Shown piece by piece: positions 1 to 64,000 of a stretch of DNA of 64,000 nt (the first letter of the stretch is position 1; every line of letters starts with the position of its first letter). Under the pieces are notes generated by a model that did not search any database, was not told where the DNA came from, and worked only from the letters and a program-made list of their open reading frames with translations. A program made the translations under genes and the position numbers. Source of the stretch: Pseudoalteromonas sp. MM1 (GTDB lineage: Bacteria > Pseudomonadota > Gammaproteobacteria > Enterobacterales > Alteromonadaceae); assembly GCF_030296835.1 (NCBI RefSeq), contig NZ_AP027922.1, positions 744,001-808,000 of the forward strand, given 5' to 3'.

Positions 1-1119
1 ATTAATAATGCCGTTAAGTTTACCCAGCAAGGAGAGGTAAAGCTCACCTGTAGCCGTGAAGAGCGAAGCGATGGCCCTTGGCTTGAACTTAAAATATCAG
101 ACACAGGGCAGGGGATCCCAGAGGATCAACTCTCGCGTATTTTTGATATGTATTATAAAGCTCCAGATCTAAGCGGTAAAAATGCGATTGGCTCAGGCAT
201 TGGTTTAGCCGTTACCAAAGCGTTAGTCAATGCAATGAAAGGTACTATTTCTGTAACCAGCACAGAAGGTGAAGGCAGTTGCTTTACAGTAAATATACCG
301 CTTAGCTTATGTGTAGCGCCTACTGAACAAAGCTATGCAGGTAGAGGTTTATATATTTTACTTGTAGAGGATGTGCCATTAAATGCCGAAATTGCGACTA
401 ATTTGTTAGAGCAGCGTGGCCATGAGGTGATTTGGGCCGAAACCGGTGAAGATGCACTTTCGTTTGTAGAAACCGAAGACGAGCTTGATTTAGTACTACT
501 TGATATGCAACTGCCCGATATAAATGGTGATGAAGTGGCAAGACAAATACGTGCCGATAGCCACTTTGATAAATTACCTATTGTTGCGCTTACAGCGAAT
601 GTACGTAGCGCCGAAGAAGACCTAGAAGGTATTTCGGTGCAAGGGGCGCTTGCTAAACCCATTAATACAATAAAGCTTGATAAGATGCTCGCTGATTTGT
701 TTGATATTCAACAAAGTGAATCAGACAAGCCACTGCTAACGGTAAGTAAAGAAGCGCTTGAGAGCATTAATGCAAGTGTGCTTGATGTTGAAACTATTGA
801 AGACTTTGTAAACTCTATGGGGCTTGAAGTATTTAAGCGCAGCAGTGGTTTGTTTGAAAAACTAAACCCGCAATATCAGCAAGAGCTGCAAAGCGCGTTA
901 AACGAAAACGATAGGGAAGAGTACAAATCGGTGGCGCATAAGCTTAAAGGTGCGGCGGGATCTGTAGGATTAAACGACGTACAGTTACATGCTAAAAAGA
1001 TGGAACACGGTGCGCTTGATGAATCAGATGAGGTACTAAAAGAATGGTTAGATATATTGGCAGATAAAATAAATGAAGGACAAAGTGCCCTTCATTCTTT
1101 TTTACAATTATTAGAGTAA
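1..1119 (+). CDS. arcB: Aerobic respiration control sensor kinase ArcB, 3' part (5' end outside window)
   Basis: The reading frame is open from base 1, so this is the C-terminal part of a hybrid histidine kinase; the sensor and dimerisation regions lie upstream of the window. Visible in order are the HATPase domain (N box starting INNAVKFTQ, DTGQGIP, then GSGIGLAV), a receiver with phospho-acceptor Asp in VLLDMQLPD (partial residue 168), and an Hpt domain with His in AHKLKGAAGSVGL (partial residue 313). The IFDMYY segment and the HKxKGAAGSVG Hpt motif match ArcB rather than other tripartite kinases. ArcB relays phosphate from its own His through Asp and Hpt-His to ArcA when quinones are reduced. 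Its partner arcA lies immediately downstream on the opposite strand, which supports the identity. Confidence 0.88.
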   Translation: MNNAVKFTQQGEVKLTCSREERSDGPWLELKISDTGQGIPEDQLSRIFDMYYKAPDLSGKNAIGSGIGLAVTKALVNAMKGTISVTSTEGEGSCFTVNIPLSLCVAPTEQSYAGRGLYILLVEDVPLNAEIATNLLEQRGHEVIWAETGEDALSFVETEDELDLVLLDMQLPDINGDEVARQIRADSHFDKLPIVALTANVRSAEEDLEGISVQGALAKPINTIKLDKMLADLFDIQQSESDKPLLTVSKEALESINASVLDVETIEDFVNSMGLEVFKRSSGLFEKLNPQYQQELQSALNENDREEYKSVAHKLKGAAGSVGLNDVQLHAKKMEHGALDESDEVLKEWLDILADKINEGQSALHSFLQLLE

Positions 1120-1134
1120 GCGATTTACTCTAAT
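1109..1134. terminator. Hairpin between convergent arcB and arcA
   Basis: A perfect 9-bp inverted repeat, TTAGAGTAA at 1111-1119 and its complement at 1125-1133, with a 5-base loop. It includes the arcB stop codon and ends just before the arcA stop. There is no long T-run on either side, so termination strength is uncertain; it may act as a weak bidirectional terminator or 3'-end stabiliser. Confidence 0.45.
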
Positions 1135-1850
1135 TAAGCGTCGATTTTACCAATAAAGCGGTAACCTTCACCATGGATGGTGCTGATTAGCTCAGAAGTA
1201 GAATTATCACTTTCAAAGTGCTTACGAATACGACGAATCGTTACATCTACTGTACGGTCATTAGCACGAAGCTCACGGCCAGTCATATGCTTAATAAGTT
1301 GCTCACGGCTAAAAATACGGCCAGGAGAATCAAGCATTAAACGCAGCGCGCGGTATTCACCTTTAGGTAGGCGCTTAGCATCACCATTTGGTGACGTTAA
1401 ACAACGGCTGTTTTCATCAAGTTCCCAACCGTTAAATGTAATTACGCCGTTGGTTTCTAGCACTGACTCTTCGCCACCTAGCGCTGTACGAGTAATTAAG
1501 TTGCGAGCGCGTATAGTCAATTCACGAGGATTAAAAGGTTTAGTGATGTAATCATCAGCACCAATTTCTAAACCTAAAATACGGTCAACATCGTTATCAC
1601 GGCCGGTTAAAAAGATTAAACCGACTTTACGTTTTTGGCGTAATTCACGTGCTAAAATCAGCCCGTTTTTACCCGGTAGGTTGATGTCCATAACTACAAG
1701 ATTGACGTCATCATTATTTGTAAGCTTGTCATGCATATCATCGCCATCAATGGCTTCAATAACTTTGTAACCTTCAGCTTCAAATAAACTAACGAGGTTT
1801 AGTCGAGTTACGTCTTCATCCTCTACGATTAGAATGACTGGCGTTTGCAT
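1134..1850 (-). CDS. arcA: Two-component response regulator ArcA
   Basis: This 238-residue OmpR/PhoB-type regulator has an N-terminal receiver (acidic pair in VEDED, phospho-acceptor Asp55 in [13 protein letters not shown], conserved Lys in [10 protein letters not shown]) and a C-terminal winged helix ([15 protein letters not shown]). The start [12 protein letters not shown], the length and the [19 protein letters not shown] stretch match enterobacterial ArcA closely. ArcA-P represses aerobic respiratory and TCA genes under oxygen limitation. The gene converges on arcB with a 14-base gap between stops, so sensor and regulator are neighbours here, whereas they are unlinked in E. coli. Confidence 0.95.
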
Positions 1851-2340
1851 TATTAATTAACCTTTTTGGAATATTTTATTTACAAAAAATCGAATATTAA
1901 CTAAATAATTCGATTACTAGAGATTATAGGATTATACCCAAATGTTAACAAGAAAAAACAAGTTGGATAAAAATAAAACAGTAGGGGTGTTCCAAACTAA
2001 CCAAAAGGCATTGTGCAAAAACTACTGTTTAATGATATATAACGGATGCAGCTTTTTGAATTATGAAAACGAAGCCATTTCCTTTAATAATTGATACATC
2101 CACCAATTGCTTAAAGGTACTAAAAAATAATCGCGCAAATTCAAAACAGAATTATATCATTTTATAACCTTTCATCAATGTATGTGATACTGCAAAAGCA
2201 ATAAAGTTCAGAAATTGTATCGCCTAATTATTATATCAAGTTTAATAATTAAACATGAAATATCACATGCTCTCTCTATAAGGTCATTAAATGGTAATTC
2301 AAGTAAAAAGCGTAAATAAATATTCTTTTTTAAACATTTT
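1851..2340. other. Long AT-rich spacer between arcA and the orphan kinase
   Basis: About 490 bases without a credible gene. It holds the arcA 5' region, runs of A/T and several short AT-rich inverted repeats, for example around 2226-2252. The short open frame ending near 2208 has no family resemblance and no good ribosome site, so it is not called. The sequence downstream of the kinase stop (2341) shows no strong GC-rich terminator. Confidence 0.6.
1931..1961 (-). promoter_or_regulatory. Candidate arcA promoter
   Basis: On the minus strand a consensus TATAAT lies at 1936-1931, about 80 bases upstream of the arcA start. A TTGTTT is found at 1961-1956 with a long 19-base spacer, so the -35 element is weak. 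The -10 is convincing; the -35 is an inference. Confidence 0.45.
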
Positions 2341-3945
2341 TTATGGGATTGTAATAACAAAGCGCACACCGGGTTTAGCATCTTGGTCATACAGTATATG
2401 CCCGCCGAGCGCTTGGGTTACCAAGTTGTAGACTAAATGCATGCCTAAACCACTGGCCCCTTGGCCTCGCTTAGAGGTTACAAATGGGTCAAATATCCTA
2501 TTTTTGACATTTTTATCAACGCCTTGTCCGTTATCTGTGTAGATTATTTTTATTTGTGGGCCTGTTATTTCTATATCAAACTGAATATCGTTATTTTCGC
2601 TGTTGGTAAAACCATGTATGGCTGAGTTTAAAATGAGCTGTTGGAATATTTGTTGTAGTGGCTCTGATTTACTCTCAATTGTTAAATCACTCGGGCAGTT
2701 AATCATCACGTTAGGTTTGGAAGTTATTAACTCTGATTGAATCGACATTAACACGTCAGATATTAATTTATGGATATTTACATGGGTTTTAACCCCGTCA
2801 TCTTGAATTACAGCTACCTTTTTAAAGTTAGAGATCAGGTCGGCTGCTCGATTTAGGTTTCTATAAATTAAATCAAGGTTTTCGATACCTTCATCAATAA
2901 AGCGTTTTAATTGGTTAGAAGTGAGAGACTTATTATCAAAACTAAGCTGAATATCGGCAAGTTTGTCGCGCAGCAAGGTTGAGCCTGTAATACCCAGGCC
3001 AATTGGGGTGTTAACCTCATGGGCTACGCCGGCTACCATTTGTCCTAATGATGCCATTTTTTCGTTTTCTACTATTTGCTCTTGGTATTGGTGCATTCGC
3101 TCAAGAGTAGAAAGTAGCTCTTGGTTTGCTTCTCGCAGGGCTATTGTTCTTTGGTTTACCTTTTCTTCTAAGCTTTGGTTAAGTTGTTTTATTTCAAGTT
3201 TATCTTTTTCATGACGTTCTATTTGCTTACGGGTACGAGCAAGCATGATATTTAAGCTATTTGATAAGGCTGTAACCTCTTTTACACTTGTGCTTGGAGC
3301 GCGTACGTCATAGTTATGGTTTTTTGATACGTCTTGCAGTAATACACTTAAGTGCTCAATAGGGTTAGCGATACTCTTTTGGGTTTTTATCGCTATAAAG
3401 TACACAAAAAACAAAATAAATAGGGTAAGGAAAATATCTATAATTATTTTTTGTTTTATAAATTCATCTAGGCTTTCTAAGCTGCCACGCATATAAACGT
3501 AGCCAACCACTTGTTCGTTATTAAGCACAGGTGTTATTAGTTCAATGTAGTTATTGGTAACTCTTGGCTCGCTAAGCTCTTTAATACTGTCTACGCGCAA
3601 AGGAACTGGCGGGGTTTTTTTAGCATTAAAGCTAATAAAAAATACAGGTTTGCTCGATGATTTTTCTATGGCGTAAATATGAATATTTTTAACAAGAGGG
3701 ATTTTATCAAATGACTTTAGGCGCTTTTCTTCTGTTTTTCTGTCGTCTTTAACCAATGAGCCTGATGCATCAAACGCAACAATATCAGAGAGGATCACGA
3801 GTTTGTTTATGATCAGTTTCTTTTGTTCATTTACACTCATATAGGTAGAAATTGAAACCGATAAAGTTAAACAAATAGCGGTGATAATCATGATGGTGTT
3901 GATCAGCGCTTTTCGAATACTTTTTTGATGTACTTTTTTTGGCAT
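2341..3945 (-). CDS. Orphan membrane sensor histidine kinase (CHASE8-like sensor, HAMP, HisKA, HATPase)
   Basis: A 534-residue class I kinase. Residues about 15-35 form a membrane segment, followed by a periplasmic region of about 130 residues whose start (LSDIVAFDASGSLVKDD) resembles CHASE8-type sensors. A second membrane segment lies at about 168-188, then HAMP and a long coiled coil. The phospho-acceptor is His309 in VAHEVNTPIG, in the style of kinases with a GQMVAGVAHEVNTP H-box, followed by HATPase motifs (NSAIHGF, DNGQGV, GLGMHLV). It has no receiver domain and no response regulator beside it. The ligand is not predictable. The neighbours rsmC and trmB are housekeeping genes and give no functional clue. 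Confidence 0.8.
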   Translation of the reverse strand: MPKKVHQKSIRKALINTIMIITAICLTLSVSISTYMSVNEQKKLIINKLVILSDIVAFDASGSLVKDDRKTEEKRLKSFDKIPLVKNIHIYAIEKSSSKPVFFISFNAKKTPPVPLRVDSIKELSEPRVTNNYIELITPVLNNEQVVGYVYMRGSLESLDEFIKQKIIIDIFLTLFILFFVYFIAIKTQKSIANPIEHLSVLLQDVSKNHNYDVRAPSTSVKEVTALSNSLNIMLARTRKQIERHEKDKLEIKQLNQSLEEKVNQRTIALREANQELLSTLERMHQYQEQIVENEKMASLGQMVAGVAHEVNTPIGLGITGSTLLRDKLADIQLSFDNKSLTSNQLKRFIDEGIENLDLIYRNLNRAADLISNFKKVAVIQDDGVKTHVNIHKLISDVLMSIQSELITSKPNVMINCPSDLTIESKSEPLQQIFQQLILNSAIHGFTNSENNDIQFDIEITGPQIKIIYTDNGQGVDKNVKNRIFDPFVTSKRGQGASGLGMHLVYNLVTQALGGHILYDQDAKPGVRFVITIP

Positions 3946-4098
3946 TATTGCTGCGTCGCCTAAGTATGAATATTTATATTTAGACCTTTAGTTTAGCAAA
4001 AACCATAGAAAGTGAAGGGAAATAGTGAAATTAATTCTGATATTTATTCGAAAGTTAGGCTAAGTATTAATTACACTTAGCCTAATAAGTGTAATTAG

Positions 4099-5124
4099 TT
4101 AGCTACTGTAAACAGCAAATTTATTATTTTTGTACACAGTATGGAAGCTACCAAACTGCGCTTCTAAAATTGGCGGGTATTTTAAAAAGCTATTAGCCAC
4201 TATGCTGAGCTTACCTAACTTAGTTAAGTGTTGCTTAGCATTTGATAAAAATGCTTCTGCAATTGTGTAGTCGGTTGCTATGCCAGTATGAAAGGGCGGG
4301 TTACTAACTATTAAATCAAACTTGCCGCTAATATTTTTTAAGCCATCACTTAAAATAGTGCTGCCTTTAATATTATTAAGCTTTAATGTTTGCTCAGTAG
4401 CATAAGTTGCAAGTGCGCTCACATCGCTGCAAGTAAAAGTCAGTGCTGGGTTTTTAAGACCTAAAAAAGTGGCTATTAAGCCTGCACCACAGCCAAAATC
4501 CAGTACATTACCTTGTTTAGTCGTAGGGGCATTTTCTAATAACATTTTTGTACCAGCATCTAAAGCACCGTGGTTAAAGACTCCCGGAACACTGATAGCA
4601 TCAAACTCTATCCCAGCTACACTTACGGTAAACGTTTTATGGTAACGGCTAATATCAAAGGTTGGGTTGGACTCTAGCTGCTCAAATGAGAACAAAATAC
4701 AATGCTTAGCAGAGTCAATTTTATTACTGTATTGTGCTTTGCCTGCTAGCTGTTTTTCTATCGATTTAACACCACTTTTATTTTCGCCCACGACAAGTAG
4801 CTGTGCTTTTTTGTTAATAACGACGCGAATATTATCAAGTGCCATTAATACTTCAGGCTTTGATTTTGGGTAGTATAGAATAACTAAATCGTAATCGTTG
4901 GCGGCCATTTCATGGTTAACACACACGTTTATGCCATTTATTTTTTTAGCAAACTCCCCATTAGCATGGTTATAACTAAATGCGGTGATGGCACTTTGAG
5001 GATTTAGCTGCTTTAGCTCTGCTAAAAAGCCATCTTGAACAAAGTTGACCACCAAGATAGATTTTCCCACTAGTTCTTCGCTATTACGAAGTAACAGTAA
5101 ACTTGGGTTGGTTAATACGCTCAT
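4099..5124 (-). CDS. rsmC: 16S rRNA (guanine-N2)-methyltransferase RsmC
   Basis: This 341-residue protein has the two-domain RsmC build: a degenerate N-terminal methyltransferase-like half and an active C-terminal Rossmann half. The SAM-binding glycine motif DFGCGAGL lies at about 209-216, and the catalytic NPPF (IVSNPPFHTG) at about 275-278, typical of exocyclic amino methylation of guanine. The family modifies G1207 of 16S rRNA in the assembled 30S subunit. Length is usual. It lies 44 bases downstream of trmB on the same strand, so two RNA methyltransferases may be co-transcribed. Confidence 0.92.
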   Translation of the reverse strand: MSVLTNPSLLLLRNSEELVGKSILVVNFVQDGFLAELKQLNPQSAITAFSYNHANGEFAKKINGINVCVNHEMAANDYDLVILYYPKSKPEVLMALDNIRVVINKKAQLLVVGENKSGVKSIEKQLAGKAQYSNKIDSAKHCILFSFEQLESNPTFDISRYHKTFTVSVAGIEFDAISVPGVFNHGALDAGTKMLLENAPTTKQGNVLDFGCGAGLIATFLGLKNPALTFTCSDVSALATYATEQTLKLNNIKGSTILSDGLKNISGKFDLIVSNPPFHTGIATDYTIAEAFLSNAKQHLTKLGKLSIVANSFLKYPPILEAQFGSFHTVYKNNKFAVYSS

Positions 5125-5168
5125 AAATGGCTTTGCCTTACAAATTATTGATTAGTAAATTGGTGTAA

Positions 5169-5894
5169 TTATTTTGTGCGCTCAAACATTAAGTCCCACA
5201 CACCGTGGCCTAAACGGTGGCCGCGCTGTTCAAACTTAGTTAGCGGGCGCGAATCAGGGCGAGGTACATAGTCGTTAGTAGATGACTGATTTTTATAGCC
5301 TGGCGCTGCTTGCATAACTTCTAGCATGTGCTCGGCGTAGTTTTCCCAATCAGTGGCCATATGAAAAACACCGCCAATTTTTAATTTACTACGTAGTTTC
5401 TCAGCAAATTCTGTTTGCACTATACGGCGTTTATGATGACGCTTTTTATGCCATGGATCAGGGAAGAACAATTGCAGCGTAGTTAAGCTTTCATCAGCAA
5501 GGCAGTCAGCGAGTACTTCTACTGCATCGTGTTCAAATACACGTAAGTTAGTCACACCAGCTTCATCTGCATCCATTAAACATGCGCCAACGCCTGGGCG
5601 ATGTACTTCAATACCAATAAAGTTTAGGTGCGGTGCATTTTTTGCCATTTCAACTAATGACTTGCCCATACCAAAACCAATTTCTAATACTACATCGTTG
5701 TCGTTACCAAATACTTGGGCTAAGTCGAGCAGGCCGTTTTTGTGCTCAAGCCCCATAGTTGGCCAGCATTTTTCGATAGCGGCAGCTTGGCCTTTAGTTA
5801 AGCGGCCTTCGCGTTTTACAAAACTGCGAATTGTGCGGATATACTTACCTTCTTGCTTAGCTTGCTCAAGGTTGTTGTTACTTGATTCACTCAT
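5169..5894 (-). CDS. trmB: tRNA (guanine-N7-)-methyltransferase TrmB
   Basis: This 241-residue SAM-dependent enzyme carries the TrmB hallmarks: [14 protein letters not shown] (SAM loop), [15 protein letters not shown], and [15 protein letters not shown], the catalytic and tRNA-binding stretch. It forms m7G46 in tRNA variable loops. The divergent arrangement with mutY-yggX on the other side is the same as in E. coli. The N-terminus has an ordinary family-length extension. Confidence 0.95.
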
Positions 5895-6055
5895 ATTATT
5901 GGCCTGACAAAAACAATGTGTTTAAAAATGGTTGCGTATTATCCCTGACCAGGCAGCTAATCACAAGTATTAGCGTGTTATAGCGCCTTCATCGCTTGAT
6001 CTTTTTATTAACTGCAATAGACTGAGCCGCTATTGAGCATGAGTAAAAGTAGTAT

Positions 6056-7117
6056 ATGTTGGATTTAAATAAACCCCAGTCAGACAAATTTGCTAACCAA
6101 GTAGTTGACTGGTATCACCTTCATGGGCGTAAAACCCTTCCTTGGCAGTTAGCTAAAACACCTTATAAAGTGTGGGTGTCGGAAGTAATGTTACAACAAA
6201 CGCAAGTTGTTACGGTTATTCCATACTTTGAAAAGTTTATGGCAAGTTTCCCAGATATTATTGCTTTAGCAAATGCAGATGAAGATTTAGTACTGCACCA
6301 TTGGACCGGCTTAGGTTATTACGCTCGAGCACGTAACTTACATAAAACAGCTAAAATAGTGCGAGATAAGTACCAAGGCGAATTTCCCACGACACTTGAA
6401 GAAGTCATGGATTTACCGGGAATAGGGCGCTCTACAGCAGGTGCTGTATTATCACTGTCGCTTGGTCAGCACCACCCTATTTTAGATGGTAATGTTAAGC
6501 GAGTGCTTGCTCGTTATTTTATGGTTGAAGGGTGGTATGGGGTAAAAAAAGTAGAAAACCAACTTTGGCATTTATCTACCCAGTTAACCCCTAAAAACAA
6601 TGTGACGGAATTTAACCAAGCCATGATGGATTTGGGAGCCAGCGTTTGCTCGCGCAGTCGGTTTGACTGCCAAGCGTGCCCACTTAATAGCGATTGCGGT
6701 GCGTTTAATGCTGGAAAGGTAAAAGAGTTTCCACATTCTAAACCTAAAAAATCGGTGCCTAAAAAAAGTTGTCATCAGTTGATTATTCAACATGACGAGA
6801 AAGTGTTAATGGAAAAACGCCCAAGTAGCGGTATTTGGGGCGGTCTGTTTGGCTTTTTTGAGTTTAACGAATACAGCGAAATGGTGTTATTTTTAAATCA
6901 GCAAGGTCTAACAGCCGAGCTGGAAGAGTTAATGCCTTTTACTCATGTGTTTTCGCATTTTGAGCTAACAATAAATCCACATGTGCTTAATATTAACGCC
7001 ATACCGGATGTAGTAAATGATAAACAACTTATCTGGTACCCACTCGATCAATCTATAGAGGTGGGTTTAGCCGCACCGACTAAAAAGTTGGTTAAACAAA
7101 TGAGCCCAATAGGTTAA
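6056..7117 (+). CDS. mutY: A/G-specific adenine DNA glycosylase MutY
   Basis: A 353-residue base-excision repair enzyme that removes adenine mispaired with 8-oxoguanine. The helix-hairpin-helix ([13 protein letters not shown]) and catalytic Asp ([12 protein letters not shown]) are present. The 4Fe-4S ligand pattern is intact (C-x6-C-x2-C-x5-C within [17 protein letters not shown]). The C-terminal NUDIX-like 8-oxoG recognition domain follows from about residue 235 ([17 protein letters not shown]). It is followed 33 bases later by yggX, as in many gammaproteobacteria. The ribosome site is weak, but no better start exists. Confidence 0.96.
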
Positions 7118-7150
7118 ACTGTTAGCATTTAGCGCTTAAGAGAGTCAATT

Positions 7151-7423
7151 ATGGCACGTACAGTATTTTGTCAAAAGTTACAAAAAGAAGCCGAAGGGCT
7201 TGGATTTCAGTTATACCCTGGTGAACTAGGCGAGAAAATTTTTAATAATATTTCTAAAGAAGCATGGGGCCAGTGGCAGCATAAGCAAACTATGCTAATT
7301 AACGAAAAGCATTTAAATATGATGGACCCAGAGCACCGTACGTTTTTAGAAGAGCAGATGGTTGGCTTTTTGTTTGAAGACAAAGACGTAGAAATTGAAG
7401 GTTATCGACCTCCAGAAAAATAA
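7151..7423 (+). CDS. yggX: Probable Fe(2+)-trafficking protein YggX
   Basis: A 90-residue protein starting [17 protein letters not shown], with the conserved Cys7 and the central [14 protein letters not shown] segment of the YggX family. The family protects labile iron-sulphur clusters against oxidative damage; mechanism in this organism is inferred. Its place directly behind mutY, which encodes an Fe-S enzyme, matches the E. coli operon. A strong hairpin-plus-T terminator follows at 7436-7463. Confidence 0.94.
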
Positions 7424-7435
7424 AACTGCAAATAT

Positions 7436-7463
7436 AAAAAAAGGGCTGTATAGCCCTTTTTTT
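7436..7463. terminator. Bidirectional terminator between yggX and the hybrid kinase
   Basis: A symmetrical hairpin (AAGGGCT, short loop, AGCCCTT) is flanked by A-run and T-run on opposite sides, so it can end transcription of yggX on the plus strand and of the kinase gene on the minus strand. Confidence 0.85.
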
Positions 7464-7474
7464 ATAGCTATATT

Positions 7475-10249
7475 TTATAGCGTTTCTTCATCAGTGCTTG
7501 CTGATCGCACTTGCTCTTTTAAAAACTGTGCGGCTTTAGAGTATTCAATTTCAAGCGCATCTCTTTGTGCGATTAACTCATCAGTATCGAGCTCTGCGTT
7601 TTTACACTTTTCCTCAAACTCTTCTGCACATTGAGCAACGGCTTCTGCACCAATTGTTTTAGAAATTGACTTAAGCTGATGGCAGGCATCACTGATCTCA
7701 TCTCTGTCATTAACCATAACGCCGGAATTGATACTTTTTATAAGGCTTTGGCTTTGCTCTAAAAACATTTTGAAAAAGCGTATTTGCTTGGCTTCATCGC
7801 CGTTTACATAAGTTGATACCGCATCCATATTAATGGGCATGGCAGGCTTTTGATGAATGACAACGGCTTGGTCTTTATTGTGCTTGTTGTACCAACGCTT
7901 TAAGGTATCTTCTAATGCATTTAGTTCTATAGGCTTAGTGATAAAGTCGTTAATACCTACAGCCAAGCAACGCTCTTTTTCACCTTTGAGCGCATTGGCT
8001 GTAACCGCAATAATATAAGGTTGTGCGTCTATAGAATCTAATAATTCGGCTTCATCACGAATTTTTTCAACCATGTCGTAGCCTGACATTTTAGGCATGT
8101 GCAAGTCGGTTAATATTAGCGAGTAATTGTTTTTACGCCACATATCTAACCCTTCCTCACCATTATTGGCTACTTCAACGCCATAACCTAATATATGCAG
8201 CTGATCAGTTAAAACTTGCTGGTTGAGTAGGTTATCTTCTACTAATAAAATCAGTTTATTCGCATCGCGAGCTTGTTCAACATTTAAATAATTGTTTAAT
8301 GTTTTAGTTTTTTTAATTTGCTTAGGTTGATGCAAACCTGCAGCTACCAATATCGACATCATGAAGTTAGATTTACAAAGCGGTGAGGCATTAATATAAA
8401 ACACATTTTTATGGTTTATTGCGGCTTCATCAAGCTTACTTAGTACCACTACTTGTTGATTATTATCTTCAAGTGAGTAAATTAGGCGACGTAGTAAAGA
8501 GTTAACTTTTTCCATATCATCTATGCCATCGACAACCCATATAATGTCGTGCTGCTCTTGTTGTGCTTCTATTTCTTGCTGGTTGTGCACGTAGGTAATT
8601 TTAGCGCCCATAAACGATAAATAGCGGTACATTGCTTTTTCGCGCTCTAAATGATTGCTCACTACCACTACATGTTTACCATTGAGCGCATTTTTATGTG
8701 CGTATTTAATTTTTCCTGAGGTCCCAAATGGCAGCTCAACAGTAAACTCACTTCCAATGCCTGCATGGCTAGTTACATTAATCGTACCAAGCATCAGCTC
8801 TGTTAAACTTTTACAAATAGAAAGCCCTAAACCAGTACCACCGTATTCACGGGTAATTGAGTTTTCGGCTTGTACAAACGGGTTAAATATTTCTCGCAGT
8901 TGCGCTTGGGTCATACCCTTCCCGTTATCGGTTACGCAAAAACGTAAGGTAAAATGATCCGCCGTATTATGGGCTACTTCTACCGATATTTTTACGTGTC
9001 CTTGGCGTTTGTCATCAGTACTAGTGAACTTAATTGCATTACTGCAAAGGTTATACAGTACTTGGCGAACTCGTATTGTGTCACCGGTTAGATTAGTTGG
9101 AATATCGGGTGCAATAGAAAGCTCTAAGTCTAATTGGCGCTTTTTAGCAACAGATGAAAGCACGCGAGCGACCTCTTCAATCGTATCTGTGACCGAAAAA
9201 GGTGTCGGGTCAATATTTAGCTTACCCGCTTCAATTTTTGAAAAGTCTAAAATATCATCCAAAATACTCAATAATGAAAACGCTGACTCACGGATAATGG
9301 TACTTAAGCGGTGCTGAGCCCCATCAAGCTCGGTTTGTCTTAGTAAATCTATAGTGCCAATAACGCCGTTCATAGGCGTGCGGATCTCATGGCTCATGGT
9401 GGCTAAAAAGGTCGTTTTAGTTTCGCTAGCGCGCTGCGCCTTTAACGTAGCTTGCTCTAATGCAACAGTTCTTTGCTGTACTTCGCTCTCAAGGCCTGTT
9501 TGTAATTTTTGAAGTTCTTTTTGCGCAGACTCTTTTTCAGACATTACTGAGTTAACTTTATTAAGCAGCAGATTAATGTTTTTAGCCACGCCCGATAAAC
9601 CTAAGTCCAGTTTTTCACTTACTTTACTCTCGTAATTACCATTTTCGGTAATCGCTTGAAGTTCTTCATTTAATAAATGGCTACTTTTACGTAAGCGAGT
9701 ATTAATATAGGTATTAAATAGTAGGGCTAATGCAAACAAGGCAAATACGCTTACAATTGCAATAATATAGGCTATTACTTGTGAGTCTTGCTGCGTTAAT
9801 GGCGGTGCTGGTAATTGCTGTTTTATGATTAGTTCGCCAATAGGTTGATCGTTTAATAGCAATATATGGTGTAATACGCCTTGCTCAGTTAAATGCTCAT
9901 TTATTTTTTTAGACTCAATAGCGGGTTTAGTGCTGCTATATACAAGTTGGGTTTCTGAGGTAGCATTAAAGCGATAGAGCGTATATTCAAACTCATCATC
10001 TAACACTGAGGTTAACTCAAGTAGTTGGCGAACTTTACCTTGCCCATACATAGTAAGTGCATCTACCATTGGTAAATCAAGCTGTTGAGCAAGCTGTGTA
10101 ATACTTACTTTTTGTTTGGCTGCTGGTGCAGGTTGTGTATTTTGCGAATAAAACGCGAAGGCAACAATAGCAAGCGCTGTTACTGCAATATTAATAATTA
10201 AAAAAAGCGGCAGTAAGCCTTTTACCGGCGAAGAGAATTTACTCTGCAT
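7475..10249 (-). CDS. Hybrid sensor histidine kinase with pseudo-receiver, receiver and Hpt domains
   Basis: A 924-residue tripartite kinase. Membrane segments lie at about 11-34 and 155-180 around a periplasmic loop, followed by a HAMP-like linker and coiled coil. HisKA has phospho-acceptor His287 (ATMSHEIRTPMNG), and the HATPase has GGTGLGLSICKSL. The next domain looks like a receiver that has lost its acidic pair (VVVVSNH), probably a pseudo-receiver. A good receiver follows (LLVEDNLLNQQ, LILTDLHMPKMSG), then a C-terminal Hpt with His in ACHQLKSISKTIG. The build resembles BarA-type kinases, but the sensor half does not resemble E. coli BarA, so no symbol is given. No response regulator is adjacent. 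Confidence 0.82.
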   Translation of the reverse strand: MQSKFSSPVKGLLPLFLIINIAVTALAIVAFAFYSQNTQPAPAAKQKVSITQLAQQLDLPMVDALTMYGQGKVRQLLELTSVLDDEFEYTLYRFNATSETQLVYSSTKPAIESKKINEHLTEQGVLHHILLLNDQPIGELIIKQQLPAPPLTQQDSQVIAYIIAIVSVFALFALALLFNTYINTRLRKSSHLLNEELQAITENGNYESKVSEKLDLGLSGVAKNINLLLNKVNSVMSEKESAQKELQKLQTGLESEVQQRTVALEQATLKAQRASETKTTFLATMSHEIRTPMNGVIGTIDLLRQTELDGAQHRLSTIIRESAFSLLSILDDILDFSKIEAGKLNIDPTPFSVTDTIEEVARVLSSVAKKRQLDLELSIAPDIPTNLTGDTIRVRQVLYNLCSNAIKFTSTDDKRQGHVKISVEVAHNTADHFTLRFCVTDNGKGMTQAQLREIFNPFVQAENSITREYGGTGLGLSICKSLTELMLGTINVTSHAGIGSEFTVELPFGTSGKIKYAHKNALNGKHVVVVSNHLEREKAMYRYLSFMGAKITYVHNQQEIEAQQEQHDIIWVVDGIDDMEKVNSLLRRLIYSLEDNNQQVVVLSKLDEAAINHKNVFYINASPLCKSNFMMSILVAAGLHQPKQIKKTKTLNNYLNVEQARDANKLILLVEDNLLNQQVLTDQLHILGYGVEVANNGEEGLDMWRKNNYSLILTDLHMPKMSGYDMVEKIRDEAELLDSIDAQPYIIAVTANALKGEKERCLAVGINDFITKPIELNALEDTLKRWYNKHNKDQAVVIHQKPAMPINMDAVSTYVNGDEAKQIRFFKMFLEQSQSLIKSINSGVMVNDRDEISDACHQLKSISKTIGAEAVAQCAEEFEEKCKNAELDTDELIAQRDALEIEYSKAAQFLKEQVRSASTDEETL

Positions 10250-10469
10250 TGATTGTTCCCGTTGGTATTTGTTATTACGATAAGCCCTTACCGTATTTTC
10301 ATAGTAATCGTACCATTTACGTAAAATAATTCACTACGTTTTTAGTCTGGTTTAATTGATTAAACTAAGGTTTTTCGTAAATTTTTGTTGGATAAATAAA
10401 CATTAATATATAAAAGTACGCTTTGTTGTTTGAAAACCGTTCAAACAGTTATAAAGAGTAAAAAAAAAG
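10250..10469. other. Spacer between the hybrid kinase start and the tRNA promoter
   Basis: Divergent upstream region of the hybrid kinase (minus strand) and the tRNA operon (plus strand). It is AT-rich with A- and T-tracts just before the tRNA promoter, including AAAAAAAA at 10461-10468, which could act as an UP element. No gene was seen. Confidence 0.5.
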
Positions 10470-10498
10470 TTGACTTGTAAGGGCAAAACTCGTTTAAT
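10470..10498 (+). promoter_or_regulatory. Promoter of the tRNA operon
   Basis: TTGACT at 10470-10475 and TTTAAT at 10493-10498 are separated by exactly 17 bases. They are followed by a GC-rich discriminator (ACGCCGC) of the kind found at stable-RNA promoters under stringent control. The element lies about 90 bases before the first complete tRNA. Confidence 0.85.
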
Positions 10499-10507
10499 AC
10501 GCCGCAC

Positions 10508-10530
10508 GCCCAGATAGCTCAGTCCAAACG
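10508..10530 (+). pseudogene. 5' tRNA fragment
   Basis: The bases GCCCAGATAGCTCAGTCC look like the acceptor strand and D-arm start of a tRNA (compare the tRNA-Phe start in this cluster and GCCCGGATAGCTCAGT in E. coli tRNA-Phe). No D-loop completion, anticodon arm or T-arm follows. It sits immediately after the expected transcription start, so it looks like a remnant of a deleted leading tRNA. Confidence 0.55.
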
Positions 10531-10587
10531 GATGAGTGGGAATTGCATTAAAAGTCTTTAAAGGCTTTTAATTAGCACTGTTTAAGT

Positions 10588-10663
10588 GCCTCGATAGCTC
10601 AGTTGGTAGAGCAGAGGATTGAAAATCCTCGTGTCCCTGGTTCGATTCCGGGTCGAGGCACCA
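10588..10663 (+). tRNA. tRNA-Phe (GAA), copy 1
   Basis: A 76-base cloverleaf with acceptor GCCTCGA/TCGAGGC, discriminator A and encoded CCA. The anticodon loop TTGAAAA region gives anticodon GAA, and the T-loop is TTCGATTC. It is identical to the other two Phe copies in this cluster. Confidence 0.98.
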
Positions 10664-10734
10664 TTTATTAAAGTAGTAGTGTTTAATTAACAGTTTAAAC
10701 GTTATTACGCGTGCCTTAGCACACAGTTTAGTGT

Positions 10735-10810
<76 letters not shown>

Positions 10811-10834
10811 TTTATTTTAGTAATTTGAAAAGGG

Positions 10835-10888
10835 AACTGTAATCAGTAGTCTGTTCAAGTTACCCGTCGACTCGGTTAGTCGGCACCA
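10835..10888 (+). pseudogene. Truncated tRNA-Thr remnant
   Basis: This segment repeats the 3' half of the adjacent tRNA-Thr: part of the anticodon arm (AACTGTAATCAGTAG), then a T-arm and acceptor end (CTCGGTTAGTCGGCACCA). It lacks the 5' acceptor strand and D-arm, and the variable and T-stem region is scrambled. It cannot fold as a tRNA and is best explained as debris of unequal recombination in the array. Confidence 0.85.
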
Positions 10889-10934
10889 TTTATTTAAATT
10901 AAATGTTTTAAACATTTAATCGCACAGTTTAAGT

Positions 10935-11010
10935 GCCTCGATAGCTCAGTTGGTAGAGCAGAGGATTGAAAATCCTCGTGTCCCTGGTTCGATTCCGGGT
11001 CGAGGCACCA
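10935..11010 (+). tRNA. tRNA-Phe (GAA), copy 2
   Basis: A 76-base cloverleaf identical to copy 1, with anticodon GAA and encoded CCA. It is followed by a different spacer that again ends in the GTGCCTTAGCACAC motif before the next tRNA-Thr. Confidence 0.98.
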
Positions 11011-11067
11011 TTCAATTTAAGTTCTCAATCTTTAAAATTGAACGTGCCTTAGCACACGCTTTAGTGT

Positions 11068-11143
<76 letters not shown>

Positions 11144-11196
11144 TTTATTTTAGTTAAAGGTTTGAATATATAGCCTTTAGCTGGCACTGCTTAAGT

Positions 11197-11272
11197 GCCT
11201 CGATAGCTCAGTTGGTAGAGCAGAGGATTGAAAATCCTCGTGTCCCTGGTTCGATTCCGGGTCGAGGCACCA
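11197..11272 (+). tRNA. tRNA-Phe (GAA), copy 3
   Basis: The third identical 76-base tRNA-Phe, last gene of the operon. Its CCA end is 11 bases before the terminator stem. Confidence 0.98.
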
Positions 11273-11280
11273 TTTATATT

Positions 11281-11314
11281 AAAGCCCTGCATACACATGC
11301 AGGGCTTTTTTTTT
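11281..11314 (+). terminator. Terminator of the tRNA operon
   Basis: GCCCTGCAT at 11284-11292 pairs perfectly with ATGCAGGGC at 11297-11305 around a 4-base loop, and nine T residues follow. This is a strong intrinsic terminator directly behind the last tRNA. Confidence 0.95.
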
Positions 11315-11498
11315 GCTTAAAATTTATTATGGACAAAAAAGTCCATATTAATTGGGTATATCCTCTCTTTTTCTCCCTTCATTGCATGCGCATAATTACC
11401 TCATCAAAAGGTTGGGTGCTGTTATTACTCACTCCATTTATTTACTCATCAATATGATTGATTTTAGTAATAAAATGCAGGGCACTTTTAGCCTAAAT

Positions 11499-11546
11499 AA
11501 TACTAATCCGCAAAATAGATCACTTAATTAAGCGTATTGGTATAAG
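11499..11546. repeat. Short palindromic repeat related to the element at 18.2 kb
   Basis: The segment runs from TACTAATCCGC to GCGTATTGGTA and contains CAAAATAGATCACTTAATTAAG. The same right-hand end (CAAAATAGATCACTT then ATTAAGCG and ATTGGTAT) closes the larger element at 18220-18382. It looks like a short, internally deleted member of the same family. It lies 22 bases before the ABM-domain gene and could affect its 5' region. Confidence 0.7.
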
Positions 11547-11568
11547 TAATTTAAAGCTGGAGCTAATT

Positions 11569-12201
11569 ATGATCACGCAAATTGTTAAGTTTGATATTAA
11601 AGACGAGCACATCGCACAATTTAAAGCCCTTCTAGAAGTAGATAAGCAAGGCGCTAAATCTGAGTCTGGGTTGTTAGAGATGCGTTTATATCAAGATAAA
11701 AACGAGCCAGGCGTCTTTTTTGCTTATGAGCGTTTTGAAGATCAAAATGCGGTTGATTACCATGGCGCACAAGATTACACACAAACGTTATTAAATGCGC
11801 TGCCTGAAATTAGTCAATCGGCGCCAGAGGTCATGCTGCTTGAAAATACAGTGCCAGCTCCGCTGCATGAGCGTAATACAAAAGTTATTAACCCTGAAGA
11901 CGATATATGTATTGTGTTTTTTATTTTTAAGATTAAGCCAAGCTTTAAAAATAAAGTAATAGAACGTTTTGCAACGCATGTAGAGCAAACGCGCAGCCAA
12001 GAGCCGGGTAACTTAGTGTTTGATTTATATAGTATTGAAAATAACGACGATACATTAGTTGTTTATGAACATTGGCGCAGTGAATCTGCGTTGTGGGATA
12101 TTCACTTTAAACAGCCGTACGCAGTCGAAACAAGCGAATTACTAGCACAAGCAGTTGTTGGCGATATGCAGCAATACATGAGCTTCGTTAAAGAAATTTA
12201 A
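11569..12201 (+). CDS. Protein with two ABM (antibiotic biosynthesis monooxygenase-like) domains
   Basis: A 210-residue protein made of two ferredoxin-like dimeric alpha/beta-barrel repeats. Residues 1-100 (ITQIVKFDIKDEHIAQFKALL, then MRLYQDKNEPGVFFAYERFED) and 105-205 (CIVFFIFKIKPSFKNKVIERF, then FDLYSIENNDDTLVVYEHW) follow the same pattern as single-domain YgiN/ABM proteins. Such proteins are often quinol or aromatic oxygenases or have unknown function, so the substrate is not predicted. CTGGAG seven bases before the ATG is a good ribosome site. It is monocistronic: a terminator follows at 12236-12270. Confidence 0.8.
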   Translation: MITQIVKFDIKDEHIAQFKALLEVDKQGAKSESGLLEMRLYQDKNEPGVFFAYERFEDQNAVDYHGAQDYTQTLLNALPEISQSAPEVMLLENTVPAPLHERNTKVINPEDDICIVFFIFKIKPSFKNKVIERFATHVEQTRSQEPGNLVFDLYSIENNDDTLVVYEHWRSESALWDIHFKQPYAVETSELLAQAVVGDMQQYMSFVKEI

Positions 12202-12235
12202 AGGCTTGTGTTTAACAGCATTACTTACCCCATTT

Positions 12236-12270
12236 AGCAAATAGTGTATTACACGCTATTTGCTTTTTTG
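12236..12270 (+). terminator. Terminator after the ABM-domain gene
   Basis: AGCAAATAG and CTATTTGCT form a long stem around a TGTATTACACG loop, followed by TTTTT. Confidence 0.85.
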
Positions 12271-12423
12271 TATAAATACCCTTCAAATTCCCTGCCGGTT
12301 TTTATAATAACTGACTATTATGTTAATTCATCGCAACGTATGTAATGTTATGTAAAGTAAGTTGAGCAAAATTTGCCAAAGTGCTTGAATTACATTCATA
12401 AATGGCAGTAATTTAGGTTAACT

Positions 12424-13839
12424 ATGATTTGGCAAACTAAGCCAACTTTATTGGCTCTTAGCTTGGTATTGTTGAGCGGCTGTGCGGGTACGCTAAACCC
12501 TCAGCAGCGCGAGCAAGCACCCAGCGACATTGCAGCGACATGGCAACATGGTTTAGCACAAAATGCACTTGCAGTAGATCAGCAATGGCTGCAAACCTTA
12601 GAAAACCCTTACATTGAAAACCTTGTTAATAAGGCACTTAATAATAATCAGGCCTTGTTGCAAAGTGCCTACGATGTACAAATACAAAAGCAGCAATTAA
12701 TAATTTCAGGCTCTGCGCTTTGGCCCGATCTTGATTTATCTGCGCAAACTAGGCGCAGTAAAGACAATAGACCTGTAAGTTATGATAATGCCAGCTCTGT
12801 CACTTTAGAGCTAAGCTATGAAGTAGATGTGTGGGGTAAGTTATCTGATGCTAAACGCCAAGCCAACCTAAACTACTTGGCGGAACAAGCTAGTTTTGAG
12901 CAAGCTAAGCAGCAATTGGTGGCCGATGTTGTTACCGGCTGGTTTGACTTAGTAACCGCCCAGCAGCTACTTGATTTATATAAACGCCGAGAAGAAAACG
13001 CGCAGCAAAACTTAGACATTATTGAATCGGGCTACCGCCAAGGTATTAATGAAGCACTCGATGTATATTTAGCCCGTAATGAGCTTAATAACGAGCGTAC
13101 GCGTATTGCCAATCAACAAGCTACGCTTGTAAGCGCATCGCGTTCTTTAGAGCGCTTATTAGGCGGCTACCCCAAGGGCGATATATCAGCAGAGGTTGAA
13201 CTGCCTGTTTTTCTTGCGCCAATTAATACTGGTATTCCCTCAGAGCTTATAACCCGCAAGCCTCAACTGCGTGCAAGCTGGTATCAGTTATTAGCGAGCG
13301 ATGCAGGCCTAGCCTATGCGCATAAACAGCGTTTCCCTAGTTTAAATTTATCAGCAAGCGTGAGTGATAGCACCGATAGAGTGAGCGATTTATTTTCGCC
13401 ATCAAGCTTAGCGTGGTCCTTATTAGGCAATATTTCTGCGCCAATATTTAATGGTGGCCAGCTAAAAGCAAATGAAGAAATAGCACGCTTAAATGCACAA
13501 AAACAAGAGCAAGCATATTTAGATACCTTATACGATGCATTTAGCGATGTTGAAAACGCAATTACTCAGCAGCAATCTTTGCAAGCCAGTTATAAAAGCA
13601 CATTAGAGGCGCAAGAAAACGCCCTTGCAGCGGAGCAACTGTCGTTTGAGCAATACCAAAGCGGCTTAGTAACATACACTACAGTGCTGGATGCCCAGTC
13701 GCGCTCTTTTGATGCGCAAAGCTCACTCATTGAAACAAAAAACCAGCTAATTGCTAACCGAATAAACCTATACGTTGCCCTTGGCGGCGATTTTAACGCC
13801 CCAACAAGCGAACCTAAGAGCAATAACGATGAAAACTAA
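12424..13839 (+). CDS. Outer-membrane efflux lipoprotein, NodT/TolC family
   Basis: A 471-residue outer-membrane factor. The signal peptide ends in a lipobox (LVLLSGC, Cys about 20) with Ala at +2, consistent with sorting to the outer membrane. Two OEP repeats follow (ENLVNKALNNNQALLQSAYDV onward, and the second starting near ITRKPQLRASWYQLLASDAG), typical of trimeric channel-tunnels. It is the first gene of a tripartite RND operon, and its stop overlaps the adaptor start by 11 bases. Putting the channel gene first is less common than adaptor-permease-channel order. No regulator is adjacent. Confidence 0.92.
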   Translation: MIWQTKPTLLALSLVLLSGCAGTLNPQQREQAPSDIAATWQHGLAQNALAVDQQWLQTLENPYIENLVNKALNNNQALLQSAYDVQIQKQQLIISGSALWPDLDLSAQTRRSKDNRPVSYDNASSVTLELSYEVDVWGKLSDAKRQANLNYLAEQASFEQAKQQLVADVVTGWFDLVTAQQLLDLYKRREENAQQNLDIIESGYRQGINEALDVYLARNELNNERTRIANQQATLVSASRSLERLLGGYPKGDISAEVELPVFLAPINTGIPSELITRKPQLRASWYQLLASDAGLAYAHKQRFPSLNLSASVSDSTDRVSDLFSPSSLAWSLLGNISAPIFNGGQLKANEEIARLNAQKQEQAYLDTLYDAFSDVENAITQQQSLQASYKSTLEAQENALAAEQLSFEQYQSGLVTYTTVLDAQSRSFDAQSSLIETKNQLIANRINLYVALGGDFNAPTSEPKSNNDEN

Positions 13840-15145
13840 ATCAGCAAAACTTTTAATCCCAGCCGTAGTGGTGGTGGCCACCATTTTAATTGTTATGTTT
13901 ATTAAGGGTAACCCGCCTGAAGCAAAACGTTTTGGCTCACCGCCTAAAGCCACGGTGAGCGTGTCGGTAAAAAAGATTGAGCCACAAGATTACTTAATTT
14001 TTATTGATAGCTATGGCACGGTAAAGCCGCGTACTCAAAGTTTGTTAGTTGCTCAAGCATCTGGGCAAATTAATAAAGTGAGTGATGACTTTAGAGAGGG
14101 TGGTTTTTTTGAAAAAGGCGATGTACTTCTGCAACTAGATGATAGGGATCATCAAGCAGAGGTTAAATCGGCGCAGGCAGCATTACTGACTGCAGAGCAA
14201 AGCTTATTAGAAGAAAAAGCCCGTGGCCAACAAGCTATTACTGATTGGAAGCGTTTAGGTGGCTCATCGCAAGCGAGTAGCTTAGTACTTCGCGAACCCC
14301 AATTAGCGGCTGCACAAGCACAAGTACTTTCAGCACAAGCCGCACTTGAAAAAGCACAGCTTGATTTAGAGCGCACAAAAATTACCGCACCTTACGCGGG
14401 GCGTGTACTTAGCCGTAATGTAGACCTTGGCCAAGTGGTAAGCGAAAACACGGAACTTGCAACTATTTATGCCATAGACAGCGTGGAAGTGCGCTTACCA
14501 ATTAAAAATAAAGACCTTTCATATATTAATTTGCCAGAGCAATACAGAGATGGCAGTAAAAACCAAGCTGGCTCACTTGTTAAGTTTAAATCTGACTTGG
14601 TTGGCGAGCAAACATGGCAGGGGCAAATAATACGCACTGAAGGCGCCATCGATGAAGGTGCACAGCAATTATACATTGTTGCGCAAATAAATGACCCTTA
14701 CAAAGCCACAGCAAATAACCAGTACCCAATTAAAATTGGCCAATACATTACTGCGCAAATTAGCGGTAAAACAGTGCCAAATGCGCTAATAATCCCTAAT
14801 AGTACAATTTACCAAGGCAGTTACGTGTATGTGGTTGAAGAGGGGTTATTAAAACGCAAAAACATTACACTTGCTTGGCAAAATGCCACTCAAGCTATGA
14901 TCAAAACAGGCCTTAATGCAGGCGATAAGCTAGTTATTACACCGCTTGGGCAAGTAAGCTCAGGCACAGCAGTAAGTGTTTTAGGCGAAACCGATACGCA
15001 AAATATGCGAGCAAAAGGTCCAAATGGGGCAGGCAAAGGTAAGCGCCCATCGCGTGAGCAACTTGAGAAAAAAGCACAAGAAATGGGGATTAGTGTTGAA
15101 GAGCTAATACAAAAACGCCGCGCTGCAAAAGGAGATAAGTCATGA
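13829..15145 (+). CDS. RND efflux periplasmic adaptor (membrane fusion protein)
   Basis: Start is taken at 13829 (MKTKSAKLLIPAVVVV); the frame is open from 13775, but the extra 18 codons lie inside the channel gene. The result is 438 residues with an N-terminal membrane anchor. A lipoyl half-motif (GQINKVSDDFREGGFFEKGD) precedes an alanine-rich coiled-coil hairpin at about 100-190, then the second lipoyl half (TAPYAGRVLSRNVDLGQVV), beta-barrel and membrane-proximal domains. The C-terminus is unusually basic and extended (GAGKGKRPSREQLEKKAQEM). It joins the inner-membrane permease to the outer-membrane channel. It overlaps the permease start by ATGA. Confidence 0.92.
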   Translation: MKTKSAKLLIPAVVVVATILIVMFIKGNPPEAKRFGSPPKATVSVSVKKIEPQDYLIFIDSYGTVKPRTQSLLVAQASGQINKVSDDFREGGFFEKGDVLLQLDDRDHQAEVKSAQAALLTAEQSLLEEKARGQQAITDWKRLGGSSQASSLVLREPQLAAAQAQVLSAQAALEKAQLDLERTKITAPYAGRVLSRNVDLGQVVSENTELATIYAIDSVEVRLPIKNKDLSYINLPEQYRDGSKNQAGSLVKFKSDLVGEQTWQGQIIRTEGAIDEGAQQLYIVAQINDPYKATANNQYPIKIGQYITAQISGKTVPNALIIPNSTIYQGSYVYVVEEGLLKRKNITLAWQNATQAMIKTGLNAGDKLVITPLGQVSSGTAVSVLGETDTQNMRAKGPNGAGKGKRPSREQLEKKAQEMGISVEELIQKRRAAKGDKS

Positions 15146-18100
15146 TCGCTTGGTTTACAAAAAACCACGTAGCGGCAAACTTATTACTCGTCACTTTACT
15201 GTTATCGGGTTTATTTAGTTTATCGACTCAAATACCGCTTGAGGTGTTTCCATCGTTTGAAACTGACCGCATAAGTGTAAGCGTTACTTTGCGTGGCTCA
15301 ACCCCAGAGGATGTAGAGCAAGGGGTAACCATTCGAATAGAGGAAGCTGTGCAAGACCTTGAGGGGATAGAGCAAATATCTAGCCGCTCATCTGAAGGCT
15401 CTGCGTCGGTGACCATAGAAGTTGAAAGTGGTTACGACCCGCGCGAATTACTAGCCGATATAAAAAGCCGTGTAGATGCTATAAACACTTTCCCAGCCGA
15501 TGCTGAAAAGCCCATAGTGGCACTTGCCGAGCGAAAACGCGAAGTAATAGCCGTTACCGTATCGAGCGATTACGGTGAAAAAGAAACGTTAGAGTATGCT
15601 GAGCAAGTACGCGATGATATTTTACGCCTACCTAATGTAACGCAGGTTGAACTAAGTGGTGTACGCGATTACGAACTTGCCATAGAAGTAAGCCAAGACA
15701 CCTTACGCCAATATAATTTAACCCTAGCGCAAATATCCACTGCTATTGCTAAGTCGAGCTCTGATATATCGGCCGGTAATTTAAAAACCGAAGGTGGCGA
15801 TGTTCTTATCAGCTCAAAAGGCCAAGCTTACCGCAAAGATGAATTTGCCAATATTGTGGTTAAAAACCAAAGCGACGGTACAGTAATACGCTTAGGTGAT
15901 ATAGCAAGCATTAATGATGATTTTGAAGAGACCCCTGTTCGCACACGTTTTAACGGTAAACAAGCCGCCTTTATTGATGTATACCGTATAGGCCCACAAA
16001 GCGCGATTGACGTAGCAGACGATGTTAAAAATTACATAGAGGAGCACCAAAGCTCGCTCCCGCAAGGTTTTGCACTAAGTTACTGGGATGACGACTCACA
16101 AGTAGTAAAAAGCCGTATAGCAACCTTAACCAGTAGTGCGTTACAAGGGGGCATTTTAGTGTTAGCACTACTTACTTTATTTTTACGCCCAGCCATCGCA
16201 TTTTGGGTGTTTATTGGTATTCCGGTTTCGTTTATGGGCGCATTTATTGCGATGCCTATTTTTGGTGTAACTCTAAATATAATGAGCTTATTTGGCTTTA
16301 TTTTAGTGTTAGGTATTGTAGTGGACGACGCCATAGTAACGGGGGAAAACGTTTATACTCATTTAAAAACTGCTGAATCGGGCGAACAAGCTGCCATTTT
16401 AGGCACGCAAGAAGTAGCAACGCCGGTTACCTTTGGCGTACTAACAACCGTAGCCGCCTTTTTACCTTTAGCGTTTATTGAAGGCGCACGGGGTGCCTTG
16501 TTTGCACAAATTCCGGTGGTGGTTATTCCGGTATTACTGTTCTCGTTAATTGAGTCTAAGTTTGTACTACCAGCTCATTTAAAATATATAAAGTTACGAA
16601 ACCAAAAAACAAAATCATCAAAGCTTGAAGTGCTCCAACAGCGTTTTGCAGACGGATTTGAAAACGCTATTTTAAAGTACTACCAACCTATTTTATCAAT
16701 TGGTTTACGTTATAAATTAGCCACAGTAAGTTTGTTTGTAGGTGTATTTTTTATAATTTTAACTTTAATCACTAGTGGTTGGACTAAGTTTGTGTTTTTT
16801 CCGCGTATTCCAAGCGAAACTGTACGGGTTACTTTAACCTTGCCAACAGGTACACCATTTGAAGTGACTAACAAGTATGTCATGGACATGTCGCAAAAAG
16901 CGCAGCTATTGCAAGACAAATACCGCGATGAAGACACCGGTGAAAGCGTAATATTAAATATACTCGCCTCCACAGGTGGGCGCGGCGGCGTGTCTAATTC
17001 TGGCAGCGTTCGGTTTGAGATTACCCCTGCAGAGAGCCGCGATTCAGACATTGGTTCGCGCGAGTTGGTGAGTGAGTGGCGTGATTTAATCGGTATTATT
17101 CCAGGGACCGAAAGCTTAACTTTTAGAGCTGAAATTGGACGCAGTTCAGATCCTATAGATGTACAATTAAGTGGTACTTCATTAAGTACCTTACAAAAAG
17201 TAGCGCAGAGCGTTAAAACACGTTTAAGTACGTACCCAACTGTATTTGATATTGCCGATAGCATGTCGGATGGTAAAGAAGAGTTGCAAATAGAGCTTAC
17301 CGAACAAGGCTTTACTTTAGGTTTAAACCGTGTTGATGTAGCTAACCAAGTACGTAACTCATTTTTTGGCTCGCAAGTTCAGCGTATTCAACGCGGGCGT
17401 GACGATGTACGTGTAATGGTACGCTTACCAATTGAGGAGCGTCGCTCTGTAGCCGACTTACAAAATATACTGATTACTACACCTACAGGTGGTTCGGTGC
17501 CACTTTCGCATGTAGCTACATTAATTGCAGGGCAAAGCCCCTCGACCATAAACCGCATCGACCGTTACCGCACACTTAACGTGACCGCCGATATTGAAAA
17601 AAGCAATACCAATATGACCGCGCTGCAAGCCGACCTAACTGAGTATTTAGATGAGCTAATGCAACAATACCCAGGTGTTGATTACAAGCTAGAAGGTGAA
17701 GCTAAAGAGCAAAGAGAGTCATTTGGCTCACTGGCTTGGGCATTATTATTTGTATTTTTTATTATTTATTCACTATTAGCTATACCGCTTAAATCGTACA
17801 TGCAGCCATTAATTGTAATGAGCGTAATACCGTTTGGCATGATAGGCGCCGTAGTAGGGCACTGGATCATGGGGATGGATTTAACCATTATGAGCTTGCT
17901 TGGTATGTTGGCACTTATTGGTGTAGTGGTTAACGATTCACTTGTGTTGGTCGACTTTATTAATAAAAAACGCAGCGAAGGCGGCAAGATTATTGATGCT
18001 GTAAAACTTGCAGGGGCTGCACGTTTTCGCCCAGTAATGCTCACAAGTTTAACCACCTTTATTGGTTTAATGCCGTTATTATTTGAAAAAGCCACTCAGG

Positions 18101-18243
18101 CACAGTTTTTAATTCCAATGGCGGTAAGCCTAGGGTTTGGTATTGTGTTTGCAACGTTTATTACACTTATATTGGTGCCAGTAAACTATATGCTGATGGA
18201 GCGCTTTCAAAGTTGGTTTATACCAATCCGCAATAATACTTAA
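15142..18243 (+). CDS. RND multidrug efflux permease (AcrB/MexF-like)
   Basis: A 1033-residue inner-membrane proton/drug antiporter. It has the RND duplication: TM1 (KNHVAANLLLVTLLLSG), a large periplasmic loop, a TM2-6 bundle near 335-480 with the proton-relay pair in VVDDAIV, then the second half (second loop, TM8-12 at about 855-1015 with VVNDSLVLVDF). The exported compounds cannot be named from sequence. Translation is coupled to the adaptor through an ATGA overlap. The last codons (IPIRNNT) and the stop fall in the left terminal repeat of a palindromic element that begins at about 18220, so the natural C-terminus was probably altered by insertion. Confidence 0.93.
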   Translation: MIAWFTKNHVAANLLLVTLLLSGLFSLSTQIPLEVFPSFETDRISVSVTLRGSTPEDVEQGVTIRIEEAVQDLEGIEQISSRSSEGSASVTIEVESGYDPRELLADIKSRVDAINTFPADAEKPIVALAERKREVIAVTVSSDYGEKETLEYAEQVRDDILRLPNVTQVELSGVRDYELAIEVSQDTLRQYNLTLAQISTAIAKSSSDISAGNLKTEGGDVLISSKGQAYRKDEFANIVVKNQSDGTVIRLGDIASINDDFEETPVRTRFNGKQAAFIDVYRIGPQSAIDVADDVKNYIEEHQSSLPQGFALSYWDDDSQVVKSRIATLTSSALQGGILVLALLTLFLRPAIAFWVFIGIPVSFMGAFIAMPIFGVTLNIMSLFGFILVLGIVVDDAIVTGENVYTHLKTAESGEQAAILGTQEVATPVTFGVLTTVAAFLPLAFIEGARGALFAQIPVVVIPVLLFSLIESKFVLPAHLKYIKLRNQKTKSSKLEVLQQRFADGFENAILKYYQPILSIGLRYKLATVSLFVGVFFIILTLITSGWTKFVFFPRIPSETVRVTLTLPTGTPFEVTNKYVMDMSQKAQLLQDKYRDEDTGESVILNILASTGGRGGVSNSGSVRFEITPAESRDSDIGSRELVSEWRDLIGIIPGTESLTFRAEIGRSSDPIDVQLSGTSLSTLQKVAQSVKTRLSTYPTVFDIADSMSDGKEELQIELTEQGFTLGLNRVDVANQVRNSFFGSQVQRIQRGRDDVRVMVRLPIEERRSVADLQNILITTPTGGSVPLSHVATLIAGQSPSTINRIDRYRTLNVTADIEKSNTNMTALQADLTEYLDELMQQYPGVDYKLEGEAKEQRESFGSLAWALLFVFFIIYSLLAIPLKSYMQPLIVMSVIPFGMIGAVVGHWIMGMDLTIMSLLGMLALIGVVVNDSLVLVDFINKKRSEGGKIIDAVKLAGAARFRPVMLTSLTTFIGLMPLLFEKATQAQFLIPMAVSLGFGIVFATFITLILVPVNYMLMERFQSWFIPIRNNT

Positions 18244-18382
18244 TCATTTTGCGGGGCTAAACGTGTCGCTACCTGCGTTAAAAAATTCTCATTTAGAATA
18301 ACTAAATAGCGAATTTTTTGCCTGGCTATCAACACGTTCTTCCAGCCTCAAAATAGATCACTTTATTAAGCGAATTGGTATT
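18220..18382. repeat. MITE-like palindromic element overlapping the permease 3' end
   Basis: Imperfect terminal inverted repeats of about 31 bases: TACCAATCCGC through ATTTTG at 18221-18251, and the complementary CAAAATAGATC through GAATTGGTA at 18349-18380. Inside are nested arms: AACGTGT near 18260 with ACACGTT near 18332, and AAAAAATTC/GAATTTTTT around an ATTTAG/CTAAAT hairpin at 18279-18320. The whole segment can fold into one long hairpin and has no coding capacity, as expected of a non-autonomous mobile or REP-like element. A short relative lies at 11499-11546. Confidence 0.75.
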
Positions 18383-18525
18383 AGATAAATACCGAAATGT
18401 GTTCTAGGACTAGCTGTGGTTGATTAATATCAATTGCAGCTTTTTTTTGCTAAAAATTTATAAGGTAATAAAGGGTATTTAAAAACAGGGAGGTAGCCAA
18501 AAATGCAAAATAGAAAAATAAGAAA

Positions 18526-18712
18526 AGTGTTCCCCAAGCGTGCGGTGTCCGGCGTCAGTCCTGAAACCAGAAGGTTTCAGGGCGGAAAGCTGCGGTCTAC
18601 CGTAGGCTTCTCGGTACATGCCGAGCTTGCACAATAGTAGACGAACAGAAATCCTGGTATAAAATTTATCGGCTCAGGGACTTAACCAAACTCCGGCACC
18701 CCAGGGAACAAG
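18526..18712 (-). ncRNA. ssrS: 6S RNA
   Basis: Read on the minus strand, this segment matches E. coli 6S RNA in order: a closing stem starting GTTCCC and ending GGGGAAC, the CTGAGCCGATA motif with TTTATACCA at the 5' side of the central bubble, the GCTCGGC and CCGAGAAGCC hairpin, and the terminal stem region ending near GACGCCGGACACCGC. The length of about 187 bases is usual. 6S RNA imitates an open promoter and sequesters sigma-70 RNA polymerase in stationary phase. The location divergent from ygfB-pepP-ubiH-ubiI is as in E. coli, but no zapA gene lies between. Ends are placed to within a few bases. Confidence 0.92.
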
Positions 18713-18903
18713 TTCAGTATATAAGACATAACCCATTCCTTAAACCCTAAACGCAAAAAATTGAACTGTTCGAGCAGTTTTTGCCCGCTGGTAACTCACT
18801 ATTTACTTATCATGCTACTTTTTGAGCAGGATCATACAATTAATTGGAGTTGCTTTTTATCGAGTGGTAGCATTGCCTTAACTAGCAAAGCGAAGATATA
18901 AAC
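18713..18903. other. Divergent promoter region between 6S RNA and ygfB
   Basis: About 190 bases hold the 6S promoter on the minus strand (a TATACT-type -10 at about 18724-18719) and the upstream region of ygfB on the plus strand. GAACTGTTCGAGCAGTTTTTG at 18763-18782 forms an imperfect palindrome (AACTGTTCGAGCAGTT) of unknown role. There is no room for zapA, which usually occupies this position. Confidence 0.55.
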
Positions 18904-19458
18904 ATGAGCGACTTACCTGACTACCAAAAAGCCCAGCTGCTTTTAGAAAAAAACGAAATTTTTGTATCGCCGGCAGAAGCGCACGGCGTAATTAGTGGAT
19001 TACTGGCGTGTGGTTTAAGTATTGATGACAAAGAATACTTAGGCCTATTAAGCGATGTATTTAATGACGGCCAAGCGTTTAGCAATGACCTAAAGCAGTT
19101 TTTTGGCACCATTTACAAGCAAGTAGTGGCAAGCTTTAACGATGAAGCTTTTGCGTTCGACTTATTTTTACCAAGCGATGATGAAACACTCATCGATCAA
19201 GCTAATGGCCTCGTATCATGGGTTGCAGGTTTTATGCTTGGTTTTGGTTTAAAACAAAAAGATTACGGTAAGTTATCGGCAGATGTAAAAGAAGTTATTA
19301 GCGATTTTAGCGAAATTACACGCCTAGATACCATGTTTGACGAAACCGAAGAAGACAGCCAAGCCCTTCATGAAGTAATTGAATATGTACGTGTGTCGGC
19401 ATTGCTTTGTTTTGCCGAACTTGGCAAAGAAAAAGCACCTAAAAAAACACTACATTAA
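18904..19458 (+). CDS. ygfB: YgfB/YecA (UPF0149) family protein
   Basis: A 184-residue acidic protein with the UPF0149 pattern (SPAEAHGVISGLLACG, then ANGLVSWVAGFMLGFGL). Its place just upstream of pepP, ubiH and ubiI is the same as in E. coli. The biochemical role is not established in general; in Pseudomonas aeruginosa a homologue has been linked to regulation of antibiotic resistance. It is the first gene of the operon, with a 26-base gap to pepP. Confidence 0.9.
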   Translation: MSDLPDYQKAQLLLEKNEIFVSPAEAHGVISGLLACGLSIDDKEYLGLLSDVFNDGQAFSNDLKQFFGTIYKQVVASFNDEAFAFDLFLPSDDETLIDQANGLVSWVAGFMLGFGLKQKDYGKLSADVKEVISDFSEITRLDTMFDETEEDSQALHEVIEYVRVSALLCFAELGKEKAPKKTLH

Positions 19459-19484
19459 TTTAAAATATAACGGGTTGTTAAAGC

Positions 19485-20807
19485 ATGGTTGAAATACAAA
19501 AGTCAGAATTTAAAGCTCGCCGTGAGCGCTTACTTGCACAAATGGATGCAAACAGTGTGGCCATCATTCCTGCTGCCAGTGAAGTTACTCGCAGCCGCGA
19601 CACCGAATATGCCTTTAGACAAGACAGCGACTTTTTTTACTTAACCGGCTTTAACGAACCCGATGCTGTTTTAGTGTTGTGTAATAACAGTGATACACCC
19701 AGTACCTTATTTTGCCTTGATAAAGATAAGCAAGCCGAAATTTGGCATGGCCGTAGAATTGGCTTCGAAAAAGCTAAAAGTGAGTACTTATTCGACGAAA
19801 CTTACGCATTAAGTGAGCTAACTGAACAATTATTAGATTTGGTTAACGGTCAGCAGATTTTATTTTATGCACAAGGCGCTTACCCAAGCTTTGATAGCAA
19901 AGTATTTACCTTGTTAAGTACACTTAGAAGTGGCTCGAGAAAAGGCCTAAAAGCACCAAGTACCATAAAAGAGATACGTGGCTTGATTCATGAAATGCGT
20001 TTGTTTAAATCGCCAAGCGAAGTAAACATTATGCGTGAAGGTTGCGAGCTAAGTGCTCGCGGGCACATGCGCGCAATGCGTTATTCCCACCCCGGTGCTA
20101 CTGAGTTTCAGCTAGAGGCAGAGCTGCATCATCATTATGCAATGCATGGTGCCCGCCACCCAGCATACGGTACTATTGTTGGCAGTGGCGATAACGCTAA
20201 TATTTTGCATTACACGCAAAATAGCGATGTGTTAAAAGATGGCGACCTAGTATTAATTGATTCAGGTTGTGAGTTACAAGGTTACGCTGCCGATATAACT
20301 CGCACTTTTCCGGTAAATGGCAAGTTTAACGAGGCGCAAGCCGCGCTTTATAACATTGTACTTAAAGCACAAGAAGTGGCTTTTGAAGAAATTAAACCCG
20401 GCGGGTTTATGTCGCACGCCAATAAGCGTGCAATGCAAGTGATGACCCAAGGGTTACTTGATTTAGGTATTTTAACTGGCGACTTTGATGAGCTAATGGC
20501 AAAAGGTGCTTGTAAAGAATACTACATGCATGGCCTTGGCCACTGGTTAGGCCTTGATGTTCACGATGTAGGTGATTACAAACAAAATAACGTTGAGCGT
20601 GCATTTGAGCCAGGCATGGTTTTAACCATAGAGCCAGGGCTTTACATTAGTGAAGACTCAAACGCACCACAGCAATATAAAGGCATTGGTATTCGTATCG
20701 AAGATAATTTACTTATTACTGAGTCAGGGCATGAAAATCTCACTCTTAGTGTGCCTAAAACCATAAACGATATAGAAGCACTTATGCAAAGTGCAAAAAA
20801 CGCATAA
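19485..20807 (+). CDS. pepP: Xaa-Pro aminopeptidase PepP
   Basis: A 440-residue M24B metallopeptidase. An N-terminal creatinase-like domain (DTEYAFRQDSDFFYLTGFNEPDAVLVL) precedes a pita-bread catalytic domain with the dinuclear metal ligands: Asp in LIDSGCELQGYAADITRTFP, His in HGLGHWLGLDVHD, Glu in LTIEPGLY and Glu in GIGIRIEDN. It removes an N-terminal residue before proline from cytosolic peptides. The gene order ygfB-pepP-ubiH is conserved. Confidence 0.95.
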   Translation: MVEIQKSEFKARRERLLAQMDANSVAIIPAASEVTRSRDTEYAFRQDSDFFYLTGFNEPDAVLVLCNNSDTPSTLFCLDKDKQAEIWHGRRIGFEKAKSEYLFDETYALSELTEQLLDLVNGQQILFYAQGAYPSFDSKVFTLLSTLRSGSRKGLKAPSTIKEIRGLIHEMRLFKSPSEVNIMREGCELSARGHMRAMRYSHPGATEFQLEAELHHHYAMHGARHPAYGTIVGSGDNANILHYTQNSDVLKDGDLVLIDSGCELQGYAADITRTFPVNGKFNEAQAALYNIVLKAQEVAFEEIKPGGFMSHANKRAMQVMTQGLLDLGILTGDFDELMAKGACKEYYMHGLGHWLGLDVHDVGDYKQNNVERAFEPGMVLTIEPGLYISEDSNAPQQYKGIGIRIEDNLLITESGHENLTLSVPKTINDIEALMQSAKNA

Positions 20808-20821
20808 GCTTGGAGAGTAAA

Positions 20822-22009
20822 GTGGCTAAGCAGTTTGACGTTGTAGTTATTGGAGGCGGGCTTGCAGGGGCGAGTTGCGCGCTAAGCATTGCTAAAACAA
20901 ATCCATCACTGACTATTGCGGTAGTAGAAGCAAACCAAGTAACAGACGATTACCACCCAAGTTTTGACGACAGAAGTATTGCCCTTGCACAGCAATCGGT
21001 TGAGTATTTACAGCAGTTACACTTATTTGAGCAAAGTGCGCCATACACAGCAGCTATAAAAAAAGTCAGCGTGTCAGATCGGGGTCACTTTGGTAAAGCG
21101 CATATTAATTGCGACGACTTTGCTAAGCCCTCATTAGGTTACGTCGTTGAGGTAAACCCATTTGGCCGAGCGCTTTACCAGCGCTTAACGCAAGTAAGCA
21201 TCACACTTTATTGCCCCGATAGCGTAAGCGCTATTAAGCAAAGCCTAAACAGTAATGAGCTTACTTTACAAAGCGGCGAGCAATTAAATACTAAGCTACT
21301 TGTTATTGCCGATGGCGCACAATCTCCAACCCGTAACTTACTTGGTTTAGGTTTTAATACTCAGCCCTACGAGCAAGGCGCTATAATTGCCAATGTTGAA
21401 GTAGCAGGCGGGCATAACAATCATGCTTATGAGCGTTTTACTGAGCACGGGCCTATGGCGCTTTTACCAATGAGCAATAGTCGTTACTCATTGGTGTGGT
21501 GCATGACACAGCAGCAAGTTGAGCAGTATACCGCCCTAAATGAAAGCGATTTTTTAAACGCACTACAAAGTGCATTTGGTTACCGAGCAGGGCAATTTAC
21601 AAAAGTGGGCACACGCACAAGCTACCCGCTTGTTTATGGCCAAGCAGAATCATTAACGGCGCATCGCACGGTAGTAATTGGTAACGCTGCTCATGCTATT
21701 CACCCCATTGCAGGACAGGGCTTTAATTTAGGCCTGCGTGATGTACAAGTACTTAGTAATCTAATTGCAACAAGTAAAAACGAGTTAGGCAGTTATGCGT
21801 TTACCCGTGAGTATTCACAAAAACGCAGTAGCGATATAAAGACTGTAATGACATTAACTGATGCACTGGTTAGGCTTTTTTCAAACTCGTCACGGGTTTT
21901 AGCATTTGGGCGCAGCATTGGGCTTTTCTCAATGGATTTATTTCCTGCATTAAAAGCACCGTTGGCAAAGCAGCTAATGGGGCAAGTTAAACAAGGTACA
22001 CGTTTATGA
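20822..22009 (+). CDS. ubiH: 2-octaprenyl-6-methoxyphenol hydroxylase-type flavin monooxygenase UbiH
   Basis: Start chosen at the GTG at 20822 (MAKQFDVVVIGGG), because GGAG at 20812-20815 is six bases upstream; an in-frame TTG at 20810 has no such site. The 395-residue flavoprotein shows the FAD dinucleotide motif (VVIGGGLAGASCALSIA), the DG motif (LLVIADGAQSPTRNLLG) and a GNAAHAIHPIAGQGFNLGLRD stretch; the usual GDAAH has Asn in place of Asp. The family hydroxylates the ubiquinone ring in the Ubi complex. It overlaps ubiI by 4 bases. Confidence 0.9.
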   Translation: MAKQFDVVVIGGGLAGASCALSIAKTNPSLTIAVVEANQVTDDYHPSFDDRSIALAQQSVEYLQQLHLFEQSAPYTAAIKKVSVSDRGHFGKAHINCDDFAKPSLGYVVEVNPFGRALYQRLTQVSITLYCPDSVSAIKQSLNSNELTLQSGEQLNTKLLVIADGAQSPTRNLLGLGFNTQPYEQGAIIANVEVAGGHNNHAYERFTEHGPMALLPMSNSRYSLVWCMTQQQVEQYTALNESDFLNALQSAFGYRAGQFTKVGTRTSYPLVYGQAESLTAHRTVVIGNAAHAIHPIAGQGFNLGLRDVQVLSNLIATSKNELGSYAFTREYSQKRSSDIKTVMTLTDALVRLFSNSSRVLAFGRSIGLFSMDLFPALKAPLAKQLMGQVKQGTRL

Positions 22010-23172
22010 AGCAAGCACAGGTTTGTATAGTGGGTGGCGGCTGCGTAGGGTTAACCCTCGCGTTAGGACTCGCTAAAGCCAATGTAAGTGTTGTGGTGTT
22101 AGATGCTGCGCCTAAGCAATTACCGCCAAGTGATGAGTACGGATTACGCGTAAGTGCGTTGAGCATAGCAAGCCAAACTTTGTTTGAGCAATTAAACGTG
22201 TGGCCACACATAATGGCAGAGCGAGCGTGTGCCTATACGCATATGGACGTACGCGATGCCGACAGCTTTGGTAAAATAGCCTTTAATAACGAGCAACTTG
22301 AGCTTGAACACTTAGGCCATATAGTAGAGAACGATATAATTCGTTTTGCACTTATAAAAGAGCTAGCGCAACAGCCAAGTGCCACACTCATGTTTGATAC
22401 GCAGTATCAACAAATACACCAAAGTGAGTCCGACGTATTTGTAACCCTTAAAAGTGGTGAGCCTATTATTGCTAAACTGCTGGTGGCGGCCGATGGCGCA
22501 AATTCGGCTATTCGTAAACAATTTAATATGGCGCTCAGCTTTAAAGATTACGATCACCATGCACTCGTTGCTACAGTAAAAACCAAAGAGCCACATACAA
22601 ACACTGCGCGCCAAGTGTTTTTACCAACAGGGCCACTAGCATTTTTACCACTTAGCGATGCCAATACCCATTCTATTGTGTGGTCTACCAGCCCTAACCA
22701 TTGCGATGAATTGCTAGCAATGGACGACACTACTTTTAATAAAGCCGTAATGGCAGCCATAGATGGCCAATGCGGGCTGTGTGAAGTGCAAAGTAAACGC
22801 GCAGCATTTTCACTTAAAATGCGCTACGCCCAGCAATGGGTAAGCGGCAAAGTAGTATTAATGGGCGATGCAGCACACACCATTCATCCATTGGCAGGGC
22901 TCGGTATGAATCTAGGCCTAAAAGACGCCGCGTATCTAATTGAGCTTTTAACACGGGATAGTAAAGAGTTTGCGAGTACCCGTACGCTTCGCGATTACGA
23001 GCGCACCCGCAAGCTTGACGCGCAAAAGCACATAGCCATGATGCAAGGGTTAAAAGACTTATTTGAAGGTGCAAATCCGGTTAAAAAACTTATCCGTGGA
23101 GTAGGGCTGTCACTCGTTGATAATCTAGGCCCAATAAAGCACCTGTTCGCAAAAGAAGCGATAGGCAAATAA
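22006..23172 (+). CDS. ubiI: Ubiquinone biosynthesis flavin hydroxylase UbiI (VisC)
   Basis: A 388-residue UbiH-family monooxygenase. It has the FAD motif CIVGGGCVGLTLALGLAKA, the DG motif LLVAADGANSAIRKQF and an intact GDAAHTIHPLAGLGMNLGLKDA motif. By order (last in ygfB-pepP-ubiH-ubiI) and similarity it is the C5 hydroxylase UbiI rather than UbiF. The ATG lies inside the ubiH stop, so translation is coupled. The operon ends at the hairpin at 23251-23286. Confidence 0.9.
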   Translation: MKQAQVCIVGGGCVGLTLALGLAKANVSVVVLDAAPKQLPPSDEYGLRVSALSIASQTLFEQLNVWPHIMAERACAYTHMDVRDADSFGKIAFNNEQLELEHLGHIVENDIIRFALIKELAQQPSATLMFDTQYQQIHQSESDVFVTLKSGEPIIAKLLVAADGANSAIRKQFNMALSFKDYDHHALVATVKTKEPHTNTARQVFLPTGPLAFLPLSDANTHSIVWSTSPNHCDELLAMDDTTFNKAVMAAIDGQCGLCEVQSKRAAFSLKMRYAQQWVSGKVVLMGDAAHTIHPLAGLGMNLGLKDAAYLIELLTRDSKEFASTRTLRDYERTRKLDAQKHIAMMQGLKDLFEGANPVKKLIRGVGLSLVDNLGPIKHLFAKEAIGK

Positions 23173-23457
23173 CGTAGGTTGGGAAGAGCGAAGCGAAACC
23201 CAACAGATAAAGTAAAGTGGTTAGTTTTTAGCTATCAGCTTTCAGCAAAGAAAAACCGATATTTAATTTAAACATCGGTTTTTTGTTTTTAAGTGGCTTT
23301 AAACAGATTAAAAGCAACGTTTTTTCCGCAAGTAAGCTTAGCGTCTACATGCCAAGTTTAACACTGAGCTTACTTTAACTGTAGGCGTTTAGCTTGCTGA
23401 CGCGACGAGCGTAGCTCGTAGTTATAGTTAGTTAAAAAGCGCTTAGCGCTAAATCAA
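23172..23457. repeat. Repeat-rich spacer after ubiI
   Basis: The spacer starts with an imperfect palindrome, GTTGGGAAGAGCG to CGAAACCCAAC (23176-23204), of a kind dispersed in many bacterial genomes. It then has a single GCTATCAGCT at 23231-23240, the ubiI terminator, and a segment (AAAAGCAACGTTTTTTCCGCAAG at about 23308) that is repeated in diverged form at about 24757 on the other side of the esterase gene. A GCGCTTAGCGC palindrome ends it. No gene was seen. Confidence 0.6.
23251..23286 (+). terminator. Terminator of the ygfB-pepP-ubiH-ubiI operon
   Basis: AAAACCGAT and ATCGGTTTT form the stem, extended by TTTAA/TTAAA pairing, and are followed by a T-rich tract. The A-run on the other side means it can also serve the convergent esterase gene. 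Confidence 0.85.
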
Positions 23458-24657
23458 TTATAAATTTGCTTGAGCTTCTTTCACCATATCTTGTAGTGCA
23501 TCAATTAACAGTGGATCTCTGGAGTTTTGTTTAGCAAGTTCTAATGCGTGTTTCATGCTAGTAACAGCCTCTTTAAACTGTTTATCGGCCGTGTAGCCTT
23601 GCGATAACCGCATGTGGGAGTAAGCAGCATTAGGGTAATCACGCGTAAAGTGTTTAAGCGTAGTTATCGCTTTTTTAGTGTTACCAAATTTTTGCTGTCG
23701 ATGAGCAAATTCTACGTACACATCTTGTGGAATTTTAAGCTCAAAACCGTACTTATCACTCAGTGCTTGGTAGTAACCGGTAATAAGCGATACATCAGCA
23801 AATTTTCCGTGCTCGTCAGTCACTTTAAATATTAGGTCGCTAAATAGGTTAATTAGGCTATCGCTGAGGGCTGGTAGTATGGTGCCCATATGAGTAAATG
23901 TAGGGTAATGCTTATATTCCCATTTTAGCTGCGTAGGCATTTGTTGTTCTAAATTTACTAACGTATTTAATACACCGGTATAAAAACGTGACCCTTCACT
24001 TGCTACACTAATAAATAACTCTTGAGCGCCTTTAGGGTTTTTAGTGTATTTAATAATATTATTTTTTAACTCTTCGTCACTCCACCAACTATTTGGGCTA
24101 ATAGCTATGTAGTTGTTAAATAATTCCGGCTGATTAACTAAAGTATAAAGCGCCAATGTACCCGCATTAGAGTGACCAATTAATGTAGTGTAGCCGTTAG
24201 TTGAGTAGTTAGAGTTTATGTATGGCATGAGTTCGTCAGACACAAAATTTAAAAAATTGTCGGTTTGCCCAGCGTCAGGCCACTTATTTTTTACAAAGGT
24301 TTGAAACTCAGTTTTTGGCTCACCTTGTACTTTAGGTAAATAATCACGAACACGGTTAGTTGTATCCACACCAACAAGCATGGCATTAGGTATCTGCTCG
24401 TAATCAACAAGGGATTTTATAACGCCAGATGCTGTATGAAAGTGCTCAACACCATCAAGTAAATAAATAACATAAAGCGGTTGATCGTCTTTTACAGTGT
24501 CAGGTATGAAAATTCTGATGGGCCTATCTTCATTAAGTATTTTTGATTGTAGAATGACTTTTTTACCAACGGTTATATCGGTTGTAGCGGTGTCTGCGTG
24601 GCTTAAAAAAGAGGTACTAAAAGTAAGTGCAAATACAAGCGGTAGTAGGAGCTTCAT
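23458..24657 (-). CDS. Secreted alpha/beta-hydrolase esterase (IroE/BesA-like) with C-terminal TPR
   Basis: A 399-residue protein with a cleavable signal peptide (about 1-21, ending SHADT). It has a putative-esterase (PF00756-type) domain: YVIYLLDGVEHFH, then the nucleophile elbow LIGHSNAGTLALYT, with a late His in KHYPTFTHMG. Residues about 305-395 form two or three TPR-like helices (FAHRQQKFGNTKKAITTLKHF, SQGYTADKQFKEAVTSMKHALEL). Relatives include siderophore-lactone esterases and esterase D-like enzymes; the substrate is unknown here. The esterase-plus-TPR build is frequent in marine gammaproteobacteria. Repeat-rich spacers lie on both sides. Confidence 0.82.
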   Translation of the reverse strand: MKLLLPLVFALTFSTSFLSHADTATTDITVGKKVILQSKILNEDRPIRIFIPDTVKDDQPLYVIYLLDGVEHFHTASGVIKSLVDYEQIPNAMLVGVDTTNRVRDYLPKVQGEPKTEFQTFVKNKWPDAGQTDNFLNFVSDELMPYINSNYSTNGYTTLIGHSNAGTLALYTLVNQPELFNNYIAISPNSWWSDEELKNNIIKYTKNPKGAQELFISVASEGSRFYTGVLNTLVNLEQQMPTQLKWEYKHYPTFTHMGTILPALSDSLINLFSDLIFKVTDEHGKFADVSLITGYYQALSDKYGFELKIPQDVYVEFAHRQQKFGNTKKAITTLKHFTRDYPNAAYSHMRLSQGYTADKQFKEAVTSMKHALELAKQNSRDPLLIDALQDMVKEAQANL

Positions 24658-24756
24658 AAATATCCTTATTAAATAATGTGTTGCTCAATAATTGCACGGC
24701 TTTAGGTTTGAGTAAATGTTTATATTTTAGGCGCAAATGGAGGGGTAAGTAATTAA

Positions 24757-24810
24757 AAGCTGCGCTTTTTACGCAAGCAAGCTTTGCGTATCTACACGCA
24801 AACCCAATGT
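24757..24810. repeat. Diverged copy of the repeat at 23308
   Basis: AAAAGCTGCGCTTTTTACGC and the following AAGCAAGCTTTGCGTATCTACACGC align with AAAAGCAACGTTTTTTCCGC and AAGTAAGCTTAGCGTCTACATGC at 23308-23355. The two copies bracket the esterase gene in the same orientation. Confidence 0.5.
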
Positions 24811-24862
24811 ATTTATCGTAATTCTGCTTGTTGATATAAAGCGGACGCATACTAATATCACC

Positions 24863-24993
24863 CTGATAGCTGATAGCTGATAGCTGATAGCTGATAGCTG
24901 ATAGCTGATAGCTGATAGCTGATAGCTGATAGCTGATAGCTGATAGCTGATAGCTGATAGCTGATAGCTGATAGCTGATAGCTGATAGCTGAT
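24863..24993. repeat. Heptanucleotide tandem repeat (CTGATAG)n, about 18.7 copies
   Basis: A perfect 7-bp unit, CTGATAG, runs without interruption from 24863 to 24993 (131 bases). It lies between the esterase start (24657) and the rpsF promoter (25018), entirely outside genes. Read on the minus strand the repeat (CTATCAG) has no stop codon in any frame, while the plus strand meets TGA or TAG. A single related GCTATCAGCT lies at 23231. Such arrays vary in copy number by strand slippage. Confidence 0.97.
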
Positions 24994-25017
24994 TTATTAA
25001 AGCTTAAAAAAACCTGC

Positions 25018-25046
25018 TTGCTTAATTATCCATCTAAGCGTAAAAT
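25018..25046 (+). promoter_or_regulatory. Promoter of the rpsF-priB-rpsR-rplI operon
   Basis: TTGCTT at 25018-25023 and TAAAAT at 25041-25046 with an exact 17-base spacer, followed by a GC-rich GCGCGCTC discriminator as in growth-rate-controlled promoters. It lies only 25 bases downstream of the heptanucleotide array, which therefore occupies the UP-element and activator region. Confidence 0.8.
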
Positions 25047-25138
25047 GCGCGCTCATTTCGGCTTTTACACTATTAATTCCTTGCCTTAAACCGACCGGCC
25101 GAAACGGTAGAAGGCTCTATTAACCGTAAGGAATATCC

Positions 25139-25480
25139 ATGCGTCATTACGAAATCGTATTCATGGTTCACCCTGATCAGAGTGAGCAAGTATCTGGTAT
25201 GATCGAACGTTATACTGGTTCTATCACTGAAGCGGGTGGTACTATCCACCGTCTTGAAGACTGGGGCCGTCGTCAACTGGCTTACCCAATCAACAAGCTT
25301 CACAAAGCTCATTATGTTCTTATGAACGTTGAAGCACCTACTGAAGTAATCAGCGAGCTAGAAACTACTTTCCGCTACAACGATGCAGTGCTTCGTAACT
25401 TAGTTATGCGTACTAAAAATGCAGTAACTGAAGCGTCTCCTCTTGCAAGAGAAGAGAAGAAAGAAGCACCAGCTGCTTAA
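25139..25480 (+). CDS. rpsF: 30S ribosomal protein S6
   Basis: A 113-residue protein with the S6 core ([64 protein letters not shown]) and a charged tail ending EEKKEAPAA in place of the Glu-modified tail of E. coli. It binds S18 on the 30S platform. AAGGA precedes the start. It is the first gene of the conserved S6-PriB-S18-L9 operon. Confidence 0.98.
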
Positions 25481-25523
25481 TTGTTTTGAGTCCTAGCATG
25501 GCACGTAGTCAGCAGTTAGTGTA

Positions 25524-25841
25524 ATGGTTAGCCCATATATGAATCAGCTGGTTATATCGGGGGTTGTTTGTAAAACACCCAAGTTTAGCCAAAGCCCTGC
25601 AGGCATACCGCATTGTATTTTTGTTGTAGAACATAAATCGATGCAAACCGAAGCAGATCTTAACCGTAATAGTTACGTTAGGCTTCAGGTTGTTGCCAGT
25701 GGTAAGCAAATGCAACAACAGACTCAACATTTGCACGTTGGGCAGGCATTGCAAGTGAGTGGTTTTTTAAATCGCCACGAAGGTCGTAACGGCCTTAGCC
25801 AATTGGTTTTGCATGCTCAGCATATAGAAAGAATTATTTGA
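25524..25841 (+). CDS. priB: Primosomal replication protein N (PriB)
   Basis: A 105-residue single-stranded-DNA-binding OB-fold protein: LVISGVVCKTPKFSQSPAGIPHCIFVVEHKS, then GQALQVSGFLNRHEGRNGLSQLVLHAQHIE. PriB helps PriA restart replication forks. Its place between rpsF and rpsR is the standard gammaproteobacterial order. The start is uncertain: 25524 (MVSPYMNQ) or 25539 (MNQLVISG), which aligns better with the E. coli N-terminus. Neither has a strong ribosome site, suggesting coupling to rpsF translation. Confidence 0.93.
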   Translation: MVSPYMNQLVISGVVCKTPKFSQSPAGIPHCIFVVEHKSMQTEADLNRNSYVRLQVVASGKQMQQQTQHLHVGQALQVSGFLNRHEGRNGLSQLVLHAQHIERII

Positions 25842-25853
25842 GGAATTAATCTC

Positions 25854-26081
25854 ATGGCACGTTATTTCAGACGTCGTAAGTTCTGCCGCTTTAAAGCGGA
25901 AGGCGTACAACAAATCGATTACAAAGATCTAGCTACTCTTAGAAACTATGTTACAGAAAGTGGCAAAATCGTACCTAGCCGTATTACAGGTACTAGCGCT
26001 AAATACCAGCGCCAGCTAGCAACTGCTATTAAGCGTGCTCGCTACTTAGCCCTTCTTCCATACACTGACTTACATAAGTAA
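25854..26081 (+). CDS. rpsR: 30S ribosomal protein S18
   Basis: A 75-residue basic protein with the S18 signature ([63 protein letters not shown]). Length and sequence are almost invariant in the family. GAGGAAT is upstream of the ATG. It pairs with S6. Confidence 0.99.
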
Positions 26082-26116
26082 GCAGCGGATTAACAGTTTT
26101 TAAAAGGTGTAGAAAC

Positions 26117-26569
26117 ATGCAAGTTATTCTACTAGATAAGATCGCTAACCTAGGTGGCCTAGGTGACCAGGTTGTTGTTAAATCTGGCTTCGCACGTAAC
26201 TTCCTTTTCCCGCAAGGTAAGGCAGTTCCTGCAACTAAAGCAAACATTGAAACGTTTGATGCTCGTCGCGCAGACTTAGAAGCGAAAATCGCTGAACAGT
26301 TAACTGCAGCACAAGCACGCGCTGACAAACTAGAAGCATTAGCAGAAGTTACTTTAGTATCTAAAGCTGGTGACGAAGGTAAGCTATTCGGTTCAATCGG
26401 TACTCGTGACATCGCTGACGCTATCTCAGCTGTTGGTGTTGAAGTTGCTAAATCAGAAGTTCGTTTACCTCTAGGTACTATCCGTGAGACTGGCGAATTT
26501 GACGTTGCAATCGCAGTACACTCAGACGTAACAGCTACTATTAAAGTAATCGTTATTGCTGAAGCTTAA
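26117..26569 (+). CDS. rplI: 50S ribosomal protein L9
   Basis: A 150-residue protein with the L9 N-terminal domain ([36 protein letters not shown]), a long helix and a C-terminal domain ([16 protein letters not shown]). It is the last gene of the ribosomal operon, followed by a strong terminator. Confidence 0.99.
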
Positions 26570-26584
26570 TTTTTAATTAAGCCC

Positions 26585-26614
26585 AAAAAGCCGTGCTTTT
26601 AGCGCGGCTTTTTT
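26585..26614 (+). terminator. Terminator after rplI
   Basis: AAAGCCGTGC pairs with GCGCGGCTTT around TTTTA (one G-T pair) and is followed by six T residues. Confidence 0.92.
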
Positions 26615-26755
26615 GTATCTAAAATTCTTCTCTAATACTTCTTTATAAAATTATTTCACTATTTTTATTCTTTGTTTAAACCTTTTTTGCCTGTCTTTGC
26701 GTCTTACTTATCAATAAACTAAAAACATAAAAATAACTAAAAGGCGACGTCACGG

Positions 26756-27304
26756 ATGTTACACGTTAAACCCGAAAACGCACCCATGTGCGAAGCTGCA
26801 TTAATTGAGCAGGTTAAGTCGGGCGACCAAAGTGCATACAAAGCGCTCTATGAGCTGCATATAAAGCGTGTATACGGTTTATGTTTGCGCTTACTGGCCG
26901 ATGAAGCGCACGCTGAAGATGCCGCCCAAGAAGTGTTTGTGCAGGTGTGGCATAAAATAGCGCAGTTTGACGGCCGCTCACAATTCTCTACTTGGTTACA
27001 TAGCGTAGCAAGCAACATTGCGATTAGTTATGTACGCAAGCACAAAAGCTGGTTAAACAAAGTAGTGAGCATAGAGCAAAGCGGTATGGATGAGCAAAGC
27101 GCACAAAGCTGTAAGGGCCTCAATGGGCTCGATAAACTAATAGTTCGTTTGCCAGAGCGTGCCCGTATGGTGTTTGTTTTATATGCCATTGAAGGCTACC
27201 GCCACGAAGAAATAGCCAAGCAATTAGGTATGGCTGTGGGGTCAAGTAAGTCCCAATACCATAGAGCAAGGCAGTTATTACAAGAGTGGTACGAGTATGA
27301 GTAA
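26756..27304 (+). CDS. ECF-type RNA polymerase sigma factor
   Basis: A 182-residue group 4 sigma factor: region 2 (YKALYELHIKRVYGLCLRLLADEAHAEDAAQEVFVQVWHKI, then STWLHSVASNIAISYVRK) and region 4 with helix-turn-helix (LPERARMVFVLYAIEGYRHEEIAKQLGMAVGSSKSQYHRARQLL). It overlaps the next gene by 8 bases. The downstream products are a single-span membrane protein in the usual anti-sigma position and a DUF4097-like protein, so this resembles a cell-envelope signalling operon. The inducing signal is unknown. Confidence 0.9.
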   Translation: MLHVKPENAPMCEAALIEQVKSGDQSAYKALYELHIKRVYGLCLRLLADEAHAEDAAQEVFVQVWHKIAQFDGRSQFSTWLHSVASNIAISYVRKHKSWLNKVVSIEQSGMDEQSAQSCKGLNGLDKLIVRLPERARMVFVLYAIEGYRHEEIAKQLGMAVGSSKSQYHRARQLLQEWYEYE

Positions 27305-27773
27305 ACAAAATTTTGATGACTACTTAAACAAGTCTTTAAATAACTTAAATAAAGACATAACACCTAATAAATCGCTATGGGCGGGGGTAGAGCACGCCAT
27401 AGTTGCAGGCAAACCAACGGCAAATAAAACGCCATTATGGCCTAAGTTAAGTGCTATTGCTGCGTGTAGTGTAGCGGCGTTATTAGCAATAAATATGTTT
27501 ATAAAAAATAACGAGCCAAGCCAAGTGGTGGCTATGAGCGATTACTTTAAAGCGCAAAAGCAAAGTTTATTAGTGCAGTACAAAAACCAACATGCACTAA
27601 CCAATAACTGGCAAGCACAGCTAGAAGAGCTTGAAGAAGCTGAACAAGCAATTAAACAAGCACTTGAAAACGAGCCACAAAATCAGGCGTTACTGACTAT
27701 GTTGGCACAGGTTTATCAGCAACAACTCGACTTAATTAACAAGGTGCATGCACCGCGTTGGCAGCAAATATAG
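27297..27773 (+). CDS. Single-span membrane protein, possible anti-sigma factor
   Basis: A 158-residue protein with a cytoplasmic N-terminus of about 50 residues, one membrane segment (LSAIAACSVAALLAINMFI, about 50-68) and a periplasmic Gln/Glu-rich coiled-coil tail. There is no zinc-binding His-x3-Cys-x2-Cys motif, so it is not a classical ZAS anti-sigma factor. Its overlap with the sigma gene and its topology suggest an anti-sigma role; this is inference from position only. Confidence 0.65.
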   Translation: MSKQNFDDYLNKSLNNLNKDITPNKSLWAGVEHAIVAGKPTANKTPLWPKLSAIAACSVAALLAINMFIKNNEPSQVVAMSDYFKAQKQSLLVQYKNQHALTNNWQAQLEELEEAEQAIKQALENEPQNQALLTMLAQVYQQQLDLINKVHAPRWQQI

Positions 27774-27782
27774 GGGAATAAC

Positions 27783-28721
27783 ATGAAAGCAATTTTACTT
27801 GGGCTAAGCCTATTACCACTAAGCGTTTTAGCGGGTGAAAAAATAGATAAGCAAATAGAGGTGCCAAGCGGCGGCACTATTTTTATTGAAAACCAACGTG
27901 GCGATGTAAACATAACTGGCTGGGATAAAAACGAATTTAAAGTATCAGGCGAGCTTGATGATAAAGCACAAGGGTTTGAGCTAAAAACCACGGGCGATAA
28001 AACCGAGTTTATAGTAAAAATGCCACGTAATTTGGGGTGGGGCAACAATGGAGATGGCTCTAACTTAACTGTATTTATGCCAAAAAGCAGTCATTTAGAG
28101 TTTGCCGGCGTAAATGTGTCGGTGACTGCAAAAGCACTAAAAAAAGGCGCTGAGGTTGATGTAGTTAACGGTGAAATTACGGTAGATGATATTAGCGGCA
28201 CTGTTAAATTGAGCACCGTAAATGGCGATGTAAATGCACAAAACTTAAGCGGTAATATTCAATTTGAAACCGTAAACGGTGAAATAAACGATAAGCAATC
28301 AAGCGGAGAGTTACGTTTTAGCGCTGTAAATGGCGATATCAAATCAAGCACAACCGCAAACGATGTGCGATTAGAAAACGTAAATGGTGATATTGGTTTT
28401 ACATTATCGAGCATTAAAAGCTTGCGAATTAACACCGTAAACGGTGAAGCTGAAATACGTATTAGTGAGCTGTTGAAAGGCGCTGATGTACGCTATGAGT
28501 CGGTAAGTGGCGATGCTGATTTTTATTTTCCGCAAAACGTATCTGCCCAGTTTGAAATTAAAGCCCATGCAAATGGTAAAATTATTAATAAAATTACCAG
28601 CGATAAAGTAACTAAAGCTAAATATGGTCCCGCAAGCGATTTAGAGTTTAGTGCCAATGGTGGCAGCGCAAGTGTTGAAATGGATACCATAAGCGGGCGC
28701 ATTGAGCTGCGAACTAAATAA
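27783..28721 (+). CDS. Exported DUF4097-like beta-solenoid protein
   Basis: A 312-residue protein with a signal peptide (about 1-18, LLPLSVLAGEK). It is followed by regular repeats of about 18-20 residues built around T/AVNGD/E (VNGEITVDDISG, VNGDVNAQNLSG, VNGEINDKQSSG, VNGDIKSSTTAN, VNGDIGFTLSS, VNGEAEIRIS). This is the adhesin-like right-handed beta-solenoid pattern of DUF4097 proteins, of unknown function. The third gene of the ECF operon, it starts 10 bases after the membrane protein gene. A hairpin follows at 28747-28771. Confidence 0.82.
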   Translation: MKAILLGLSLLPLSVLAGEKIDKQIEVPSGGTIFIENQRGDVNITGWDKNEFKVSGELDDKAQGFELKTTGDKTEFIVKMPRNLGWGNNGDGSNLTVFMPKSSHLEFAGVNVSVTAKALKKGAEVDVVNGEITVDDISGTVKLSTVNGDVNAQNLSGNIQFETVNGEINDKQSSGELRFSAVNGDIKSSTTANDVRLENVNGDIGFTLSSIKSLRINTVNGEAEIRISELLKGADVRYESVSGDADFYFPQNVSAQFEIKAHANGKIINKITSDKVTKAKYGPASDLEFSANGGSASVEMDTISGRIELRTK

Positions 28722-28746
28722 CGCTTAATACCGTTAATGATTACAA

Positions 28747-28771
28747 AAAGCAGGAAAAGATTTCCTGCTTT
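28747..28771 (+). terminator. Perfect hairpin after the ECF operon
   Basis: An 11-bp perfect stem (AAAGCAGGAAA/TTTCCTGCTTT) with a 3-base loop. The T-tract after it is short, so it may be a leaky terminator in front of dnaB. Confidence 0.6.
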
Positions 28772-28834
28772 GCTATTTGCACAGCCCCGCCAAGTCGATA
28801 GAATAGAGCCATTCAATTTTAGTACTGTGAAGTT

Positions 28835-30214
28835 ATGGCCAAACCAGATAAGCAAGTCGATACCCTTAAAGTCCCTCCCCATTCAATAGAAGCTGAACAA
28901 TCTGTTTTAGGTGGCTTAATGCTTGATAACCAAGCGTTTGACCGCGTAGCAGAGCTGGTTGTTGCGCAGGACTTTTATACCCGCACCCATAAGCTTATTT
29001 TTGAAGCCATGACCGCACTTGCTGAAGTGGGCGATCCGATAGATTTAATTACAATTTCAGAAAGCCTTGAAAAAAATAACCAACTAGCAGGTATTGGTGG
29101 TTTTGCGTATTTGGCCGAGATAGCTAAAAACACCCCAAGTGCTGCGAATATTGATGCATACGCTAATATTGTGCGTGAGCGCGCGGTAGTACGCGAAATG
29201 ATTGGCGTAGCTAACGAAATAGCCGAAGCCGGTTTTAACCCAGAAGGGCGCACCAGCCACGACTTATTAGATTTTGCCGAGAGTAAAGTATTTAAAATTG
29301 CTGAGCAACGTACAAAAAGTACTGAAGGCCCGCAAAGCATTCATAACATTCTTGAAAAAACCGTCGATAAAATCGAAGAGCTATACCAGTCGCCGCAAGA
29401 CGGTGTAACCGGTGTAAGTACCGGCTATGCTGATTTAGATAAAATGACAGCAGGTATGCAGCCTTCTGATTTAATTATTGTTGCAGCACGTCCTTCAATG
29501 GGTAAAACCACCTTTGCGATGAACCTTGCAGAGCACGCCGCAATGACGCAAGACAAGCCTGTGCTTATTTACTCACTAGAAATGCCCTCAGAACAAATTA
29601 TGATGAGGATGCTCGCGTCACTTGGTCGTATTAACCAAACTAAGGTACGTACCGGCCAGTTAGATGATGACGATTGGGCACGCCTTTCATCAACCATGGG
29701 GTTGTTGATGGAAAAAGGCAAAATGTATGTTGATGATGCATCAGGGCTAACCCCTACCGATGTACGTTCACGTGCAAGGCGAATAGCGCGCGACCACGGT
29801 GGTATTAGTATGATCATGGTCGATTACCTGCAGTTAATGCGCGTACCTAGCCTATCTGACAACCGTACCTTAGAGATTGCCGAAATATCGCGTTCATTAA
29901 AAGCGCTCGCAAAAGAATTACAGTGCCCGGTTATAGCGCTTTCGCAGCTAAACCGTACCCTAGAGCAACGTGCTGATAAGCGCCCAATAAACTCTGATTT
30001 ACGTGAGTCGGGCTCGATAGAGCAAGATGCCGATTTAATCATGTTTATATACCGCGATGAGGTATACAACGAAGACAGTACTGAAAAAGGCATCGCCGAA
30101 ATTATCATAGGTAAACAGCGTAATGGTCCTATTGGTAAAGTGCGCTTAACCTTCCAAGGGCAATTTTCTCGCTTTGATAATTACGCGGGGCCAGCAGTTG
30201 ATGATGAATACTAA
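28835..30214 (+). CDS. dnaB: Replicative DNA helicase DnaB
   Basis: A 459-residue hexameric helicase: N-terminal primase-binding domain (PPHSIEAEQSVLGGLMLDNQAFD), linker, and RecA-like domain with Walker A (ARPSMGKTTFAMN), Walker B (MIMVDYLQLM) and arginine-finger region (KQRNGPIGKVRLTF). It is full length with no intein. Its stop shares one base with the alr start (TAATG), as in the common dnaB-alr linkage. Confidence 0.98.
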   Translation: MAKPDKQVDTLKVPPHSIEAEQSVLGGLMLDNQAFDRVAELVVAQDFYTRTHKLIFEAMTALAEVGDPIDLITISESLEKNNQLAGIGGFAYLAEIAKNTPSAANIDAYANIVRERAVVREMIGVANEIAEAGFNPEGRTSHDLLDFAESKVFKIAEQRTKSTEGPQSIHNILEKTVDKIEELYQSPQDGVTGVSTGYADLDKMTAGMQPSDLIIVAARPSMGKTTFAMNLAEHAAMTQDKPVLIYSLEMPSEQIMMRMLASLGRINQTKVRTGQLDDDDWARLSSTMGLLMEKGKMYVDDASGLTPTDVRSRARRIARDHGGISMIMVDYLQLMRVPSLSDNRTLEIAEISRSLKALAKELQCPVIALSQLNRTLEQRADKRPINSDLRESGSIEQDADLIMFIYRDEVYNEDSTEKGIAEIIIGKQRNGPIGKVRLTFQGQFSRFDNYAGPAVDDEY

Positions 30215-31293
30215 TGCGCTTAGCCACAGCCGAAATTAACTTAACCGCCCTTGCGCATAACTTATCGCAAGTAAAACATTTTGCGCCAAGTAGCAAAATA
30301 ATGGCGGTATTAAAAGCCAATGCATATGGGCATGGTTTAGTGAAAATTGCCCAGCACTTAAATAGTGCTGATGCTTTTGCAGTTGCCCGAATTGATGAAG
30401 CCCTCGCACTGCGCGCCGGTGGCTTAACAAAACCAATAGTGCTGCTTGAAGGGTTTTTTAATAAAGCCGACTTGCCTATTTTATTGGCTAATAATTTTCA
30501 AACTATTGTGCACGACGAAAACCAGCTTGCAGCAATAGAAAGTGCCACCTTAGATGCGCCAATTACTTGCTGGCTAAAAATAAACACCGGTATGCACCGA
30601 TTAGGTATAGCACCTGAGCAGTTTGAAGAATTTTATAGCCGCTTACAGCGCACACCCAATGCTAAAAGTACCATTAATTTAATGACTCATTTTTCGTGTG
30701 CCGATGATACACATAATGCTAAAACGGCTCAGCAAATTAGCTTATTTGATTCGCTTGTAAAGGGGATAGACCAAGCGCATTGCTTATCAAATTCGGCCGG
30801 TATTATAGCTTGGCCAGCAGGGCATGGTGATTGGATACGTCCTGGGCTTATGCTTTATGGGGTGTCGCCAATGGCAAACAGTACTGGGCAGCAGCACAAT
30901 TTAAAACCCGTCATGCGTTTAACCACAAAGGTGATTGCAGTGCGTGATGTTGCCGCACATGAGCGAGTAGGGTATGGAGGCCGTTGGCAAAGTGATAAAC
31001 CGACCAAATTAGCCGTAGTGGCTATGGGTTATGGCGATGGCTATCCGCGTCATGCCAAAGAAGGCACACCAGTTATGATTGCTGGGCAGCGTTACGGTAT
31101 TGTAGGAAGTGTATCTATGGATATGATAAGCATTGATATAGGCGCAAACGAGCACAATGTTAAAGTAGGCGACAGCGTTACCATGTGGGGGCCGGAGCTG
31201 CCGGTTGAAGAAATAGCCCACTGCGCCGATACTATCCCTTACGAATTGCTATGTAATATTACACCGCGCGTAAGTTACGAGTACCAGCGATAG
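30214..31293 (+). CDS. alr: Alanine racemase
   Basis: A 359-residue PLP fold type III enzyme that makes D-alanine for peptidoglycan. The PLP lysine lies in MAVLKANAYGHGL, the catalytic tyrosine in ERVGYGGRWQ, and the C-terminal beta domain has GYGDGYPRHA and GSVSMDMISIDIG. It overlaps dnaB by one base, so translation is coupled. Confidence 0.97.
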   Translation: MRLATAEINLTALAHNLSQVKHFAPSSKIMAVLKANAYGHGLVKIAQHLNSADAFAVARIDEALALRAGGLTKPIVLLEGFFNKADLPILLANNFQTIVHDENQLAAIESATLDAPITCWLKINTGMHRLGIAPEQFEEFYSRLQRTPNAKSTINLMTHFSCADDTHNAKTAQQISLFDSLVKGIDQAHCLSNSAGIIAWPAGHGDWIRPGLMLYGVSPMANSTGQQHNLKPVMRLTTKVIAVRDVAAHERVGYGGRWQSDKPTKLAVVAMGYGDGYPRHAKEGTPVMIAGQRYGIVGSVSMDMISIDIGANEHNVKVGDSVTMWGPELPVEEIAHCADTIPYELLCNITPRVSYEYQR

Positions 31294-31307
31294 TTAATAA
31301 GTGATAT

Positions 31308-31547
31308 TTATTCTTTAATAAAGTAAATGTCACTAAAGCCCATACGGGCAAATTCTTGGTCACGAAAGTTACGGACAGCAGAAGAGCCTTTTGAGGTCAT
31401 TTCTATTTGGCGTACCATGTTTAAGTAGTTAGTTAAATCAATACCTTCGGCAGCGGCAATAGCTTGATACATGTCGTGGTATTTGTCTTTTGCGAAGTTA
31501 ATTTCGCGCGGTTGGTTTTTAAATGTATAGGTTATTCTGCGTGCCAT
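31308..31547 (-). CDS. Small DUF2960-like protein
   Basis: A 79-residue protein (MARRITYTFKNQPREINFA, then MTSKGSSAVRNFRDQEFARMGFSDIYFIKE). The sequence resembles DUF2960, a small conserved family of Vibrio and Shewanella relatives with no known function; the family name is from memory. It has no signal peptide or membrane segment. It converges on alr with 14 bases between stops and no terminator visible. Confidence 0.75.
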   Translation of the reverse strand: MARRITYTFKNQPREINFAKDKYHDMYQAIAAAEGIDLTNYLNMVRQIEMTSKGSSAVRNFRDQEFARMGFSDIYFIKE

Positions 31548-31645
31548 AATAAGCTCAGCTAATTGAGTGTGAGTGTAATTTTACACTGTATTGAACTGGC
31601 ATTGAACGATTTGTTGAAATCAAATAATTAAAAGTAGAGTTTAAA

Positions 31646-31897
31646 ATGAAATTATCAGTAGAGATCAGTAAATACCCACTTCATCAAGATTACATCCCGT
31701 TTATAAAAGGTTTTATTGACCGCTTAAACGAATACGACAACTTAAAAGTGATCACCAATACGCTTTCTACGCAAATTTTTGGCGATTACGATTTAGTAAT
31801 GCAAGTGCTAAACACCGAGATTAAACGCTCGTACGAAGAGTTTGGTAAGGCTATTTTTGTTTGTAAGTTTTTATCTGGCGATTTATCTCCAGCGTAA
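31646..31897 (+). CDS. YkoF-like thiamine/HMP-binding family protein
   Basis: An 83-residue single-domain protein: MKLSVEISKYPLHQDYIPFIKGFIDRLNEYDNLKVITNTLSTQIFGDYDLVMQVLNTEIKRS. This pattern (ISxYPL, NTLSTxIxGDYD, AIFVCKF) resembles the YKOF-related family, whose studied members bind thiamine or its HMP precursor. It heads a three-gene set with a PnuC-type transporter and a sugar/vitamin kinase-like gene. No TPP riboswitch was recognised upstream. Confidence 0.7.
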   Translation: MKLSVEISKYPLHQDYIPFIKGFIDRLNEYDNLKVITNTLSTQIFGDYDLVMQVLNTEIKRSYEEFGKAIFVCKFLSGDLSPA

Positions 31898-31938
31898 TCG
31901 CCTTTATTTAACGTGTATTAAAAACGGTAACCGCACAC

Positions 31939-32556
31939 ATGGATTTTTTAACACAAACCTTAAGTGGTTTTACAGCAATGTCGCATTGGGAATATATTGC
32001 GGTAGGGTTGTCTATTGTTTATTTATTACTGGCAATAAAAGAGAGCCTATGGTGCTGGCCTGCCGCTTTTTTTAGCACGCTTATTTACACCATAATGTAC
32101 TGGAATGGCGCGCTACTTATGGAGTCGCTACTCAATTTTTATTACATGTATATGGCTGTATTTGGCTGGATGGTATGGCGCAAAGGCAAAGCAGACAATA
32201 TTAGTATTACCTCATGGTCTACACAACGCCACGCCATTCTTATAGGTGCAACGAGCTTAGCGGCCATTATTATTGGCTATGTAATGCAAAACTACACCCA
32301 TGCCGATTTTGCCTACCTAGATAGCTTTACAACCTGTTTTGCGGTGGTAACTACGTATTTGGTTGCTAAAAAGGTACTCGAAAACTGGCTATATTGGATT
32401 GTTATTGATGCAGCCTCTATGTATTTATATTACGAAAAAGGCTATTACCCAACGCTCGCGCTATTTATTTTCTACACTATTATGGCCGCGTGGGGATTTA
32501 AAACCTGGTACGAAGAGTACGAGCAAAGCCAAGCTAAGCCATTAGCGCAATTATAA
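31939..32556 (+). CDS. PnuC-family vitamin transporter (nicotinamide riboside or thiamine)
   Basis: A 205-residue inner-membrane protein of about seven short membrane segments with PnuC signatures (ESLWCWPAAFFSTLIYTIMYWNGALLMESLLNFYYMYMAVFGWMVW, then NWLYWIVIDAASMYLYYEKGYY). PnuC members carry nicotinamide riboside; the PnuT subgroup carries thiamine. The YkoF-like gene before it and the kinase after it (3-base gap) favour thiamine, but substrate is an inference. Confidence 0.85.
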   Translation: MDFLTQTLSGFTAMSHWEYIAVGLSIVYLLLAIKESLWCWPAAFFSTLIYTIMYWNGALLMESLLNFYYMYMAVFGWMVWRKGKADNISITSWSTQRHAILIGATSLAAIIIGYVMQNYTHADFAYLDSFTTCFAVVTTYLVAKKVLENWLYWIVIDAASMYLYYEKGYYPTLALFIFYTIMAAWGFKTWYEEYEQSQAKPLAQL

Positions 32557-32559
32557 CGT

Positions 32560-33366
32560 ATGCACCGTAATCCACATATTGCCGCGTTATGTAGTAAGTT
32601 TGTGGCACCTGAGCAGGTGCTACAAACCACTAAATTAGTGAATGGTTTAAGTAACGACAATTACCTCATAAAAACCGCACAGCAAGACTACTTATTGAAA
32701 TGCTACAAATCGCATTGGCCTAAAATAGGGCTACAGGCCCAAACTGCACTTAGCCAGCATAACGTTTGCCCTAAACCCATTTGGCTCGATAAGAACAACA
32801 GACGAGCTGCATTTCGCTATATTTGTGGTGATATTGCTACTAATACCTACAGCATCGACTTGGTTGAAAAATTGGCACGCGTTCATAGTTATCCGCTAGC
32901 TACACAGCCTATGGATATTGCAAAAGAGCTTGTGTATTACGCTAATAGCGACATATATCAACAGCACAGCCGCGTAATTAAGGATACGCAAAACGCCATC
33001 AGTGACATGCCCTACAACAGTGGCTTTTGTCATAACGATTTAGTTAAAGATAACCTAATAGTAAATACAAGTGGCATGTATTTGATTGACTTTGAATATG
33101 CGCAAACAAACGACGTATATTTTGATTTAGCAGCACTTGCGGTCAGCTTAGAGCTAAATGCGCACGCAGAGCAGACTTTGCTTGAGCAATATAGCACCCA
33201 GCAAGCAGTACCCACTGAGTTTTATTGCTCTTATGACAAGCTACGTTACTTTAAAGTGGTGTTTTTGGTGTTGTGTATAGGGTGGTATGAGCAGCGCGAC
33301 ATAAATAATAAGGCAAGCACATTACGCGCGCAGCTAAATAAGTTATTAAGCGAGATAAAAGCTTAA
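32560..33366 (+). CDS. APH/choline-kinase-fold phosphotransferase (ThiK-like)
   Basis: A 268-residue kinase-fold protein. It has the N-lobe (TKLVNGLSNDNYLIKTAQQDYLLKCYK), the catalytic loop FCHNDLVKDNLIV and the metal-binding YLIDFEYAQTNDVYFDLAAL, as in aminoglycoside phosphotransferase, choline kinase and thiamine kinase. With the YkoF-like and PnuC-type genes upstream, a kinase that traps an imported vitamin such as thiamine is most plausible. A choline or nucleoside substrate is not excluded. Confidence 0.75.
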   Translation: MHRNPHIAALCSKFVAPEQVLQTTKLVNGLSNDNYLIKTAQQDYLLKCYKSHWPKIGLQAQTALSQHNVCPKPIWLDKNNRRAAFRYICGDIATNTYSIDLVEKLARVHSYPLATQPMDIAKELVYYANSDIYQQHSRVIKDTQNAISDMPYNSGFCHNDLVKDNLIVNTSGMYLIDFEYAQTNDVYFDLAALAVSLELNAHAEQTLLEQYSTQQAVPTEFYCSYDKLRYFKVVFLVLCIGWYEQRDINNKASTLRAQLNKLLSEIKA

Positions 33367-33545
33367 AGCCCGCCAAAACGCGCAGCAAGCTCTTTGTACT
33401 TTGCTACTTCGTCAGCATCAAATTGGGGTTCACCGTTTTCATCTTCAGACTTGGCAATAAGCAAGCTCTCACGAGCAAGGCGTTTTACCCGCTCGGCTTT
33501 TACACCTAAAAACTCAGCCACTTGCTCAGTCGACATTAAACTCAT
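33363..33545 (-). CDS. Small MerR/excisionase-like helix-turn-helix protein
   Basis: Start chosen at 33545 (MSLMSTEQVAEFLGV), because GAGGAT lies just upstream; a longer frame to 33575 has no such site. The 60-residue product has an HTH of excisionase/MerR type (MSTEQVAEFLGVKAERVKRLARESLLIAKSE) and an acidic tail. The stop overlaps the 3' end of the phosphotransferase gene by 4 bases, convergently. Function is unknown; it may be a small chromosomal regulator and not a phage remnant, since no phage genes are near. Confidence 0.7.
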   Translation of the reverse strand: MSLMSTEQVAEFLGVKAERVKRLARESLLIAKSEDENGEPQFDADEVAKYKELAARFGGL

Positions 33546-33779
33546 AATTACATCCTCTATATAATCCGTAAGCATTTAGAATATGTTGCCAAACGGTTAC
33601 TATTTTTTTATCGAATACCAATAAATAGCTTGTTTTTGGCAAGTTGTGAAGTGTTTTATCAAAAACAGTTTGATTTATAGGCATATAACTCAATGATGCT
33701 GGTATTTATTTAAAGATCTCTTTATTATTGCCAGTGCTAAAACATTGATATCGCGAGTTAGTGTTTTAGCAACAAATGT

Positions 33780-33854
33780 GCTCTTGTGGTGAAATGGATA
33801 TCACGTGGCCCTCCGGAGGCTAAGTTCTAGGTTCGATTCCTAGCAAGAGCGCCA
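33780..33854 (+). tRNA. tRNA-Arg (CCG)
   Basis: A 75-base cloverleaf: acceptor GCTCTTG/CAAGAGC, discriminator G, encoded CCA, anticodon loop CTCCGGA giving anticodon CCG, and T-loop TTCGATT. It is a single gene with no tRNA neighbours. Confidence 0.96.
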
Positions 33855-34003
33855 TTTGCTTTTATGTGTGTACCTGTCTACCGATAACCTCATTTACTCA
33901 TCCTTTATAGTTATATAGTATTGCTTGCAACTCAAAAAGTAGACTTTTAGGGTTAAATAATGCTATTTAATAGGCATATTTAATTGTAGAAAACGCTTCT
34001 GCT

Positions 34004-35233
34004 ATGCTCATCGCGTTACCCATTTCAGAGCTCACCCCAGGTATGTTTGTTGACAGTGTTACCAAACAGCATGAAGGGCTCAACAGTATAAAAATAAAAA
34101 CCAGTGGCTTAGTGCGAAACCAAGCAATTATAAAACGCTTAGTAACCGAAGGCGTTTTAGAGCTGCTTATCGACTTTACCAAGGGCGATGCCGCCATACC
34201 CGATAAGTACAAACCTAAGAAGAGTACAGCATCACAAAAGCCCATAACTTCAAGTAGTAAAACAAAGCCCCCCGCGGTAAAACCTGCAATTACCCTTGAA
34301 CAAGAATTTGCTAAAGCTAGCATTAGTTTTGAGCAGCACAATCGTAAACTGCAAGCTTTGTATGGCGATGTAACCACAGGGTTGTCGGTTAATTTAAAGG
34401 TGATTGATGAAATGGCTAACGATATAGTCAGTTCGGTATTTAGAAATACCAGCGCAATGACCATTTTAACTCGCGTAAAAGACAAACATAGTTACAATTG
34501 GCGCCATATGGTTAACTGCGCTATTTTCACTGCTGTGTTTGCTAAGTATTTAGGGTACAAAGAAGAAGCCGTACAGCAGCTTGCTATGGGCGCGTTACTT
34601 CACGATTTAGGTCAAGCTAAACTCCCGCAGGGGATTATTTCTAGGCCAAGTAAACTCACAGGCAGCGAAATGGATATTATTAAGCGCCATGTGGCTCAAG
34701 GTTTAGGCTTGGTTAAAGGTGAAAAAGGCATAACCCCGCTTATACTCGACATGATAGTTAACCATCATGAACGTTTAGATGGCTCAGGCTATCCGCGTGG
34801 TATTACAGCTGAAAAGCTTAGCCGCCCAGCGCGCATTATGGCGATTGTTGATGTGTACGATGCGTTAACAGCCGACAGGCCACATCAAGAAGGGGATGAA
34901 CCCATAAATGCGCTGCGTTATTTGTTAGCCCATAAAGAGCTGTTTGATGCAGAGCTGGTGCAACACTTTATTAAATGTTTAGGCGTTCACCCTGTAGGCA
35001 CTATTGTTAAACTAACCAATGAGCGATTAGCGCTAGTACTTGAAGGCAACAAATTAAATCCTATCAAGCCTAAAGTTAAGCTATTTTATAATGCTAAGCA
35101 TGGGCACCACGTTACCCCTAAAGACTTAGATTTAAATGAGTCTGATCAAAGTATTAAAATAGTGTCGAGTATCAAGCCACTTGACTATCAAATTAATTTG
35201 GCTCGTTTGTTAAAAGAGCATTTGTTGAACTAG
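34004..35233 (+). CDS. HD-GYP domain cyclic-di-GMP phosphodiesterase with DUF3391 N-terminus
   Basis: A 409-residue cytoplasmic protein. Residues about 1-125 match DUF3391 (ISELTPGMFVDSVTKQHEGLNSIKIKTSGLVRNQAIIKRLVTEGV). An HD-GYP domain follows, with HD (GALLHDLGQAKLP), a His-His-Glu and GYP segment (VNHHERLDGSGYPRGI) and DVYDALTADRPHQ. The full metal-binding set suggests an active enzyme hydrolysing c-di-GMP. There is no membrane segment or receiver. Its 3' end overlaps a convergent membrane-protein gene by 41 bases. Confidence 0.88.
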   Translation: MLIALPISELTPGMFVDSVTKQHEGLNSIKIKTSGLVRNQAIIKRLVTEGVLELLIDFTKGDAAIPDKYKPKKSTASQKPITSSSKTKPPAVKPAITLEQEFAKASISFEQHNRKLQALYGDVTTGLSVNLKVIDEMANDIVSSVFRNTSAMTILTRVKDKHSYNWRHMVNCAIFTAVFAKYLGYKEEAVQQLAMGALLHDLGQAKLPQGIISRPSKLTGSEMDIIKRHVAQGLGLVKGEKGITPLILDMIVNHHERLDGSGYPRGITAEKLSRPARIMAIVDVYDALTADRPHQEGDEPINALRYLLAHKELFDAELVQHFIKCLGVHPVGTIVKLTNERLALVLEGNKLNPIKPKVKLFYNAKHGHHVTPKDLDLNESDQSIKIVSSIKPLDYQINLARLLKEHLLN

Positions 35234-35516
35234 CATTTTTACAACGCTTAAGTTTTTTGCGCCTAGCAGAAATATAAGCACCTAAAAAGCAGCTAGCCAT
35301 TAACGTAAGCCATAGCAAAGTACCCAGCTCGACATGCAGTGCAAAACAACAAAAAGTTAAAGATACCAGCGCATTGATCATAGCCCCCAGCCAATAATGA
35401 TTTACAGGGTTATCACATTGCCCAGCTTGAGTGCAGGCACAATAATTTGCTTTATAAAAACAAAACACACTGGCGCCGCAAAAAGTCAGCCCCGCCATAA
35501 TAAGTAAAATGATCAC
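35193..35516 (-). CDS. Small cysteine-rich membrane protein
   Basis: A 107-residue protein with three or four hydrophobic segments (MIILLIMAGLTFCGASVFCFY, WLGAMINALVSLTFCCFAL, LLWLTLMASCFLGAYI), a CACTQAGQCDN loop and a basic Lys/Arg tail. I do not recognise the family. It has no close neighbour on its strand and overlaps the HD-GYP gene convergently. Hydrophobic patterning with a sensible topology favours a real gene. Confidence 0.6.
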   Translation of the reverse strand: MIILLIMAGLTFCGASVFCFYKANYCACTQAGQCDNPVNHYWLGAMINALVSLTFCCFALHVELGTLLWLTLMASCFLGAYISARRKKLKRCKNASSTNALLTNEPN

Positions 35517-35799
35517 ACTTTTTAGCTTCCTTGGTGATTTTGCAATGAGTTTAAAATGCAGCTAATTACAAGTCAATCTAAATGATAATTAATTACAATT
35601 AGAGTATAAACTCTAATAACATATTTCTCATCCGATGAGTTTTAAATAGTTGTTAAATCATCGTTAAAAAACGTGTTTTTTGCTGTTTTTTGACGCTTTG
35701 TTACAGTTTTTTATAAAAAATTAAGGTAGTGTAGCCAAGTTTAAAATCCTAATAACAACACATAGATACCCAAACAGCAGTTTGGTTAAGGACTTAACA

Positions 35800-37068
35800 A
35801 TGAAATTTACTAAAACTCTAATCGCAGCTTCGCTTGCGTTAGTATCTGCAGATACATTTGCTGCTGCGTTTCAGTTAGCTGAGCAAAACGCATCAGGCCT
35901 TGGCCGCGCATACGCCGGTGAAGCATCTATCGCTGACGACGCGTCAGTTGTTGCTCGTAACCCAGCTTTAATGACGCTTTTTAAAGATAAGCAATTAAGT
36001 GTTGCAGCTATCGGTGTAGTACCAGATGTAAGCATTGAAGGTGAGTCTACTAACAACGGTATAGACCCAAGTGCGTTAGATGACGATAGCATTGCGCCAA
36101 GCGCTGTGGTACCAGCAGCTTACTTTACTATGCCTTACAACGATAAAGTATCGGTAGGTTTTGGTGCGTTTTCTAATTTTGGTTTATCTACAGAATTTAA
36201 CGATGACTACGTAGCGGGCCAAATTGCTGGTGAAACAGAAATTTTGACCGTTAACTTTAATGCAAGCGTTGCATACAAAGTAACAGAGCAATTTAGCTTT
36301 GGTGTTGGCTTAAACTATATTTATGCTGATGCAACGGTAATTCGTAAAGTAGGCGCTAATGCAAGTGGTATTGATTTTGGTGCAGATGCAGTAAACCTTC
36401 AAGGTGATGACACCGGCCTAGGCTTAAATGTGGGCTTAATGTACCAATTAGACGAAAACAGCCGCTTTGGTTTTAACTACCGCAGCGAAACAGATATTAC
36501 ATTTGAAGGTGACTTCTCTAATGATTTACCAGTAGCTGCAGGCGGCACTGGCGGTGCAAAACTACCGGGCTCTGTAGAGCTGACTTTACCTGCTATTGCT
36601 GAATTTTCTGGCTCACACCAGCTAGATGAAAAACTAGGCGTTCACTACAGTGTATTATGGACAGGCTGGAGCAGTTTTGAATCGTTAGAAGCGCAAGTAA
36701 CAGCGCCTACTGGCGACAAGTTTGTTGCATTTGAAAAGCAAGAACAGTTTGATGATGCATTCCGTTACTCTATCGGTGCTGATTACCAATACAACGAAGA
36801 CTTACTTCTTCGTGCAGGTGTAGCGTTTGATGAGTCGCCAGTATCACAAACGCATCTTTCTATCTCTATCCCAGATACAGATCGCTTTTGGTTCTCGGTA
36901 GGTGGTAACTACGCAATCGATACGCAATCAAATGTTGATTTAGGTGTAAGTGTTGTTCGTGGTAAAACACAGAACTTTACTGAAACTGATGATTCAGGCA
37001 GCCAATGGGGCTTTGAGTCAAAAGGCCATGCTGTTGTAATTGGTGCTCAGTACAACTACAAATTTTAA
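35800..37068 (+). CDS. FadL-family outer-membrane transporter
   Basis: Start chosen at 35800 (MKFTKTLIAASLALVSADTFAAAF), with AAGGA at 35788-35792; the frame is open slightly earlier. The 422-residue product has a signal peptide of about 23 residues, then the FadL hatch (AFQLAEQNASGLGRAYAGEASIADDASVVARNPALMTLF, with the typical NPA). A 14-strand beta-barrel with many alternating strands follows, ending in aromatic KF. FadL proteins import long-chain fatty acids or other hydrophobic compounds across the outer membrane. It is monocistronic, with a strong terminator. Confidence 0.92.
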   Translation: MKFTKTLIAASLALVSADTFAAAFQLAEQNASGLGRAYAGEASIADDASVVARNPALMTLFKDKQLSVAAIGVVPDVSIEGESTNNGIDPSALDDDSIAPSAVVPAAYFTMPYNDKVSVGFGAFSNFGLSTEFNDDYVAGQIAGETEILTVNFNASVAYKVTEQFSFGVGLNYIYADATVIRKVGANASGIDFGADAVNLQGDDTGLGLNVGLMYQLDENSRFGFNYRSETDITFEGDFSNDLPVAAGGTGGAKLPGSVELTLPAIAEFSGSHQLDEKLGVHYSVLWTGWSSFESLEAQVTAPTGDKFVAFEKQEQFDDAFRYSIGADYQYNEDLLLRAGVAFDESPVSQTHLSISIPDTDRFWFSVGGNYAIDTQSNVDLGVSVVRGKTQNFTETDDSGSQWGFESKGHAVVIGAQYNYKF

Positions 37069-37101
37069 TGTAGTTATGCCTTGTGGTTAATCGCAAGGCA
37101 C

Positions 37102-37138
37102 AAAAAAGCCGCTCACTTTAACAGTGAGCGGCTTTTTT
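37102..37138. terminator. Bidirectional terminator between fadL homologue and valS
   Basis: AAAAAAGCCGCTCACT and AGTGAGCGGCTTTTTT form a long, perfect, symmetrical hairpin with A and T runs on either side, so it serves both converging genes. Confidence 0.95.
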
Positions 37139-37179
37139 AATACCTATTAAATAGTGTTAATAGGTATTCTTATGAAAGC

Positions 37180-40032
37180 TTATAAGCTTTCTATTTTAGT
37201 TTTTTGCTCAAGTAGCTTGGTTTTAGCATCAGTGAATTCAGCTAATTTAGCATTTTCTTTTGCAAGTACGGCTTCAGGTGCGTTATTTACAAACTTTTCG
37301 TTTGCTAGTTTATTTTGCACTTGGGCTAGGCCTTTTTCTGCTTTTTCGAGTTGCTTGTTAATACGAGCAAGCTCGGCTTCAACATCAATTAAGCCCGCCA
37401 TAGGGATCATAATTTCAAGGTTGCCAACATAAGAGGTTGCACATGCGGGTGCGTCGTCTTTGTTTTCAAGCAGGGTGAAAGATTCAAGTTTAGCAAGCGA
37501 GGCAATAAATGACTCGTTCTCGTTAATACGGCGCACGTCATCACTTGATGCATTAGCCAGCAACACGTTAAGTGGCTTACTTGGGCTAATATCCATCTCA
37601 CCACGAATAACACGGATTGCTAAAATGAATTGCTTAACCCACTCTAAGTCATCCATCGCTTGTGCATCAACGTTTGCTTCATTATAAACAGGGAAGCCCT
37701 GTACCATAATACTGGTGCCTGTTGTTTCAAGCCCTGCAAGTGGTGCAACGCGCTGCCAAATAGTTTCGGTAATGTATGGCATCATTGGGTGCATTAAGCG
37801 CAGTAGGCTCTCAAGTACGGTAATTAGCGTATTACGCGTACCGCGTTGCTGTGCTTCATTGCCTTTAAATAATACCGGCTTAGTGAGCTCTAAGTACCAG
37901 TCACAGAACTGGTTCCAAGTGAATTCGTAAAGTGTATTAGCCGCTAAATCAAAGCGGTAGTTATCAAGGTGTTCGGTGTACGTTTTAACTGTTGCTTCAA
38001 ATTGACCTAATATCCAGCGATCAGCTAACGAGAGCTCTTTTTCAGCATCGTTGAAGCCACAATCTTGCTCTTCTGTGTTCATCAATACGTAACGGCTCGC
38101 GTTCCATAGTTTATTACAGAAGTTACGGTAACCTTCAAGACGGTTCATATCCCAGTTTATATCACGACCGGTTGATGCCATTGCTGCAAGGGTAAAGCGA
38201 AGCGCATCGGTACCGTGTGCTTCAATACCATTTGCGAAAACCTTACGTGTGTCTTTTTCAATTTTAGCGGCAAGTTTAGGCTGCATCATGTTGCCAGTAC
38301 GTTTTTGTACTAAATCTTCAAGCTCAATGCCGTCAATCATGTCCAGTGGGTCAAGTACGTTACCTTTTGACTTAGACATTTTATCGCCGTTATCGTCACG
38401 TATCAGGCCCGTTACATACACGGTTTTAAATGGTACTTGTGGTTTACCGTTTTCGTCTTTTATAAAGTGCAGCGTCATCATAATCATGCGCGCAACCCAG
38501 AAGAAAATAATATCAAAACCCGTTACCAACACGTCAGACGGGTGGAAGGTTTTTAAATCATCCGTGTTTTCTGGCCAACCTTGGGTTGAAAAAGTCCAAA
38601 GCGCTGACGAGAACCAGGTATCAAGTACGTCTTCGTCTTGGCTTAGTGCTACGCTATCTGCAATATTATTGTCGCGGCGAACTTCGGCTTCATCGCGGCC
38701 AACGTATACGTTGCCTTCGCTGTCGTACCAAGCTGGAATACGGTGACCCCACCAAAGCTGGCGTGAAATACACCAATCTTGTACGTCGTTCATCCACGAG
38801 AAGTACATGTTCTCGTACTGTTTAGGTACAAATTGAATGTCGCCGTTTTTAACTGCATCTTTTGCAGGTTCAGCAAGTGGCGCAACACGTACATACCATT
38901 GGTCGGTAAGTAGTGGCTCAATGACCACACCAGAGCGGTCGCCGTAAGGAACAGTAAGGCCATGATCTTCAATTTTTTCTAAAAGCCCAAGCTCTTCAAA
39001 TTCGGCCACAATAGCTTTACGTGCGTCAAAGCGGTCAAGGCCATGTAAACGCTCAGGAATTGGCGCATCAAACGCAAGCTCTTTACCGTCAAAGGTGTAT
39101 GTTTCACCTTGGCTAAGAATAGCTGCGTTTTTATCGAAAATATTGATCATTGGCATTTTATGACGCTTGCCAACTTCGTTATCGTTAAAATCATGCGCAG
39201 GGGTTATTTTTACACAACCTGTGCCTTTGTCTTTATCGGCATGTTCATCGGCAACAATTGTGATACGACGGTTTACTATAGGCAGTAAAATCTCTTTACC
39301 GATTAGGTCCTGGTAGCGCTCGTCGTCTGGGTTTACTGCAACACCTGAATCACCTAGCATGGTTTCTGGACGAGTTGTTGCTACAACAATGTAGTCTTTG
39401 CCGTCTTGTGTTTTAACGCCATCAGCTAGTGGGTAACGTAGGTTCCACATGTGGCCTTGTTTTTCTTTGTTTTCAACTTCAAGGTCAGAAATAGCCGTGT
39501 GTAGTTTTGGATCCCAGTTTACTAGGCGCTTACCACGGTAAATTAGGTTTTCTTTGTGCAGACGAACAAATACTTCTTTAACCGCTTCAGATAAGCCATC
39601 GTCCATCGTAAAGCGTTCACGGTCCCAATCAACCGATGCACCAAGGCGACGAAGCTGCTTAGTAATTGTGCCGCCCGATTCGTTTTTCCATTCCCAAATT
39701 TTATTAATAAAATCTTCGCGGCCTAAATCGTGACGTGTTTTACCTTCTTCTGCATGCAGTTTACGCTCAACCAACATTTGCGTTGCAATACCTGCATGGT
39801 CAGTACCTACTTGCCATAATGTGTTGTTACCTTGCATACGCTTAAAACGCGTTAGGGTATCCATTATTGTATCTTGGAAGGCGTGGCCCATGTGTAAGCT
39901 ACCGGTGACATTTGGCGGCGGGATCATAATTGAATATGGGGTGCCTTGGCCAGATGGCTTAAAGTAGCCTTTTTGTTCCCAGTCTTGGTATAGCGACTGT
40001 TCAATATCTTGCGGATTGTAGGTTTTATCCAT
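37180..40032 (-). CDS. valS: Valyl-tRNA synthetase
   Basis: A 950-residue class I synthetase. HIGH motif [14 protein letters not shown], a CP1 editing domain, KMSKS motif [14 protein letters not shown], anticodon-binding domain and the C-terminal tRNA-binding coiled coil ([36 protein letters not shown]). Length is typical of the bacterial enzyme. It lies 54 bases downstream of holC on the same strand, the usual pepA-holC-valS order. Confidence 0.98.
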
Positions 40033-40086
40033 TACACAGAACCTTAAATAAGTACTTAAATTAGTTGGTTAGCTTTGCCTATGTGG

Positions 40087-40533
40087 CTAGCTATTAATCT
40101 CTTGCGTGCTGATATTGGCACCAAGTTGGCGCAGCTTTTTAAAGCGCTCACGAGCGGCTTGCTTAGCTACAGACTCTACTGGTACAAAATCAAAAACTTG
40201 GCTAAAACGCCTAATAAAATCAGGCAGGTTATTAGCTAAGTTAATTAAAACGTTACGTTTGCCAACAGGAGGCGTGGTGCCTATTTCTACTGGTGCGCCG
40301 GCTTTAGGGCCTTCGCCTTGCAGGTTATGCGGCACAAAACTGTCGGGATCAAATGCCCAAATGGTTTCGTCAATGGCATAGGCGGTGTGCTCGTTATCAA
40401 CAAAAATAAACACACGATTCCCTAATCGATACTGCTCTGCGGCAATTTGAGCTGCTAAAGCAAAATGATCATCAGCCTTCGCTTTAGACTCATCTGGTTG
40501 CTTTAGAACGAAAAATTGGGCATTGATGTTCAT
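40087..40533 (-). CDS. holC: DNA polymerase III subunit chi
   Basis: Start is set at 40533 (MNINAQFFVLKQ), because the chi fold normally begins within a few residues of the first strand; in-frame ATGs at 40551 and 40569 are possible, and none has a strong ribosome site. The 148-residue product shows the chi pattern (AAEQYRLGNRVFIFVDNEHTAYAIDETIWAFDPDSFVPHNL, then VLINLANNLPDFIRRFSQVFDFV). Chi links the clamp loader to SSB. The pepA-holC-valS neighbourhood confirms it. Confidence 0.92.
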   Translation of the reverse strand: MNINAQFFVLKQPDESKAKADDHFALAAQIAAEQYRLGNRVFIFVDNEHTAYAIDETIWAFDPDSFVPHNLQGEGPKAGAPVEIGTTPPVGKRNVLINLANNLPDFIRRFSQVFDFVPVESVAKQAARERFKKLRQLGANISTQEINS

Positions 40534-40649
40534 TGTATCGGGGTTTCCCATGACATTGAATGTGTACATAGTTGATACACATAAATTAAGAGGCCGATTT
40601 TGCCATATAACGGGGTTTGCTTCAATTAATACACAGATAATTACAGCAA

Positions 40650-40673
40650 TAAAAAAGGCGCCAAACGGCGCCT
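40650..40673 (-). terminator. Terminator after pepA
   Basis: On the minus strand, AAGGCGCC and GGCGCCTT form a perfect GC-rich stem around a four-base loop, followed by T residues. It lies between the pepA stop and holC, so pepA and holC need separate promoters or readthrough. Confidence 0.88.
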
Positions 40674-40694
40674 TAATACAAGCTTTGTAAGTTA

Positions 40695-42206
40695 TTAATC
40701 GTGCGCGGCTTCGCTAACGCCAGCGCGGTTTAATAAATACTGAGTAAGCATAGGAACAGGGCGGCCCGTTGCGCCTTTTTTAGCGCCACTGCGCCACGCG
40801 GTACCGGCTACATCTAAATGAGCCCAGTTATACTTTTTAGTAAACTTAGATAAAAAACACGCTGCGGTAATAGTACCTGCAGAGCGCCCACCTAAGTTTG
40901 TAAAATCGGCAAATGGGCTATCTAGTTGATCTTGATAGTCATCCCACAGCGGTAACTGCCATGCACGGTCGCCGCTTTGCTCAGACGCTTTTAATAAGTC
41001 ATGCGCAAGTGGGTTATGGTTTGATAGTAAACCTGTAGCATGTGCACCAAGAGCAACAATACATGCGCCTGTAAGTGTTGCAACGTCAATCACTGTATCT
41101 GGGTCAAAGCGCTCAACATAAGTGAGTGCATCACACAATACTAAGCGGCCTTCTGCATCAGTATTAAGTACTTCAACGGTTTGCCCCGACATGGTTGTTA
41201 AAATATCACCTGGGCGATACGCGTTAGAGCTTGGCATGTTTTCACAGCCGGCTAACACACCAATCACGTTAATAGGTAGCTGCATTTGTGCTAATGCACG
41301 CATAGCGCCAATAACACCAGCAGCGCCACCCATGTCGTATTTCATTTCATCCATGGCTTCGCCAGGTTTGAGTGAAATACCGCCTGAGTCAAACGTTAAA
41401 CCTTTACCTACCAGTACAATTTGGGCTTGGTCATCGGCTGCACCTTTGTAGTTAATAATCGACATTACCGACTCGTTATCACTACCACGACCAACCGCTA
41501 AGTACGAGTTCATACCTAGTTCGGCCATTTTTTCTTCGCCAATAATGTCAACGGTGATATTGTCAAAATTGTTAGCTAGCTCTTGCGCTTGTTCGCCTAA
41601 ATAAGCAGGATTACAAATGTTAGGTGGCATGTTGGCTACGTCTTTACATAGCTTACTTCCTGCGGCAATGGCTAAACCATGCTCAATAGCGCTTTCACCA
41701 ATGGTTAGCTCGCGACGCGTTGGTACGTTAAACACAATTTTACGAAGTGGACGACGAGGGTCTACTTTTTTGCTTTTTAGCTGGTTAAATGTGTATAGGC
41801 AATCTTGTGTTGTTTCTACCGCTTGGCGAACCTTCCAGTAGGTATCACGACCTTTAACATGTTGCTCGGTTAAAAAGCACACCGCTTCCATTGAGCCTGT
41901 TTCGTTTAAGGTATTAATTGTTTTAGAAATTATTTGCTTATATTGCTTATCATCAAGCTCGCGCTCTTTACCACAGCCAACAAGCAATACGCGCTCGCTT
42001 AAAACGTTAGGTACATGATGCAATAATAAAACTTGCCCCGGCTTACCTTCTAAATCGCCACGGCGTAGTAAATTTGAGATATAACCATCGCTGATTTTAT
42101 CGAGTTGTTCACCAATGGGGGATAACCTACGTGGTTCGTAAACGCCAACGACGATACACGCGCTACGTTGTTTTTCTGGGCTACCACTTTTTACGTTAAA
42201 TTCCAT
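40695..42206 (-). CDS. pepA: Leucyl aminopeptidase (cytosol aminopeptidase) PepA
   Basis: A 503-residue M17 enzyme. It has the N-terminal macro-like domain and the catalytic domain with metal ligands ([32 protein letters not shown]) and [14 protein letters not shown]. It hydrolyses N-terminal residues of peptides; in E. coli it also binds DNA at cer sites and at carAB. CAGGAG precedes the start. It is divergent from lptF. Confidence 0.97.
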
Positions 42207-42514
42207 TGTTACTCCTGGTTGTGAGTCATATACGTTATTAATAGGGGCTAAAAAAATAAAATCTAGTCTTAGCTACGTAACTTATGTAGGGATAATCTTA
42301 ATTTTAGCTGATTTTTTCTGACTCTTACTGTGTAATTGAACTTTATATGTTTAAGGGCTACTAATGCAACAATATATCGTGCACTTAGGTAGGATAATTA
42401 ATTTTGTTAGCTTATAATAACGACTTATTTACCAGATAAAACTGAGTAAAATAGCTACTTTATTATCAAATTATCACTATTGTTGTGAAATTCTATGTTT
42501 AACAGGGGCGAGCA
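42207..42514. other. Divergent pepA / lptF intergenic region
   Basis: About 308 bases of AT-rich sequence carrying the upstream regions of both genes. A pepA ribosome site (CAGGAGT on the minus strand) and an lptF one (AGGGGCG at 42504-42510) are clear. No single -35/-10 pair stands out, and no gene was seen. Confidence 0.55.
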
Positions 42515-43627
42515 TTGCTTATTTTTCGTTATTTGACCGCTGAGGTTTTAAAATCGCAGGTCGCCGTATTTTTAACTTTAATGACCATTTTTGTGTCACA
42601 AAAGTTTGTGGTTATTTTAAGTGATGCCTCAGAAGGGAGCATTCCTGCCAAATTAGTATTATCGATGATTGCGCTGAAGTTGCCGCAATTAGCGTCGCTG
42701 ATCCTGCCTTTGAGTATATTTTTGGGTATTATTTTAGCCTACAGCCGCATTTACGCCGACAGCGAAATGACCGTTCTTAAAGCCTGTGGGGTGAGTGAAT
42801 GGTATGTGGTACGCGTTACTTTAATTTCGAGTGTGGGGTTGGCTATATTAGCAGCCTCTCTCACCATGTATCTTGCGCCATGGGCGAGTGAGCAAGAATA
42901 CCAATTAAAAGAGCAAGCCAAAGCCGATGCAGGTTTATCAGCTTTAAGGGCTGGGCGTTTTCAACAAACCGGTAATGAAAAAGCCGTGGTGTTTATTCAC
43001 AACATTGAAAACGGCGGTAAAGAGCTTAACAAAGTATTTGTAGCACAACTTCCGGATACCGAAACAGACGATTTAGCGCGTTTAGTTTATGCTGAGCAAG
43101 GCGTAGTGGTAGAGGCGGTAAATGGTGAGCAACAATTAGTGCTTACCGATGGTAAACGCTACGAAACCGATGGCAAAACACCGGCCCTTAATTTAACGCA
43201 GTTTGATGGCTATAGCGTACAAATACGCGAGCAAGAAATAGAGCATCAACGCCGTAAATTAGAGGCAATCCCCACTAATCAACTATTACCTCTTAACACC
43301 TCTGAGTCTATAGCTCAGTGGCAGTGGCGTATTGCAATACCGCTTTCTATTCCGTTACTAACCTTAATAGCGGTGCCGCTGAGTGTGGTCAATCCGCGCC
43401 AAGGTAAATTTGCTAAATTAGTGCCAGCCATTAGCCTGTACTTAGGTTATTTTATTTTACTCAATGCTGCAAAATTTGCCGTAGAAGATGGCAAAATACC
43501 GCCTTCAATTGGTTTATGGTGGATTCACTTAAGCGCTTTATTTATAGGTGGTTTATTAATTATAAAAGGGCGTCCTCTGGGTGCATGGCTTAAAGCTGTT
43601 GTAACTAAACGGGAGTTAAGCGCATGA
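42515..43627 (+). CDS. lptF: LPS export ABC transporter permease LptF
   Basis: A 370-residue inner-membrane protein of the LptF/G (YjgP/YjgQ) family: N-terminal membrane helices (FLTLMTIFVSQKFVVILSDASEG), a periplasmic jellyroll-like loop, and C-terminal helices (IPLSIPLLTLIAVPLSVVNPRQGKF). It works with LptG, LptB2 and LptC to extract LPS from the inner membrane. The start is a TTG at 42515 with AGGGGCG five to eleven bases upstream. It overlaps lptG by ATGA. Confidence 0.95.
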   Translation: MLIFRYLTAEVLKSQVAVFLTLMTIFVSQKFVVILSDASEGSIPAKLVLSMIALKLPQLASLILPLSIFLGIILAYSRIYADSEMTVLKACGVSEWYVVRVTLISSVGLAILAASLTMYLAPWASEQEYQLKEQAKADAGLSALRAGRFQQTGNEKAVVFIHNIENGGKELNKVFVAQLPDTETDDLARLVYAEQGVVVEAVNGEQQLVLTDGKRYETDGKTPALNLTQFDGYSVQIREQEIEHQRRKLEAIPTNQLLPLNTSESIAQWQWRIAIPLSIPLLTLIAVPLSVVNPRQGKFAKLVPAISLYLGYFILLNAAKFAVEDGKIPPSIGLWWIHLSALFIGGLLIIKGRPLGAWLKAVVTKRELSA

Positions 43628-44691
43628 TGAAAACACTCGATTGGTACTTAGGCCGCAGCATTTTACAAACCACAGGGTTTGCTTTGCTGGTGTTAGTAGG
43701 TATTAGCACATTAATTAAGTTTATTGATCAGCTAAAGTCGGTTGGTCGGGGCAGCTACGATTTAATGACCGCAATGCTTTACACCTTTTACAGCATGCCG
43801 GGGGATTTAGTTATATTCTTCCCTATGGCCGCGCTTATTGGTGGTTTAACAGGCTTAGGTGCACTGGCTTCAAATAGTGAGCTGGTGGTAATGCAAGCTG
43901 CAGGAATGTCGCGCTTGCAAATTATAGGTTCGGTAATGAAAACCGCGGTGGTTATGGCCCTATGTATGATGGCTCTTGGCGAGTGGGGCGCACCAGAGGC
44001 GCAACAACACGCCAAAGAAATGCGTAATCAAGCCATCCATGGTGGCGATGTATTTAATGCGCAAAAAGGTGTATGGGCTAAAGATGGCAACAACTTTATT
44101 AATATTGAAGATGTAGATCAAAGTGGCCGCTTAAACGGTGTACATATGTATCACTTTGACAAGTCACTCGATTTAACTCAAATTACCAAAGCTAAAGTGG
44201 CCATTGGCCGTGATGAAGGCTGGCTATTACGCGATGTAAATAAGGTTCATATTAGTGATGAGCAAATAAGCAGTGAGCACGTTGATGAAGAGTTTTATCC
44301 CTCGCAGTTAACGGGCGAAAAGCTTGGCGTTGTATCGGTAAAACCGGAGTCACTTTCTTTTACTGGGCTTTGGTCATACTTAGGGTATTTACAGCAAAAT
44401 GAGCAAGATACTAGCACCTATGAACTAGCCTTGTGGCGTAAGTTAATGCAGCCAGTGTCTGTTGCCGTTATGCTGCTGGTTGCATTGTCGTTTATATTTG
44501 GCCCTTTACGTACCGTTACTATGGGAGCACGTATTATTATGGGTGTAGTAACGGGAATTGTGTTTCATTTAACAAATGAGATATTTGGTCCTGTGGTAAT
44601 GGTTTATCAAATACCCGCTATTATAGGTGCGGTGCTGCCAAGTATACTATTCATAGGCTTTGCTACGTACATGATGAATAAACGGGTATAG
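43624..44691 (+). CDS. lptG: LPS export ABC transporter permease LptG
   Basis: A 355-residue partner of LptF: DWYLGRSILQTTGFALLVLVGISTLIKFIDQLKSVGRG, NSELVVMQAAGMSRLQI (coupling helix to LptB), periplasmic domain, and C-terminal helices with FGPLRTVTMGARIIMGVVTGIVFHLTNEIFGP. Its start overlaps the lptF stop, the normal arrangement. A strong hairpin terminator follows. Confidence 0.96.
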   Translation: MMKTLDWYLGRSILQTTGFALLVLVGISTLIKFIDQLKSVGRGSYDLMTAMLYTFYSMPGDLVIFFPMAALIGGLTGLGALASNSELVVMQAAGMSRLQIIGSVMKTAVVMALCMMALGEWGAPEAQQHAKEMRNQAIHGGDVFNAQKGVWAKDGNNFINIEDVDQSGRLNGVHMYHFDKSLDLTQITKAKVAIGRDEGWLLRDVNKVHISDEQISSEHVDEEFYPSQLTGEKLGVVSVKPESLSFTGLWSYLGYLQQNEQDTSTYELALWRKLMQPVSVAVMLLVALSFIFGPLRTVTMGARIIMGVVTGIVFHLTNEIFGPVVMVYQIPAIIGAVLPSILFIGFATYMMNKRV

Positions 44692-44716
44692 CCGTTATAA
44701 GCGCTTATTTAATACT

Positions 44717-44746
44717 AAAAAAGGTGACCTATGGTCACCTTTTTTG
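44717..44746. terminator. Bidirectional terminator between lptG and the RDD gene
   Basis: AAAAAAGGTGACC and GGTCACCTTTTTT form a perfect stem around a three-base loop, with A and T runs that suit both converging genes. Confidence 0.94.
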
Positions 44747-44769
44747 GTTTTTAATTACTTTAATTAGTA

Positions 44770-45270
44770 CTAATCAAGCTCGCGGTAAATACGTTTATTT
44801 TCTTCTTTAGTAAGGGTAATAACCTCAGTTTTTGAGACATAGTCTTGTAGCGCTTTTTTGTTTTTAAAATCAATTAATACCACAAGGTTACCTAAGCCAA
44901 GCAGTGCACTTAAGCTGCGAACAATAGACTGCGGCCAACTAATTAAGCTTCCTTCATTAGTTTGTACTTTTAAACGCCATGCGCGCATGCCAATAGTTTG
45001 TCCGCTTTTTGTCCAAAAATAGCCAAAAAATACTAAGGTAACAATAACAAGTAGGGCGCTTCGAATACTCGATAGCAGCAATGAGTCTTGAATAAGTGCC
45101 GATACATCTTCAGCGCCATTTAAGCTAATAACATCAAGGATAATAAACCCTTGTACGGCAAATAAATAGAGCACTACCGTTAACATAGCAAATGCAATAA
45201 TGGCTAACGTATCATAAACTAACGACGCAAAACGGCGCCAAAACCCAGCACGTGGAAACTCACCCGACAT
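44770..45270 (-). CDS. RDD family membrane protein
   Basis: A 166-residue protein with the RDD pattern (GFWRRFASLVYDTLAIIAFAMLTVVLY; the first Arg-Asp signature residues are R and D in RFASLVYD) and three membrane segments, the second followed by TIGMRAWRLKV. RDD proteins have no single established function; some are implicated in transport. The convergent position behind lptFG is frequent in this order of bacteria. Confidence 0.85.
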   Translation of the reverse strand: MSGEFPRAGFWRRFASLVYDTLAIIAFAMLTVVLYLFAVQGFIILDVISLNGAEDVSALIQDSLLLSSIRSALLVIVTLVFFGYFWTKSGQTIGMRAWRLKVQTNEGSLISWPQSIVRSLSALLGLGNLVVLIDFKNKKALQDYVSKTEVITLTKEENKRIYRELD

Positions 45271-45440
45271 AAATATACTCTCACTATTAATATGCGCGCT
45301 AGTTTAGCAAAAAAGCTTACAAATACTAAGCGCTATAGTTTAGCGCTATTATTTTGTATATTTAAGGGCTAAGCAGTTAATTATAATTATTGGGGTTGCC
45401 TAAATGTTAAGCGGTTGATCGGGCTAATGTCATAAAAGGC

Positions 45441-45468
45441 TTGCTGCTAACCCTATTGTTTGTATAAT
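45441..45468 (+). promoter_or_regulatory. Promoter of tRNA-Leu(CAA)
   Basis: TTGCTG at 45441-45446 and a consensus TATAAT at 45463-45468 with a 16-base spacer, about 90 bases before the mature tRNA 5' end. Confidence 0.7.
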
Positions 45469-45561
45469 GCTTGGCATAGAGACGAAGGTACATAAATAAT
45501 CCTTAGCTCTAAAGTGGTTTTTCTTTATCTTCTCGTGTTTAGAAGGTTAAAGAAAAATGAT

Positions 45562-45646
45562 GCCAGCGTGATGAAATTGGTATACATGGGGGATTCAAAA
45601 TCCCCTGCCGAAAGGCGTGCCGGTTCGAGCCCGGCCGCTGGTACCA
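45562..45646 (+). tRNA. tRNA-Leu (CAA)
   Basis: An 85-base class II tRNA: acceptor GCCAGCG/CGCTGGT (with a G-T pair at the end), discriminator A, encoded CCA. The anticodon stem GGGGA/TCCCC has loop TTCAAAA, anticodon CAA, followed by a long variable arm (TGCCGAAAGGCG). This tRNA gene (leuX in E. coli) is a well-known integration site for genomic islands; accessory genes begin right after it here, but no integrase is present. Confidence 0.96.
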
Positions 45647-45654
45647 CTTTTTAT

Positions 45655-45685
45655 AACCTCTGCTAGTTTTAGCAGAGGTTTTTTT
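45655..45685 (+). terminator. Terminator after tRNA-Leu
   Basis: AACCTCTGCTA and TAGCAGAGGTT form a perfect stem with a four-base loop and a run of T residues. Confidence 0.93.
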
Positions 45686-45855
45686 ATGTCTGAAATTTGT
45701 GTTGGGGCGGACTTGAGCGCTACGCAAAGTGGCACTAGTATCAGTTACTCAAAGTGAGTTCATGGATGAACGATGGACACTGCTTCGGGGATGAATTAAA
45801 TACTCTTATTACATTTAAGTGTGTTTTCACGAGCCATATTTAGCGCTTTTCAAGC

Positions 45856-46629
45856 TTACTTACCTTCTAAAAATGCGATGAACTCTCCAGCCGATACATA
45901 CCAAATATCATCTTTATTTGAGAGTGTTTGAATAAGCTGCTCGGCGTAATCCCAGTTGTTATTTACTGCGTTTTTGTCAAACTCCCATGAATGACCCCAA
46001 ATCATCATTACAGTGAGTTCATTGCTTTTAAGCGCAATATATTGCTCAATTAACGGCATTGCGTTTGAGTGGTGAACGGTTGGGTTCCACGCCATGGTGT
46101 TGGTAGGGAGTTTAAAATTAAGGGTGTTGTTTACTGTTCGGGCATTAGTAAAGCCCGCTTGCTTTACTAATTTCATAGCGGCTTTATCGTAAGAGCCTAA
46201 AGGGTATGCAAATGAGTGCACAGGGCTGCCTTTAATAGCTGATAAAATTTGCTTATCGCGGGCTAATTGTAATTTTATCTCTGTTGTATCTAAGCCCGCA
46301 AAGCCTGGGTGTGAGTAACTGTGGCTTGCTATTTCATGGCCTTTATAAAGCGCTTTTACTTCACTTTGTTTTATATATTCGCCTTCTTTACCGGTAAAGG
46401 TTTTCATCCACGGTAGTTTTTTAGCAAATAAACCTGAGTTTAAATTAAACGTACCAACAACCTGGTACTTATTAAATAGTGCCACGAGTTTTCTGTCTTG
46501 TGTAACGCCATCGTCGTAACTAAAAATAACAGCTTTAGTGGCGCCGTTAGGGTAGCTTTTTACAGGCCCTTTACTGGCTGCACAGGTAAAGGTTGCCGCC
46601 ATTAATATGGCAATTAATAAACTCTTCAT
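45856..46629 (-). CDS. Secreted polysaccharide deacetylase (NodB-like)
   Basis: A 257-residue carbohydrate esterase family 4 protein with a signal peptide (about 1-18, ending CAASKG). NodB motifs are visible: FSYDDGVTQD (catalytic base and metal Asp), the metal-binding HSYSH in GHEIASHSYSHPG, and FAYPLGSYD. A late IWGHSWEF could provide the last catalytic His. Substrate is an N- or O-acetylated glycan, not identifiable further. It overlaps the SGNH hydrolase gene upstream by 4 bases, so the two enzymes are translated together. Confidence 0.87.
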   Translation of the reverse strand: MKSLLIAILMAATFTCAASKGPVKSYPNGATKAVIFSYDDGVTQDRKLVALFNKYQVVGTFNLNSGLFAKKLPWMKTFTGKEGEYIKQSEVKALYKGHEIASHSYSHPGFAGLDTTEIKLQLARDKQILSAIKGSPVHSFAYPLGSYDKAAMKLVKQAGFTNARTVNNTLNFKLPTNTMAWNPTVHHSNAMPLIEQYIALKSNELTVMMIWGHSWEFDKNAVNNNWDYAEQLIQTLSNKDDIWYVSAGEFIAFLEGK

Positions 46630-47345
46630 TTTAAGCTTTTCATTATTGGTGCAAGTTGCTTAGCCCAAAGATCATAGCCTGCCTTGTTTAAATGGGTGCC
46701 ATCGGTAGTTAGCGTTTCATTAAGCGTGCCTTGTGGGCTTAAAAATACGGGGTGTAAGTCTATGTAGGTAAATTTTGCGTGCTTAATTGCTTTAATTTGC
46801 TGGTTAGCTGTTTGCGCCATTTGCGTTATAAAATCACGATGATCGGGCAAAATACTTTGTACATATATTTGTGTATTAGGAAGCGAGTTATTGAGCTGAG
46901 TCACTATTTTTTCTATATTTTCACTTACCGACGATAGGTTTTTAACTTGCTTTATATAATGGTAATTAAAAATATCGTTTACGCCAATTTTTAAAAATAT
47001 AGCTTTAGGTGGGGCTGCTTTTAATTCGTTCAAACGTGCTAAAACACCGTAGGTCATATCGCCACTAATACCGCGGTTTCTTACGCGTAGGTCGTTAAAT
47101 CTAATAGCCCAATTTAATCCCTGCTCAGTAATGCTATCGCCAATAAATACTATGTCGTCTTTGCGTAAAGGTTGTAGCTTAAAATGAGCTATACGCTCAG
47201 CATAGTGGTTCTTTAGCCATTGGGATTGAAAAGGAATTGCGTTTTCGGCATTAGCTTTAAAGCTTATTAATACAGCACCTATAATTAGTGTGCCAAGTAG
47301 AATAGTGATGTATTGCAGTGTGTAATTACTTGGTTTATAACTCAT
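46626..47345 (-). CDS. Exported or membrane-anchored SGNH/GDSL hydrolase
   Basis: A 239-residue protein with an N-terminal hydrophobic segment (YITILLGTLIIGAVLISF). The four SGNH blocks are intact: block I FIGDSITEQG (Ser), block II RGISGDMTYG (Gly), block III KIGVNDIF (Asn), block V TDGTHLNKAGY (Asp, His). The family deacetylates sugars or hydrolyses lipids. Translational coupling to the polysaccharide deacetylase points to joint de-esterification of an acetylated glycan; this is inference. Confidence 0.87.
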   Translation of the reverse strand: MSYKPSNYTLQYITILLGTLIIGAVLISFKANAENAIPFQSQWLKNHYAERIAHFKLQPLRKDDIVFIGDSITEQGLNWAIRFNDLRVRNRGISGDMTYGVLARLNELKAAPPKAIFLKIGVNDIFNYHYIKQVKNLSSVSENIEKIVTQLNNSLPNTQIYVQSILPDHRDFITQMAQTANQQIKAIKHAKFTYIDLHPVFLSPQGTLNETLTTDGTHLNKAGYDLWAKQLAPIMKSLK

Positions 47346-47423
47346 AAAAACCTGCGCTTATAGCTATATTAATTTAATAATGTATCTATAAACGCCGGTT
47401 TTTGATACGTGTTGCATTCGTAT

Positions 47424-47717
47424 TCAGGCTTTGTTTTTAACCACCCTTTTTATTAATCCTAATAGTTTAGCAATTCCTAATGTCAGTAACATCGGCACGC
47501 CTATTAGTACGAGCTCTTTTACAAAGGGTAAAATGTACATCAAAATAGGGGCTATTTTCGGCTTTTCACCTTCAGGTGCACCGTGGGAGTATCCTTTTTG
47601 GTTTACTTGTGCAGCCCAGTCGGTAAGCTCTAAACTAACCAGCAAAAGGCTCACTAAAATAGATACAACTAACACGATGCTGGTGCGGGTTTTCCACTGT
47701 TGTTTTAGGTGTTTCAT
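47424..47717 (-). CDS. Small two-span membrane protein
   Basis: A 97-residue protein with membrane segments at about 13-33 (TSIVLVVSILVSLLLVSLEL) and 59-88 (ILMYILPFVKELVLIGVPMLLTLGIAKLLG) around a periplasmic loop containing YSHGAPEGEKP. I do not recognise the family. Its start overlaps the stop of the DUF4405-like gene by one base, so it is probably a partner of that protein. Confidence 0.7.
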   Translation of the reverse strand: MKHLKQQWKTRTSIVLVVSILVSLLLVSLELTDWAAQVNQKGYSHGAPEGEKPKIAPILMYILPFVKELVLIGVPMLLTLGIAKLLGLIKRVVKNKA

Positions 47718-48184
47718 TATTTAGCCTTCTTGGCAAACATACGTTTAGTCAGTTTTACTATCCAAGAAAAGTTAAGCGCTAAATGTACGCCTAACATGGG
47801 CATAATAAATGTGGCTGAATCGTGATGTATTTTTGACCAAAAGTCTTGAATGTTTAAACTAATATTAAGTGCAGGTAGTAGAGCCACCGACACTAAAAAG
47901 CCGCTCACAAATACTAATAACATCATTATATAAAGCAGGTAATCCCACACTATATTAAAGCGCTCGCGTGCTGTTATGTTTGCAAATAAACGGCTAAAGC
48001 TGCGTTTTATCCAATCCCAGTGCAGCAGTAAGTGAATAACAAAAGGGATAATAAAAAATAGGCTAAACCATTCGTGCAAAGGCACACCCGTGGCCTGTGG
48101 TGCACTCACTAGCATAAAGCTAATAAGCAGTAAGGTGTCCATTACATAACGGAACTTTTGTAAGTTTTGTTTCCAACCAGACAT
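47717..48184 (-). CDS. DUF4405/cytochrome b-like membrane protein
   Basis: A 155-residue four-helix membrane protein with His residues placed like haem ligands: VPLHEWFSL, FVIHLLLHWDWIKR, SKIHHDSATF and LGVHLALNFSWIV. The LHExF and H-x-HWxW pattern resembles DUF4405 and cytochrome b561-type proteins. It lies downstream of a TonB receptor on the same strand, separated by a hairpin. A ferric reductase role is possible but not shown. Confidence 0.68.
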   Translation of the reverse strand: MSGWKQNLQKFRYVMDTLLLISFMLVSAPQATGVPLHEWFSLFFIIPFVIHLLLHWDWIKRSFSRLFANITARERFNIVWDYLLYIMMLLVFVSGFLVSVALLPALNISLNIQDFWSKIHHDSATFIMPMLGVHLALNFSWIVKLTKRMFAKKAK

Positions 48185-48253
48185 TATTGACCCTGAAAAA
48201 GTTTATTTACTATTTATGATTGCCGCTATTTAAGGTACGCCCCCTTAAAAAGC

Positions 48254-48282
48254 AAAAGGCTCAATAAAATATTGAGCCTTAA
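48254..48282 (-). terminator. Hairpin between the TonB receptor and the membrane-protein pair
   Basis: On the minus strand, AAGGCTCAATA and TATTGAGCCTT form an 11-bp stem with a three-base loop and a T-containing tail. It may end or attenuate transcription from the receptor gene into the downstream pair. Confidence 0.8.
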
Positions 48283-48302
48283 ATCATGAGCAAATTATTA
48301 AA

Positions 48303-50258
48303 TTAAAAAACGTATGAGGCGCTTAATTTAACATTACGGCCTGCTTCGTAATCTTGCACTGTATCGCTTGAGTAAGAAGCGTGCGAGTAATAGGTTTTAT
48401 CAAAAATGTTTTCAACACCTAAGGTCATGCTTAGTGCTTCAAGCTGACTGGGTAGCCACTGCATACTAATGTTATGAACCTGATAACCTACTTTATGAAT
48501 ATCAGCACCGCTTGATACCGAGTCATCAGTTCTGTTAACTAGGCTGGTCCAATTAAATTTTAAGTCGTACTGTGGTACTTCGTAGCCTAAGTTTAATGAA
48601 ATACTATCGCCTACCTCATAACGCAGTTGCTCGCCTGTTTCTAGCTGTTCAGAGTCTGATTTAGAGTAACTTAAACGCGCACTAAATAGCGCTTTACGCA
48701 GAGAAAGCGTTGATTCAAAACCATCAATATCGTAATCGCCCGAGTTTTCATAAGTACCAATAGGGCGACCTTTACCAATTGCCCAGTTGTCTATGTAATC
48801 TTCAATACGGGTTTTAAACAGGTTTAATGAAAAACCAAATGAGTCTAAGCCCATCATGTTTTGATCTTTAAAGGCAAAACCAATGGCGTTATTTACACCG
48901 GTTTCTGCTTTTAAGTCTTTATCAAAGTTAGTACTGTAATCAACGTAGCTTTCGCGCAGGCCAGGGCCTTGAAACAGCTCGGTAGAGCTTGCGCTAACAC
49001 TCCAGTTATCGTTAATTAGGTATTTAGCCGCTAAACCAAACGTTAACTCGTTCCACGATTTATCTAACGAATCGTTAGTACCGGCAGAGTACATATCTAC
49101 TTTAAAATAGTTGTAACGCACACCAGGGGTTACAAATAGCTGATCGGTTACAGCGATTTCGTCTTCAATATAAATGGCGTGAGAGTCTGCAGTGTCTTTA
49201 TTGGTTTGTACGTGGTTTGCAATACGTTTAGATACTTGCTCATACCCTTCGCCGCCATAGCGTAATGTATGGTTAAATCCAGCAAGTGCAATTTTAGATG
49301 TGGCAAGGGCAGTGTAACCCGTATGCTCAGAGTTACCCTCTGTACCCAGTGCGATATAGCTTAGCTCGTTACGGTAAACGCTTGCACGTAGGGTGATTGC
49401 ATCGCCTTTATCTAGCTTGTAGGCAAGTGAAGTACTGGTACGTGTGTAGTCAATATCTTCTGTTTGCGCGTCTGAATCTTCAGCGAAGCCAGCACCAAAG
49501 TTGGTTTTTACGTAGTAATCGCCTTCATCGTTGTATCTGTCGTATGAGAACACTAAACGGTTACTCTCGTTTACATCCCAGCCGAGCTTGAAGATGCCAT
49601 CTACCGTGCGTCCTTCGTTACCTGTAACTTCTTTGCCATTGCCGTTTTCAAAGTTATTTCTGTCGGTGTAGGTGTAGTAGGCAAGGGCGTCTATGTTATC
49701 GGTTAGTTGGCCATATACCGCAGCAGAGCCACCGGCGTAATCATTAGTACCTAAGTTTGTGTATAAGCGTGCGCCAAAGTCTTGGCCAGGCTCTAGTAAA
49801 TCTTTAGCGTCTTTAGTTTCAAAAGCAACACCACCTGAAAGGCCGCCGGTAAGCACTGAATTAGTCCCTACTTTTATATCTACTGCTTTTAAAATATCAG
49901 CATTAATAAGTAAGTTTCCTGAGTGGTGGAACATATTATTGTTTTGGCTAATACCATCAACAGTAATGTTGAGGTCTAAATCGTCAACACCACGAATATT
50001 AATACCTTGCACAATAGAGTGCGAGCCACCTACGTCAATACCCGCTTGGTCACGGAGTAAATCACTTAAATGGTTGGCTTGTTTTCTTTCAATATCGTCT
50101 TGTAATAGCGAATTGTTAGTAATTGTTGTGCCCCATACTTCGATGGTTTCTGAGGTATCGGGAGCTTGTTCCGCTAAGCTTATGAATGATATACCAGTAC
50201 ACAAAGTACCAATAACAACGTTAAGCGCGTGCTTATTAAATGGGAGCGTGTTTTTCAT
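48303..50258 (-). CDS. TonB-dependent outer-membrane receptor, probably iron/haem/siderophore
   Basis: A 651-residue receptor. A signal peptide ends near residue 29 (SLAEQAPD). TonB box-like ETIEVWG is followed by the plug (LLRDQAGIDVGGSHSIVQGINIRGVDDLDLNITVDG, KVGTNSVLTGGLSGGVAFET), then a 22-strand barrel with a C-terminal SASYVF ending in Phe. The plug and barrel (VENIFDKTYYSHASY) resemble the haem/haemoglobin and siderophore receptor group. A Fur-box-like site lies just upstream. The exact ligand is unknown. Confidence 0.85.
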   Translation of the reverse strand: MKNTLPFNKHALNVVIGTLCTGISFISLAEQAPDTSETIEVWGTTITNNSLLQDDIERKQANHLSDLLRDQAGIDVGGSHSIVQGINIRGVDDLDLNITVDGISQNNNMFHHSGNLLINADILKAVDIKVGTNSVLTGGLSGGVAFETKDAKDLLEPGQDFGARLYTNLGTNDYAGGSAAVYGQLTDNIDALAYYTYTDRNNFENGNGKEVTGNEGRTVDGIFKLGWDVNESNRLVFSYDRYNDEGDYYVKTNFGAGFAEDSDAQTEDIDYTRTSTSLAYKLDKGDAITLRASVYRNELSYIALGTEGNSEHTGYTALATSKIALAGFNHTLRYGGEGYEQVSKRIANHVQTNKDTADSHAIYIEDEIAVTDQLFVTPGVRYNYFKVDMYSAGTNDSLDKSWNELTFGLAAKYLINDNWSVSASSTELFQGPGLRESYVDYSTNFDKDLKAETGVNNAIGFAFKDQNMMGLDSFGFSLNLFKTRIEDYIDNWAIGKGRPIGTYENSGDYDIDGFESTLSLRKALFSARLSYSKSDSEQLETGEQLRYEVGDSISLNLGYEVPQYDLKFNWTSLVNRTDDSVSSGADIHKVGYQVHNISMQWLPSQLEALSMTLGVENIFDKTYYSHASYSSDTVQDYEAGRNVKLSASYVF

Positions 50259-50284
50259 GGTGAGTATGTTTATCTAATTTTAAT

Positions 50285-50310
50285 ATTATTAAGAATGATT
50301 CGTATTAGAT
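50285..50310 (-). promoter_or_regulatory. Candidate Fur box upstream of the TonB receptor
   Basis: The AT-rich sequence around AAGAATGATTCGTATTAG resembles the Fur consensus of AAT/ATT half-sites (GATAAT-type repeats centred on AATGATT). It lies 27-52 bases upstream of the receptor start. It matches imperfectly, so iron regulation is a reasonable but unproven inference. Confidence 0.55.
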
Positions 50311-50366
50311 AGGTTGGTGGCTTAAATGGCAATTTAAACCACATACTCTGAATGAATAACAGTTAT

Positions 50367-51281
50367 TTAGACTTCAAATACTTTGTTTTTTACAAGCTCT
50401 CTAAACCACTGACATACAGGATCATTATGATGGCGTTGGTGCCAATATAAGGCGACTTGTGCGTACGATAAGTTGAGCTCTTGCGGTGGCGTTCTGGCTA
50501 CTACGTTATGCTGTTGGCACACATCGGCGGCAAAATGGTTGGGTACATAAAATATTATATCGGTGTTCTCAGCAATGCTGCCAATGCTGTAAAAGTTTTT
50601 CAAGCGTACTGGGGTCGCAATATTATCAATACCCAGTGCAGCAAAATTTTGTGCAATGGTTAACGCTTTTTCACCTTGAATTGATATTTGCCCAAAGTTA
50701 CAGTCGCGCAAAAGCTCAACACTGAGCTCGCTATTAGCAAGTTTATGATTACGAGCCATAACAAGTTTAAACTCTCGGTCAAACAATGGTTGGCAATAGA
50801 GTTTTCCCTCGGAGTTGGCGGGTTTATGACCTGTTATTACAAAGTGAGCCTCGCCTTTTAGTAAGTCAGAAAACTGTGGTTTAGGTAAGGTGTCTATTTC
50901 AAGGATGATATTAGGCGCTTGCTCGCGCACTTCTTTAATTATTGTTTTTATAAACAAATGCATTTGCGGCGGTAGGCCAAACAGTTTAATAGTGGCTGTG
51001 CTTGTTTTTGGATCAAAGGTTTGCTTGTTAACCAGCGTTTCTACCATATTTAAAATAGAATTGAGATCTTGCTGAATTGATTGCGCCTTGGGTGTTAGCT
51101 CATACCCTCCAGCCATTCTTATTAATAATTGATCGTCAAACAACGTGCGTAATTTACTTAATGAGCGGCTTATAGACGGTTGGCTCATGCCTAAGGTTAA
51201 CGCGGTATTGCTAATATGTTTTTCGTTTAAAAGCTGCTTTAAAATAATAAGAAGGTTTAGATCGAGCTGATTTAAATTCAT
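50367..51281 (-). CDS. LysR-family transcriptional regulator
   Basis: A 304-residue regulator with an N-terminal winged helix (LDLNLLIILKQLLNEKHISNTALTLGMSQPSISRSLSKLRTLFDDQLLIRMAGGYELTPKAQ) and a C-terminal periplasmic-binding-like effector domain. It lies directly upstream of the receptor gene on the same strand, with the receptor promoter between. The regulated genes and effector are unknown; control of the receptor is only possible. Confidence 0.9.
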   Translation of the reverse strand: MNLNQLDLNLLIILKQLLNEKHISNTALTLGMSQPSISRSLSKLRTLFDDQLLIRMAGGYELTPKAQSIQQDLNSILNMVETLVNKQTFDPKTSTATIKLFGLPPQMHLFIKTIIKEVREQAPNIILEIDTLPKPQFSDLLKGEAHFVITGHKPANSEGKLYCQPLFDREFKLVMARNHKLANSELSVELLRDCNFGQISIQGEKALTIAQNFAALGIDNIATPVRLKNFYSIGSIAENTDIIFYVPNHFAADVCQQHNVVARTPPQELNLSYAQVALYWHQRHHNDPVCQWFRELVKNKVFEV

Positions 51282-51401
51282 AGTTTGATTTGCAAGTTAT
51301 CAGTATTTCAAGCCATTATCCTAGCACTTAAACAGAGCTTGGCGTAAATGTGTTTTTAATAAAAATAAGCGAGCACATCAAAATACACCGCCGATAAAAA
51401 A

Positions 51402-51429
51402 CAAAAACCAGCAGTTAAGCTGGTTTTTG
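51402..51429. terminator. Terminator of the CpdB-like gene
   Basis: AAAAACCAGC and GCTGGTTTTT form a near-perfect stem around AGTTAA, with T-run on the minus strand and A-run on the plus strand. It lies downstream of the CpdB-like stop at 51444. Confidence 0.85.
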
Positions 51430-51443
51430 TAGGCTATGTACAA

Positions 51444-53513
51444 TTAGTTTTTTAAATCAATGGTGTATAGCGCAAAACCATTTTCGCCTGTTTTAAGTGG
51501 TGAGGTAGGCGCCACCGCTGGCAGTGTTTGGGCAATGCTAGCTACTTCATCAAGCGGTGATGTTCTAAACACAACGTTTAGCTCTGTGCTGGTGGTCACG
51601 GGGCTAAAGCGCCAGTTATTATCGGCAGACGGGTCAATACTGCCCGTGCTACTTTTAGCGGCTTCGCTAATAATGTAACTTCGCAGTACACCGCGGTTTT
51701 CATCTGGGCCTTCAAACGTTTCACGGCTGGTGCCGTCAATCGCTGGGAAGTTTCCGCCACCCGATGCGCGGTAGTTATTCGTTACAATTAAAAACTCTGC
51801 CTCTAAATCTATCGCTTCACCTTGGTATTGCAAGTTAGTAATGCGCGAATTGTTTTCACTTATTAATACGCCATCGTTGTCATATCGTTTTGGCTTAGTG
51901 ACATCAATTTCAAAGGTAACACCGTCAATAATATCAAAGTTAAAAGTGGGAAAAGTGGTGTCGAGTAGGTTTTGCTCAGCGCTGCTGTTTACATCAATCT
52001 GATTAAACTGACCTGCAGAGCGTTCTAGCCACTCTTTAACATCGTTACCTGTTACTTTTACCATACGAATAGTGTTTGGAAACACATACAAACTAACGGT
52101 ATCTAGTAGGGTAATATCACCTGCTTTTACATTGGTGTAATCTTCAATACCATTGCGGCCAGCTCTAAAAGGGGCTGCTGCCGAAAGCACAGGTAAACCA
52201 TCAAGTTCAGTGCCTTGAATAAACGCTTTACCCCACGCTATTTGTGCATCTGATACTATTTGAATTGACGGATCGTCTTGCACCAAAGCAAAAAAGCTAT
52301 AAATTGGGTTTGAAATTTTAGCAAAGGGTTCGCTCACCCAGTCAATTGTTGCTTGGTGTTCAAGCTCAATTGCGGCAGCTACATCGGTATCTACGGCAGC
52401 CAAATCAATAAAGTCGCCGTTTTCATCTGTACCACTAATGGCACGAGTTTCTACTTTTGAGCTGGTTACTTCCCAGCCGCCTTCATCGTTTGGCTCAACA
52501 ATTAAATCAATAACCCCTAAGTTATTGCCAAAAAAGCCAGGCATAACAGCGGGTACGCCATTAAGTTTACCGTTTACGTTATCAATACCCGCCGATTCAT
52601 AGCCATCGTACGACGCATCACCGGGAAACAAGCGGTGGTTATGACCAAATAGTATGGCGTCTACGTCATCTACTTTTGACAGGTATAGGGCCGTGTTTTC
52701 GGCGAGGTCTTCTTGGGCGCTGGCTGTTAACCCAGAGTGCGGAATGGCAATAATAATATCGGCGCCTTGTGCTTTCATTTGTGGAATAAATTTTTCAGCA
52801 GTAGCAACAATATCTTTTGCAATTACCTTGCCTTGTAAATGCGCGCTATCCCACTGCATAATTTGCGGAGGGGTAAGGCCTAAGTAACCAATTTTAATTG
52901 TTTGTTCGTTGCCGTTTATATCAAATACGGTTTTATCTTGAAGGTAGTACGGTGTATAACGGTTTTCATCGTTGCTGTCGTCATCATCACCATCATCAAC
53001 GTATACATTGGCATTAATATACGGGAAGTCGGCACCACTTAATGTGGCATCTAAAAACTCTAAGCCAAAATTAAATTCATGGTTTCCTAAGTTAGCTACA
53101 TCGTAATCAAGCAAGTTCATAGCTTTAAAAGCAACATGGGTTGCGCCATTTAAAATATCGTCTTTACGTACAATCGCTTCGTAATCGCCAAGTGGACTGT
53201 TTTGAATTAAATCACCATTATCAACAAGTACACTGTTTTGCACTTCACTGCGCGCCTCTTTTATAAGGGTTGCGGTATTAACAAAACCTAAAGTTTCTGA
53301 TGGGGCTTGTGCAAAGTAATCGTAGTTAGATAAATACATGTGTATGTCGGTTGTTTCCATTACGCGCAAAGTAACAGGCGCTGGGTCTGGAGTTACCACA
53401 ACGATTGGGTCGTTATCGTCGTCATCATTTATGTCACAACCCGTTAATGAAAGAGCAATGGTTAGTGCCAGTGTTGATTTTAAAAAGTATTTTTTAGCGA
53501 TTCGATTTTTCAT
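51444..53513 (-). CDS. Lipoprotein 2',3'-cyclic-nucleotide 2'-phosphodiesterase/3'-nucleotidase (CpdB-like)
   Basis: Start set at 53513 (MKNRIAKKYFLKSTL), with GGA well placed upstream; the frame runs back to 53645 without a better start. The 689-residue product has a lipobox (ALSLTGC) followed by DINDDDDND. A metallophosphatase domain follows (METTDIHMYL, VDNGDLIQNSPLGDYEA, LGNHEFNFG, IPHSG, LFGHNHR) and then a 5'-nucleotidase C-terminal domain (FRAGRNGIEDYTN). The build is that of CpdB, which scavenges nucleotides outside the cytoplasm. CpdB of E. coli is soluble, whereas this one is a predicted lipoprotein with Asp at +2. It is divergent from the amidohydrolase gene. Confidence 0.87.
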   Translation of the reverse strand: MKNRIAKKYFLKSTLALTIALSLTGCDINDDDDNDPIVVVTPDPAPVTLRVMETTDIHMYLSNYDYFAQAPSETLGFVNTATLIKEARSEVQNSVLVDNGDLIQNSPLGDYEAIVRKDDILNGATHVAFKAMNLLDYDVANLGNHEFNFGLEFLDATLSGADFPYINANVYVDDGDDDDSNDENRYTPYYLQDKTVFDINGNEQTIKIGYLGLTPPQIMQWDSAHLQGKVIAKDIVATAEKFIPQMKAQGADIIIAIPHSGLTASAQEDLAENTALYLSKVDDVDAILFGHNHRLFPGDASYDGYESAGIDNVNGKLNGVPAVMPGFFGNNLGVIDLIVEPNDEGGWEVTSSKVETRAISGTDENGDFIDLAAVDTDVAAAIELEHQATIDWVSEPFAKISNPIYSFFALVQDDPSIQIVSDAQIAWGKAFIQGTELDGLPVLSAAAPFRAGRNGIEDYTNVKAGDITLLDTVSLYVFPNTIRMVKVTGNDVKEWLERSAGQFNQIDVNSSAEQNLLDTTFPTFNFDIIDGVTFEIDVTKPKRYDNDGVLISENNSRITNLQYQGEAIDLEAEFLIVTNNYRASGGGNFPAIDGTSRETFEGPDENRGVLRSYIISEAAKSSTGSIDPSADNNWRFSPVTTSTELNVVFRTSPLDEVASIAQTLPAVAPTSPLKTGENGFALYTIDLKN

Positions 53514-53650
53514 GTTCATTCCGTGTAATTTTAAAAAGGAGTACAGTAAAAAAGGTTTGTTAAAGTATGATGAATTAAAATGTGAATCTGAATTTACATT
53601 TTTACATGGTGCCTTTATAGTAATGTCTTCTACCAAGATGAGCACACACT

Positions 53651-55084
53651 ATGAGTATACCTATGTACGCATTTAAAAAAATTAAAAAATCTTTATTATT
53701 AAGTGCTTGCGCTTTAACTAGCTTTCCAAGTTACGCAGTTGATGAGCAATTTGTAAGTTACCAGGCGGGGCGTTATGCAATTAAAAATGTTATGTTAATC
53801 GATGGCACCGGCAAACCAGCACAAACTAATCAAACGGTTGTAATAAATAAAAATAAAATTGTGAACATAGGTGCCACAGCTGAGATAGACGTTGCTGAAG
53901 GTGTGAATATTATTGACGGTACTGGAAAAACGTTAATTCCGGGTTTGGTGATGATGCACGAGCACATGTTTTATCCAACCGGCAAAGCTCATTACACCGA
54001 AATGCTTTACAGCTTTCCGCGTTTATATTTAGCAGGCGGTGCAACCACAATTCGCACTGCTGGCACAACTGCACCTTATGCTGATTTAAAATTAAGAGAT
54101 GATATAAACGCAGGTAAAAGTTTAGGCCCAGATATAGATGTAACGGCGCCGTATTTAAATGGCCCCGGCTTACCTATATTAAAAATAAAGTCGCTACGCG
54201 ATGCAGACGATGCTAAAAAAATGATGGACTACTGGGGCTTAGAGGGGGTTACCTCATATAAAGCGTATATGCATATTCATCAAAATGAGCTTGATGTGGT
54301 TATTAAAAAAGCGCACGAGCAAAATAACAAAGTTACGGCTCATTTGTGTTCAGTTACATACCGCGAAGCAGCCGCTTTAGGTATTGATAACCTAGAGCAT
54401 GGCTTTTTTGCCGCCACCGACTTTGTTAAAAGCAAGCAAAAAGATGTATGCCCAAGTAATAAAGACGTACAGCAATCGTTTGTAGATTTAGATATAAACT
54501 CGCCAGAAGTAACGAGCCTAATAAATTACTTAGTGGATAATAATGTAGCACTTACCTCTACACTTACTGTGTTTGAAACCTTTACTAAAGGCCGCCCTAA
54601 AGCCTACCCAAAAGCACTTGATGCATTAATACCGCAAGTACGTGACCAGTACGAGTCGCGCTTTGAAAAAATAGCAAAGCAGAGCGAATCTAGCTGGCCT
54701 TTAGTATTTAAAAAAATGATGCAGCTAGAAAAAATGTTTGTAGCCGCGGGTGGTAAATTAATGGTGGGCACAGACCCAACAGGTTATGGCGGCGTTATTG
54801 CTGGCTTTTCAAATCAGCGTGCAATTGAATTACTCGTAGAGGCTGGATTTATGCAGCCACAAGCTATAAAAATAGCCACGTTAAATGCAGCGCAGTATTT
54901 AAATAAGCAAAATACAATAGGCAGTATTGAAGTAGGTAAACAAGCTGACTTAGTCATTATAAATGGCGATTTTGCAAAAAATGCGTCGGCTATCCGTAAT
55001 ATGGAAACTGTATTTAAAAATGGTGTAGGCTATAACTCAACAGCACTTTTCGATAACACTAAATCGGTTGTTGGGCTTCATTAA
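53651..55084 (+). CDS. Exported metal-dependent amidohydrolase (imidazolonepropionase-like)
   Basis: A 477-residue amidohydrolase-superfamily protein with a signal peptide (about 1-31, ALTSFPSYAVDEQ; a start at 53663 is also possible). Metal-binding residues are visible: His-x-His in VMMHEHMFYP, a possible carboxylated Lys in TSYKAYMHIH, a His in VTAHLCSVT, another in NLEHGFF, and Asp in MVGTDPTGYGG. Exported relatives hydrolyse dipeptides (Xaa-Pro dipeptidase-like) or cyclic amides. It is co-directional with an exported M20 hydrolase that starts 19 bases later, suggesting joint breakdown of N-acylated or peptide compounds in the periplasm. Confidence 0.84.
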   Translation: MSIPMYAFKKIKKSLLLSACALTSFPSYAVDEQFVSYQAGRYAIKNVMLIDGTGKPAQTNQTVVINKNKIVNIGATAEIDVAEGVNIIDGTGKTLIPGLVMMHEHMFYPTGKAHYTEMLYSFPRLYLAGGATTIRTAGTTAPYADLKLRDDINAGKSLGPDIDVTAPYLNGPGLPILKIKSLRDADDAKKMMDYWGLEGVTSYKAYMHIHQNELDVVIKKAHEQNNKVTAHLCSVTYREAAALGIDNLEHGFFAATDFVKSKQKDVCPSNKDVQQSFVDLDINSPEVTSLINYLVDNNVALTSTLTVFETFTKGRPKAYPKALDALIPQVRDQYESRFEKIAKQSESSWPLVFKKMMQLEKMFVAAGGKLMVGTDPTGYGGVIAGFSNQRAIELLVEAGFMQPQAIKIATLNAAQYLNKQNTIGSIEVGKQADLVIINGDFAKNASAIRNMETVFKNGVGYNSTALFDNTKSVVGLH

Positions 55085-55103
55085 AATAACAAAGGAAAAC
55101 AGG

Positions 55104-56393
55104 ATGAAAAAATCACTACTCTCAGTGGCATTAGGTTTTGCTGCACTTGGTGCGTTTAACGCGCAGGCAAACCTTGATCAACACGTTAAAAATGTAGAGC
55201 AGCAGGTAATTGAGTGGCGACGCGACTTTCATCAAAACCCTGAGTTGGGTAATCGCGAAACGCGTACCGCAGGCATTGTGGCTAAACACTTAAAGTCGTT
55301 AGGTATGCAGGTACAAACCGATATTGCTTACACAGGGGTTGTGGGTATTTTAAAAGGCGCAAAGCCTGGCCCTACGGTAATGTTACGTGCCGATATGGAT
55401 GCACTACCGGTAACAGAAAAAACAGATGTGCCATTTAAATCAACCAAAACAACAACTTACCGTGGCGTTGATGTAGGCATAATGCACGCCTGTGGCCACG
55501 ACACGCATGTAGCTATGTTAATGGGCGCTGCACAAGTACTGGCAAATATGAAAGATGAGCTGCATGGCAATATTATGTTTGTGTTTCAGCCTGCTGAAGA
55601 GGGCGCACCTTTAGGCGAAGAAGGCGGTGCAGAGTTAATGCTTAAAGAAGGCATTTTTACTAAATATAAGCCAGATGTAGCCTTTGGCTTGCATATTACT
55701 TCAAGTCTACATACAGGTAAAATTGGTTATCGAAGTGGGCCATTTATGGCCAGTGCCGATCGCTTTGAAATAACTGTGCATGGTCGCCAAGCACATGGCT
55801 CAGCACCGTGGACAGGTGTAGACCCAATTGCTGCCGCTGCGCAAATTGTAACGGGCGTTAACCACATTGTAAGCCGCCAAGTAAACATAACCAAAGAGCC
55901 GGCTATTGTGTCGTTTGGTAAAATAGCGGGTGGTGTACGTAATAATATTATTCCTGAAGAAGTTGAAATGGTTGGTACTATTCGTAATTTTGATATGGAT
56001 AATCGCGCGCAAATCTTTGAAAATATTAAAACAACCGCTACGCATATTGCTAAGTCGTCGGGGGCAACGGCCGATGTGCATATTCATGAAGGCTACCCTG
56101 TAACGGTTAATAATCCTGAGCTTACTGCGCAAATGTTACCTAGCCTTGAAAAAGCAGCCGGTAAACAAAATGTGCAAGAAATGGGTAAAATAACCGGCGC
56201 AGAAGACTTTTCGTTTTATGCACTAGAAATACCCAGTGTATTTGTATTTTTAGGTGGCACGCCTGCAAGCCAAGACTTAAAAACGGTAGCAAGTAACCAC
56301 TCACCTTATTTTTATGCCGATGAATCGTCGTTTAAAGTGGGTACCAAAGCGCTTAGCCAATTAGCGGTAGATTATTTAAATAGCCAAAAATAA
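55104..56393 (+). CDS. Exported M20-family amidohydrolase (hippurate/IAA-amino acid hydrolase-like)
   Basis: Start set at 55104 (MKKSLLSVALGFAAL), with AAAGGAAAACAGG before it; the frame is open from 55068. The 429-residue product has a signal peptide cut near AQAN. The M20D pattern is clear: IEWRRDFHQNPELG, metal ligands in RADMDALPV, MHACGHDTHVAMLMG, FQPAEEG and TGAEDFSF, with the dimerisation lid between. Relatives hydrolyse N-acyl amino acids or short peptides. Export to the periplasm and linkage to the upstream amidohydrolase suggest a two-enzyme degradation step. Confidence 0.88.
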   Translation: MKKSLLSVALGFAALGAFNAQANLDQHVKNVEQQVIEWRRDFHQNPELGNRETRTAGIVAKHLKSLGMQVQTDIAYTGVVGILKGAKPGPTVMLRADMDALPVTEKTDVPFKSTKTTTYRGVDVGIMHACGHDTHVAMLMGAAQVLANMKDELHGNIMFVFQPAEEGAPLGEEGGAELMLKEGIFTKYKPDVAFGLHITSSLHTGKIGYRSGPFMASADRFEITVHGRQAHGSAPWTGVDPIAAAAQIVTGVNHIVSRQVNITKEPAIVSFGKIAGGVRNNIIPEEVEMVGTIRNFDMDNRAQIFENIKTTATHIAKSSGATADVHIHEGYPVTVNNPELTAQMLPSLEKAAGKQNVQEMGKITGAEDFSFYALEIPSVFVFLGGTPASQDLKTVASNHSPYFYADESSFKVGTKALSQLAVDYLNSQK

Positions 56394-56483
56394 CGACATA
56401 ACTACCCAGCGAGTAAAGCAATTACTGGCTGGGTATTACTATTTATACTTATAAGCTGCACAGTACGTGCACGTTAAACCAAC

Positions 56484-57107
56484 ATGGTTGAATGTATGTC
56501 TGAACACCCTTTTTTGGCGCCCAAGCAACAACGCAGCCAGCAAACCCAAGAAAAATTATTAAAAGCGCTGCATCACAGTTTAAAAAGTAAGTTTTTTGAA
56601 CACATAAGTATAAAAGAGCTGGCAGACTACGCCGAGGTATCGGTAGGTACGTTTTATCGTCGCTTTAAAAATAAAGAGTCGCTGCTGCCCATGTTGTATC
56701 AAGACTTTGGCATTGAATTAAATAGCTGGGTAACAGAGCTTGAGACACAGAGCTACAAAAACCTAGATGATGTAGTTAACACTTTATGCCATAAAACATA
56801 TGTGTTTTTATTATCACAACAGGGGGTATTTAGAACGCTACATTTAAATTCGCGTTTGCATAGTGAGTTATTAGGCAGTGATAAACACATAAATAGGCGA
56901 GTAATTTATCAGCGGTTAGCGCAATTACTTAGCCAAACAGATAGCAAAGTGAGCAAGGCGGCGGCAGGTACTGCGGTATTTTTAATTGTCAGTTCATTGC
57001 TTGATAAAGTACTGTATCACGATTTAACCCCTGCGATTGCGTGTGATTTATCTGCGCATCAATACGCGCAAGAACTACCTAAAATTATTTTAGCTTATTT
57101 AGGTTAA
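56484..57107 (+). CDS. TetR-family transcriptional regulator
   Basis: A 207-residue protein (203 if it starts at 56496) with a TetR helix-turn-helix: EKLLKALHHSLKSKFFEHISIKELADYAEVSVGTFYRRFKNKESLL. The ligand domain is not assignable. It lies between the amidohydrolase pair and the GFA/RidA genes, all on the same strand, so it may control one or both sets. No clear palindromic operator was found. Confidence 0.86.
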   Translation: MVECMSEHPFLAPKQQRSQQTQEKLLKALHHSLKSKFFEHISIKELADYAEVSVGTFYRRFKNKESLLPMLYQDFGIELNSWVTELETQSYKNLDDVVNTLCHKTYVFLLSQQGVFRTLHLNSRLHSELLGSDKHINRRVIYQRLAQLLSQTDSKVSKAAAGTAVFLIVSSLLDKVLYHDLTPAIACDLSAHQYAQELPKIILAYLG

Positions 57108-57137
57108 ACACCTTTAAACATACTCAAGGAGAGTAAA

Positions 57138-57551
57138 ATGAAAATTACTGGAAGCTGCTATTGTGGTGAAATTAAATACCAAGCCCAATCGCAAAATAAT
57201 AACGTACTTGTATGTCATTGTAGCGATTGCCAACGCATGTCGAGCGGGCCATTTAGGGCGGTAATAATGGCTGAGCCTAACTCGGTAGTATTTACCAAGG
57301 GCGAGCCAAAAGAGTATGTTAAAACAGCACAAAGCGGTAATAAACGTGCACAAGGTTTTTGTGGTACGTGCGGCACTACACTTTACGCAACGAACGAAGC
57401 AAAAGCCGATAGAGTGTACGGCTTGCGCATAGGAGCTGTAGATCAGCGTGATGAATTTACCCCAGTGGCGCAAATTTGGTCGCAATCAACCCTTAAGTGG
57501 CTAAACGATTTACACCAAGTGCCTGCCTTTGAGACTACCCCACAAAAATAA
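57138..57551 (+). CDS. GFA family (glutathione-dependent formaldehyde-activating-like) protein
   Basis: A 137-residue zinc protein of the GFA/CENP-V fold: GSCYCGEIKYQ, VCHCSDCQRMSSGPF and GFCGTCGTTLYAT supply the Cys ligands. Studied members include glutathione-formaldehyde-activating enzymes, but most are uncharacterised. GGAGAG precedes the ATG. It is followed by the exported RidA gene after 13 bases. Confidence 0.87.
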   Translation: MKITGSCYCGEIKYQAQSQNNNVLVCHCSDCQRMSSGPFRAVIMAEPNSVVFTKGEPKEYVKTAQSGNKRAQGFCGTCGTTLYATNEAKADRVYGLRIGAVDQRDEFTPVAQIWSQSTLKWLNDLHQVPAFETTPQK

Positions 57552-57564
57552 CAAGGCCAATGTA

Positions 57565-58011
57565 ATGAAAACACTGATAAAAACTGCGTTATTAGCTAGT
57601 GCACTACTTACGAGTTTTGCGCAGGCAAACCCCAGTAATGTCGACTTTTTAAATACAAGCAAAGCTAACCCTAATTTACCATTTTCGCAAATAGTAAAAG
57701 CCGGCAATACGCTTTATATGTCGGGTCAAATAGGGATTAACCCTGCAACCGGCAAGCTAGCAGCGGGTGGTTTTGAAGAGGAAACTAAGCAAACTCTTGA
57801 AAACATTAAGCGCACTTTAGAGCAGCATAACTACAGCATGAGCAATATAGTTAAATGCACCGTTATGCTTACCGATATAAACGACTTTAAAGCGTTTAAC
57901 GCTATTTATACGCAATATTTTAGTGCGCCGTACCCAGCGCGTAGTGCATTTGCTGTTAAAGCGTTAGCCCTTGATTCGTTAGTAGAAGTTGAATGTATAG
58001 GCTCACTTTAA
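57565..58011 (+). CDS. RidA-family protein with signal peptide
   Basis: Start set at 57565 (MKTLIKTALLASALLTSFAQANP). The 148-residue product has a clear signal peptide and then the RidA core (PFSQIVKAGNTLYMSGQIGINPATGKLAAGGFEEETKQTLENIKRTLEQ, CTVMLTDINDFKAFNAIYTQYF, PYPARSAFAVKALALDSLVEVECIG). The Arg that binds carboxylates in imine deaminases is present in PARSAF. Cytosolic RidA destroys reactive enamines and imines; export suggests a periplasmic task next to exported hydrolases. Confidence 0.88.
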   Translation: MKTLIKTALLASALLTSFAQANPSNVDFLNTSKANPNLPFSQIVKAGNTLYMSGQIGINPATGKLAAGGFEEETKQTLENIKRTLEQHNYSMSNIVKCTVMLTDINDFKAFNAIYTQYFSAPYPARSAFAVKALALDSLVEVECIGSL

Positions 58012-58089
58012 ATTTAAAAAGTAAGTTTTCTGAAATTTTATAACTTAAACGGCTGTCTATTTGAGTAGTTACACAACAGAGGAAATATT

Positions 58090-58314
58090 ATGTGTAGTTC
58101 ACCTAAAAGCAGCCGAGCAGTTAAAAAATCAGCCATTAACTTTAATGACGAGTTGACTCAAGAACAGCGCCTACGTTTTGCTGCAAAAGCTAATTTAGCA
58201 CAAGAGCGCCGCGCACAACGCGAAGCCACAAATAAGCGCTATGAGAAAAAACATACCCCTGTAAAAAAGCCAAGAACAGGTTTATTTTCATGGTTACAAC
58301 AGTTAGTAAGTTAG
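58090..58314 (+). CDS. Small basic protein of unknown function
   Basis: A 74-residue Lys/Arg-rich protein, MCSSPKSSRAVKKSAINF, then a helix rich in Ala, Gln and Arg (QEQRLRFAAKANLAQERRAQREATNKRYEKKH) and an amphipathic end (GLFSWLQQLVS). It has no signal peptide. GAGGAAAT is a good ribosome site. I do not recognise the family; it may be nucleic-acid or membrane associated. Confidence 0.65.
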   Translation: MCSSPKSSRAVKKSAINFNDELTQEQRLRFAAKANLAQERRAQREATNKRYEKKHTPVKKPRTGLFSWLQQLVS

Positions 58315-58331
58315 TGTCAGCGGGTAGTAAG

Positions 58332-59534
58332 TCAACAGTTGTTAAGCGTGGTATTTTTACCGCTAAACCATCCACATGTAGCACATAACACACCTGCACC
58401 CGCACATAACCAAAGCGGCGCACTCCAACTCCCTGTTGCTGTATGCAAAGCCCCTGCAACCATAGGGCCAATAGCCGCTAACAAATAGCCAATACTTTGT
58501 GACATACCCGAAAGCGATGCCGCTTGCGTGGAGTTATCGGTACGTAAGCTAATAAACGACAGTCCTAAAATAAAGCACGCCCCCGAGCTAAAACCAAGTA
58601 GCAGCGTCCATACCAGTGCAAAGTTTGGCATATAAAGTAGCCCTAGCGCGCAGCACGCACTCAGTGATGCAAGTATAAAGCTAAGCATGCTTTGATCTTT
58701 TAACTTTGCAAGTAGCGGTATAAGCACAAGCCCAGGTATAGCGGTCGCAATTTGAAAAGCCCCATGATAGGCGCCTGCTTGCGTTGCACTTTGGCCTGCT
58801 TCGGTCAAAATACCCGGCAGCCACGTAATGATGATGTAGTTTAAAAAAGAGTTTAAACCTAACAATAGTGTAATTTGCCATGCAAGTGCATAACGCCATA
58901 CGCTTTTATTAAGTGTTGAGGCCTGTGCTGTTTGTGCCGGCTTTGTGTGTTTATTTAATTGCGCCATCCACACAATTAAAGTGGTGATTGTAATGAGTGC
59001 ACTAGCGCCTAAAGCAAACTGCCAACCTAACCCTTCATATTGGCTAAGCGGATAAACTAATGCTGAAAAGCCACCCGAGGCAACGCCCATAGTGAGCACA
59101 TAAGCAGAGGTCATAACGGCGACTTTTGCCGCAAAGTCGCGCTTTATTAAACTCGGTAATAAAACGTTAGCGATAGCAATACCCGCACCAATAATGGCAG
59201 TGCCAACAAATAGCATTATTGACGAATTAACCACACGCCCAGCAATACCCATTAATATTAAAAATACAGCAAAAAACAATGTACGCTCAAGCCCTTGGCG
59301 TTTAGCGAGGCCTGCAGCCATAGGCGATATAACTGCAAAGGCAATTAGCGGTAACGTAGTAATAAACCCCGCTTGCGAAGCGGTTAAACCAAAGTGCGTA
59401 ATTATTTGTTCAAGCACAGGGGCAACCCCTGTAAAAGGTGCACGTAAATTGGCGGCAATAAGTAAAATACCTATTACCAGTAGCACGCTCGAAAAGCGCG
59501 ACGTGCCAGTGTTACTGTGAGGTGTGTGAGTCAT
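58332..59534 (-). CDS. MFS transporter, CynX/NimT family
   Basis: A 400-residue inner-membrane protein with 12 predicted membrane segments and the CynX/NimT start (VLLVIGILLIAANLRAPFTGVAPVLEQI), then ITTLPLIAFAVISPMAAGLAKRQGLERTL. In E. coli NimT exports 2-nitroimidazole and is controlled by the divergent AraC-type NimR. The divergent AraC gene here gives the same arrangement. The compound exported here is not known. Confidence 0.85.
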   Translation of the reverse strand: MTHTPHSNTGTSRFSSVLLVIGILLIAANLRAPFTGVAPVLEQIITHFGLTASQAGFITTLPLIAFAVISPMAAGLAKRQGLERTLFFAVFLILMGIAGRVVNSSIMLFVGTAIIGAGIAIANVLLPSLIKRDFAAKVAVMTSAYVLTMGVASGGFSALVYPLSQYEGLGWQFALGASALITITTLIVWMAQLNKHTKPAQTAQASTLNKSVWRYALAWQITLLLGLNSFLNYIIITWLPGILTEAGQSATQAGAYHGAFQIATAIPGLVLIPLLAKLKDQSMLSFILASLSACCALGLLYMPNFALVWTLLLGFSSGACFILGLSFISLRTDNSTQAASLSGMSQSIGYLLAAIGPMVAGALHTATGSWSAPLWLCAGAGVLCATCGWFSGKNTTLNNC

Positions 59535-59636
59535 TATTACAAAATATGTTAGCTAATTATGGGCGCTAGTATAAACAAATCAGCAGTATTATAATTTAGC
59601 TATACTGACATTAAATAACTAAAAACAGACAAAGTT

Positions 59637-60419
59637 ATGTTTGAACCTAAAGGGTGGGGCTATCTGCAAAATTATGAGCATATGGTACAACCTATAATTG
59701 CTAAAGTAGATACCGCACAAGGCAGTAAAGAATACCCATTACATACTCACCCTAAGGGGCAGTTAATATTAGCGCTTGATGGCTATGTAACCTGCGAAGC
59801 GGCTAATAAAATGTGGATGGTGCCAACGCACAGCGCTATTTGGGTGCCTGCTAATACGTGCCACAGTAATCGTGCATCAGATAACGCCAATTTATGCTTT
59901 GTATTTATTGATGCCAACCTAAAAGGCATGCCCACACATACCTGCACTTTGGCTATTACTCCCCTCGTTAAAAGTTTAATGCTTAAGCTGGCAGGCGAAA
60001 ACCAAGCCTATATTGAAGACTCTAAAACAGCACGTTTAGCTCAGGTACTGTTTGATTTATTAATAGAAATGCCAACCCAGCCGCTTGATTTTGTGCTTTC
60101 TAAGCATGTAGTTATTCAAACCATGAGCCGGGAGTTAATTGAGCATCCCAATAACCGCAAAACTCTTGCACTATGGGCACACGATTTTGCATTAACTGAG
60201 CGGACCTTGGCGCGGCTTATAAAAAAGCAAACCGGAATGACCTTTGGTAAGTGGCGAATGCAATTACATGTAATTACCGCGCTGCAGGCATTGTCAGATG
60301 GGCAAAGCGTACAGCAAGTGTCGGCGTTATTAGGGTATGAGTCGGTGAGTGCGTTTATAACTATGTTTAAAAAGGTTATGGGAAAATCGCCCACTAAATA
60401 CATGGGCGATTTAAATTAG
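59637..60419 (+). CDS. AraC-family regulator with cupin sensor (NimR-like)
   Basis: A 260-residue regulator with an N-terminal cupin domain (YPLHTHPKGQLILALDGYVTCEAANKMWMVPTHSAIWVPANTCHSN) and C-terminal double helix-turn-helix (FALTERTLARLIKKQTGMTFGKWRMQLHVITALQALSDGQSVQQVSALLGYESVSAFITMFKKVMGKSPTKY). Divergent from a NimT-type exporter gene; the 102-base gap between them is the likely operator region. Control of that exporter is inferred. Confidence 0.87.
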   Translation: MFEPKGWGYLQNYEHMVQPIIAKVDTAQGSKEYPLHTHPKGQLILALDGYVTCEAANKMWMVPTHSAIWVPANTCHSNRASDNANLCFVFIDANLKGMPTHTCTLAITPLVKSLMLKLAGENQAYIEDSKTARLAQVLFDLLIEMPTQPLDFVLSKHVVIQTMSRELIEHPNNRKTLALWAHDFALTERTLARLIKKQTGMTFGKWRMQLHVITALQALSDGQSVQQVSALLGYESVSAFITMFKKVMGKSPTKYMGDLN

Positions 60420-60440
60420 CAAAACTATTAAATTAACGTA

Positions 60441-62501
60441 TTACCATGTGTAAGTAGCTGAAAGCATAGCGTTACGTGGCTTACCAGGAAAGTACCTGTC
60501 GCCAGTAAAACTGGTGTAATCAGCACGCTCTGCGTAAGCTTCGTCGGTAAGGTTAATTACACGGGCAAGCACTTCTAGGTTATTGGTCACTTGCCACTTA
60601 GCACGCAAGCTTAAAATGTCATGTCCGTCGTAGCTATGCAGGTTTTCTGGGTCGGTATAGTAACTACTTACGCTATGCCATTGCAGTGCAAGCGCTAGGT
60701 TATTAAAGGCTTGCCAGCTTAAATCAAGGTTAGCCACATTGCGCGGCGCGGTGTCTACGTTGTTACCGTTTATATTTAGCCCATTAATTAATTGATTATT
60801 AGTATACGTGTGCTTTGCATGTGTACCTGCAAACTGTAAGTTAAGTGTTTTACTTAATGCGTAATCCACTTCAAGCTCAATACCTCTGTGGCGAGAGCTG
60901 CCATTATTAACGTTAAAAAAGTCGCTGTCGCGATAAATAGTGTTGTGCTTACTCATGGCATACACAGCTAATGCATACCTTACATTAGAGTAGTAACCCT
61001 TTAAACCAAGCTCGGCATTATTTGCTATTTCTGGGTTTAAATTAGCGGTGGTTTGCTCGCGTTGTAATTGATAAAGCTCTGCCGCTTGGGGCGCTCTGTA
61101 ACCACGCGAAAAGTTAGCATATACAGTATTGTTGTTATTAACCTTATAGCTTACCCCTAGCTTAGGCGATGTATTGCTAAAACTATTTTTACCACTGGCA
61201 GGGCGACTATAGCGGCAACCGCCAAAGCCACATTCTGCGCCGTCGTCTTTTGTGCGGCCAGTGAGCATATTATTAGTGTAATCGTACTGCATATGCTCAT
61301 ACCTTAGGCCTGCGCTAATAAACCACTTATTTAATTGCCACTCAACTGATGCAAACGGCGCATACAGTGTTGCGTTTACGTCGTAATCGTAGTGCTTGCC
61401 TTGCGGTACCGTGGCTACTAAAAATGCAGAGCCTTGAGTTGGCTCGTTTTGACTTTGTGTAAAATCGCTGCGGGTATATTCGCCATCAAACCCTAGGTTT
61501 ACTTTTATATTACTTGGCAAGTTATGTTGATACATCGATTGCACACCAAAGCCTGTTTGGCTATTGGTTTCAAGTGGGGTGCCGGGTAAAAAGTGCTTAA
61601 AAAAGTCCATGCTTTGGTCGCGTACATAAGGCGTGATAGAAAGCACATTGCCATTTTTTAATTGCCACTGGGCATTACTCCACGCTCTAAATGAACGGGC
61701 TTTTCTAAAGGCGTCGGGGTCAAAGTTTTGCTGTGCTATGTCTTCGTTTTTATAGCTTTCAAAGCCTGTAATAAAGCCCGCTGTTTGCTGATCTAAATTT
61801 GTGTATGTAAGACCAGAGGTCAGTAACAGGTTATCGTTTTCAAAGCGGTGGCGAATATTTACCTTTTGCTGTTGTACGCTTTCGTCGTCGCGATAACCTG
61901 TGTCGTCGGTAACACTTGCGTTGATGCCAATCCCACTGTTGCCATAGTCTTGCCCAGCGCGAAGCTTATAACGAGCATAACCATACGAGCCATAATCAAG
62001 CCCGACTAGTCCACCGCCTTGTGTTGTATCAGGGGTTATTACGTTAATAACACCATGCACAGCGTTTGAGCCATAAAGGGCAGAGCCTGGGCCTTTTAAT
62101 ACTTCAATGCGCTTTGCCATTTCGCTATGCGCTTCAAATAGCTCGTTAATATTACAAAAGCCTGCAGCACGTAGTGGAATGCCATCTTCAAGGGTGAGTA
62201 TGCCACCACATGCAGCCGCCCCCGAAAGCACTGGCGAGCGAAGTGCAGGTAAATACTCTTGCCCGTTACCCCGTTGTACATTTGCGCCAGCAATGCGCTG
62301 TAACGACTCTTCAACATGCGTTGGCGCAATACTGTTTAATTGCGCCTCAGATAAGGTGCTAATAGTAAGAGGAAGTGGTGTGGCAAGTGCTTCTGTACGC
62401 GATGCGGTGGTTGTTATGGTTTCTATTGCATCATCGGTTTGACTGTCGGCAATTGCAACATGGCTTAGTGGCAATAACAGCGGTAAAAAATAAGGTTTCA
62501 T
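60441..62501 (-). CDS. TonB-dependent outer-membrane receptor, ligand unknown
   Basis: A 686-residue receptor with a signal peptide (about 1-18) and a TonB box-like region (AIETITTTAS). The plug (VEESLQRIAGANVQRGNGQEYLPALRSPVLSGAAACGGILTLEDGIPLRAAGFCNINELFEAHSEMAKRIEVLKGPGSALYGSNAVHGVINVIT) contains two Cys about 18 residues apart. The barrel ends MLSATYTW with a C-terminal Trp. The unusual plug cysteines set it apart from ordinary siderophore receptors. It lies 74 bases downstream of a YoaK-like and a binding-protein gene. Confidence 0.83.
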   Translation of the reverse strand: MKPYFLPLLLPLSHVAIADSQTDDAIETITTTASRTEALATPLPLTISTLSEAQLNSIAPTHVEESLQRIAGANVQRGNGQEYLPALRSPVLSGAAACGGILTLEDGIPLRAAGFCNINELFEAHSEMAKRIEVLKGPGSALYGSNAVHGVINVITPDTTQGGGLVGLDYGSYGYARYKLRAGQDYGNSGIGINASVTDDTGYRDDESVQQQKVNIRHRFENDNLLLTSGLTYTNLDQQTAGFITGFESYKNEDIAQQNFDPDAFRKARSFRAWSNAQWQLKNGNVLSITPYVRDQSMDFFKHFLPGTPLETNSQTGFGVQSMYQHNLPSNIKVNLGFDGEYTRSDFTQSQNEPTQGSAFLVATVPQGKHYDYDVNATLYAPFASVEWQLNKWFISAGLRYEHMQYDYTNNMLTGRTKDDGAECGFGGCRYSRPASGKNSFSNTSPKLGVSYKVNNNNTVYANFSRGYRAPQAAELYQLQREQTTANLNPEIANNAELGLKGYYSNVRYALAVYAMSKHNTIYRDSDFFNVNNGSSRHRGIELEVDYALSKTLNLQFAGTHAKHTYTNNQLINGLNINGNNVDTAPRNVANLDLSWQAFNNLALALQWHSVSSYYTDPENLHSYDGHDILSLRAKWQVTNNLEVLARVINLTDEAYAERADYTSFTGDRYFPGKPRNAMLSATYTW

Positions 62502-62549
62502 ACATTCCTTTAAGGTGAGTAACGCTTTATTAACGCCATGGTAAGATGT

Positions 62550-62569
62550 TTTAAACCGTTTTTAAACCG
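62550..62569 (-). promoter_or_regulatory. Direct repeat upstream of the TonB receptor
   Basis: TTTAAACCG occurs twice, at 62550-62558 and 62561-62569, with starts 11 bases apart, about one helical turn. It lies between the YoaK-like stop and the receptor start. It could be an activator or repressor operator; this is only a pattern. Confidence 0.4.
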
Positions 62570-62575
62570 ATTGCG

Positions 62576-63232
62576 TTAAAGTGCGCGTATTCTATATACC
62601 CTATACGTTACTGATAATACAAAGCACGCCAGTGCCGGCACCACTAAAGCGAGTATTGAGGAATACTCAAATAAAATAAATCCAGTAATACCGCCTAGCA
62701 AAAAGCCAATAATAATAAGCAAAAACATTACACCTTTTCGGGTATCAAAGGTTTCGCCTTTAAGTGCTTTACCTATCATTAGGCCAAGGTCGGTAAAAAT
62801 TCCGGTTAAGTGAGTAGTTCGCACTACGGCGCCACTATAATTAGTGGCTAATGCATTTTGTAAACCACACGCGGCGCTGGCAAGTGTAATGCCATAAACA
62901 TAAGACTGGTCGAGCAAATAAGCACTTAAAAGTAATAAAAGGCCTTCAATAAATAATAAAGTGTCGTAATGGCGTCCAAGCTTTAACGAACCACCAGTGA
63001 GTAAAAAGCCAGAAAGCGCCGAGCCCAGCATAAAGCTTACAATTATACTAATAAGTAGTAACGCAGCAGAGGTACTGCTCATTAGTTTTATACCAAGTAA
63101 AGTAACACTGCCTGAAAGGTGAGAAATGGCCTGATGCTCAAATCCTAACAATCCTACTGCATTAACAACGCCAGCAATAAAAGCGAGCGTAAACGCGCCG
63201 TACTCAACCCATTTTGGTAATTTAGTTAACAT
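62576..63232 (-). CDS. YoaK/DUF1275 family membrane protein
   Basis: A 218-residue inner-membrane protein with six hydrophobic segments and the DUF1275 signatures (FTLAFIAGVVNAVGLLGFEHQAISHLSGSVTLLG near the start, GLQNALATNYSGAVVRTTHLTGIFTDLGLMIGKAL in the middle). The function of the family is unknown. It starts 11 bases after the binding-protein gene, suggesting one operon that might continue into the TonB receptor. Confidence 0.86.
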   Translation of the reverse strand: MLTKLPKWVEYGAFTLAFIAGVVNAVGLLGFEHQAISHLSGSVTLLGIKLMSSTSAALLLISIIVSFMLGSALSGFLLTGGSLKLGRHYDTLLFIEGLLLLLSAYLLDQSYVYGITLASAACGLQNALATNYSGAVVRTTHLTGIFTDLGLMIGKALKGETFDTRKGVMFLLIIIGFLLGGITGFILFEYSSILALVVPALACFVLSVTYRVYRIRAL

Positions 63233-63243
63233 CGCCTACCTTA

Positions 63244-63945
63244 TTAATGCACACCGAATTGCGCTTTGTAGCGTTTTATTTGCTCATCAACCAATTTGGT
63301 GTTTATTACGCCGTGCTTAAAAGCAATATAAACAGGTAGGGTGTAGTCTTCAAGTTGCTTTGCTCGTATGTTTTTATAACCTTTTGAGTACCATAAACCG
63401 GCTTGATAATTAGTAATTGCGTAGTCAACACGCTGTTTATCCAGCAAATCAAACGTGGCTTTCGTTGAGAGTGAACGCATTAAATTACTATCATCAATAT
63501 TATAATGCGCAGCAATAATATTAGGTAAAGCAACGCCTCTTAACATAGCTATACGCGCAGTTGATAAGTCATCTGTAAATTGTTTTTCCTTATTTGTTGT
63601 AAATAAACCAAATTGGGTGGTGTGCATAGGCTCACTGGTAAAGTCTAAATATTGCGCACGCTCGGTATTATTAGCCAACGCAAAGTAACAATCGTAGTAG
63701 CCTAATTTCATTTCTTTTTTAACGCGCGCCCACGGTAAGTGCACTACATCTATGTTTAAATTTAAATTACGTTCAATAAACTCTAGATACTCTATATCAA
63801 GGCCAGTAAAGGTATTTGTTTGCTCATCGTATATTGTAAAAGGAGGATAGTGCGTGGTTACGCAGCGCAGGGTTTTATTAGGCGCTGCCAACAATAATTG
63901 AGAAAAAGTTAAGGCTAAAAGCATTAATACAGCGCGCATAAACAT
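63244..63945 (-). CDS. Periplasmic solute-binding-like protein
   Basis: A 233-residue protein with a signal peptide (about 1-20, SQLLLAAPNK) and the bacterial solute-binding family 3 pattern (LRCVTTHYPPFTIYDEQTNTFTGLDIEYLEFIERNLNLNIDVVHLPWARVKKEMKLGYYDC, then LDFTSEPMHTTQFGLF). It has no ABC permease genes beside it, so it may serve as an orphan sensor or binding protein. Such orphan versions are frequent in Shewanella and Pseudoalteromonas. The start ATG at 63945 has an in-frame alternative MRAV two codons later. Confidence 0.8.
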   Translation of the reverse strand: MFMRAVLMLLALTFSQLLLAAPNKTLRCVTTHYPPFTIYDEQTNTFTGLDIEYLEFIERNLNLNIDVVHLPWARVKKEMKLGYYDCYFALANNTERAQYLDFTSEPMHTTQFGLFTTNKEKQFTDDLSTARIAMLRGVALPNIIAAHYNIDDSNLMRSLSTKATFDLLDKQRVDYAITNYQAGLWYSKGYKNIRAKQLEDYTLPVYIAFKHGVINTKLVDEQIKRYKAQFGVH

Positions 63946-64000
63946 AAATCCAAAAGTTTTTATAAGTATAGAACCACAGTGCTTATTATACAGGTTAATT

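Follow-up and report, generated by a model that had tools for sequence, protein, structure and literature searches.

The window, that is, the whole stretch of 64,000 nucleotides that was analysed, lies at C1:744001-808000 in a genome of 4.49 Mb that consists of two contigs. The top-scoring perfect array found in it by Tandem Repeats Finder consists of CTGATAG units (period 7, 18.7 copies, 100% match, score 262), and it is located between a divergent esterase gene and the rpsF operon (Table 1). These data agree with the original prediction, in which 18 to 19 perfect CTGATAG units were proposed, and the predicted operon (S6, PriB/SSB-like protein, S18 and L9) and esterase (PF00756) were borne out by domain matches. 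The span of 24863 to 25046 given in that prediction was right at its start, while the array stops at 24993; the rpsF promoter was read at 25018-25046, and hence the predicted end was that of the promoter. The array was also correctly placed just upstream of this promoter, although its distance to the -35 element is 24 bp and not 25 bp. An Rfam scan of positions 24000-27000 matched no family, and a plasmid nearest-match search with this region of the window matched nothing. Elsewhere in the window, tandem tRNA-Thr(TGT)/tRNA-Phe(GAA) pairs at 10735-11272 are visible as a 129-bp repeat.

Table 1. Features around the heptanucleotide array (positions in the window)
Feature	Position	Strand	Basis or remark
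Divergent esterase	23458..24657	-	PF00756; array about 205 bp upstream of the esterase start
Solo heptamer array, 18.7 perfect CTGATAG units	24863..24993	+	Tandem Repeats Finder and own-genome family
A/T-rich spacer between array and -35, possible UP element	24994..25017	+	UP-element role suggested by position
Putative rpsF promoter, TTGCTT-17-TAAAAT	25018..25046	+	Pattern in 82/99 species; function suggested by position and conservation
rpsF, ribosomal protein S6	25139..25480	+	PF01250
priB (SSB-like)	25524..25841	+	PF22657
rpsR, ribosomal protein S18	25854..26081	+	PF01084
rplI, ribosomal protein L9	26117..26569	+	PF01281, PF03948

The sequence that we take to be the rpsF promoter, as judged from its position and conservation, has the -35 element that was originally described as good, but this element, TTGCTT, matches the consensus in just 3 of 6 bases, and the whole pattern was not among the promoters listed by a promoter consensus scan. 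The same pattern was found in 72 of 85 Pseudoalteromonas species without an array at this site and in 10 of 14 species with one. The array is placed beyond the A/T-rich stretch adjoining the -35 element, and in the 10 array-bearing species in which the pattern was found the length of this stretch is 24-39 bp.

The rpsF regions were compared in 99 genomes (98 and the window genome), one per species, of which 94 had at least 300 bp of upstream sequence. Heptamer arrays of at least three copies were present upstream of rpsF in 14 species, and their units differed, being CTGATAG in G000, G008, G026, G030 and G092, CCCGAAA or CCCCGAA in G081, G046, G020, G068 and G049, and CTGAACC or CCTGAAT in G002, G062, G016 and G066. 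The near end of the array was located 137-160 bp from the start codon in all 14 species, while the 652 other gene starts of these stretches had no heptamer array; they are an imperfect control, as many of them are intra-operon starts with little room. The 85 species scored as array-less include G037, G070, G085 and G090 with less than 300 bp of upstream sequence, and the G037 contig starts inside CTGATAG units at this site despite its score. By parsimony, six changes on a tree of the 99 genomes are required to explain the rpsF array. The recurrence of arrays near the same distance, their absence from the control starts and the six changes on the tree together point to rpsF as a favoured or protected site.

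The array belongs to a family that is dispersed in the genome and in the genus. At least three perfect CTGATAG units were found at 101 forward and 34 reverse places in the whole genome, while the same pattern read backwards, used as a control, gave 0 forward and 0 reverse places, which excludes chance as the source of the CTGATAG array. Eight clean arrays with 6, 8, 11, 12, 18, 21, 26 and 49 full units were found in the genome, and the arrays other than that in the window adjoin unrelated genes. Beyond these, C1:565035-565173 contains a degenerate array, and a short match is located at C1:884209. The CTGATAG pattern was present in 31 of the 99 genus genomes. The 49-unit array (L039:5310-5804, C1:534.3-534.8 kb) lies within an open frame of the minus strand, the translation of which consists of LSAISYQ repeats, one residue off the LSVISYQ ORFs reported by MacGregor (2015), whose matches include 12 from Pseudoalteromonas (PMC4679880).

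At the orthologous rpsF site of close relatives 18.7, 10.3 and 1.4 CTGATAG units were counted, which supports the originally predicted ability of the array to change its length; the genome with about 1.4 units, G015, has 100% identity to the window across the rpsF query. With head-to-tail 7-bp units beyond chance and copy-number change between related genomes, the array has the properties of a heptanucleotide simple sequence repeat. Seven array sites were compared with relatives, and for some of them no spanning orthologue was found. The sites orthologous to C1:2824197 contain 8, 9, 6 and about 1.6 units in different species, and those orthologous to C1:3196093 contain 26, 7 and 9 units. At C1:2344597, CTGATAG x6 in the window genome is replaced by CAGCTTA x3 in G015 and by CAGCTTA x10 in G008, and the CAGCTTA unit occurs in the flank. 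Relatives with just 1.4-2 units at orthologous places are G015 and G019 at rpsF, and G007 and G037 at other sites. Hence, at fixed sites the copy number, and even the unit, vary, while the period of seven remains constant.

The window genome contains two PF05635/TIGR02436 genes, at C1:557725 and C1:565262, neither of which is at the window array, and the degenerate CTGATAG array at C1:565035-565173 lies 79 bp upstream of such a gene. One of the four-helix-bundle proteins of this genome is 99% identical to a protein in a named Pseudoalteromonas record, which points to this genus for the window genome. Genes of the PF05635 family, which encode four-helix-bundle proteins and include those of 23S rRNA intervening sequences, scored above the cut-off in 32 of the 99 genus genomes. 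Among 50 Pseudoalteromonas PF05635 genes, 41 had a period-7 array of at least three copies within 350 bp, located upstream in 26 of 50 and downstream in 34 of 46, and the unit differed from gene to gene. The bracketing was restricted to a period of seven, because control periods 5, 6 and 8-12 gave 0 or 1 array per side; period 4 was set aside, since three copies of it make only 12 bp and it is also frequent elsewhere (4 and 3 beside the genus genes, 9 and 9 near and 40 far at 80 named loci, and 38 of 99 rpsF sites). This set covers 50 of 53 full-length places, with G049:495670 and G075:C310 not fetched and four duplicate loci removed, and it leaves out the array-containing locus L076, where the motif used for finding the ORF is missing. 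In one locus (L087, G049:C1:473626) the four-helix-bundle gene is followed by AACCTAG x80, a spacer and TGATAGC x9. Broken fragments of the gene were seen in G025, G068, G086 and G092, which suggests gene decay.

The same concentration of heptamer arrays was observed in the class Gammaproteobacteria. Around 54 PF05635 genes, 43 heptamer arrays were found in 26.8 kb at 0-250 bp from the gene, or 1.6 per kb; the density was 0.19 per kb at 250-500 bp and fell to 0.05-0.11 per kb between 0.5 and 8 kb. Control periods 5, 6 and 8 gave 2, 1 and 1 arrays at 0-250 bp, and no peak was seen for periods 5-6 and 8-12. When an equal rule was applied to all genes of the same stretches, an array was near 31 of 54 PF05635 genes versus 28 of 367 other genes at 250 bp, and near 32 of 54 versus 32 of 353 at 350 bp. 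The 54 genes were taken from 75 listed places, after exclusion of the two of the window genome, fragments, weak places and the second copy in G222.

Heptamer-bracketed PF05635 genes were met in Gammaproteobacteria, Cyanobacteria, Verrucomicrobia, Bacteroidota, Planctomycetes and Clostridia. Among 80 named loci, including 10 from Pseudoalteromonas that are partly shared with the 50-gene set, 30 had a heptamer array, as did 24 of the 70 outside Pseudoalteromonas (Verrucomicrobia, Bacteroidales, Planctomycetes and Clostridia among them). This proportion, and the 9 of 50 genus genes that have none, indicate that in many cases the arms are missing or have degenerated beyond detection. On plasmids (18 of 21 records, with three Riemerella records left out) 13 of 18 PF05635 genes had heptamer arrays at a looser threshold of 2.5 copies, all 13 of them cyanobacterial, while control periods 6 and 8 gave 1 and 2. 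The settings of the gene on cyanobacterial plasmids include the gaps between cas6 and cas4 and between two ribonucleotide reductase genes; for the gene located between cas10 and a cmr3 gene, the array test was negative. Three loci of these plasmids (L422, L424 and L428) have four-helix-bundle genes within CRISPR-Cas clusters (cas10-cmr3 and cas6-cas4), which could be mistaken for cas-associated genes. When the four-helix-bundle protein was searched against phages, no match was obtained.

To compare the two arms of each element, 32 arm pairs were reduced to 24 distinct ones. The data showed that upstream and downstream units matched at 5.6 of 7 positions when one was inverted, as compared to 3.8 in direct orientation and 3.9 after permutation (0 of 20,000 permutations). 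The exceptions were L091, L272 and L147, which matched better directly, and one pair that tied. Because the units of the second array approximate the reverse complement of those of the first, the two arms of a transcript can pair into a stem, which leaves the ORF as its loop. The predicted arm-arm RNA duplex had an energy of -39.5 kcal/mol, versus -16.5 kcal/mol for permuted pairs (0 of 300), and the single element that was folded whole with both arms gave a z of -6.05 (n=1). The unit of the window array, read as TAGCTGA, forms the right arm in L073, L079-L081, L086 and L090, and it is also one unit in the mixed left arm of the genome's own element at C1:565262.

Sites that are otherwise nearly identical differ in having or lacking a whole heptamer-armed unit. 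On Nostoc plasmids, an element is located at one junction of an operon in L429 and L430, and at the next junction in the related L420, so that each is the empty site of the other, with few ambiguous border bases. The gap between the ribosomal protein S9 and Rieske genes, which were identified as its flanks in G012, contains CTGATAG x40 in that genome and a GGTTCAA-armed four-helix-bundle element in G020 and G081, as well as in G046 and G049 by flank matches.

Versions without a gene were observed as well. At four unrelated loci in three genomes (G000, G012 and G025, the window's genome among them), a module of about 90 bp that carries no gene precedes a CTGATAG array, and one of these loci is common to G000 and G012. 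In L217 (G025:2012386) an insertion-sequence-like stretch separates the module from the CTGATAG array. In G001, AGCCGTC x5 is located three bases from CTGATAG x26. Two gene-less two-armed forms lie upstream of rpsF itself, in G092 and G030, where a CCGTCAG arm is followed by a short spacer and a CTGATAG arm, and the G030 form shares 51 identical bp with sequence adjoining a four-helix-bundle gene of G030.

We consider it moderately probable that the window array is a solo heptamer array of variable length, similar in kind to those that serve as arms in small mobile elements resembling intervening sequences. In its complete form, such an element consists of a heptamer array, a leader mostly of 10-115 bp, a four-helix-bundle ORF (PF05635/TIGR02436) and a second heptamer array, and the window array would be the one-armed extreme of a series from two-armed to solo forms. 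It may descend from a heptamer-armed element or have been seeded by one, its length would then be altered by replication slippage, and it probably plays no regulatory role for rpsF, occupying a tolerated place just outside the promoter. This is near to the neutral array that was named as the simple alternative in the original prediction, to which the genome- and genus-wide family tied to four-helix-bundle elements was invisible. The window array is not a complete element, as it has one arm only and no PF05635/TIGR02436 ORF; a trace of a lost part is absent from the window, and the two-armed forms at the rpsF site are those of the other species G092 and G030. There are, however, observations that weigh against a solo arm. 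The window array has no partner arm, and its left flank matched no element. Arrays are also near 28 of 367 other genes, arms are missing at many PF05635 loci (24 of 70 pass, and 9 of 50 have none), and G002, G016 and G066 have rpsF arrays while their genomes are without a four-helix-bundle gene.

Some of the same data would be expected if the array had been born purely locally, from a chance seed of 1.4-2 units upstream of the promoter that was expanded via 7-nt polymerase slippage with no element involved. The orthologous sites with such short seeds, and the difference between CTGATAG x6 and CAGCTTA x10 at a site where the latter unit is found in the flank, fit this explanation, as do reports that heptamers are the most abundant or over-represented longer simple sequence repeats in many bacterial genomes (PMC4679880; PMC4692102). 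On the other hand, local birth is opposed by the marked concentration of heptamer arrays near PF05635 genes, by the gene-less two-armed modules at unrelated loci and at rpsF of other species, and by the recurrence of the CTGATAG unit in 31 of 99 species, and we regard it as unlikely, if still a serious competitor. A much lower probability is given to the originally predicted phase variation, in which rpsF or the esterase would be switched by the length of the array. The near-constant distance to rpsF in 14 of 99 species, the empty control starts and the six changes on the tree speak for some such function. However, the array starts at least 24 bp upstream of the -35 element, so that its length leaves the core promoter spacing unaffected. 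The retention of the promoter in most array-less species, together with the variation of copy number between species, further makes phase variation of rpsF unlikely; moreover, the units differ between clades, which leaves no shared binding site, and the other arrays of the genome adjoin unrelated genes. Hence, this claim of the original prediction was not upheld, and the switch appears quite improbable.

The orientation of the arrays raised the further explanation that they are polar marks of the chromosome, which guide replication, repair or segregation, or that one orientation alone expands to long arrays. Of 37 clean arrays on nine main chromosomes, 34 had CTGATAG on the leading strand, and the CTGATAG strand as RNA folds into a long hairpin (z -7.3) while its complement does not (z -1.9). 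The 37 arrays, however, include orthologues and were chosen as at least 40 bp long and 98% identical, with gene direction uncontrolled, and among the 24 excluded matches, which were shorter or degenerate, just 7 were leading and 17 opposite. A DNA hairpin was ruled out as the cause of polarity, because both strands fold alike as DNA. We regard polar marks as very improbable.

A trans effect of the PF05635 gene on the array burden was also considered. CTGATAG arrays and the four-helix-bundle gene co-occur, as the gene was present in 25 of 31 array-bearing versus 7 of 68 other genomes (Fisher 7.5e-12), and array places were more numerous in gene-bearing genomes (Mann-Whitney p 0.017). When phylogeny was controlled for, 10 pairs gave about 2.4 differences in the same direction, 0.2 in the opposite one and 7.4 without difference (median p 0.5). 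Hence, the strong raw association is not independent on the tree, and a trans-acting role of the protein is not claimed here but only put forward as a hypothesis. A class-wide scan for TCAGYTA x4 gave 3 of 321 genomes, including the window's own, and the other two, one with and one without PF05635, were too few for comparison.

One of the closest known counterparts of the proposed solo arm and its parent elements is the 23S rRNA intervening sequence (IVS) with an S23p ORF, such as that of Coxiella burnetii. It is located within the 23S rRNA gene, its RNA is cut by RNase III, an S23p ORF lies in the stem of its terminal inverted repeats, and two or three tandem GACAGAT heptamers, in strain-dependent number, are found just upstream of the ORF (PMC4990558). 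The elements described here resemble this IVS in the S23p/PF05635-type ORF, the terminal inverted repeats and the heptamers upstream of the ORF, while they differ from it in their location between protein genes, in their often long heptamer arms and in the existence of gene-less and solo forms. The window array itself is not inserted in a 23S rRNA gene but lies between two protein genes. In the open-licence papers that were searched, PF05635 or four-helix-bundle genes were tied to heptamer arrays only in the Coxiella IVS. The Avd protein of diversity-generating retroelements has been said to resemble PF05635 proteins (4DWL versus 2GSC) (PMC10053308), and the four-helix-bundle protein alignment obtained here also matches 2gsc; in contrast to those retroelements, the elements here are described as one-gene units.

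Intergenic heptamers were reported previously as repeats in their own right. The TAACTGA direct repeats of Beggiatoaceae, Cyanobacteria and Bacteroidetes, which also occur near ribosomal protein genes and for which a role in translational regulation was suggested (MacGregor 2015, PMC4679880), are likewise intergenic and one base off TAGCTGA. Heptameric G-rich repeats of Xanthomonas and Nostoc form intergenic arrays, the length and sequence of which vary between close species (PMC4692102), and cyanobacterial short tandem repeats were the subject of a 1990 paper cited there. The terms four helix, four-helix and S23 are absent from the text of PMC4679880, as are four helix and intervening from that of PMC4692102.

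These data suggest a possible wider connection, which we propose tentatively and with rather more doubt than confidence. PF05635 proteins could define a class of minimal mobile elements that is widespread but has gone unrecognised, made of one gene and inverted heptamer arrays, in which the 7-nt period is set by the protein or its partner. The classic bacterial heptanucleotide repeats, including the rpsF array, could be the arms, seeds or leftovers of these elements. Among the longer repeats of bacteria, seven is the favoured unit length, for which contact with the polymerase is the sole guess offered in the relevant parts of two papers (PMC4679880; PMC4692102), while the cited account of the Coxiella IVS describes the PF05635-type S23p proteins as having no known function (PMC4990558). 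The association observed here would connect the favoured heptamer length with the function of S23p proteins, and a heptamer-armed one-gene unit that is present or absent between genes offers a setting in which this connection can be tested. For the rpsF locus, the idea of a phase-variable ribosomal operon would be replaced by that of a mobile-element footprint, which has repeatedly settled just outside one promoter.
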